In this document: positions 1 to 41,470 of the stretch, piece by piece
How positions within the stretch are numbered: position 1 is the first letter of the stretch
Layout of the letters: each line of letters begins with the position of its first letter
Assembly: GCA_005805305.1 (NCBI GenBank)
Contig: SYMW01000252.1
Location: 1 to 41,470, forward strand
Reading direction: 5' to 3'
Source: Verrucomicrobiales bacterium
Lineage (GTDB): Bacteria; Verrucomicrobiota; Verrucomicrobiia; Limisphaerales; F1-80-MAGS106
Length of the DNA: 41,470 nt
Position numbers and translations under genes: made by a program
Notes under the pieces: generated by a model
The model's database searches: none
What the model was told of the DNA's origin: nothing
What the model saw: only the letters and a program-made list of their open reading frames with translations

Positions 1-132
1 CGTGCTCTTGCCGGCGCCGTTGGGCCCGACGACTCCGGTCAACCCGTGCTCAATCTCGAAAGTGACATTGTTCAACCCCATCACAATGCCATACCAGCGG
101 CTGAGCTCTTGGGCGCGAACGATGGTGCTCAT
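1..132 (-). CDS. ABC transporter ATP-binding protein, N-terminal fragment truncated by the window edge
   Basis: Minus-strand translation from ATG at 132 gives MSTIVRAQELSRWYGIVMGLNNVTFEIEHGLTGVVGPNGAGKST, with a Walker A motif at the edge. The start overlaps the stop of the upstream permease gene (ATGA). Confidence 0.85.
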   Translation of the reverse strand, partial: MSTIVRAQELSRWYGIVMGLNNVTFEIEHGLTGVVGPNGAGKST

Positions 133-1124
133 TCCGGTTTCACCCTTTTGGCGACTATCCAGGCGGCGGCCCCGATCATCAGCGCCAGCGCCAGCACGGA
201 ATTTCCGATCTCCGGACTGCTCATGTTCGCGATTGTGCGCGCGCTGACTTGACGAAGCATGTCGCCCAGGATGGGGATGTTGTCCTGGGCGACTTTGATG
301 TCGTCTCCAACGCGAAACACGGCCATGGCCAGTTGATCAAGGTTGAAACTGAAGCTGAGATGCCGCAGCCAAGGCTGGGTTTTGGTGGCGATCGGTGTCA
401 GGACAGCGCCGAGGATCCACCATAAGAACCAATAGAACGAGGTGGATTTCTCCTTCGAGGAAGTGGCGGAAATGCCGAGCGAAAGCATGCCGAGAACCAG
501 CATGCTGGCGAGGCCATACACCATCACATGAGCCAACGCCGCTCGGGAATGCCAAAAGAAACGCCAGTCCGGGGACAGCAAATTGCCGAAGAACCACGTG
601 GCGCACAGCGGTCCCAGCCACGAGAGGAAAACCAGCCCGCAGGCTGTGCAAAATTTTCCCACCAAATAATCAAACAGATTCACCGCCTTGGAGGAGTAAA
701 TGATGATGGAATTGCTGGCCAAATCACGGGTTAGCAAGAGTGGCATCGCCATGCCGAGCGAAAAAATGCTCATCGGCATGAGCGCGATGCTGTAATAATA
801 AAAAAGGACGTTCTGGGTCGTTCGCACCGAAATCTCCGGATGGTCCTCCAGCCATTTGGTCAGCATCCCGGCGAATGCCTGCAACTCGAGGCTCAGGTTT
901 CCGACCCACTGAACGATGAGGCTGTCAGCCACCAGGAGCTGACCGGCCATGAACAGGATCGCCGAAGCCAGCAGTGCCGTGACCCAGCAAATCACGACCA
1001 AATGCTTGATGGACCGGTTTTGGAGGCAAGACGTGAGCCCGTTCTCGGCGATGGCGAAACGGCGATGCCACAAGCCAAGATGCACCCCTTCCCAGTGCTT
1101 GTAGCTCGCGTCATGCAGCGGCAT
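129..1124 (-). CDS. ABC transporter permease (ABC-2 type)
   Basis: 331 aa with multiple hydrophobic segments, between two ABC ATPase genes with overlapping starts and stops. Confidence 0.75.
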   Translation of the reverse strand: MPLHDASYKHWEGVHLGLWHRRFAIAENGLTSCLQNRSIKHLVVICWVTALLASAILFMAGQLLVADSLIVQWVGNLSLELQAFAGMLTKWLEDHPEISVRTTQNVLFYYYSIALMPMSIFSLGMAMPLLLTRDLASNSIIIYSSKAVNLFDYLVGKFCTACGLVFLSWLGPLCATWFFGNLLSPDWRFFWHSRAALAHVMVYGLASMLVLGMLSLGISATSSKEKSTSFYWFLWWILGAVLTPIATKTQPWLRHLSFSFNLDQLAMAVFRVGDDIKVAQDNIPILGDMLRQVSARTIANMSSPEIGNSVLALALMIGAAAWIVAKRVKPE

Positions 1125-2043
1125 GGGAGAGCTCCAAGGCTTGCACGAACGTCTCCTCCAACGCGTTCGGGCTGGGTATGATCTCCAATGGCGACAGCTT
1201 CATGTCATGCAGGAGACTGATTAACGGATTCAGGGAGGAGGCTTTATGCTCGATATTCAAATGACCGTTCGGAAGGAGATGGCAACCCCATTGCCGCCGC
1301 TCGCAAGCGAGCCGCAGCTCCTCATGACGGCTGGCAACGACCACTTCCGCGGCGCCGCGCTTGCGCGATTTCAAATTCTCCAGGCTGTCGTGCACCAGCA
1401 CCCGTCCGCGCGCGATGATGATGATCTGCTGGCAAATCCGGTCCACATCGTGGAGCAGATGCGAAGAGACGACCACCGTGATGCCGTAGGTCCGCCAAAG
1501 GCTCTCGACCAATTCCAGAATCTGAGCTTGGCCTTTCGGATCCAAACCGTTCGTCGGTTCATCCAAAAAAACGATCTCGGGATCGTGAACGATGGCCTGC
1601 GCCAGCTTCAGCCGCTGCTTCATTCCAGTGGAGTAGGTGTCGATCTTCCGATATCGCTCCTGGGCCATGCCGACAAAATCAAGCATCTCATGGGCTCGCT
1701 GGCGAGCCACTTGAAACGGCAAGCCGCATAATTGGGCGCAGTATGTGACATACTCGCACCCCACCATCCCCGGGATGTGGCAATCCTGCTCCGGAGTATA
1801 CCCGACGCGTTTGCGAATCTCCCTGCCTTCGGTGCCTACTTCCCGGCCGAGCAGTTTGGCCGAGCCAGAGGTTATGGGGTGCAACTGAAGGAGACACTTC
1901 ATGAAGGTGCTCTTGCCAGCACCGTTGGGGCCAAGCAAACCGATCGCACCAGGAGCCACCCGCAAGTTCACCCCGTCCAACGCCCGCTGTCTCCCGTACA
2001 CTTTGGAAAGCGACTCGGTCTCAATGACAAACGGGATCGGCAT
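1111..2043 (-). CDS. ABC transporter ATP-binding protein
   Basis: Walker A GPNGAGKST, signature-like YSTGMKQRLKLAQA, Walker B IVFLDEPTNGLDP, H-loop SSHLLHDV. Confidence 0.95.
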   Translation of the reverse strand: MPIPFVIETESLSKVYGRQRALDGVNLRVAPGAIGLLGPNGAGKSTFMKCLLQLHPITSGSAKLLGREVGTEGREIRKRVGYTPEQDCHIPGMVGCEYVTYCAQLCGLPFQVARQRAHEMLDFVGMAQERYRKIDTYSTGMKQRLKLAQAIVHDPEIVFLDEPTNGLDPKGQAQILELVESLWRTYGITVVVSSHLLHDVDRICQQIIIIARGRVLVHDSLENLKSRKRGAAEVVVASRHEELRLACERRQWGCHLLPNGHLNIEHKASSLNPLISLLHDMKLSPLEIIPSPNALEETFVQALELSHAAA

Positions 2044-2173
2044 GTCTTAAGCCAAGTTTGGCTCAATCCCAAGCATCAGCAAACAAATTCTCGATGTGGA
2101 TCCGACATTTCACTCCGTTTCCGTCCACTCCTCGGATGCGTTAGGCAATTCTGACGGCTGGCTTCATGGCTCC

Positions 2174-2842
2174 TCAGGAACCTTGCCGCCTCACCATCTC
2201 CCTGATCCAGATCGGCGCAAAGGGTGACGTGCATCCTTTGGAACAGGGATAGTCACGATAAACTCCCAAACTCTCGCCGATGGCGATGGCTCTCTCGCGA
2301 TGCTCCCGGAAGTGAATTCCGATCCCCGCCAGCGCGAAATTCATCGTCCATTGCACTTCCGGCGCGGCGCTTCCCATCTCGGACTCAATCCGATCGAGCA
2401 ACGCGTCGACGTCAAGGCCATTCGGATTCGACCCGATCCGCTCTGCCGTCAGGCTCCAGCCGGCACGAGCCGCCATGGGATGGTCCACGGCCATCCATTT
2501 GAGTCGAAGTGTCTCCTTCTCCGGGTGCGCCTTGATTACATAGGAAGTGAGCCAGTCCGCCGCTGGCTCAAAAGCAACCGAACAGACCAGCCGTTCCATT
2601 TCGTCGATCGACAGCGCCTCTGGCTTGATCAAGAGCGTGGCGAGGAGTTGAGCGTCGAGGTTCCCTGTCTCCCATAGGGAAAGCGCCAAATTGTGGTTGG
2701 TCTTGATCTTCTTGGCCAGCCCTCGAAGATCGCCGAGTTTGACTCCAAATTGTTTGCCGGCGGCGCTTCTCCTATTGCTTTGCGTGCGCACCTTTTCGTC
2801 CCCGAGGGCCTCGAGCTTTTTCAGGATTTCTATTACGGTCAT
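2174..2842 (-). CDS. DNA alkylation repair protein, AlkD/HEAT-like family
   Basis: 222 aa with AlkD-like helical repeat pattern (GVKLGDLRGLAKKIK, WMAVDHPMAARAGWSLTAERI). Confidence 0.8.
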   Translation of the reverse strand: MTVIEILKKLEALGDEKVRTQSNRRSAAGKQFGVKLGDLRGLAKKIKTNHNLALSLWETGNLDAQLLATLLIKPEALSIDEMERLVCSVAFEPAADWLTSYVIKAHPEKETLRLKWMAVDHPMAARAGWSLTAERIGSNPNGLDVDALLDRIESEMGSAAPEVQWTMNFALAGIGIHFREHRERAIAIGESLGVYRDYPCSKGCTSPFAPIWIREMVRRQGS

Positions 2843-2964
2843 ACAATCGGGCTTAAGCGTGTCGGAATCCTAAGTTTTGTAGTTTGGAAAACCCAAACGA
2901 AACGAAGACCGCGAGCCTCTGCGCCGACGCAACGGTGCCTCCCCTCAGGTCATGGGCGGGCGCG

Positions 2965-3627
2965 TCACTCTTTCCCCCATTCAATCTTGCCGGTATCGAG
3001 ATCATACACTCCCGAAACAATCCGAACCTGCTTCGCGAGTTCGCCGAAGCTGGCCTCGCCGCGGATCCTGGCGGCTATGAGACGGGCATTTTCCTTGATG
3101 GCGAGCTCCAGGGCGTCGCCTTGCTTCCCTTTGATGGCTTTGACGGCGGGCTGTATGTCTCGAACCAAGGAGCCAACATGCCCGGGTGCTGTTTCGCTGG
3201 CGAGGGCGGCTTGGACGGCGCCGCAACGTTCGTGGCCGAGCACGATAATCAGCCGCGCTCCCAGATGGGAGACCGCATATTCAATGCTCCCCAGGGCGTG
3301 CTCGTTCACCAGGTTCCCCGCGGTGCGGACAACGAATAAATCGCCGAGACTTTGATCAAATATCAGTTCAGGCGAGGTTCGTGAATCGGCGCAGCCGACG
3401 ATGATGGCGAAGGGGCGTTGCGACTGCGCGGTTTCCGCCCGCTTGGCGGCCGCGGATCTGCCTGAAGAATCGGCGCGGGTGGTGAAGCGGATGTTGCCTG
3501 CCCGCAGCTTCGCCAGCGCGGCATCGGTGCTCAAAATGGGCCCGGCATTATCGGCGGCGAAGACGATGGCGACAGCGCCGACCAGACTAATCGATGCCAA
3601 CAGTGCGAGCCTTGATGGGGTGTTCAT
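2965..3627 (-). CDS. Beta-class carbonic anhydrase with N-terminal signal peptide
   Basis: CADSRTSPELIFDQSLGDLFVVRTAGN and HERCGAV motifs (Zn ligands C-D-R, H-x2-C). Hydrophobic N-terminus MNTPSRLALLASISLVGAVAIVFA. Confidence 0.93.
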   Translation of the reverse strand: MNTPSRLALLASISLVGAVAIVFAADNAGPILSTDAALAKLRAGNIRFTTRADSSGRSAAAKRAETAQSQRPFAIIVGCADSRTSPELIFDQSLGDLFVVRTAGNLVNEHALGSIEYAVSHLGARLIIVLGHERCGAVQAALASETAPGHVGSLVRDIQPAVKAIKGKQGDALELAIKENARLIAARIRGEASFGELAKQVRIVSGVYDLDTGKIEWGKE

Positions 3628-4010
3628 AGGGGTCGTGGCTTATGAGGAATAGAATTAGAGGGTTGCGGCCAACAGCCTCCGAACCAACTGAACTGTTATT
3701 CTCTATTCTGATTCTGGGTGAGGAATTGAAGGGCTCCGGGTCGAGGTGTTTGAGCTTGGGGATGGAACCGGAAACGGGGCTGGATTGAGTTCAAATTGAA
3801 ACCAACTGTAAAGCCATTGGGTTTTTGTGCAAGCGCGGAGAACCGAATCGCCAAGAAATGGGACCCGCCACGCTAGCCCGGGCCTCAAACCCAAATCGGC
3901 CAACTCCTCAATCTCGTTTGTCCGATCCCGCCTGCCGCCCGGAGCCGCGAGGCGAGCTTCCGTTTGCTTCCATCACAAAACCCAGGCAATGTAGCCGCTG
4001 AGCAAATCGA

Positions 4011-5777
4011 ATGACTCGAGCAATAAAACCGAAATCAAACCCCTCCCCTGCATTCCTCCCCATGTCTCTCCCCGAGATGCAAGCGCGTGGGTGGGACCAG
4101 TTGGACGTCCTCATCATCACGGGAGATGCCTACGTGGATCACCCTTCTTTCGGAGCGGCGATGATCGGGCGTGTCCTGGAGTCGGATGGACTCAGGGTAG
4201 GCATCATCGCGCAGCCTGATTGGACGAGGATCGAGTCCATTCAGGCAATGGGCGCGCCCCGTCTCTTTTGTGGCGTCACGGCGGGAAACTTGGATTCCAT
4301 GCTGTCCAACTACACCGCGGCGCGGCACAAACGCAAGGATGACGTCTATAGCGCCGGCGGCGTTCCGGGGAAACGTCCAAACCACGCGGCGGTGGTGTAC
4401 TCCCAAATGTGCCGGCGCGCGTTCCCAGGGGTGCCCGTCGTCCTCGGAGGGATGGAAGCCAGCATGCGGCGCGTGGCTCATTACGATTATTGGGAAGATA
4501 AGATGCGCCCATCGATCATGGCGGACGCCAAGGCGGACATCCTGGTGTATGGGATGGGCGAATGCGCCGCTCGAGAAATCGTCAAGCGTCTCGAGGCGGG
4601 CAACAACAATCTCAGCGGGATACGAGGCACCGCCTTGTTGTTGGGGGCAAAAGCCACCGCGGCCGCTGATTTCAGCGACTGCATCATCCTTCCTTCGTGG
4701 GAGGAAATACAGCAGGACAAAAAACATTTGATGCGCCTCACCAAGGTCGTCGAGGCGCAGCAAACGCCTTACTGCGGGAAACGCCTTGTCCAACGGCACG
4801 GCAATCGCGCCGTCGTCATGGAACCGCCCGCATTTCCTCTCGATGGGAAGGATTTGGACGCGCTGTATGAACTGCCTTTCGAGCGCGCTTGCCATCCTTC
4901 TTACCAAGAGCCGGTGCCCGGATTTGCCACGATCAAGGATTCCATCATCGTGTCGCGCGGATGCGCCGGCGGTTGCACCTTCTGCGGACTTGGCTTCCAT
5001 CAAGGAAAATTCCTCTCAAGCCGCACCGTCGACTCCGTGGTCAAGGAGGTGGCGAAACTGACGGAATCCGACACGTTCCACGGCACGGTTTCGGATCTTG
5101 GGGGACCCACCGCCAACCTGTATGGATGCGAAAACGGCCACGTGGACGCCTGCAAAAAATGTCATCGCCCAAGCTGCCTTTGGCCGACGATCTGTCCGCA
5201 TTTCAAAATTGAGGAGGAAAAAGGGCTGCAAATGCTGCGCGGCTCCCGCGAGGTTCCGGGAGTGAAGCACGTCTTTGTGCAGTCCGGCATTCGCATGGAC
5301 GTGGCCTTGCGCACGCCCGAATATCTCAGTGAGCTCGTTCAAAACCACGTCTCGGGCCACATGAAGGTGGCGCCTGAACACATGCATCCGGAGGTGTTGC
5401 GGCGCATGCGCAAGCCCGTGGGAGATTTTCCCGCGTTCATGGAACGGTTCTTCGAGGAAAGCGCCGCCGCCAACAAGGAGCAATATCTGGTCCCTTATTT
5501 CATCTCGAGCTTTCCCGGGTGCACCGAAAAGGAGATGGGCGCTGTCGAGCAATTCCTGAAAAAAGAGAAATGGAATCTCCAGCAGGTGCAGGACTTCATC
5601 CCGCTGCCCATGACCGGATCGGCGGCGATGTATGTCACGGGTCTGGACATCAATTCAGAGCAACCCATCCCGGTCGTTCGCAATGCCGGCGATCGTGAAC
5701 GCCAAAAGCGGATGCTCCGGCCCAACAGGGACAAGGATGCCCGGAAACGCGGACGCCAGCTGGACACGGTGGATTAA
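4011..5777 (+). CDS. YgiQ family radical SAM protein
   Basis: 588 aa, radical SAM motif CAGGCTFCGLGFHQG, YgiQ-type N-terminus (DVLIITGDAYVDHPSFGAAMIGRVLE). Confidence 0.95.
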   Translation: MTRAIKPKSNPSPAFLPMSLPEMQARGWDQLDVLIITGDAYVDHPSFGAAMIGRVLESDGLRVGIIAQPDWTRIESIQAMGAPRLFCGVTAGNLDSMLSNYTAARHKRKDDVYSAGGVPGKRPNHAAVVYSQMCRRAFPGVPVVLGGMEASMRRVAHYDYWEDKMRPSIMADAKADILVYGMGECAAREIVKRLEAGNNNLSGIRGTALLLGAKATAAADFSDCIILPSWEEIQQDKKHLMRLTKVVEAQQTPYCGKRLVQRHGNRAVVMEPPAFPLDGKDLDALYELPFERACHPSYQEPVPGFATIKDSIIVSRGCAGGCTFCGLGFHQGKFLSSRTVDSVVKEVAKLTESDTFHGTVSDLGGPTANLYGCENGHVDACKKCHRPSCLWPTICPHFKIEEEKGLQMLRGSREVPGVKHVFVQSGIRMDVALRTPEYLSELVQNHVSGHMKVAPEHMHPEVLRRMRKPVGDFPAFMERFFEESAAANKEQYLVPYFISSFPGCTEKEMGAVEQFLKKEKWNLQQVQDFIPLPMTGSAAMYVTGLDINSEQPIPVVRNAGDRERQKRMLRPNRDKDARKRGRQLDTVD

Positions 5778-5908
5778 ACCTCCCACCAGCGGGGGGCTCG
5801 ATCCCTGTTAGATGGGGGACGGTTGAGAGTGCGGACCCTTAGCGCGCGCGCGGGACGTTTCTTCAAGCTTGCATCACGAGATGAGTGAAGCTACGTAAGC
5901 TTCATCCT

Positions 5909-6709
5909 ATGCAACAGCGAGAGGCTTGCGAATTTCATGCCCGGCGGCTCGCCGGCGCCTTCACCTTGATCGAATTGCTGGTGGTCATCGCGATCATTGC
6001 CATTCTCGCCGGGATGTTGCTTCCCGCCCTCTCCAAGGCCAAGGCTCATCAAACGGTCTGCTCCGGAAACCTCAAGCAACTGCAGCTTTGCTGGATGCTT
6101 TACGCCGACGACCACAACGACGCGATCGTCAGCAACGATCCAAACGTGGGGCCGGGTTCCAAGTCCTGTATACTCGGCTACATGCAAGGCAACAGCCCCG
6201 ATTCCACGAACAAGACGTTGATCGAACGGGGCACTCTCTTCCCATACAACCAGTCGGCCGCGATTTACAGGTGTCCCGCCGATCTGGGACGTTCGGTCTT
6301 CGCGGGGAAACATCTGCCTCGCGTCCGGAGCTACGCAATGAATGGTTACATGAACGGCGTCGATGTCGGCCTCCAGTTCTTTGGTTTCAAAGGCTATCGA
6401 GTCAACAAGAAGGCCACGGATATCACCTCGCCCTCCGCATCACAGGCATTCGTGTTCCTCGACGAGCACCAAATCAGCATCGACGACGGACATTTCGGGT
6501 TCACTCCCGAAGGCAACACATGGATGAACCTCCCCGCGATGTGGCATCAGAACGGGTGTGAATTCTCCTTCGCGGACGGGCACGCGGAAGCCTTCAAATG
6601 GCGGGACCCCCGCACGCTCGCGATCAAAGCGATCAATACCGTCGTGACCCCCAACAACGACGGTTTGAAGCGGCTCCAAGCGATCGTGGCGACCAAGCAA
6701 CAGCCCTGA
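5909..6709 (+). CDS. Type II secretion/pilin-like pseudopilin with prepilin N-terminus and C-terminal H-X9-DG-type motif
   Basis: [41 protein letters not shown] and C-terminal [11 protein letters not shown]. The ORF track starts at GTG 5885; ATG 5909 is an alternative. Confidence 0.85.
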
Positions 6710-6742
6710 TCCCGCACTCCCGCAACCGCCCTATCGCATGGA

Positions 6743-7684
6743 TCACCGTGCCGCGGCGGCGCCTGAGGCGGCAGGATCAGCGCGGACGCAGCGAAAGCCA
6801 TAGATATCGTAGCCGAAGCACACGTCAGCGTAGCCCGGATTCTCATTGTGACGATAACCGGGCCGGCAGTGCTGGTCGTTGAATTTCCACGCTCCTCCCC
6901 GGACGACCTTGGTCGTTCCAGATTCAGGCCCTCGCGGATCCTGGCGAGGGAACGCTTCATAGTAATCCACTTGATAGAAATCGTTGCACCATTCCCAAAC
7001 GTTTCCAACAATGTCATGCAATCCCCATGGATTCGGGAGCTTTTGTCCCACCGGCCGCGGCCGCCCGCCCGCGTTTTTCTCAAACCAGGCGTAATCTCCG
7101 AGTTTGGAGGCTGAGTCGCCAAAGAAAAAAGCCGTCGTGGTCCCCGCGCGGCAGGCGTACTCCCATTCGGCTTCCGTGGGCAATCGGTACCCCGTGGCTT
7201 GAAAGTTGCAACTCCAAGTCTCGAGATTATAGCAAGGCTCCAAACCTTCGAGCTGCGAGCGCCGATTGCAGAACCTAACCGCGTCCGACCATCGGACCTG
7301 TTCCACCGGGTTTTGATCTCCCTTCCAACGTGATGGATTCGAACCCATGACCCTCTCGTAGAGCGCCTGGGTCACTAGGAACTTGTCCATGAGGAATGAA
7401 CTCACGCTCACTTCATGCGGCGTCGCATCGACCTCATTCTTGTCGCCCATCATGAATCGTCCGCCCGAAATCAGGATCATCTCGCCTCGCGGGCTCGACA
7501 CGTCGTTCGTGCCGCCACTTCGCTCAGCGCCGGCGCTCGGTTCAACGACAGGGCCAGAGAGTGGCTTAGTGGCCTCGCCCGGCCCCTGTTGGTCGCACCC
7601 GGGCAGCCAGACCATCATCCCCACCGCGGCGAACCACGCCAATGAACTGCGTCCAAAGAAAAAGGGGCTCAATATTCGGGCCAT
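6743..7684 (-). CDS. SUMF1/formylglycine-generating-enzyme family lipoprotein
   Basis: MILISGGRFMMGDKNEVDATPHEVSVSSF, RLPTEAEWEYACRAGTTT, GNVWEWCNDFY, VVRGGAWKF, YGFRCVRA. ATG at 7684 gives a lipoprotein-like signal; the longer ORF start lies inside the upstream gene. Confidence 0.9.
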   Translation of the reverse strand: MARILSPFFFGRSSLAWFAAVGMMVWLPGCDQQGPGEATKPLSGPVVEPSAGAERSGGTNDVSSPRGEMILISGGRFMMGDKNEVDATPHEVSVSSFLMDKFLVTQALYERVMGSNPSRWKGDQNPVEQVRWSDAVRFCNRRSQLEGLEPCYNLETWSCNFQATGYRLPTEAEWEYACRAGTTTAFFFGDSASKLGDYAWFEKNAGGRPRPVGQKLPNPWGLHDIVGNVWEWCNDFYQVDYYEAFPRQDPRGPESGTTKVVRGGAWKFNDQHCRPGYRHNENPGYADVCFGYDIYGFRCVRADPAASGAAAAR

Positions 7685-9561
7685 ATCTCGTATCCATCGG
7701 GGTTGCGCAGGCACTGACGCGTGCGCTGGCGAACTTCCTCGGCCAATCCGACGGCTTTGGGCAGATTCAAGCAACTGCTTCCCGCCGCCTGATACAACAT
7801 CCGCGTGATCGCATGACATTCGGCCACGATGTAGTCCTGCGCCCCACCCATGGCTCTCCATTCCTTGAGCAACTCCATGAACGCGGCCAGGTTTTGCGCA
7901 TCCTTCTTCGTAGTCAGCGCCTTAGTCCTTCGGGTCAACTCCTCCGCATAGGCCATGGATTTCATGTTTTCCAACTGCACCTGATACTTATCACCGATCT
8001 GCTCCGCGATCTTCACCAAGGAATCGGCGTATATTTTGAGTTCGGGGCTGGCGCTCACGCTGGCGCGGAGAAATGTGATAAGCCCACTCGCGAAAAAGCG
8101 ATACTCGTCGATTCGATCCAGATGGCACTTCACAAAATAGACCATGTCTTCCAAAGCTTCCGCGATGTAGGCCTTTTTCGCGATTTCCTCACCTTTTTCA
8201 AAAACCACTTGGATCGCCTCGGTGTAGCCGCAGGTGCAGCCTCGGTGGACGCCAGATCCGCTTTCCCGATGATGCGTGCGCAAACGTCTGCCAGGCACAT
8301 CGAGCAGATCGTCCGCCATCTGCCGGCCGAGCGTGGCCTTCAGGATGTCCGACGGGGTCGTTTGACTGGAGGGAGTTTGATCACCCTCCAAAAAATAGAT
8401 GATCGATTCCCCTTTTGGCGGAACTTTCTTGCTGAGATGAAAAAAAGTGGCGTCTCCTTCAAACCACACCGGGTAGGTATAAGAACCGGGCACTCCCCGC
8501 CAAATCTGCGCTTTGGCAGCGCGAAACGTGAAGGTCGTGTTCACACCCGATTCTGACAATTGCGTCTTCCATTTTGCCGGGAATGGGCGCTTCCATGCGA
8601 TTTGGACATCCTTTTCCAGATACGCGGGTTTCAAAACCTCCCGGTGCCATACTCCCGGGGATTGCACAGCCGCCAAGTAGAAGCTCCGCCCGTCGTGGTC
8701 GAAATCCAACGACTGAATTTCCCGAAGCCCTCCGGCGCCTTTGCCCAGCTCCAGCCTGATTCGCTGTTTGCCTTTCGGCCACGTCATGACCAGCATCGCG
8801 TCCGCTCCTTTCAGCAGTCCCAAAAACAGATTCTCGGAGGGCAAATAAAGGGTCCCGTCTGACGAATGATTGCCCGGCGTCACTACGAGATCATCGCCGA
8901 TGAAGCTCGGCACGGCGCCATACTCAATCTCGCCGAACAATCTGACGCCGTCCATCTTCTTGCTCGGCGTGATTTGAACGATCTCTGACTTTCCAAAGGA
9001 GAACAGAGCCTTGATATCGGAAGCTCCTTTGGCGGAAAAAGTCGCCTCCAACACAACCTCATCACTGGCATTGCGAACGATGTCACAACGGATGATGGTG
9101 GAAGGCTGGCCCCAGGTTTGCCGAGGGGCGAACTCGAGGATTTTCCGTCCCAGGTTTGAGTCTGTGTAGAAATCGTTGGTGCCGGCCTCGCCGTTGACCC
9201 TTGAATAAAGCACGACACGACCTTTGGCGGACCAAAACACCGCCGATACGTTTCGGTTTGCCACAATGGCATCCCCCATAAACGCATAGGGTCTCCCGTA
9301 GTAACCCGGGTCCGACGCGGCCTTGGCAGGGTCCGCCTCCAGCGCAAACAGATCGCTCGGAACGGCCTTCCACTTCGATCTGTCCACCAGTTCGGAAGGG
9401 TCAGTGACGCGGCTGGTGGTATCCCAGAGAACCACGTTGACGGCCGCCTCGGCAAGCCGCCCGTGCGGCGAAAGCAAAACACCGCAAGCGAGCACCACGA
9501 GCGCGCCGAACCGTGGAACCGACGCTAAAAACTGAATTCGTTGGAGGGATGCGATAGTCAT
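7669..9561 (-). CDS. Uncharacterised secreted protein (about 630 aa)
   Basis: Long ORF with signal-like hydrophobic N-terminus (GALVVLACGVLLSPHGRLAEA). The stop overlaps the downstream SUMF1 start. Family not recognised. Confidence 0.7.
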   Translation of the reverse strand: MTIASLQRIQFLASVPRFGALVVLACGVLLSPHGRLAEAAVNVVLWDTTSRVTDPSELVDRSKWKAVPSDLFALEADPAKAASDPGYYGRPYAFMGDAIVANRNVSAVFWSAKGRVVLYSRVNGEAGTNDFYTDSNLGRKILEFAPRQTWGQPSTIIRCDIVRNASDEVVLEATFSAKGASDIKALFSFGKSEIVQITPSKKMDGVRLFGEIEYGAVPSFIGDDLVVTPGNHSSDGTLYLPSENLFLGLLKGADAMLVMTWPKGKQRIRLELGKGAGGLREIQSLDFDHDGRSFYLAAVQSPGVWHREVLKPAYLEKDVQIAWKRPFPAKWKTQLSESGVNTTFTFRAAKAQIWRGVPGSYTYPVWFEGDATFFHLSKKVPPKGESIIYFLEGDQTPSSQTTPSDILKATLGRQMADDLLDVPGRRLRTHHRESGSGVHRGCTCGYTEAIQVVFEKGEEIAKKAYIAEALEDMVYFVKCHLDRIDEYRFFASGLITFLRASVSASPELKIYADSLVKIAEQIGDKYQVQLENMKSMAYAEELTRRTKALTTKKDAQNLAAFMELLKEWRAMGGAQDYIVAECHAITRMLYQAAGSSCLNLPKAVGLAEEVRQRTRQCLRNPDGYEIWPEY

Positions 9562-9736
9562 CTGTATTTTCGCGGCGGCCGCAAGAGGACCGCAGCCGCA
9601 GCACTTCCACTGCGTGAAGGAGGCTGGGACGTCTCCCCTTCGCATTCGGATCGGACAACTTCTTACCACCATGAACCAAGGAAGCAAGAGCTGTCGCCAT
9701 GCGGACAGCAGTTCTCCTTGAACCGGAGGAGCACAT

Positions 9737-9801
9737 CCTCTCCCTGTCCCACTCCTCCGCTTTGGGGCGGAGGAGAGGGTGCCCGAAGGGCGGGAGAGGC
9801 G
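9737..9801. repeat. Imperfect foldback repeat, CCTCTCCC...TCCTCCGC / GCGGAGGA...GGGAGAGG
   Basis: Inverted arms visible around CTTTGGG in the intergenic gap. Confidence 0.55.
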
Positions 9802-9860
9802 GCACCCGGTTCATGGGCGCAACGCGCGTAAAAAGTTCGGCGTGGTCTCATGGTCTCATT

Positions 9861-9884
9861 ATGGAGCGCGGACTTCAGTCCGCT
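9861..9884. repeat. Short REP-like hairpin GCGGAC-TTCA-GTCCGC
   Basis: 6-bp perfect stem with TTCA loop in the intergenic region. Confidence 0.5.
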
Positions 9885-10084
9885 TCAGCTTGCGACTGCG
9901 AGAAGCGCAGGAAATAGCCCGAAAGCGTTTAGGGTGGCGGGCCATGAAGCGAAAAATCCCGCGCTCCGGGCCAAAATGAGACTGCTGCCATACGGAGTCG
10001 CTCCGGTGAGCGGTTACCGCGGCTCAAAACGATTAAATCTGTCGGATGTGCTATACAATTCCATTGTTCGACTTATAAAGGAGC

Positions 10085-11401
10085 ATGCTTTCACCACCGA
10101 CCCGGTTCCGGGATGTCATGCGCCAACTCGGACCCGGAATGATTCTCACGGGCTCTATCGTGGGCTCTGGTGAACTCATCGCCACCCCGACGCTCGCTTC
10201 CCAAGCGGGGTTCGCGGCGTTGTGGTTAATCGTCCTGAGTTGCATTATTAAGGTCGTAGTGCAGGAAGAGCTCGGCCGCTACACAATCCTCAGTGGAGAA
10301 ACCACTTTTCAGGCGTTGAATCGCATTCCAGGTCCCAAACTTGGCGTCTCTTGGGTGGTTTGGTGCTGGTTGCTCATGTTTGTTGGCGTCCTGTTCCAGC
10401 AAGGCGGAATTGTGGGCGGCCTCGGCCAGGTGTTCCATTTGCTCATGCCCGCGATCGGTGTCAAAACATGGGCTGTCATTGTCGCCGTCGGCACGATCGC
10501 CATTCTGCTCCGAGGAAATTATCGGCTCGTCGAATCGTCCTCCACTTTCATGGTCGTGAGCTTCACTCTCATCACCGTCGCCTCCGCCTTGGCCCTGGCA
10601 TGGACGCCTTACGCGATCAAATGGAGCGATGTGGCGGCGGGATTTCGCTTCGATCTGCCGCCCGGAGGCCTCGGAGTCGCGTTCGCCGTGTTTGGAATCA
10701 CAGGAGTCGGCGCGACGGAGCTCATCTATTATCCCTATTGGTGCATTGAGAAAGGTTACGCGCGGTATGTCGGTCCCCGGGATGATTCTCCTGCCTGGCT
10801 GGAGAGAGCACGGGGCTGGATCAAGATCATGCAGGCAGACACGTTAGTGGCCATGCTGGTTTACACCGTCGCGACGATCGCCTTTTACCTTCTTGGCGCC
10901 AGCATTTTGCACGGAAGACAGCAAATCCCCAAAGGTTATGAGATGGTGAAAACACTCTCGTTCATCTACACCGAAACGCTCGGGCCTTGGGCGTATTGGC
11001 TTTTCTTGCTGGGCGCGTTTTTTGTGCTCTACTCGACCGTGTTCACGGCCGCCGCCTCTAACTCACGGGTATTGGCGGATTTCATGGAACTTGTTGGCCT
11101 CGTTAAAGTGCCGGACGAGCAAACACGCTGGTTCTGGAGACGCGTCCTGGTGGTGGTGCTGATCACGTTGAACACCAGCCTTTACCTGCTCCTCGCCGAA
11201 CCGGTCAAAATGGTGATCATCGGCGGCATTGCCCAGGCTTGCATGCTTCCCGTGATTGCCTTTTCCACCCTGTATCTGCGCTACAAATTTATCGAGCCCG
11301 CCATGCGTCCGTCGATGTGGGTGGATATTTTGCTTTGGCTGGCCTCGTTCTCCATGCTGGGTTTCGCCGGCTACACCTTGTTCACCAAATTGTTGAAGTA
11401 G
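10085..11401 (+). CDS. Nramp-family-like divalent metal transporter (divergent)
   Basis: 438 aa, about 11 hydrophobic segments, N-terminal LGPGMILTGSIVGSGELIATPTLASQAGFAALWLIVLSCIIKVVVQEELGR typical of Nramp-related proteins. Confidence 0.8.
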   Translation: MLSPPTRFRDVMRQLGPGMILTGSIVGSGELIATPTLASQAGFAALWLIVLSCIIKVVVQEELGRYTILSGETTFQALNRIPGPKLGVSWVVWCWLLMFVGVLFQQGGIVGGLGQVFHLLMPAIGVKTWAVIVAVGTIAILLRGNYRLVESSSTFMVVSFTLITVASALALAWTPYAIKWSDVAAGFRFDLPPGGLGVAFAVFGITGVGATELIYYPYWCIEKGYARYVGPRDDSPAWLERARGWIKIMQADTLVAMLVYTVATIAFYLLGASILHGRQQIPKGYEMVKTLSFIYTETLGPWAYWLFLLGAFFVLYSTVFTAAASNSRVLADFMELVGLVKVPDEQTRWFWRRVLVVVLITLNTSLYLLLAEPVKMVIIGGIAQACMLPVIAFSTLYLRYKFIEPAMRPSMWVDILLWLASFSMLGFAGYTLFTKLLK

Positions 11402-11419
11402 CGAAGAAACGTCGCGGGC

Positions 11420-11940
11420 TCACTTGATGGGCGCCACATGGCCATCGCCGTACAGCACGTTCTTGGTCCCATTCGGGCTCCCAGGATGAAAATTTTCGTA
11501 GTCGTACATCAACCGGGCGATCGAAGCCGTCATCTCGAGCCCTGAGATCACGCCGGGCCGCTCGATGGGCTGGCCGTTCGCTTGATAGTTCCACTCATAA
11601 CTCGAACCTTCCTTCTTGAACCAATCGTAGCGGTCCTTGGGGCACTGGAAGACCGCAAGCACTCCACCCACGTTGTTGGACAACACATCGACGATGCGGG
11701 GCAGGACGTTGGTCGCTTCGATCGGGGTGGTCGGACGCCGCTCCGCATGGGGCAGCTTGCCTCCATTATCATCGGTGTAAATGGTGAGCGCGATCCCAAG
11801 CTGCTTGAGGTTGCTCAGGCATTTTGTGTCCTGGGCCTTTCCTTTGGCGCGGCTCAGAGCGGGCAGCAACAGCCCCGCGAGGATCCCAATGATGCCAATG
11901 ACCACCAAGAGCTCGATCAGAGTGAACCCGGGGGCGCGAC
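11420..11940 (-). pseudogene. Prepilin-like pseudopilin whose native 5' leader appears replaced by an inserted repeat element (ORF continues to 12244 through the element)
   Basis: [48 protein letters not shown] and C-terminal [10 protein letters not shown]. No start codon lies between the element boundary (about 11940) and the GFTLIEL site. Confidence 0.6.
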
Positions 11941-12242
11941 TTAGGGTCCGTGCAAAAATAACTTCCTGTTTTGCTGGCGGCCCAATGAGTCGCTGGCCAG
12001 GCGCGAATGACCCGCCTGCGCCCAAACCGCCTGCCGCGACATCCGCGGCGCAGGCAAGGGGCTCCGGCGAGGCAAGCGAGCATATCCGTAGATCTGTGAG
12101 GAATGAGCAACAACGCCAGCGATTCATTGGGCCCCAGCCCGGAGGGGCGGGGCGGGGCTTGGCCATCTGCGTCGTTGCTCGTCGGTTACAGCCCCATGAA
12201 GGGGACCGGCCTTCGCCAATTCGGCCATGGATTTGCGCGGAC
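11941..12242. repeat. Composite foldback element: outer arms 11946-11956/12232-12242 enclosing two head-to-head core hairpins (a, d)
   Basis: Outer GTCCGTGCAAA vs reverse complement GTCCGCGCAAA. Hairpin a arms GGCCCAATGAGTCGCTGG (11979-11996)/CCAGCGATTCATTGGGCC (12116-12133). Hairpin d arms 12159-12171/12214-12230 around the reversed core CGTTGCTCGTCGGTTACAGCCCCATGAAGGGG. Confidence 0.8.
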
Positions 12243-12250
12243 ATCGGGGC

Positions 12251-13252
12251 TCAGTTTTGTTCGCGGGGCGGCTTGTTAAGTTTGCCACGATCCTTGGCGA
12301 CACGCTGTTCCGGAGTGCCGTTCTTCAAGCGATTCTGAATGCGCTGTTGAAGATCTTCCTGGCTTGATTGAGATGCCTGCGCCCGCATGTCCTGGGCCAT
12401 TTGCTGGCGCTCGGAGGCAGGCAGGGATTGCATCGACTGCGCCGCCGCCATTTGCTCCTGGGTTCGGCGGCGCTCCTCGGGAGTCATGGTCGCCAAAAAG
12501 GCTTCGGTTTCTTGCTCCCGGGCAACGGGATTCGGATCGCGTGTCACCATCACTTGCTTCGGCTGGCCCTGCTCGGCTCCGGGCCGGACGGCGACCGCGT
12601 GATGCATTGGTTGAAGCGCGTAAAACCGATCCCAACCCCGGCGCACTTGCTTCGCCACCTTGCTGACCGCTTTACGGAAAGGGACTTCCTCGAGTTTCAA
12701 GTTAATCGTGCCCTTCGCCGAGTCCTCGGATACGACATGCGCCTGGGTAAATCGAGAGAGCGCGAATGTGGCGAAGGTCAGATCCTTGTTCAAAAATTGG
12801 GCCGAGACGAGGCTGTTCCCGGCGCGGGCCGTATTGCCAAACATCCCGCCGCTCCCCCCACGCTGCCAGAGGGGCGTCTTCAAATAATTTGTCCACCCAC
12901 TTCCCTGAGGCTCCAGTTCGCCGAGAACCACTCTTTTAAAAGCGCCAACCGACTTCCGCGTCCCGTAAATTGGATAAAGGGCCGTCCAGCGCGAACCGGT
13001 CTGCAACCCTATGATGTTGAGCACTTCGTCCAGTGGCGCATTCTTGACTTTCAAAGTCACCGCCCCCTTCACTTGCTTGTTTACCAAAACCCGCTCCCAA
13101 GTCTGCCACTCAATCTTCGATGCCACTTGGCGAACGTCCATCTGACGCACATCCAAAGTCACCAAATTCAAGTGCGCCCGATAGGCCAGGTAACCAAACC
13201 AAACCAGCGATCCCGCAAAAAACAACGCCACGACTTTTCGATGACGAAGCAT
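12251..13252 (-). CDS. Membrane-anchored protein with two STN/N0-like repeats, function unknown
   Basis: 333 aa, N-terminal TM. Repeated pattern VKGAVTLKVKNAPLDEVLNIIGLQTGSRW and AKGTINLKLEEVPFRKAVSKVAKQVRRGW, Gln-rich C-terminus. Confidence 0.7.
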   Translation of the reverse strand: MLRHRKVVALFFAGSLVWFGYLAYRAHLNLVTLDVRQMDVRQVASKIEWQTWERVLVNKQVKGAVTLKVKNAPLDEVLNIIGLQTGSRWTALYPIYGTRKSVGAFKRVVLGELEPQGSGWTNYLKTPLWQRGGSGGMFGNTARAGNSLVSAQFLNKDLTFATFALSRFTQAHVVSEDSAKGTINLKLEEVPFRKAVSKVAKQVRRGWDRFYALQPMHHAVAVRPGAEQGQPKQVMVTRDPNPVAREQETEAFLATMTPEERRRTQEQMAAAQSMQSLPASERQQMAQDMRAQASQSSQEDLQQRIQNRLKNGTPEQRVAKDRGKLNKPPREQN

Positions 13253-13332
13253 GGGATTAGACTACCCACCCAGAGCAACACCGCAAGTTCAATGCTCAAA
13301 CGCCAAATCGCGGCCGCGGCCGAGGAACCGCT

Positions 13333-13447
13333 GGCCTAAGGGTCCATGCAAAAATAACTTCGGAGGGTATGCCCCTCATTCGTGCCTCGCCAAAATGTCA
13401 TGATTCCGCCAGCAAAGCCCGAATTTATTTTGCACGGACCCTAAGCC
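13333..13447. repeat. Foldback element with GGCYTAAGGGTCC terminal inverted repeats (copy e)
   Basis: GGCCTAAGGGTCCATGCAAAAATAACTTCGG at the left and CGAATTTATTTTGCACGGACCCTAAGCC at the right, nearly perfect inverted repeat. The same arm sequence occurs at 11941. Confidence 0.85.
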
Positions 13448-13541
13448 GTCACAATTCAGCTCACGTCAGCGCCGCGCGGCGGCGAAGCCCTGCCGAGGGT
13501 TGCCCCAGTCAGGCCAAGCGCCGAGGGAGGGGGCGCCACCG

Positions 13542-13820
13542 CTAGTGTGCCGTTCACGAATTTGGTGGGCATTTGTTGTGCCACAGCGAATCTCTGGCAA
13601 GGCGCGACGACGGAGCATATCCGGATATGGATCTGTGACCGAGGAGCAACGCAGCCAGAGGTTCACTGTGGCACAACCCGATGGGCGGCGCGTCTTTTTG
13701 ATTCAGACTTCGTTGTTCCCTCCTCACAGACCCACGAAGGGTATGTTCGTCGTTCTCGCCTAGTCTGAATCAAAAATCCATTGCCGCAAATGTCCACCCC
13801 ATTCGTGAACGGCACACTAG
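13542..13820. repeat. Composite foldback element: 33-bp outer inverted repeat enclosing two head-to-head core hairpins (b, c)
   Basis: Outer arms CTAGTGTGCCGTTCACGAATTTGGTGGGCATTT (13542-13574) and AAATGTCCACCCCATTCGTGAACGGCACACTAG (13788-13820), 30/33 complementary. Hairpin b arms 13575-13597/13655-13677. Hairpin c arms TTTTTGATTCAGACT 13695-13709/AGTCTGAATCAAAAA 13762-13776. Confidence 0.93.
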
Positions 13821-14857
13821 GGCGCCGGGGGGGCGGGCCTGGGACGCGCATGGCGGGAAGCGGAATTATCAGCCGCAAAGATGATCTCGTGGGTCCTCAA
13901 GGCATGCGCGAGACTCGTCAAAGGCATTTCCTCATTTCGCTGAATGGCTTGGAAAAACGCCAAAAACTGAGCTTCATACGGATGATCGGAAACATCCCCG
14001 GAATCGAGCAACTTCATGGAGAGTTCACTCCACCGGTTCTTGTCCAATCCGCCAAGCTGTGAGCTGTACAGTTTATTATCCAGCAGTGTGCCTTCGCTCC
14101 CAATGAGGTGCACGCGGAAATAATAAGGCTGCAGGCAATCGATGACCGACGCCACTTTGCCGACTCTTCCGTCCTTGAACTTCAATATGGACACGCTCGA
14201 TGTGGGATATTCGTAGGAAGCAAAATCCGCGTTTTGGGAGTGGGAAGAATAGCTGCTGACCGCCTCAACTTCATGTCCCATGCAGAGCAGGAGCGCGTCC
14301 ATCGCGTGGCATCCGGCGGATAGGAGGCTGCTGCCTCCGGCCTCGCGTTTGATGTTCCACCGATATTGCCCGTACCATGGGCCGATCCCGTGGTAATAAT
14401 CCACTTCTCCGTAGTGGATCTTGCCCAGCAAGCCGCGGTCAATGATTGCCTTGACCGTCTTGAATTGGCTGCTGAAGCGGCATTCGAAACAAACGCAAGT
14501 TCTTACTTTTGCGGCAGCCACCGCGTTTTTGATCTCCACGCAGTCTTCCCAGGTCAACGCCAGGGGTTTTTCGATGATCAAATGCTTCCCGGCCTTGGCG
14601 GCCGCGATGGCGTGCCGGGCATGTTCCTGGGGATAGCTGCAAATGGATATGACGTGGATCTCCGGGTCTGACAGCATCGCTTCGAGATGATGATAACAAG
14701 TAACATCGCAGCCGTGCCGCTTGCTGACTTCCGTGGAATCCAATGGGCGCGAGGAGAAAATCGCCCGCACCCGGGCGTTCGGAGTCGCATTGATGGCCGC
14801 GATGTGCGCGCCTGCGACCCATCCATAGCCAATAATCCCGACATTCAGCTTTTTCAT
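13817..14857 (-). CDS. Gfo/Idh/MocA family oxidoreductase
   Basis: MKKLNVGIIGYGWVAGAHIAAINATPNARVRAIFSS (NAD-binding), VISICSYPQEHARHAIAAAKAGKHLIIEKPLALT. Confidence 0.93.
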   Translation of the reverse strand: MKKLNVGIIGYGWVAGAHIAAINATPNARVRAIFSSRPLDSTEVSKRHGCDVTCYHHLEAMLSDPEIHVISICSYPQEHARHAIAAAKAGKHLIIEKPLALTWEDCVEIKNAVAAAKVRTCVCFECRFSSQFKTVKAIIDRGLLGKIHYGEVDYYHGIGPWYGQYRWNIKREAGGSSLLSAGCHAMDALLLCMGHEVEAVSSYSSHSQNADFASYEYPTSSVSILKFKDGRVGKVASVIDCLQPYYFRVHLIGSEGTLLDNKLYSSQLGGLDKNRWSELSMKLLDSGDVSDHPYEAQFLAFFQAIQRNEEMPLTSLAHALRTHEIIFAADNSASRHARPRPAPPAP

Positions 14858-15130
14858 CGTAGGAAAGTGGATGAGTGAATGATCACGTCAGTGAACTCGA
14901 AAAGTCAACCTGGGAAGCGCTTTCGAACAGCCGTCAGCCGTCTCATTTTGGATTTTAATATGAGTTGACCAGACGGACCCGAGCGCATCGGGGTAGAGGG
15001 AATGGCGGTCTTTTCCCGTCGATTAAGGCCGGATCAACTCCCTTGACATCACCACATGGTTCCTTAGGCTGTGGAAAATCCGTTACCAGCGAAGGGCAGG
15101 ATCGTGAATTCTCACAGCATTGAGCCCGGA

Positions 15131-15895
15131 ATGAAACCTCGGCGAACCCGTTCGGCAAGGGGCTTCACTTTGATCGAGCTTTTGGTGGTGATTGCCATCA
15201 TCGCGATCCTCGCCGGAATGCTGCTCCCCTCGCTCGCGAAGGCCAAACAGAAAGGGCAGCACACGGTCTGCCTCAGCAATCTCAAGCAATTGGGCCTCGC
15301 CTTCCTGATGTACGTCGATGACAACAGGGACATCATGCCGTCCGCAGCTTCTCAAAATGCCTACGCCGCGAGAACGGAGGATTGGATTTACTGGAACATC
15401 AATGACCCGCGCATCGTCGGAGGCAACCGCGACCCCCAGCACGGCGCCATTACCCCTTACATCGCGCGCTTCAACACAAATTTATTTCGCTGTCCGGCGG
15501 ATCGGGATGTGGTCAAACGCCACATGGATTACATCAAAGCTCCCAAGTCGGGCAGACCCTACTTATACAGTTTCACGGCCGTAAGCCTCTTTGAGGGGGT
15601 GAATCATGGTATGACATCGCTCTACGCTGGCCCCAGTGATCCGCCGTTCCATTTCAAATTGACCGCGGCGCGAAATCCGTCCCAAAAATTGATGCTCGTC
15701 GAGGAAAATGGCGACACCAAAATCGGCGGCACGCCGGATGATGGCCGGTGGGTCCCTTCAGGCAGCATTCGTGACGGCAATATTTTGTCCCGCCGCCACA
15801 GCCGAAAAGGCAGTGTCGCCATCGCCGACGGCCATGTGGAGTCGATTCGGCCGGAGCAGAGCGCCCAGAAAGATTACTACGATGCCCTCTATTAG
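15131..15895 (+). CDS. Pseudopilin with prepilin N-terminus and H-X9-DG-type C-terminus
   Basis: [65 protein letters not shown], with [11 protein letters not shown] near the C-terminus. Confidence 0.9.
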
Positions 15896-15948
15896 AGTTG
15901 GCGGGGCGCCGTTTGAATTTGACCCGCCGCGATTTCGGCTGATACTGC

Positions 15949-16920
15949 TTGACCATGTCTCATTTGTTTAAATCAGCTCGCTGCATCCCATTTCTGGCGG
16001 CGCTCGGCTGCGCCGCGTGGAACCTCACGGCCGAGGTCGTCATCACCAGGGAGGGAGGCCGGCTGAAAGTTGAAATGGATGGAAAACTCTTCACCGAGTA
16101 CCACTTCAAGGACGTTTCAAGACCGTTTCTATATCCCATTTTTGGGCCCGGCGGCGCAAGAATGACCCGTGATTGGCCCATGGCCGAAAGCCCCAACGAG
16201 GAGCGGGACCATCCCCATCACAGATCCCTTTGGTTTTCCCACGGAGCGGCTAACGGGGTGGACTTTTGGTCCGAAGGCCAAAAGGCGGGAAAGACCATTC
16301 AGACGCAGCCAGCCGAAGTCAAGAACGGCAAGGAGCGCGGGATGATCCGGGCCAAGAACCAATGGGTCTCAAAAGAAGGAAAGACGATCGCCTCGGACGT
16401 CACGACCATGACGTTTCACCAGTCGCCAGCGGGCAAGTTCATTGATTACCACATCACGATCCGGCCCGTGGAAGGAGAATCGCTTGTGCTGGGCGACACC
16501 AAGGAAGGCACCATGGCCATCCGAATCGCCGAGACGATGCGGTTGAAAGGCAAAGTGGGCGGCGGGCACATCGTCAATAGCGAAGGAATCAAGGATGGAG
16601 AAACCTGGGGCAAACGCGCCGCATGGGTGGATTATTTCGGCCCCGTGGCCGGGAAAACCGTTGGGGTCGCCATCTTTGATCATCCCACAAACCCACGCCA
16701 TCCCACCTGGTGGCATGTTCGCGATTACGGTCTTTTCGCGGCCAATCCATTTGGAGTTCATGACTTTGAGAAGAAGCCCGCTGGAACCGGGGATTTTACG
16801 ATTCCAAAAGGCGGCGCCGCCACTTTTCAATATCGCTTTTACTTCCACGAGGGCGATGCATCGCAAGCCAAGGTGGGAGCGGAATTCAGTCGCTACGCTG
16901 CCGAGACACCAGCGCCGTGA
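15949..16920 (+). CDS. PmoA-like (DUF6807) family secreted protein
   Basis: Signal peptide, then FTEYHFKDVSRPFLYPIFGPGGARMTRDWPM, DHPHHRSLWFSHGAANGVDFW, IFDHPTNPRHPTWWHVRDYGLFAANPFG. Confidence 0.88.
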   Translation: MTMSHLFKSARCIPFLAALGCAAWNLTAEVVITREGGRLKVEMDGKLFTEYHFKDVSRPFLYPIFGPGGARMTRDWPMAESPNEERDHPHHRSLWFSHGAANGVDFWSEGQKAGKTIQTQPAEVKNGKERGMIRAKNQWVSKEGKTIASDVTTMTFHQSPAGKFIDYHITIRPVEGESLVLGDTKEGTMAIRIAETMRLKGKVGGGHIVNSEGIKDGETWGKRAAWVDYFGPVAGKTVGVAIFDHPTNPRHPTWWHVRDYGLFAANPFGVHDFEKKPAGTGDFTIPKGGAATFQYRFYFHEGDASQAKVGAEFSRYAAETPAP

Positions 16921-16982
16921 CACACCACGAAGACTTCTCTATCATCCATCTCAACACCGAACCACCAACGATCGAATCCACT

Positions 16983-18425
16983 ATGAGCACACCCACACGA
17001 AGGCAATTTCTAAAAACTTCGGTCCTCGGCGCGTCAGCCCTGGCCTTCCCGGCGCCATCTTGGGCCCGCGTCATAGGAGCCAACGATGAAGTTCGAATGG
17101 CGGTTGTGGGCTTCAACGGCCAAGGCAAGGGCCACATCGAAGGCTTTCGCAAACTCCCTGGAGTGCGCGTCGTGGCGCTGTGCGATGTGGATAAAACAAT
17201 TCTGGAAAAGGAGGCCGCGAAGTTCCGGGAGCGCAGCGAATCGGTGGAAACCTACACCGACGTAAGAAAGCTGCTCGAAAACCCGAACATCGACGCCATC
17301 TCCATCGCGACTCCGAACCATTGGCACGCGTTGATCAGCATCTGGGCCTGCCAGGCAGGAAAGGATGTATACGTCGAGAAGCCCGTGTCGCATAACGTGT
17401 GGGAAGGCCGCCAAATCGTGGCGGCGGCGCGGAAATACAAACGAATCGTGCAAACGGGCACACAGAGCCGGTCCAACAAAGGCATGCGGGAGGCCATTCA
17501 ATTCCTTCATGACGGGGGGCTTGGCAAAATCAACCTCGCGCGAGGCCTCTGTTACAAGCGCCGGAAGAGCATCGGCAAGGTGCAGAGCCCGACCCCGATA
17601 CCCAGCTCCATCGACTATGATCTCTGGTGCGGGCCCGCTCCAAAAACCGAACTCATGCGCTCCAAGTTGCATTACGATTGGCATTGGGTGTGGCCCACTG
17701 GCAACGGGGACCTCGGGAATCAAGGAATCCACCAAATGGACCTTGCTCGATGGGCTCTTCGAGTGGATCACCTGGCGCCAAGAACATGGAGCGTGGGCGG
17801 TCGGCTGGGCTACGAAGACGACGGAACCACCCCCAATTCCCAGGTCATTTACCACGATTATCCCGGAGCGCCGCTGATTTTTGAAGTTCGCGGTCTTCCC
17901 GAGACGGCCGCGGTGGACAAGGTGGGCAAATACCGTGGCGCCGATGTCGGTCTCGTCATCGACTGCGCCAACGGCTACATGGTGATGCCGAGTTACGCCA
18001 GCGGATTGGCCTACGACAATAAAGGGGCTCTGATCAAGAAATTCGAGGGAAGCGGCGATCATCACGCCAATTTTATCAAGGCGGTGCGCAGTCGAAAAAC
18101 CAGCGATCTGAACGCCGACATTTTGGAGGGCCACCTCTCGAGCGCTTTGTGCCACACGGGCAACATTTCGTACCGGCTCGGCGCCAAAACGTCGCCGGGC
18201 TTGATTCTTGAGCAAATCAAGGGCATGCCGGAGTTCGCCGAAGCCTTTGGGAGACTGATGGAGCACATCGCGGTCAACGGGATTAATATGCACACAGACC
18301 AGCTCACCCTTGGCGAACCGTTGGAGATGAACACGAAAGCGGAGAGATTCAAAGGCAATGTGAAGGCCAACGACTTGCTCTCGCGGGACTACAGGGCGCC
18401 GTTCGTCGTTCCCTCCAAAGTTTAG
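16983..18425 (+). CDS. Tat-exported Gfo/Idh/MocA family oxidoreductase
   Basis: MSTPTRRQFLKTSVLGASALAFPAPSWA twin-arginine signal, DAISIATPNHWHALISIWACQAGKDVYVEKPVSHN. Confidence 0.93.
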   Translation: MSTPTRRQFLKTSVLGASALAFPAPSWARVIGANDEVRMAVVGFNGQGKGHIEGFRKLPGVRVVALCDVDKTILEKEAAKFRERSESVETYTDVRKLLENPNIDAISIATPNHWHALISIWACQAGKDVYVEKPVSHNVWEGRQIVAAARKYKRIVQTGTQSRSNKGMREAIQFLHDGGLGKINLARGLCYKRRKSIGKVQSPTPIPSSIDYDLWCGPAPKTELMRSKLHYDWHWVWPTGNGDLGNQGIHQMDLARWALRVDHLAPRTWSVGGRLGYEDDGTTPNSQVIYHDYPGAPLIFEVRGLPETAAVDKVGKYRGADVGLVIDCANGYMVMPSYASGLAYDNKGALIKKFEGSGDHHANFIKAVRSRKTSDLNADILEGHLSSALCHTGNISYRLGAKTSPGLILEQIKGMPEFAEAFGRLMEHIAVNGINMHTDQLTLGEPLEMNTKAERFKGNVKANDLLSRDYRAPFVVPSKV

Positions 18426-18452
18426 GACCCCGGTCTTCATCAAACACACGTG

Positions 18453-18486
18453 ATAGGACGCGTTCATTCGCGTCCTATTTTTTTCG
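18453..18486 (+). terminator. Rho-independent terminator
   Basis: ATAGGACGCG-TTCATT-CGCGTCCTAT perfect 10-bp stem followed by a T-tract, just after the stop at 18425. Confidence 0.9.
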
Positions 18487-19380
18487 ATGCACCGCGCCCG
18501 GCTGATTGAGAATCTGGACCTCCCCGAGTTGGCGCCCTACCTGACGATGCGTCGCATGGAGGAACACCGCAAGGAAGGCCTGTTCGTCGCCGAAGGGGAC
18601 AAGGTGGTGCATCGGCTGATCCGGAGCCATTTCGGAATCCAATCATTGCTGGTTCTGCCAGAACGCTCGGCCGAATTCCAGGAGGCGCTTCTGATCCGGA
18701 ACGAGACGGTTCCCGTCTACGTGGCCGCCAAGCATGTGTTGGAGGATCTCACTGGCTATGCGATGTATCAAGGCGTGCTCGCGATCGGCCTCGTCCCTCC
18801 CTCCGCGGAATTGGCTGGCTTGATCGCCGCGTCGATGCCCGCTCCCCTCTTCGCGGCTCTGGAGGGAATCGCCAATTCCGAAAACGTGGGAGCCCTGGTT
18901 CGCAGCGCGGCGGCGTTCGGCCTCGACGGACTGATCGTGGGAGAAACATGCTGCAGCCCCTACCTCCGGCGCGCGGTTCGAAACTCAATGGGTGGCATCT
19001 TTAAGCTGTCCGTGGTGGAGAGCTGCAATCTCATGGATTCCTTGAGGCTGCTCAAATCTTGCGGGATCCAGTGCGTGGCCGCGCATCCGGGAGCGAGAAC
19101 GAAACCCCTCGAAGAGGTGGATCTGAAATTAGGGACCTGCCTGGTTCTAGGGAACGAAGGCGGCGGTCTCACAGAGGCAACGCTCGACCTCTGCGACTGC
19201 CATGCCTCCATCCCGATGAGCAACGGCATAGACTCCCTGAACGTCGCCGGCGCCGCCGCGGTTGGTTTCTACGAAGCCGACCGGCAGAGGCGCATCGCCA
19301 AAGCCGGTGACGGACGAATTCATCGGAATGTGAACTTGAACCTCATCGCTCATGCCACAGCCTCTCCCGAGAATCGCTGA
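18487..19380 (+). CDS. TrmH/SpoU family RNA methyltransferase
   Basis: FAALEGIANSENVGALVRSAAAFGLDGLIVG, CLVLGNEGGGLTEATLDLCDCHASIPMSNGIDSLNVAGAAAVGFYE. Confidence 0.93.
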   Translation: MHRARLIENLDLPELAPYLTMRRMEEHRKEGLFVAEGDKVVHRLIRSHFGIQSLLVLPERSAEFQEALLIRNETVPVYVAAKHVLEDLTGYAMYQGVLAIGLVPPSAELAGLIAASMPAPLFAALEGIANSENVGALVRSAAAFGLDGLIVGETCCSPYLRRAVRNSMGGIFKLSVVESCNLMDSLRLLKSCGIQCVAAHPGARTKPLEEVDLKLGTCLVLGNEGGGLTEATLDLCDCHASIPMSNGIDSLNVAGAAAVGFYEADRQRRIAKAGDGRIHRNVNLNLIAHATASPENR

Positions 19381-20419
19381 CGCCATTCTTCTCTCGCTGC
19401 TGTTCCATTTTTCAACCGGCAACGCGGGCGCCGCGCCGGCATTGGAACGGTTTGAATTCTCGAAACCGCAGATGGGAGCGCCGTTCAGAATAGTCCTCTA
19501 CGCGGAAGGGAAAGAGCGCGCGGAAAAAGCTGCGGCCAGGGCATTCGAGAGGGTGGAAGCACTCAATCAAATTCTCAGCGACTACGAATACGACAGCGAA
19601 TTGAGCGCTCTCTCGAGAAGCTCCGGCTCCGGCCAGGCTATCGCGGTCAGCAAGGAGCTGTGGCATGTGTTGTGCCGCTCTCAAGAATTGGCCCTGGAAA
19701 CAGCCGGCGCTTTCGACATCACGGTCGGCCCTTACACGAGCCTTTGGCGGAAATCCCGTCGAGAACGCAAGCTGCCAGATCCAGCACTGATGACCGAGTT
19801 GAAGGCATGCGTTGGTTTCCATTTGCTGGCGCTGGACCGGAAGAAACGCAGTGCTTTGCTCAAAGCGCCTCGAATGCGGCTGGACCTTGGCGGCATCGCA
19901 AAAGGATACGTGGTGGACCAGGCGCTGCTCACGCTGAAAAACGAGGGGATTCGATCGGCCTTGGTCGCCGCGGCGGGAGATTTGGCCGTCAGCGCCGCGC
20001 CTCCAGGCAGGCATGGTTGGGAGGTCGCCATGAGCCAGCACGATCTCGTAAAGCCTCCTTCAAGCGAGATCGTGACCATCAAGAACCAAGCGATGGCGAC
20101 GTCAGGCGATCTTTTTCAATATGTGGAGATCGACGGGATACGTTACTCCCATATCCTCAATCCAAAAACGGGCGTCGGCCTCAAGGATCACAGTCTAGTC
20201 ACCGTGATCGCCAAGGACTGCATCACGGCGGATGGTTGGGCGACTGCGATCAGTGTCCTGGGCCCCAAACCAGGGGTTGCCGCGGCGGAGAAGCATGGCG
20301 GATTGGCGGCGTGCGTTCTCGCGAAGGAAGGAGGTTTGATTCAGACCGCCAAATCCAAGCGATTTGATAGATTCTTGAGACAAAGCAGACGTTCGGCGGG
20401 GCACCAAGACCTGTTCTAA
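19352..20419 (+). CDS. apbE: FAD:protein FMN transferase (ApbE family)
   Basis: MGAPFRIVLYAEGKERAEKAAARAFERVEALNQILSDYEYDSELSALS, AFDITVGPYTSLWR, MRLDLGGIAKGYVVDQAL, MATSGDLFQYVEIDGIRYSHILNPKTG. Confidence 0.92.
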   Translation: MPQPLPRIADAILLSLLFHFSTGNAGAAPALERFEFSKPQMGAPFRIVLYAEGKERAEKAAARAFERVEALNQILSDYEYDSELSALSRSSGSGQAIAVSKELWHVLCRSQELALETAGAFDITVGPYTSLWRKSRRERKLPDPALMTELKACVGFHLLALDRKKRSALLKAPRMRLDLGGIAKGYVVDQALLTLKNEGIRSALVAAAGDLAVSAAPPGRHGWEVAMSQHDLVKPPSSEIVTIKNQAMATSGDLFQYVEIDGIRYSHILNPKTGVGLKDHSLVTVIAKDCITADGWATAISVLGPKPGVAAAEKHGGLAACVLAKEGGLIQTAKSKRFDRFLRQSRRSAGHQDLF

Positions 20420-20447
20420 GCATGGCTGGGTTTGCACCCGTTCTAGC

Positions 20448-20482
20448 CCTTACTACCGGAAAAGGCGAGAAGAGGGACACTT
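20448..20482. repeat. Direct repeat copy 1: CCTTACTACCGGAAAAGGCGAGAAGAGGGACACTT
   Basis: Closely matches 21462-21495, same orientation. Confidence 0.85.
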
Positions 20483-20541
20483 AAAATCGCCCCGATCCAT
20501 CTGCTCGGGCAGGGATAATCCTTGATGAACACTTGAGCCTT

Positions 20542-20976
20542 TTAGTTGCCCGTTGGTTTGAGTTTCGTGAACGGATTGATGAGCCGCACGCCCGTATTTC
20601 TAAACCCGTCCTGGTCGCGGCTGACGACACTCAGATCATGTACCAGCGCCGTTGCCGCCAGACAGGCATCGAGGAGTGGTACCGGTTGCCGCAAGCCGAG
20701 CCGACCCCACTCGTCGGCAACGCGTTCATCGACAGGCAAGATACGGTCGGCGAACTCCGTCGAAAGGCTCTGCAGCTATTTCTCCAAGGCCCGTGCCTGG
20801 TTCTGGTCGCGAATCCGAATCCGCTCAATACCACGGCGAATCTCCCCCAGCACCATCTCGCTCACAGAAAGCTCCTGGGCGACCGTGTGTTCAATCCAGT
20901 CGCGGACGCCGGGATCACATCGGTTCCTTTTGCGCAGTTCACTCAGGACGTTCATGTCGAGCAGGAATCCGCTCAT
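20542..20976 (-). pseudogene. VapC/FitB-like PIN-domain toxin interrupted by an in-frame amber codon
   Basis: MSGFLLDMNVLSELRKRNRCDPGVRDWIEHTVAQELSVSEMVLGEIRRGIERIRIRDQNQARALEK*LQSLSTEFADRILPVDERVADEWGRLGLRQPVPLLDACLAATALVHDLSVVSRDQDGF, single frame with TAG at 20776-20778. Confidence 0.88.
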
Positions 20977-21209
20977 AGCTCAACGGGTCGGTCGATCTGC
21001 GGTTCGCGCTCGAAATCCCGGTCCTCGCCCACGTTCGGCATCTGTGAGAGATACTCCCTGAACGACGGCTTCTTCCCCGCCTTTCCAAGCAACGACTCCC
21101 GTAGGATCCGCCGATGCTCCTCTTCCATCGAAACCCCATGGGCACCGGCCTGTTGTTTCAGTTTCTTGACGACCTTTTCCTCGATTTGTCTGACAATGAG
21201 TTGTGCCAT
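20973..21209 (-). CDS. FitA-like antitoxin (ribbon-helix-helix)
   Basis: MAQLIVRQIEEKVVKKLKQQAGAHGVSMEEEHRRILRESLL. Its stop overlaps the PIN toxin start (ATGA). Confidence 0.88.
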   Translation of the reverse strand: MAQLIVRQIEEKVVKKLKQQAGAHGVSMEEEHRRILRESLLGKAGKKPSFREYLSQMPNVGEDRDFEREPQIDRPVEL

Positions 21210-21312
21210 AGCTCTTCAATTTCGGTTCTGCTATCAATGCTGGCACCAACGCTCATTAAGGGAAGAACGAAGTTCCACAAGCCGGCACGAACCGTGCGTT
21301 CATCCTTAAAAT

Positions 21313-21407
21313 GGCGGTTGATCATATCGAAGATCTCAAAAGCCTGGATGAGAAAATCTTGACGAAGAGGAAGGCATATCCCTGGTGGATCTGATGAGTG
21401 ATTCGGA
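21313..21407 (+). repeat. Dispersed repeat, subfamily 2, copy A
   Basis: AAGATCTCAAAAGCCTGGATGAGAAAATCTTGACGAAGAGGAAGGCATATCCCTGGTGGATCTGATGAGTGATTCGG. Homologous to 22811-22909 and 32552-32650 (minus). Confidence 0.85.
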
Positions 21408-21460
21408 ATCAGGAGCAACTTTCATGGTTGTGTTTCATCGCTGAGTTTGGACATTCTACC

Positions 21461-21495
21461 CCCTACTACCGGAAAGGACGAGAAGGGGGACACTT
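21461..21495. repeat. Direct repeat copy 2: CCCTACTACCGGAAAGGACGAGAAGGGGGACACTT
   Basis: Closely matches 20448-20482. Confidence 0.85.
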
Positions 21496-21735
21496 GGATT
21501 TGGCCTAAGCCTATGGACTCCGCGTTTGTATTTCCGTGTGAGCAATTCCCCGGCCCGCGGCTGTGGCCGAGGGCTCAGCCGCAGAAATGGGATTCGCGTG
21601 GATGAGGTTTAAGATTTCCCCCAACCCTCTCGATCGATCACGGCCTACGGCTAGGTTTCACCGTAGCCGGGTTCCTTTAGGACGCTTCAAGTCCTTGGCT
21701 CCATCATGAGTTGTGGGGATTCACGAGTGCTCGAA

Positions 21736-22721
21736 TCATGGCACCAACGTTCGATAGTATCGGGTCGCGGCATTCGTGGCCGAAGTGTCGATCCAAGATC
21801 CTATGTTCCAACACCCTTGTTGCCAGCAAGCATAAGTGCTTCCTTGAAGATTCGTGAGTGGAAACCACGATTTCAAATCGACGGAGTATTCAATTTTGCT
21901 TGGGCGATGATCCATATTCTGTAGCCCTAAACGAACCCGTCCGTCCGGCAAACGTTCAAACGATTCTATGTGGGGGTTCGATTAGTTCGAAGCGTATCCA
22001 TTCGTTACCCTCTACCACGCCGTCGTCTAGGACCTGGAATTGTACCAAGCGACTGGAATCACCGCTTGCAAACTCCACTCGCTCATCCAGAGCCAGGAAG
22101 ACCACATCTGCCGTCGCAGCGGGGGCTTTCAGTCTCCCCGGATTTGTTCGTCCACCCGTCACACGCAATCGGACACTCGTGGTTGGAGCTCGATCCCCTC
22201 GGCGAACAATCTTGAATGGGTAGTTTCCACCTCCGAATCGTTCCTCCAGAGTAGCTCCGAAACCTTCACCCATTCTGATTGTGGGTGGGCTGTTGCGAAT
22301 GATTACGGTGGTCTTGGTGCGAGGTCCAAATTCTATCCCAGGACCAGCGTCGGTAAGCATTACCTCGACAGTTTCGTCGGGTTCCTGGATCCCATCATCT
22401 TGAATACGGAGCCGAGGTGCGAAAGTTGTGGAAAACACAATCTCTTCAACACTGGCCGAGTAATCTTGCCCTCGTGTCGCGGTACCGCCGAGGATCTTGA
22501 TCCGAAAATTCTCCGCAGATGTCGGGATACCACGAGGCTGGATGTCGAGGTAGATGGAATCGTTAGGCGTTAATTCGTCGAAAGTAATGGAATCCGAAGG
22601 AAACTGGACGACGAACCCTGGGGTTTGAGCATGCCCTGTGATCGAGAATTGCCCCAAACAAACAAGACGTCATTAAGAGGGTGGGAATCGGGAGAGCACA
22701 ACGGACGAGTTTTGCTTTCAT
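21736..22721 (-). pseudogene. Secreted Calx-beta domain protein broken by two homopolymer frameshifts
   Basis: Signal MKAKLVRCALPIPTLLMTSCLFG in one frame, Calx-beta region (ITFDELTPNDSIYLDIQ..., RIQDDGIQEPDETVEVML) in a second, and C-terminal FERLPDGRVRLGLQN...IEYSVDLKSWFPL in a third. Junctions at the C4 run 22652-22655 and G5 run 21972-21976. Confidence 0.75.
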
Positions 22722-22810
22722 GAGTCGATAATGGCGGATTTGCTACTTCATATGTCCATGAAATGGAACGGGAAATGTACAGATCAAAAAGGGGCTCATC
22801 CACCCTGTAC

Positions 22811-22909
22811 GAATCACTCACCAGATCCACATGGGATAGGCCTCTCTCCTTGTCGATCCTTTCTCATCCAGGCTTTTACAAATCTTCGCCATGCTCAACG
22901 ACCGTTGTT
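22811..22909 (-). repeat. Dispersed repeat, subfamily 2, copy B
   Basis: Minus strand GAAGATTTGTAAAAGCCTGGATGAGAAAGGATCGACAAGGAGAGAGGCCTATCCCATGTGGATCTGGTGAGTGATTCG. Confidence 0.85.
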
Positions 22910-22915
22910 TGGATA

Positions 22916-22950
22916 AAAAAAAACCCGTGTTTCGAGGCGCGAAACACGGG
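22916..22950 (-). terminator. Rho-independent terminator
   Basis: CCCGTGTTTCG-loop-CGAAACACGGG perfect 11-bp stem with a T8 tract on the minus strand, downstream of the stop at 22985. Confidence 0.92.
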
Positions 22951-22984
22951 CTTGAAGACACTCTGTCCGATCACATTAAACCGG

Positions 22985-24310
22985 TCACACAGTTTGAGAC
23001 ACTCCAGGAATGGCGATGGGATAGAGGCCGTCCTTGTCCGGAAGGGATTGCGGCAGCGCATCCCAGGCGATTCTCTTGGGCATGACATCAATCTCAGAGT
23101 TCAGCGCCTTATCCCACTCAATGACCTGGCCGGAATAGGTGGCCATGCGGCCCATGACGGAGGTGAGGGAGCTTTTGGCCCCGTTGAACGCCTCATTAAA
23201 CGGCGTGTTGTTGCGAATCGCCGCGAACAAGTCGTCGTGCTCCTGCTGATAAGGATCGTGCGGCATCTCTGGCTTCTTGTAGCGCCAAGCGTTGGCTCCA
23301 CGGATGATGTGGCTGTTGACGTCGCAGCTGCCTGTTGTTCCCACCACCGCCTCGGAGACACTGCTCCAGCATCCTCGGATATGGCGGCATTGGCTCGCGA
23401 GACGTGACCCGTCGGCGTACTCGTACTCCACCGCGTGATGGTCGTAGATTTCACCGTAATCCTTCCCTGTGCGGACCTGCCTTCCACCCATGCCATGACA
23501 CTTCACAGGATACCCATTCTTCACCCAGTTGATCACATCCAGATTGTGGATGTGCTGTTCGCAAATATGGTCGCCGGAGAGCCAAACAAAGTAATACCAG
23601 TTCCTCATCTGATATTCCATCTCGGTTTGACCAGGCTGGCGCGGCTTCACCCACACGCCTCCGTCATTCCAATAGCAACGCATCGACACAATGTCGCCGA
23701 TGGCGCCATCGTGGAGCCTTTTGACAGTTTCGATATAGCCCGGCTGGTGGTGTCTCTGCAGGCCCACGCCCACTTTGAGATTCTTCTTCTTGGCTTCCTC
23801 CGCGGCGGCCAGGACGCGGCGGACGCCAGGTCCATCGACGGCGACCGGTTTCTCCATGAACACGTGTTTCCCCTGCTTTACCGCCTCTTCAAAGTGCATT
23901 GGTCGAAATCCGGGCGGCGTCGTCAGCACGACGACATCGGCGGCCGCGAAGGCCTGCTTGTACGCGTCGAAGCCCACAAACTTATGATCCTCCGAGACTT
24001 CCACCTTGCCTGGGTGCTTGGCCTTCAAATCATTCAAGCTGCTCTCAAGACGGTCTCGGAAAGCGTCGGCCATGGCCACCAGCTTAATATTCGCATTCGT
24101 GCTCAGGGCTTGGTTGGCGGCGCCTGACCCGCGCCCGCCGCACCCGACCAACGCCACTTTGATCTGGTCGTTCCCCGCCGCGTGAGCGGCGCGCTCCACG
24201 GCCAATCCAGCCACCAGCGCGCCCCCCACGGCCGTGGAGGTGGTTCTCAAGAATCGGCGTCGGCTTAATGGCCCGTGCTCCAGAGGAATGGTATTCTCGT
24301 TCATAATCAC
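22985..24310 (-). CDS. Tat-exported Gfo/Idh/MocA family oxidoreductase
   Basis: LSRRRFLRTTSTAVGGALVAGLAVERAAHA signal, VALVGCGGRGSGAANQAL, VVVLTTPPGFRPMHFEEAVKQGKHVFMEKPVAVD. Confidence 0.94.
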   Translation of the reverse strand: MIMNENTIPLEHGPLSRRRFLRTTSTAVGGALVAGLAVERAAHAAGNDQIKVALVGCGGRGSGAANQALSTNANIKLVAMADAFRDRLESSLNDLKAKHPGKVEVSEDHKFVGFDAYKQAFAAADVVVLTTPPGFRPMHFEEAVKQGKHVFMEKPVAVDGPGVRRVLAAAEEAKKKNLKVGVGLQRHHQPGYIETVKRLHDGAIGDIVSMRCYWNDGGVWVKPRQPGQTEMEYQMRNWYYFVWLSGDHICEQHIHNLDVINWVKNGYPVKCHGMGGRQVRTGKDYGEIYDHHAVEYEYADGSRLASQCRHIRGCWSSVSEAVVGTTGSCDVNSHIIRGANAWRYKKPEMPHDPYQQEHDDLFAAIRNNTPFNEAFNGAKSSLTSVMGRMATYSGQVIEWDKALNSEIDVMPKRIAWDALPQSLPDKDGLYPIAIPGVSQTV

Positions 24311-24430
24311 TTCTTCAATGTTGATTTAGTTGATTCAGGCCGCGATTCCATCAGACCGTTCCCGAACTTGCGGCACTCAGTCTCAGCGACTCAAAAATCG
24401 CGATTTGCCCAGCTTGTGGATCCCCACTAC

Positions 24431-26170
<1,740 letters not shown>

Positions 26171-26333
26171 ACGCCGCAATTTCCACGATTTGACGTTTGG
26201 CGGCAATGGTTTTATCAAACGAATCGGAGATCTCCCCCAGTGCCGCCTCCGAAGGCTCCCAGTGAGGGTCTGATCCGATGTCGAACAGGTCCCCTTCCGG
26301 CCGGACAACAATCTTGCCTTTCAAACGGGTTCA

Positions 26334-28661
26334 GTGTTGTGTTCAGGATCGTTTTTCACCAGTTTTTCAGTTCGCTTGAGTGAACCAGGACAAAGCCCTC
26401 GCTCGAGGAGCCGGCGCGGCACGGCCGGGATCCTCTGGCTCCAGTCGTTTCTTGCTCTGCTGACCTGCGGCCACGCGGCTGAACACGGCCCCCTCTCCGT
26501 CAAATCTGCCGCGGGCCATTGGGCTTTCCTGACACCCGCCAACCCTGCCCTTCCAGCCATTCGAGCGACACACTGGCCGAGAACCCCGGTCGATTATTTC
26601 ATCAGGGCCCGGCTGGAGAAAGCGTCCATCGAACCGTCTCCCGAAGCGAGCCGAAGCGTCCTCATTCGCCGGCTCAGTTTTGGGCTTCGAGGCCTGCCGC
26701 CCTCTCCAAGCGAAGTGGCCGCTTTCCTGAACGACGATGCCCCGGATTCCTGGGAACGCCTAGTGGACCGCTTCCTGGCATCCCCCGCCTTTGGAGTGCG
26801 CGCCGCTCAAGCATGGCTGGACGCGGTTGGCTACACGGATTCAAATGGTTACTTCAACGCGGACAGCGATCGCCCTCTGGCTTATCGTTATCGTGATTAC
26901 GTCGTCTCAGCCTTCAATGCGAACAAACCTTACGACCAATTCATTCGAGAACAACTCGCCGGGGACGAGATGATTGGGTTCGTTCGCGACGGCGACGTTT
27001 CCCCGGAACAAGGAGAAAGCCTCGTGGCCACACACTTCTTGCGCAACGCGCCTGACGGCAGTGGAGAAAGCGATGGAAATCCGCTCGAAGTCAAAGTCGA
27101 CCGCTACTCGGTTCTCGAAGGAAACGTCCACATCATCGGATCCGCCTTGCTCGGCTTGACGCTGCAGTGCGCGCGTTGTCACGACCACAAGTTCGAACCC
27201 GTTCTCCAGACCGAGTATTACGGGCTCCAGTCAATCCTGCGACCTGCCTTCGACCCCGAAAAGTGGCTGAAGCCAGGCGAGCGCGTTGTGGGACTCGCCA
27301 CCGCTGTCGAGAGGACTAGGATTCGACAGGCGATCGAGCTATGGGAAAAAGATATTGAAACCCTCAACAAGTCCATTCAGGGACTGATCGCCCCGTTCAA
27401 GGCCAGGCTCCTGGAAGCCAACTTGGCATCCTTGCCCGAGACCGTTCGCAAAGATTTGAAGAAGGCGCTGGACACGGCGGAAAAGGACAGAAAAGAGGAG
27501 GCGAATAAACTACTCAAGGAACATGAAGCGTTATGGAATCTGGCAGAAAAGGCCGTGGCGCGACGCTTTCCAGAATGCGATGCGGCCCTCCACACCTTGA
27601 GGGCCGCGCTCTCCAGGCGCGAATCCGAAAAGCCCCCGGCGCCGACCACAGTCGCGCACGTCTCGGAGCCGCCCACCGCCCCCCCCACGCATCGGCTCCT
27701 AATCCGCGGCAACCACGCTACCGAAGGCCGCGAAGTGGCGCCGACCGCTCTCGAGGCGCTCTCCACGCCCGGAAACCGATATGCCGCCGATTCGAAAGCT
27801 GGTCTCCGCACTTCCGGCCGCCGGCTCGCCCTCGCCCGCTGGCTGACCTCGCCCGAGCATCCCACAGTCGCCCGCTTGATGGTCAACCGTGTTTGGAAGC
27901 AGCATTTTGGGGAAGGCCTGGCCGCCACAGTGGACAACATCGGCGTCAGCGGCTCCCGCCCCACCCATCCTGAATTGATCGACTTCCTCGCGACAGAGTT
28001 GATCCGCTCAAACTGGGATCTGAAGCGGATTCACAGGCTTTTGGTCACCTCGGCGGTGTTTCGCCAAGGCAGCGCTTCGCCTTCCCGCACCCCGTCATCG
28101 GACCCAGACAACACGCTGCTTTGGCGGATGCGGCCTCGCCGAATCGATGCCGAGGAATTTCGCGACGCGATGCTGGCGGTGTCAGGGGAACTGAGCCCAA
28201 CCCTCCACGGCCCTTACACGCCTGTCAGCCAGGATCGGGAAGGGCAAGTGGTGACCGACGACGCTGCCCCGGGAACTCGCCGACGATCCTTGTTCATGCA
28301 ACGCAAGAGAACGGCCCCGATCCACATCCTGGAAGTGTTCGACGCGCCCCAACTCAACCCTGCTTGCGGCCAGCGGACAGCATCCACCGTGTCGCTCCAA
28401 GCCCTGACGCTTTTGAACTCGGATTTCACGCGCCGCAGGGCGCGCGGGATGGCGTCGCGCTTGTCGAACGAGACGCCTGTGGAAGACGCCTACTGGATGA
28501 CCTATTCGCGACCGCCGACGCCGGCTGAGAAGGAGGCCGCGATCGCTTTCCTGAAGACCCAGCAGGAAGTGTATTCGGGAGAGGCGGATGCCGCCCTGAA
28601 AGCCTTGATCGACTGCTGCCAGATGTTGCTTGCCAGCAACGAGTTTTCCTATCTCGACTAA
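26334..28661 (+). CDS. DUF1549/DUF1553 domain-containing protein
   Basis: WPRTPVDYFIRARLEKASIEPSPEASRSVLIRRLSFGLRGLPPS, LQCARCHDHKFEPV, RLALARWLTSPEHPTVARLMVNRVWKQHFGEGL, RRIDAEEFRDAMLAVSG. Confidence 0.95.
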   Translation: MLCSGSFFTSFSVRLSEPGQSPRSRSRRGTAGILWLQSFLALLTCGHAAEHGPLSVKSAAGHWAFLTPANPALPAIRATHWPRTPVDYFIRARLEKASIEPSPEASRSVLIRRLSFGLRGLPPSPSEVAAFLNDDAPDSWERLVDRFLASPAFGVRAAQAWLDAVGYTDSNGYFNADSDRPLAYRYRDYVVSAFNANKPYDQFIREQLAGDEMIGFVRDGDVSPEQGESLVATHFLRNAPDGSGESDGNPLEVKVDRYSVLEGNVHIIGSALLGLTLQCARCHDHKFEPVLQTEYYGLQSILRPAFDPEKWLKPGERVVGLATAVERTRIRQAIELWEKDIETLNKSIQGLIAPFKARLLEANLASLPETVRKDLKKALDTAEKDRKEEANKLLKEHEALWNLAEKAVARRFPECDAALHTLRAALSRRESEKPPAPTTVAHVSEPPTAPPTHRLLIRGNHATEGREVAPTALEALSTPGNRYAADSKAGLRTSGRRLALARWLTSPEHPTVARLMVNRVWKQHFGEGLAATVDNIGVSGSRPTHPELIDFLATELIRSNWDLKRIHRLLVTSAVFRQGSASPSRTPSSDPDNTLLWRMRPRRIDAEEFRDAMLAVSGELSPTLHGPYTPVSQDREGQVVTDDAAPGTRRRSLFMQRKRTAPIHILEVFDAPQLNPACGQRTASTVSLQALTLLNSDFTRRRARGMASRLSNETPVEDAYWMTYSRPPTPAEKEAAIAFLKTQQEVYSGEADAALKALIDCCQMLLASNEFSYLD

Positions 28662-28671
28662 CCACACGCGC

Positions 28672-30126
28672 ATGTCCACGAGCCTCCCACAGATCTCGAA
28701 CCAGTTCTCACTCAACCGCCGGGCATTTCTTGGCAAAAGCGCGGGAGGACTTGGACTTCTCGCGATAAATCATCTATTGGGCGGCCAGACGTCGCTCGCC
28801 GCGTTTTCGAAGAATCGTTCGGGTTTTCCGCTGGCCGCGAAATCCTCCCATCATCAGCCCACCGCCAAATCCGTGATTTGTCTCTTCCAGCACGGCGGTC
28901 CAAGCCAAATGGATTTGTTCGATCCCAAACCCGAGCTCACCAAGCGGCACGGGCAGGATTATCCCGGGGGCGATCTCGAAATCCACTTCGACAAACAGGC
29001 CGGAAAGCTGCTCCAGTCGCCTTATCAGTTTTCTAAGCGCGGCCAGTGCGGCATGGTCCTCTCTGAACTCCTCCCGCATACGGGACAGATTGTGGATGAC
29101 ATCACCATGGTTCATTCGATGTGCACGGATTCAGTGGACCATGAATCGGCGCTCCGGCTCATCCACTCCGGAAAATTCCAGGGCGGCAGACCCACTTGGG
29201 GAGCTTGGGTTCTCTACGGACTCGGATCGGATCGCGAGGATCTTCCGGCCTATGTCGTGCTCTCCGACCGCAAGGGCCTGCCCGTGGACGGCATTCGCAA
29301 TTGGACATCGGGCTGGCTTCCAGCCCATTATCAAGGAACTCGGATTCGATCCGAAGGATCACCTGTGTTCAATCTCGCGACACCGCCTGACGTGTCCGCC
29401 GCCGCTCGGGAAAACCAGCTGCATTTTCTGCGCTCACTGAACAAACGGCACCTCGATTCCCGCGTGGAGAACTCGGATCTCGAAGCCCGAATCAACAATT
29501 TCGAAATCGCCGCGAGAATGCAAACCTCAGTGGGCGAGGTCCTGGACTTGGGACAGGAATCGAGCGCGACCAAAAAGTTGTATGGATTGGATCACTCGAA
29601 CGGCGCCACAGCAGACTACGGGAAGCGCTGCCTGATGGCCCGGCGCCTCGTCGAGAAGGGAGTTCGATTCGTCCAGGTCTACCTCTCGGGCCAGCCGTGG
29701 GACACACATGACAAGAACGCTGAGCAGCTCAAGAGCCTCTGCGCGATGACGGACCAACCCAGCGCGGCGTTGGTCATGGATCTAAAACAGCGCGGCTTGC
29801 TGGATTCCACAATCGTCCTTTGGTGCGGTGAATTCGGCCGTCTGCCCATCTCGCAAGGCAAGGACGGCCGCGATCATAACCGGCACGCGTTCTCGCTGTG
29901 GATTGCTGGCGGCGGCTTCAGGAAAGGCTATGTCCACGGGGCCTCGGACGATTTTGGCTACCGCGCGGTTCACGACCCCGTCCGAGTTTATGATTTGCAC
30001 GCCACGCTGCTGCATGCTTTGGGCCTGGATCATGAGAAGCTTGCCTACCCACACGAAGGACGGCTCGACAGCTTGACCGACGCCTCCGTCACCCAAGCGA
30101 AAGTGGTTCGACCTCTCCTGGCTTGA
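28672..30126 (+). CDS. DUF1501 domain-containing protein (Tat-like signal)
   Basis: NRRAFLGKSAGGLGLLAINHLLGG, SVICLFQHGGPSQMDLFDPKPELTKRHG, VLWCGEFGRLPISQGKDGRDHN. Confidence 0.95.
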   Translation: MSTSLPQISNQFSLNRRAFLGKSAGGLGLLAINHLLGGQTSLAAFSKNRSGFPLAAKSSHHQPTAKSVICLFQHGGPSQMDLFDPKPELTKRHGQDYPGGDLEIHFDKQAGKLLQSPYQFSKRGQCGMVLSELLPHTGQIVDDITMVHSMCTDSVDHESALRLIHSGKFQGGRPTWGAWVLYGLGSDREDLPAYVVLSDRKGLPVDGIRNWTSGWLPAHYQGTRIRSEGSPVFNLATPPDVSAAARENQLHFLRSLNKRHLDSRVENSDLEARINNFEIAARMQTSVGEVLDLGQESSATKKLYGLDHSNGATADYGKRCLMARRLVEKGVRFVQVYLSGQPWDTHDKNAEQLKSLCAMTDQPSAALVMDLKQRGLLDSTIVLWCGEFGRLPISQGKDGRDHNRHAFSLWIAGGGFRKGYVHGASDDFGYRAVHDPVRVYDLHATLLHALGLDHEKLAYPHEGRLDSLTDASVTQAKVVRPLLA

Positions 30127-30137
30127 TTCGCTGCAAG

Positions 30138-32417
30138 ATGACCAGGCCTGAATCTCAAAGCTGTCGCGCTAGTGACCGCGGTGATGACGCGGGTTGGGCG
30201 CCTCCATTTATCCTTGAAACCCTTCGAGCAGGCCGGCGCCGGTTGGCTCGGCTGGCAGTCCGGTGGCTAGCTCTCTTCACGCTGACTTTCACCGCGGGCG
30301 CCGCTGAGTCCGCGTGGTGGCGCTGGGATGCCACCACGCTCACCAACTCAGACCCTCCCATCTCGATCCAACGCGCCTGGGCCCCGAGCCCGATCCCGCG
30401 ACGCCCGGTGATATTGCTCCTTGGATCGCTGCCCGCTAATAGCCTTCCTGACTGGAGCACCAATCTCGTGCGGGAAGGGTTCATGCTCGCCGCCTTCACA
30501 GCAGCGCACCCACCGGACAAAGATCCTTCAAGGCGAGCTCAATGGCTGATGTTCGATGAACGATTCGCCCACAGCTATGCCCTTGGCGGCGCCCGAACGC
30601 CGGCGGACGCTTCACGAGTGATCGACCACCTGGCTGGGCTGCCAGAAGTCGACTCGGATCGGATTGGTTGGATGGGGAGTTCGACCACGGGAATCTTCGG
30701 GCTCGCCGTCGCCGTCCGCGAACCCCGCCTGAAGGCTCTGGTTGGGTTCGTCGCCACCGGAGCCTACGAGCGCTGGCTCGACACTTGGAAACCCAATGGC
30801 TTGTGGCGGTCTGGCGAGGCCGGACTTTGGCCTGAAACCCGATCCCTCCTGAGCACCGCGGATCCCATCCATTCCGTTTCAAACCTCTTTCCCAAAGCTG
30901 TCATTCTGATCAATGGAGGCGCGGACAAGGTGGTTGATCCGGCCAGCACCCGAGCCTTCGTCGATGCCGCCCTCCCGTTCTATACGCAAGATCCCGAACG
31001 CTTCCGGTTTGTTCTTTACGATGGCCTCGGACATAACTTGCCAGCCGACGTCGTGCGGCTCTACACCGAGCATTGGTTTCGCCTCTATCTGCACCCTGTG
31101 CACCCACCGCCACCTCCGCCCAAAGCCAGTGCTTCCATCGAAGAAAGCGCCCGCCGCACGGCCGTGACCGCGGCTCCTCACGAGCAAGCTGTCGGTGCCC
31201 TGGCCGCCCAACCAAAACCGCAGCCGATTGAACTGATATGTGTCGATCCAGAGGCCACTGGATACGGGACCTTTCAAAGCCACAACCAGAAAGTCGTTTG
31301 GAATCGTCGAGGTTTTTTCATGACCCACATTCGATCCCGAAACGACGCTTACACCGCCCAAGCCTGGCGCCTCTCACACAGCGCCGATGCCGGACGCGCG
31401 TTCCGCACGCTTCACTCCGAAACCAATGCGACGAATCCGCCACTCATCGAATCGGATGCCGCCGACAATCTCTACGTCGTGCGACCCGACTTTGTCGATG
31501 GGCACGCTTATCTTTACAGATTTCTGTCTTCCGAAGACTACGCGACACCCCACATCACCAGGATACCTGGAGGCGCCGCTGGCAAGTATTCGATGGTTCT
31601 GGACGAACCTCGGCGGCAGCTCGCTTTCTTTTCCCATAACAACTCGTTCCATCGAATCGGACTCGACGGTTCCGTCCTCTCATCCATCACCCTATTCAGG
31701 CGAGGCGAAAGCGCGATCCTCCAGTACCCCTTGTGCCATCTGGATGAGTTTGGAGTCCTTCATGCGGCGTGGACATCCCAAAAGCATGGCGTGTATCTGT
31801 ACTGGGACATCCACTATCTCCAATCTCGCGACGGCGGGCTCACATGGGGGCGAATGGATGGGAATCGGGTGACGGTTCCTGTGGCGGCGGACGAAAGTGG
31901 CGATTCCGATCGAATCACGCTGGACGACGAATTCGACTCCCACACCTGGCTAGCGAGTCTGCTGGCCCAAGGCGGCAAGGCTCATTTTCTTTACCTCGCC
32001 CAAACCAACCCACCCAGACAGCACTATGTCCGCTATGACTTGAAAACAGCGCGGAGGGAGGTCGATCGACATCCTGAGTTTACCGCCCAGCAGTTGAGCT
32101 TGCGGGGCCTGGACGGCTTTTTCACCCGCTCGACTGCGGGCCCAAGTCCGCCACTCTTCTGCGTTTCACGCGATGCCACTTCGCCTCGCCTCGCTTGTCT
32201 GATGTCAGACGATAATGGGAGCACTTGGAAGGATCACGCAGTGAGCGAACCGCTGACGAATCCCTACGCCATCGGAGGCTGTCGAACAGTGACCTCCGAT
32301 GGCTGGATCATTGGCTCGTTCACGGACCAAATCGCTCCAACCACCGATCCAGGCGGGGGTTCCAAGGTCTATTTCTTCCGAATCCGAGCCTTCCCCCAGT
32401 TGGAAAGATTTCCCTGA
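30138..32417 (+). CDS. Secreted alpha/beta hydrolase fused to a BNR-type (BNR_4-like) beta-propeller
   Basis: Nucleophile elbow GWMGSSTTG, GGADKVVDP, DGLGHNLP; Pro-rich linker VHPPPPPPKAS; then FQSHNQKVVWNRRGFFMTHIRSR... SRDGGLTWGRMDG, SDDNGSTWKDHA. Confidence 0.8.
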   Translation: MTRPESQSCRASDRGDDAGWAPPFILETLRAGRRRLARLAVRWLALFTLTFTAGAAESAWWRWDATTLTNSDPPISIQRAWAPSPIPRRPVILLLGSLPANSLPDWSTNLVREGFMLAAFTAAHPPDKDPSRRAQWLMFDERFAHSYALGGARTPADASRVIDHLAGLPEVDSDRIGWMGSSTTGIFGLAVAVREPRLKALVGFVATGAYERWLDTWKPNGLWRSGEAGLWPETRSLLSTADPIHSVSNLFPKAVILINGGADKVVDPASTRAFVDAALPFYTQDPERFRFVLYDGLGHNLPADVVRLYTEHWFRLYLHPVHPPPPPPKASASIEESARRTAVTAAPHEQAVGALAAQPKPQPIELICVDPEATGYGTFQSHNQKVVWNRRGFFMTHIRSRNDAYTAQAWRLSHSADAGRAFRTLHSETNATNPPLIESDAADNLYVVRPDFVDGHAYLYRFLSSEDYATPHITRIPGGAAGKYSMVLDEPRRQLAFFSHNNSFHRIGLDGSVLSSITLFRRGESAILQYPLCHLDEFGVLHAAWTSQKHGVYLYWDIHYLQSRDGGLTWGRMDGNRVTVPVAADESGDSDRITLDDEFDSHTWLASLLAQGGKAHFLYLAQTNPPRQHYVRYDLKTARREVDRHPEFTAQQLSLRGLDGFFTRSTAGPSPPLFCVSRDATSPRLACLMSDDNGSTWKDHAVSEPLTNPYAIGGCRTVTSDGWIIGSFTDQIAPTTDPGGGSKVYFFRIRAFPQLERFP

Positions 32418-32551
32418 ACCGAACCGAGGACGGAGAGACGACGGAACGGTTGAGTGAAGATTTCAAGGAAATGGAAAACGATTTGTTGGCAACGAATCCC
32501 CCCTTCTTTTCTGAGGTCTGATGCTCCGCAAAATCCTGGCGATAAAGTTTT

Positions 32552-32650
32552 TCCGAATCACTTACCAGATCCACAAGGGATATGCCTCCCTCCTCGTCAA
32601 GCCTTCCCGATCCACGCTTTTGCAAATCTCCACGAGGTTCAGCTGCCGGT
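32552..32650 (-). repeat. Dispersed repeat, subfamily 2, copy C
   Basis: Minus strand GGAGATTTGCAAAAGCGTGGATCGGGAAGGCTTGACGAGGAGGGAGGCATATCCCTTGTGGATCTGGTAAGTGATTCGG. Confidence 0.85.
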
Positions 32651-32734
32651 TAAGGTTCAATCCTCGACGCTTCAATTCCTCACCGGAAAACTAATCATCG
32701 ATTTTCCTCGCCCGATCGTGCTATCAGGCTGGGA

Positions 32735-33946
32735 ATGGTGAGCGCCAAATCCATCGGCAGTCTCTATGTGCATGTGCCATTTTGCGCCGCAAAATGTCAT
32801 TACTGCGCCTTTTTCTCAGCCAAGCCTCAAGGAGACGTGGTGGACCGTTACGTGGACGCCTTGATTCGAGAGCTGGAAATGGTGAGCGGGGATATTCAGC
32901 CGAGAACTATTTTTTTTGGAGGCGGCACCCCGTCGCTCCTGAGTCTTTCCCAATGGGAGATCCTGCTGGGAGCGATGGACCGGTTGGGCCTGACGGGGGC
33001 GGAGGAATGGACAGTGGAATGCAACCCCGCGACGGTTTCCCTCGACAAGGCACGATTACTCGCGGACCACGGGGTGAATCGGATTTCGATGGGTGTCCAA
33101 TCGCTCGATGAAGCCCTGCTCCATCGTCTCGGCCGGGTGCATACCCGCGACATGGTTTTCCGTTCCGTGGACACGCTTCGAAAGGCAGGGATCCAGAATT
33201 TGAACCTCGATCTCATGTTCGCCATTCCAGGGCAGACGAGGAAGGTTTGGCGGAACACCCTGCGCGAGGCGATCGCCCTCGACAGCGAGCATCTCTCATC
33301 CTACGAAGTCATTTACGAGGAGGATACCGCGCTTTACGCGCAGCTTAAAGCCGGGCAGTTTGACGTGGACGAGGATCTCGCCTGCGACCTGTACGATGAC
33401 TTGGTGGAAGTCGCCGGGGCGAGCGGCTTCACGCAATACGAAGTCGCCAACTTTGCCCGCAACCGCGCCTCTCCATCGTCAATCCGCGAGGAAATCCCAA
33501 GCCGCGCGTGCCGGCACAACGTGAACTATTGGCGGGGCGGTGAATTTCATGGGCTGGGTCCGAGCGCCGCCGGTTTCACAAACCAAGTTCGCACGAAGAA
33601 CTGGTCGAACACCCAGCTCTATTGCGAGCAACTGGAGAAAGGTCAAAGAGCCATCGAATCCCAAGATCGCCTCCCCCCCCTGGCACGAGCAGGCGAAATC
33701 GCCGGTTTCGGACTCCGCATGAACGCCGGATGGCCTTTTGATGCTTTCAAGAGAACGACTGGTTTCGACCTGCGGGAACATTGGCTGGACTCCATGAACA
33801 CGCTTGTGGCGGAGGGGACAGCGATCCTGGACGAGACTCGCTTCGCTCTCACGCCATGTGGCTTGAGGTTCGCTGACCGTGCGGCCAGTCTATTCCTGCG
33901 AGATGTCTCGCCCGATGCTTGCCTGGGATCGCCATCACGGGGATAA
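32735..33946 (+). CDS. hemW: Radical SAM family heme chaperone HemW
   Basis: SLYVHVPFCAAKCHYCAFFS, FFGGGTPSLL, GVNRISMGVQSLDEALLHRLGRVH, LDLMFAIPGQT. Confidence 0.93.
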   Translation: MVSAKSIGSLYVHVPFCAAKCHYCAFFSAKPQGDVVDRYVDALIRELEMVSGDIQPRTIFFGGGTPSLLSLSQWEILLGAMDRLGLTGAEEWTVECNPATVSLDKARLLADHGVNRISMGVQSLDEALLHRLGRVHTRDMVFRSVDTLRKAGIQNLNLDLMFAIPGQTRKVWRNTLREAIALDSEHLSSYEVIYEEDTALYAQLKAGQFDVDEDLACDLYDDLVEVAGASGFTQYEVANFARNRASPSSIREEIPSRACRHNVNYWRGGEFHGLGPSAAGFTNQVRTKNWSNTQLYCEQLEKGQRAIESQDRLPPLARAGEIAGFGLRMNAGWPFDAFKRTTGFDLREHWLDSMNTLVAEGTAILDETRFALTPCGLRFADRAASLFLRDVSPDACLGSPSRG

Positions 33947-34868
33947 TCCATGGGTGCGCCCTATCCAATCACTCAGGCGATCGGCGGCAATTGTTCTGAT
34001 GCTGGCATGCCAATCCTCCACCTCGGCCCAAGCCGCAATGAACGCCACGAAATCCCCTGTCGAACGTTTGCTGAACCTCCCGCGCCCCCTGGTCATTGCC
34101 CATCGAGGCTTTTCGGCTGTGGCTCCCGAAAATACTTTGGCCGCCTTCGAACGAGGCGTCGCGTCGGGCGCCGACCTCGTCGAGTTGGATTACCACCACA
34201 GCAAGGACGAGGAGCTTGTGGTGCTCCACGACGCCACTCTCGACCGCACGACCGACGCCCTATCCCTGTGGGGAGGCAAGGCATTGAAAGTTTCCGACCG
34301 CTCGCTCGAAGAGCTTCGCCTGCTGCAAACAGGACTTTGGTTTCGGCCTCCCTCCCCCCAACTCACCCTCCCAACGCTCGCTGAGGCCCTGGATGTGATC
34401 CAACGCGGCAGCTCGACGCTCATCGAACGCAAAGCGGGCGCTCCTGATGGGTGCGTGAAGCTGATCCGCGAACGCGGTCTCCTCAACCAGGTCGTTGTCC
34501 AGGCCTTCGACTGGGAATATCTGCGGGCTTACAAACGGCTCGAGCCGAGCCAAATTCTCGGGGCCCTGGGTCCACCTTCGGCTCGTGAAAAAAGAAAACT
34601 CACGGACTCAGAGAAGACGCTGAGCGCCGGCTGGCTCGACGAAATCAAATCCATCGGAGCACGGGTCGCCGTGTGGAACAGCCAAGTGACGCGGTCTTCT
34701 GTCCGGGCAGCCCACAGAAGAGGCCTCAGTGTCTGGATCTACACCATCAACGACGAGGCCACGGCCCGCAAACTCCTAAAGATCGGGGTCGACGGAATCA
34801 TCACAGACAACCCGGCCATCATTTGGAAGTCGATGGCGGAGCTCCGCCCGCCTGGCCGCCGGTTCTAA
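33879..34868 (+). CDS. Glycerophosphodiester phosphodiesterase family protein (true start probably further in)
   Basis: VIAHRGFSAVAPENTLAAFERGVASGADLVELDYHHSKDEELVVLHDATLDRTTD; GVDGIITDNP. Confidence 0.9.
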   Translation: MRPVYSCEMSRPMLAWDRHHGDNPWVRPIQSLRRSAAIVLMLACQSSTSAQAAMNATKSPVERLLNLPRPLVIAHRGFSAVAPENTLAAFERGVASGADLVELDYHHSKDEELVVLHDATLDRTTDALSLWGGKALKVSDRSLEELRLLQTGLWFRPPSPQLTLPTLAEALDVIQRGSSTLIERKAGAPDGCVKLIRERGLLNQVVVQAFDWEYLRAYKRLEPSQILGALGPPSAREKRKLTDSEKTLSAGWLDEIKSIGARVAVWNSQVTRSSVRAAHRRGLSVWIYTINDEATARKLLKIGVDGIITDNPAIIWKSMAELRPPGRRF

Positions 34869-34893
34869 GCACTGTCTGGAATTTCCAGGGGCT

Positions 34894-36210
34894 CTATGGT
34901 TTTGTTTTGAGGGGCTTCGCCGTCATGACGAGGACCTTGTCCACTCGATGATGATCCATGTCGAGCACCTCGAAAATGTAGCCCTGGCTTTCAAAGGTCT
35001 CGCCTTCCTTGGGAATGTGTCCCAGCTGTTTGACGACGAATCCGGCGAGTGTCTGATACTCCGTGTAAGCGTCCCCGCCAAATTTGAAATTCGGGAGCGC
35101 GTTCTCCACGGCCTCGGGGTGAATGGTGGCGTCGATGAGCCAGGAGCCGTCATCGCGTCTTTTGGCCTCCGGCCTCGCGCGTTCGCCTTGCGTGGGAAAT
35201 TCACCCACGACAGCCTCCATGACGTCGTTCAAGGTCACCAAACCCAGAATGTTGCCGAACTCGTCGGCAACGAGCGCGATGTGGGTGCCAGACTGCTTGA
35301 ACGTCTCCACGAGCTGGAGCACGGTCTGCGACTCCGGCACGATGAGCGGAGGCACCATGAGGTCCTTCAGATGGACGTTGGCGCCCGCGGCCAGATTGGC
35401 ATAAATCGACTTGATGGACACCATGCCCGCGGCGACCTCGCGACTGCCCTTGTAAACCGGAAAGTGCGTGTGATTGCTCACCACGATCTTGTGCCAGATC
35501 TGATCGTGCGTGTCGTCCTGGTTGAGCCAGATCAGTTTGGGGCGCGGCGTCATGATGTCCCGCACGGGCAATTGATCAAGCTCCAGCGCGCTGTGCACGA
35601 TATGGCTCTCCACTTTATTGAACGCTCCAGCCCGGACTCCCTCTTGCATCATGACCCGGACTTCCTCTTCTGATACCGCCACATCCTTCTCATATTTGAA
35701 GCCGAGCAATCGAAGCAATGTCTCCGTGGAATTGCTGAGAAACGCCACCACCGGCCCCGCAAATCTCGAAAGCCAGTTCATGGGCCTCGCCACGATCATG
35801 GCGATGCGCTCGGGGTTGCTCATCCCAAAGCGTTTCGGCACGAGCTCGCCCAGCACGAGGGAGAAAAAGGCGATGATCGTCACCACAACCCCCAGGGAGA
35901 TCTGCTGAGCGTAGTCGGCAAAAAACTTCAATTTGACCATGGCTCGCGCCATTTCGGCAGCCAGCGTCGCGCCCCCAAACGCCCCTGCTAAAAGGCCCAC
36001 GAGCGTGATCCCTATCTGCACGGTCGACAGAAATCGATTCGGAGATTCGGCTAGTTCCAAGGCTATTCTAGCGTTCCCATTCCCTTGTTCCGCTAGACGG
36101 CGCAGCCGGGACTTCTTGGACGATACAACGGCGATCTCCGCCATCGCAAAAACCCCGTTGGCGAGGAGCAGAAAAAAAATGAGGACTATTTCAAACGCGA
36201 TCTGACTCAT
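34894..36210 (-). CDS. Hemolysin/CorC family protein (DUF21-CBS-CorC_HlyC)
   Basis: Four N-terminal TM segments, VRDIMTPRPKLIWLNQDDT, HFPVYKGSREVAAGMVSIK, ALVADEFGNILGLVTLNDVMEAVVGEF, YTEYQTLAGFVVKQLGHIPKEGE. Confidence 0.93.
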   Translation of the reverse strand: MSQIAFEIVLIFFLLLANGVFAMAEIAVVSSKKSRLRRLAEQGNGNARIALELAESPNRFLSTVQIGITLVGLLAGAFGGATLAAEMARAMVKLKFFADYAQQISLGVVVTIIAFFSLVLGELVPKRFGMSNPERIAMIVARPMNWLSRFAGPVVAFLSNSTETLLRLLGFKYEKDVAVSEEEVRVMMQEGVRAGAFNKVESHIVHSALELDQLPVRDIMTPRPKLIWLNQDDTHDQIWHKIVVSNHTHFPVYKGSREVAAGMVSIKSIYANLAAGANVHLKDLMVPPLIVPESQTVLQLVETFKQSGTHIALVADEFGNILGLVTLNDVMEAVVGEFPTQGERARPEAKRRDDGSWLIDATIHPEAVENALPNFKFGGDAYTEYQTLAGFVVKQLGHIPKEGETFESQGYIFEVLDMDHHRVDKVLVMTAKPLKTKP

Positions 36211-36265
36211 TGCCTGGCGCCCCGAGCGTGCCTCGGTTTAATGGCTTACTAATTCCTGAAAGGAT

Positions 36266-36721
36266 CTACTTTTCGCGCACAACCACTCGCGCGCCCTCGA
36301 CGGCCACCACTTGGATCGACTCCCCACGGTCAATCAAACCTCCTTCCGTGATGACATCGACGCGTTTTCCGTTGATGAAGGCGGAACCGGAGGGCCTCAA
36401 CTGGGTGATCGCCACCCCCGTGCAATGCAGCAGCTCTGGCTTCGCCACATCAAGCTCGCCGACGACACTTTTCGAGATGAACATTCTCCCGATTCGGCTG
36501 TCCGGAAAAAATTTCAGCCAGGCAAAGGTTCCCATTGCCAAGCCGGCCACCACCACGCCGAAAATCAAGTTGCCGGTTTGGAAGCCAAAATCCGTGTAGG
36601 CGAGGATCACGGACGCGACGAGACAGAGAAAACCAATGGCGCCCGCGATCATTCCTGGCAGCACCGTCTCCAAGAACATCAAGGTGGCGCCAACAAGGAG
36701 GAGTGTGATGATAGTCAGCAT
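36266..36721 (-). CDS. Short NfeD family protein
   Basis: 151 aa, 3-4 TM segments, then OB-fold-like GVAITQLRPSGSAFINGKRVDVITEGGLIDRGESIQVVAVEGARVVV. Confidence 0.85.
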   Translation of the reverse strand: MLTIITLLLVGATLMFLETVLPGMIAGAIGFLCLVASVILAYTDFGFQTGNLIFGVVVAGLAMGTFAWLKFFPDSRIGRMFISKSVVGELDVAKPELLHCTGVAITQLRPSGSAFINGKRVDVITEGGLIDRGESIQVVAVEGARVVVREK

Positions 36722-36751
36722 CGATGTGGGTCCCGGCTGAGATGCCGGTTG

Positions 36752-37441
36752 TTAACGCTCCAAGCTCTTTGGTGGACCGAAGACCAACGACCCGATGAAA
36801 GCCTGCCGAGCTCTCCGAGCATCTCGCCACATGGAGGTGGTTCGCCTGCGGGCGGCGTGCCCGTGGGAGGGCGCCGCCATCCTCGGAGCCCGCTTGTGGA
36901 GCTCGAATGCGGAATCGTCAATGGCGCGGGAAGCTTCGACCACGTTGGCAGGCGGAGGCCGATCGGCACTTATCTTCGCGATGACCGCCTGCATGGGAGC
37001 GGATTCGCTGCGCGGGGAAGGTTGCTGTCGGGACGACATCCCAGGCGTGCCAGCGACCCCCTCGGCTGGGATCATCCGCCCGCGAGACGGCTGCACGGGA
37101 CCAACGCTGGATGGAATCTCTTGAGTCGAACGGCGTAACTCGCCTTCAAGCGTGTGCGTGTGACTTGGGACGCGGGGCGGCGCTGGAGGAGCTCGATCCT
37201 CTATGCGAGGCTCCTCTCCCAGAAGTCGGCGCAAGGCTTCCTCAAAGTCTTGCGGCTCGGTCGGCTGCGGCGGTCTCCCGGCCGGCCGCTCCTGCCCGGC
37301 TCGGCCCTCCGATTCCCGCGCTTCCTTCTCCTGGCGCCGCTTCATCAGCCAGTTGGAAAACGCGCTGACCAGGAAAATGGCCAGCAAGACCAGCGGGTTG
37401 TCGAACAAGTTTGCCGCGAAAGCAGGATTCATCGAATCCAT
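36752..37441 (-). CDS. Hypothetical protein with N-terminal TM and Pro/Arg/Glu-rich region
   Basis: 229 aa ORF between FloA-like and NfeD genes on the same strand. Confidence 0.6.
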   Translation of the reverse strand: MDSMNPAFAANLFDNPLVLLAIFLVSAFSNWLMKRRQEKEARESEGRAGQERPAGRPPQPTEPQDFEEALRRLLGEEPRIEDRAPPAPPRVPSHTHTLEGELRRSTQEIPSSVGPVQPSRGRMIPAEGVAGTPGMSSRQQPSPRSESAPMQAVIAKISADRPPPANVVEASRAIDDSAFELHKRAPRMAAPSHGHAARRRTTSMWRDARRARQAFIGSLVFGPPKSLER

Positions 37442-37450
37442 GGCAAGGGA

Positions 37451-38518
37451 TTATGGTTTCACAGACTGTCCGCCAACGGCGCCCGCGTCTCCCCCGTCGC
37501 TTCCGATGCGCTCGCGCATCGTCGTGTCGGCTTGGACATTTTGGAGCCGATAGTAATCCATGACGCCGAGGTGCCCTTTGTCGAAGGCTCGAGCGACCGC
37601 CTGCGGGATCTGCGCTTCGGCCTCCACGACCCGCGCGCGCATCTCCGAGACGCGCGCCACCATTTCTTGCTCCGTGGCCACCGCGGCGGCGCGGCGCACT
37701 TCCGCCTGCGCTTGTGCGATGAGCTTGTTGGCCTCGGCTTGCTCGGCTTGCAGCTTCGCTCCCACATTTTCCCCCACGTCCACGTCGGCAATGTCGATCG
37801 AAAGAATCTCGAACGCCGTATTACTGTCGAGAGCTTTGCCTAAAACAGTTTTGGATATGCGGTCTGGATTCTCAAGCACCTGCTTATAGCTGTCCGAGGA
37901 ACCGATCGTGGACACAATGCCTTCACCCACGCGAGCAATGATGGTTTCCTCCGTCGCGCCTCCTACAAACCGGTCGAGATTCGTTCGCACAGTCACGCGG
38001 GCTTTCGCGCGGATGACGATTCCGTCCTTCGCAACCGCATCGATCGTGGTTTTGCTGGCGGTGGGGGCCGGGCAATCGATCACTTTCGGGTTGACCGAAG
38101 TCTTCACCGCTTCCAACACAGTCTTGCCGGTCCCTTTTGTCGCGAGATCGATCGCGCAAGCCCGGTCGAAGATGAGGTTGATGCCGGCCTTTTTCGCGGC
38201 GACGAGAGCCAGAACTACCATTTGCACGTTGCCGCCAGCCAGAAAGTGGGTGGACAAGTCATCGATGGAAACGGGGAGGCCGGACTTCACCGCCGTGATT
38301 CGCCCATCCACAATCAGGCCAAGGGGAATCCGACGGAGCCGCAGCGCGATCAGCTCAGTGACCGTCACTTTGGCTCCGGAGAAAAGCGCGCGGATGTAGA
38401 TCATTCCAAAGTTGATCAGGAGGATGCCGAACACGAACAACACCAGGCCGCCGATGCCGTAAAGAAGGATGTCCAATCTGAAGGCTGGCAAATTGATTTG
38501 TGCGAAAATGGAGGTCAT
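37451..38518 (-). CDS. floA: Flotillin-like protein FloA
   Basis: [130 protein letters not shown] at 38518. Confidence 0.93.
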
Positions 38519-38751
38519 AATAGAGTGTGTTGGTTTCTGTTCATGGCAAATGTCATTGACTTGAAAGCGACTATAACTTCTTGCGTTAGCTGCCTTCGTG
38601 CCAGATTCAACGAGGATGGCCAACGAGCGCGTGCTAATGGTTTGAAAGCCCTTTGGAGCTCATTTGGGAGTCTTCATGTGGCAAGTGAGAATCCACCTGT
38701 GCGCAGCAAGGACCCACATTCAACCGCCATTTTAGGCAGCATTTTGCGAGC

Positions 38752-40332
38752 ATGAGGCCTGAATCACCCCAATCGCCTGCCGTCAAAGCCCGAGGCCGAC
38801 AATGCAATAACAGGCACGGAAAAAGCTTTTCCACCCCTCGAATGTCAGCACCTCCTGAAAAACGAAGCGCAGCCCGCGCTTGGTTCGCGGCGTGGCCAAC
38901 CGCGGCATTCGTGCTCGCCGCCCTGCTCGCGGGGCGCGTTGGCGGCGCCGCGGCCGCCGAACGGCCGGAGCTCGCCATCCCTGCCAAGGACAAGGTGTAC
39001 GTCATCCCCATCCGCGAGAATATCATGCCACCCTTGGTGTACGTGGTCCGCCGAGGGGTCAAAGATGCCATGGAGTCGGGCGCCACCGCGTTGATTCTCG
39101 ACATGAAAACCGATGGCGGCAGGGTGGATGTGACGGAGGAAATCATCGAAATCGTCAGCAAGTTCAAGGGAACCACGGTGACGTATGTCAACGACCGGGC
39201 CTTCTCGGCAGGCGCTTTCATCTCCACGGCGACCCAAAAAATCTACATGGCGCCTCAAAGCGTCATCGGCGCGGCGGCGCCGATCATGATGGCGCCGGGA
39301 GGAGGAGTCGCCGAAAAGCTCCCCGACACCATGGAGGTCAAGATGACCTCCGCGGTCCGGGCACTGGTCCGCGTTCAAGCCGAAAAAAACGGTCACAACA
39401 TCGAAGTCGTCGAAGCGATGATAGACAAGACCAAGGAGTTGAAAATGGATGGCGAGGTCTTGAACAAAGAGGGAAACATCCTGACGCTGACCGACCGTCA
39501 GGCGTCGAAGGAGTATGGGGACCCTCCGAAAAAACTGCTTTCCTCAGGCACTGTGGAGTCGCTCGACGCGCTCCTGGTTGAGCTCGGCTACACCGCCGCG
39601 CAGCGAGTGGATATCCAGCCGACAGGGGCGGAAAAACTAGGCACCTGGATCAACGCGATCGCGCCCATCCTGCTCATCATTGGCATGATTGGAGTCTACA
39701 TCGAATTCAAAACACCGGGCTTCGGGTTGCCGGGAATCATCGGAATCATCGCGTTCACCCTTTATTTCTTCGGAGGCTACGTCGCCGGCCTCTCGGGGGC
39801 GGGATGGGGGGTTGTGTTCGTTTTGGGACTGGTCCTGGTGGCCGTGGAGTTATTCCTCTTTCCTGGAACTTTCATCGCCGGAATCACGGGCGGGGTGCTG
39901 ATGCTGGTGGCGATTGTCATGGGCATGGTGGACATGTATCCCGGCGCGCCTTCGTGGCCCGCGTTTCCGCAACTGCGAATTCCACTTCGGGACATCAGCG
40001 TGGCTATCATCGTCTCGCTCGCGGTTGTCGTCGTCATGGCGGGCTATTTCCCGAAGAGTTCACTCTACAATAAACTCGTGTCACAAACGGCCAGCGGAGA
40101 GGCCTTCAACACCGCGGAAGAGGAGCGGCACACCTCCCAAGTTGGTTTGAACGGCGTGGCGATTTCTCCGTTGCTCCCCGGCGGAAAAGCTCGGTTCGGC
40201 GACCGAATCCTCGATGTCATCACTCAAGGAGAGCTGATCGAAAAAGGCTCTAAAGTAAAAATCATCGGGCACAGCGCCTCGGTCGCAGTGGTCGAGGAAC
40301 ACGGAGGGAACGAGGGCTCCATCCCGGGATGA
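38752..40332 (+). CDS. NfeD family membrane-bound serine protease (ClpP-class, full length)
   Basis: IPIRENIMPPLVYVVRRGVKDAMESGATALILDMKTDGGRVDVTEEI, YVNDRAFSAGAFISTATQKIYMAPQSVIGAAAPI, C-terminal TM plus NfeD domain. Confidence 0.92.
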   Translation: MRPESPQSPAVKARGRQCNNRHGKSFSTPRMSAPPEKRSAARAWFAAWPTAAFVLAALLAGRVGGAAAAERPELAIPAKDKVYVIPIRENIMPPLVYVVRRGVKDAMESGATALILDMKTDGGRVDVTEEIIEIVSKFKGTTVTYVNDRAFSAGAFISTATQKIYMAPQSVIGAAAPIMMAPGGGVAEKLPDTMEVKMTSAVRALVRVQAEKNGHNIEVVEAMIDKTKELKMDGEVLNKEGNILTLTDRQASKEYGDPPKKLLSSGTVESLDALLVELGYTAAQRVDIQPTGAEKLGTWINAIAPILLIIGMIGVYIEFKTPGFGLPGIIGIIAFTLYFFGGYVAGLSGAGWGVVFVLGLVLVAVELFLFPGTFIAGITGGVLMLVAIVMGMVDMYPGAPSWPAFPQLRIPLRDISVAIIVSLAVVVVMAGYFPKSSLYNKLVSQTASGEAFNTAEEERHTSQVGLNGVAISPLLPGGKARFGDRILDVITQGELIEKGSKVKIIGHSASVAVVEEHGGNEGSIPG

Positions 40333-40387
40333 TTTCCGCCTCGGATCGATGGGCGGCGACAAAACTGGCAAGGGGAGGCGCCTAGAG

Positions 40388-41470
40388 ATGACTTCACGCT
40401 GGTCGATGGCAAGACCCTCGACGCGCGTCAATCTGCGGCTCTTTGGATTTGCCGCCTCAATGACGCTGCTGGCGGGCCTGATCCCCTGGGCCGGCTATGC
40501 CGCTTGGCAGGGACTCCAGCAGGTGCGCCAAAACTTTGGGGCTGTCCGAAGTCACAGTTTTCATCTCGCGGAGCACCTCGAAACCAGCATCCGAGACTTG
40601 AACGAGTGTGCCCTCCACTTTGATTTCCGCAAGGCCCCCGAAGACAAATCGCGATTCCTGGCGTTGAGCGCCAGGGTGCAACGATGGCTCCGTTCAAGCG
40701 AATCCTCAGTTACAACGGCGGCGGAACTCGATCTGCTAAAACAAATTAAAGCCGCTTTCCCGATCTACATCGAAAGGACAACCGAATTCTTGGAACGAAG
40801 CGCCCCCGTCGGGGCGGCGGCTGACGCGAGGCCGCCCCTGGAACAGATCGCGGGGCATTCCGAACCCTTCCTGGACCTGTGCCGCAAGCTCAGGACCGCC
40901 GAGGGAGAGGCTCTTAATCGCTTTGTGGCCAGCTCGCACCAAGCCGTGAACAACTTGCAGTGGCTGCTCGTGGCTTTCGTCGCCCTGGTGGCAATCCTGG
41001 GATTTGCCGCGACCAGATTGATTTACAGGACTGCTGTGTCACCGCTGCGCGCCAAGCTTGTCGAGAGCCGGGCCATGGTCGAACGCCAGGAGAAACTCGC
41101 TTCCCTCGGCACGCTCGCTGCCGGCGTCGCCCACGAAATCCGCAATCCGCTCACGGCCATCAACGTCCGCCTCCACAGCCTCCGTCGAACGTTGCTCGAT
41201 GGCTCTTCCGAACACGATGATGTCATGGTCATAGACCAGGAAATTAAGCGGCTGGATCGCATCGTCCGCGATTTTTTAGATTTCGGCCGGCGCGCGGATC
41301 CGCGCTTTTCGACCATCCCCGCCGAAAGTTTGCTCACTCGAATCCAAGAGTTGCTGGCCCCGCAATGGCACAAATCCGCCATCCGCCTTGAGATTGAACC
41401 GGCTCCCGCGGCGTGGATTCGCGCCGACTTGCCCCAACTGGAACAAGTGCTCATCAATCTCATCCAAAAC
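40388..41470 (+). CDS. Sensor histidine kinase, truncated by window end
   Basis: Manual translation from ATG 40388: two TM segments, HisKA LASLGTLAAGVAHEIRNPLTAINVRLHSLRR, RLDRIVRDFLDFGRRADP, N-box start QLEQVLINLIQN at the edge. Absent from the supplied ORF track because the frame is open at the end. Confidence 0.92.
   Translation, partial: MTSRWSMARPSTRVNLRLFGFAASMTLLAGLIPWAGYAAWQGLQQVRQNFGAVRSHSFHLAEHLETSIRDLNECALHFDFRKAPEDKSRFLALSARVQRWLRSSESSVTTAAELDLLKQIKAAFPIYIERTTEFLERSAPVGAAADARPPLEQIAGHSEPFLDLCRKLRTAEGEALNRFVASSHQAVNNLQWLLVAFVALVAILGFAATRLIYRTAVSPLRAKLVESRAMVERQEKLASLGTLAAGVAHEIRNPLTAINVRLHSLRRTLLDGSSEHDDVMVIDQEIKRLDRIVRDFLDFGRRADPRFSTIPAESLLTRIQELLAPQWHKSAIRLEIEPAPAAWIRADLPQLEQVLINLIQN

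Follow-up and report, generated by a model that had tools for sequence, protein, structure and literature searches.

A decayed MITE copy in a Verrucomicrobiales genome and the two-hairpin interior that it shares with elements carrying other ends

Two loci in the window (the whole stretch of 41,470 nt that was analysed, from a Verrucomicrobiales genome) raise the question of how one arrangement of hairpins can be built from different stem sequences. The original prediction described the locus at 11941-12242 as an outer stem around two hairpins, a and d, with convergent cores, and noted the same layout at 13542-13820. We found that this likeness is not due to chance. Both are recovered by a search with a core pattern for which shuffled sequence predicts 0 matches. 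The covariance model R1, whose training set included the hairpins of both loci or close copies, matches 12059-12124 (E 2.5e-8), 13589-13663 (3e-24) and 13699-13772 (5e-23). What had been missed is that both loci are copies of multi-copy MITEs with different terminal inverted repeats (TIRs), that the layout is phylum-wide, and that the copy at 11941-12242 is truncated.

Anatomy of the locus and the MITE-A family

The locus 11941-12242 is a damaged, decayed copy of a dispersed short mobile DNA element, the MITE-A family. Its features, and those of the two other elements in the window, are as follows.

11941-11943, no strand: TTA left flank, the family's TNA target-site triplet (identical triplets in 35 of the 42 copies with TNA on both sides, p=3.6e-7)
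11944-11965, plus: MITE-A left terminal inverted repeat GGGTCCGTGCAAAAATAACTTC (TIR pattern found genome-wide; same kind of ends as ISAzo13-type IS)
11979-12133, plus: hairpin a, 18-19 bp stem around a sense core, split by a nested insert (inverted repeat I6; cmsearch 12059-12124)
about 12012-12076, plus: nested hairpin insert GCCTGCGCC/GGCGCAGGC, 65-66 nt, within hairpin a; missing from typical copies
12078-12115, plus: core a, sense strand GAGCATATCCGTAGATCTGTGAGGAATGAGCAACAACG
12129-12153, plus: linker joining hairpins a and d, with a small CCC..GGG hairpin (placed alike in the folds of elements that have a dozen different terminal repeats)
12161-12226, minus: hairpin d, minus-strand core, damaged in this copy (cmsearch 16.1 bits, E 0.019)
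12232-12242, minus: probable remnant of the right terminal inverted repeat, TTTGCGCGGAC (exact match to the GTCCGCGCAAA TIR variant, copy L009)
13337-13444, no strand: MITE-A deletion derivative of 102 nt (13340-13441) with both TIRs (matches at 13340-13357 and 13424-13441) and TAA on each side
13542-13820, no strand: intact MITE-B copy, 34-nt terminal repeat CTAGTGTGCCGTTCACGAATT..., same inner chassis
13575-13677, plus: MITE-B hairpin a, sense core (R1 match 13589-13663)
13695-13776, minus: MITE-B hairpin d, minus-strand core (R1 match 13699-13772)

All strings named in the original prediction are present in the sequence, the left outer arm being shifted by one base. They were located exactly at 11946-11956 (GTCCGTGCAAA) and 12232-12242 (TTTGCGCGGAC) for the outer arms, at 11979-11996 (GGCCCAATGAGTCGCTGG) and 12116-12133 (CCAGCGATTCATTGGGCC) for the arms of hairpin a, and at 12014-12022 (GCCTGCGCC) and 12047-12055 (GGCGCAGGC) for the nested arms. 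The layout, the cores (a at 12078-12115, reversed d at 12170-12207) and hairpin a are real, and hairpin a is intact except for the insert of 65-66 nt. Hairpin d had been described as its counterpart but is damaged: it no longer has a closing arm, and little is left of the right terminal repeat, because likeness to the MITE-A family stops near 12225 and R1 gives just 16 bits (E 0.019). The outer arms exist, but the supposed outer stem is the terminal inverted repeat of the element. Since the closing arm and most of the right TIR are gone, the right arm, of just 11 nt (E 0.12), is at best, and probably, a remnant of that repeat. The flanks of the copy are unmatched (TTA on the left vs. ATC on the right), and it has no clean right end or target duplication. 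The nested hairpin lies where it was predicted; it proved to be an insert that eight further copies in this repeat family also have and that the common form of roughly 277 nt lacks, typical copies matching the query at 6-77 and then at 143-271. Rather than being peculiar to this locus, the insert marks a MITE-A subfamily. A prepilin-like ORF (11420-12244, minus strand) runs straight through the MITE copy, so that its native start has probably been displaced by the insertion.

MITE-A gave 74 BLAST matches in the 4.56 Mb genome from which the window comes, and the TIR GGGNCCGTGCAAAAATAA has 91 genome matches with at most 2 mismatches, compared with 2 for a reversed control. The typical end-to-end length of intact elements is 270 bp in the genome of the window and 273 bp in RA.bin74, a verrucomicrobial MAG; copy lengths range from 245 to 440 nt, and no transposase gene is carried. 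The family has the terminal inverted repeats (22-34 nt), the 3-bp TNA target duplications, the high and dispersed copy number without transposase and the related autonomous element, a matching ISAzo13-type IS, that characterize MITEs. No DNA match to MITE-A was found in the phage collection. A MAG labelled Akkermansia muciniphila (CAMAVD010000267/70; L117, L124) also contains MITE-A-like elements, although its label may be wrong. A solo MITE-A end (L059 2793-2830, G000:C2:20293) has become fused to an FG-GAP-type ORF within its N-terminal region; a near-duplicate of the gene lies beside it. Two ends lying 1.87 kb apart in RA.bin74 (L147) were considered as an IS and rejected, as they belong to two MITEs flanking a gene.

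The ends of MITE-A match those of ISAzo13-type IS (PF07592) in the same genome and in relatives, and its TNA duplication matches that of ISAzo13-type elements in related genomes. In the related genome G043, an IS with ends of the MITE-A kind encodes a PF07592 transposase (E 5e-101) and is flanked by TAA; the same kind of ISAzo13-type IS with such ends is present in another relative, G128. In the genome of the window, about eleven left and eleven right ISAzo13-type IS ends were detected near contig edges. The right end reads VSNTQMRLLNLKTHSVLPVWNYTLSPDQNRN-stop, like the C-terminus of ISAzo13 in L164. The IS interior is not assembled in this genome, as expected for a repeat. The assembly (G000) breaks about 120-140 bp inside the high-copy ISAzo13-type IS at roughly twenty contig ends (C30, C71, C163, C238, C314, C319 and others), which explains part of its fragmentation.

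MITE-A is an ISAzo13-related MITE. It resembles the ISAzo13 family (PF07592) in its terminal repeats and TNA target duplication but is without a transposase, and its interior shows no relationship to the IS ends that were examined. TIR and target-site duplication together indicate derivation from ISAzo13 for MITE-A, not for MITE-B. The only ends for which a complete IS came to light are those of the MITE-A kind. No transposase was identified for the other terminal repeats; a search directed at the GAGCCTGTCTGAAAATT ends returned only further MITEs or unrelated genes. The PF01609 transposases of the genome (an ISAs1-like gene and fragments) were rejected as partners, having no link to MITE ends.

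A common interior between different ends

The interior consists of two convergent hairpins with tandem G·A mismatches at their centre and a small hairpin that connects them. The sense-strand hairpin reads stem, GAGGCGC-GA-N-GA-NN-GA-GCA-T-ACC, loop, GGT-C-TGT-GA-NN-GA-N-GA-GCAACGAA, stem. Where GA dinucleotides face each other, tandem G·A mismatches arise, and one and two Watson-Crick pairs space them into a ladder, the order of spacing (1-2 or 2-1) differing among families. Across classes the paired hairpins face each other 35-37 nt apart around the CCC..GGG mini-hairpin, and most predicted folds show a four-way junction, nearly fully paired and closed by the terminal repeat. With convergent cores, either strand has one sense core and no more, and the module would thus work whichever way round it is inserted.

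The ends of MITE-B are unrelated to those of MITE-A, and its interior is the same. At least 13 full-length MITE-B copies with 88-96% identity were identified; flanks and ends read CTAGTGTGCCG. No DNA match to MITE-B was found in the plasmid collection. The stop codon of a putative oxidoreductase-like ORF, as judged from its translation (13817-14857, minus strand), falls within the terminal CTAG of MITE-B, so the insertion supplies the end of this gene.

R1 detected at least 100 copies in the genome of the window, where 150 of the 1534 candidates were scored. It matches 76 of 196 genomes of the order, in 53 of 107 genera, and 28 of 388 genomes sampled across the phylum, other classes included; the core sequence is conserved across classes. 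A copy is also present in a Planctomycetota MAG (L141). The two-hairpin elements span about 265-285 bp yet carry more than 10 different end sequences, including GAGCCTGTCTGAAAATT, GAAGCCATCTCATAAATAACC, GTGTAGTGTCTCACAAATAACTA, GTGGTCTGAGGCATAAATAC, ACACAGCGGCTTAAATAATT, GAGAGTGTTCAACAAGTCAG and GGCTTTGTAACAAAATAACC. Their flanks are mostly TNA; a small number, MITE-B among them, have CTAG. The genome of the window alone has no fewer than four or five end types (A, B, C210, C246/C100 and C185), and many single-core matches are without a clear outer repeat. A chassis of convergent hairpins and a linker hairpin sits between many terminal repeats across Verrucomicrobiota.

One contig of the same genome holds a chimera (G000:C18:4786-5236, L026) in which a MITE-B left half is joined to a MITE-A right half at the core. 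With a junction of this kind at the shared core, recombination there appears to be the simplest route by which one interior could gain different ends, and it may apply to the family as a whole. The copy on contig C160 contains a fragment of a third family. The C18 chimera adjoins an IS end.

Prokaryotic MITEs such as Correia/NEMIS, RUP, ERIC, Nezha and QMITE2 are described as short and non-coding, with TIRs and target duplications; they reach high copy numbers, and strong secondary structure is predicted for them (PMC10969869, PMC3733652). The elements studied here share all of these features; they differ in that one covarying interior is common to families with unrelated TIRs across a phylum. 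No such case was found in the parts of the reviews of prokaryotic MITEs that were consulted, and the literature searched holds no description of a MITE family with this interior. As far as that literature shows, what is new is an interior, conserved and covarying, that persists throughout a phylum longer than its ends do.

Covariation and strand asymmetry of the hairpins

The original prediction of one layout with differing stems was to stand or fall with covariation above phylogenetic background, and such covariation is strong on both sets of homologues used, the tree-aware comparison included. In 18 diverse hairpins, 86% of cells pair vs. 65% in shuffled data, and the covariation score is 0.52 vs. 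0.18 (0/500). For 116 matches the score is 0.626 vs. 0.176 (0/500). A tree of 113 hairpins served for a parsimony test, in which compensatory double changes were observed on a mean of 8.5 branches per structure pair; other column pairs on the same tree showed a mean of 0.2 and a maximum of 4, and 15 of the 24 structure pairs exceed all 2391 of these in branch co-changes. The alignment was fitted to the model, and since the stems aligned almost gap-free, bias from this source should be small. The evidence that the hairpins covary above phylogenetic background, as structured RNA or single-stranded DNA does, is overwhelming.

In the outer stem, G·U is commoner than A·C (86 vs. 18, p=4e-12), and 54 sequences favour G·U vs. 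7 that favour A·C. The asymmetry is gone in core pairs other than the fixed G-U (22 vs. 19). Strand-blind change in double-stranded DNA would equalise G·U and A·C. The G·A ladder exists on the sense strand only. Both observations suggest that a single-stranded sense form of the hairpins is probably selected, and the G·U excess mildly favours RNA as that form.

These data bear on a simpler explanation, in which the locus is an ordinary MITE with functionless hairpins whose palindromes are kept perfect by template switching. Template-switch correction of quasi-palindromes is established biology; it would yield paired stem changes, and the elements are indeed mobile and multi-copy. We consider this explanation unlikely, as the conserved central tandem G·A mismatches stay uncorrected, the outer-stem G·U count is far above that of A·C, which is unexpected from a strand-blind process, and the core sequence is conserved across classes.

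The covariation and the G·U bias, in turn, suggest an RNA-like constraint, and would suit a cis- or trans-acting structured RNA that serves chiefly in host gene regulation, with dispersal as a secondary matter. This seems quite improbable for sequences present in tens to a hundred or more copies, in varied insertion contexts and with TIRs and target duplications. Moreover, matches occur in just part of the genomes of the order (76 of 196), and no Rfam family matches: with Rfam 15, no match above the gathering score was obtained in the window. A relaxed Rfam search gave only a weak mir-548 match on the small MITE (13336-13445), which was rejected as a look-alike arising by coincidence of the terminal-repeat sequence; human mir-548 derives from a mariner MITE with similar ends.

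Movement of REP/BIME-like palindromes as single strands by a RAYT (Y1) transposase is very improbable indeed, as Y1 transposition is not known to make terminal repeats of the present kind (22-35 nt) with 3-bp target duplications, and the hairpins are about 75-105 nt long, not 20-40 nt, without a constant GTAG/CGTC tag (alignment A1). The elements nevertheless recall the REPs and BIMEs of the GTAG and CGTC superfamilies in being dispersed hairpins, often in opposed pairs, and paired convergent hairpins look like BIME dimers; in some species REPs lie within longer palindromes, and GTAG REPs have been reported in a verrucomicrobium (PMC3733652). The much longer hairpins, the TIRs with target duplications and the lack of a terminal tag set the present elements apart.

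Maintenance and spread of the elements

The locus is most likely a decayed MITE with a phylum-wide conserved chassis, moved by transposases in trans, exchanging halves at its cores and keeping sense hairpins that are of use to it. Transposases recognising the respective ends would move the elements in trans, and copies with different ends would swap halves by recombination at the shared cores. The hairpins would be kept because their single-stranded sense form, RNA being likelier than single-stranded DNA, serves the element, possibly by binding a host or transposition factor or by making insertions tolerable. More broadly, and more tentatively, the elements could represent a phylum-wide IS satellite: a structured module with a functional single-stranded sense form that survives by taking up, time and again, ends that belong to different transposase families, by way of recombination at its conserved cores.

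MITEs are usually viewed as degenerate derivatives of a single parent IS. Here it is the ends that vary and the interior that is kept, across many genera and several classes, with clear selection-like signatures in the structure. If confirmed, the family would provide a tractable example of an element that parasitises several transposases and, in the tandem G·A ladder, a conserved motif of nucleic acid. It also explains the unusual stem changes noted in the original prediction.

Three core hairpins with three different stems were observed within 1.5 kb in one genome (L174 in G031; 1352-1425, 1549-1624 and 2732-2803); they are apparently neighbouring insertions of different families.
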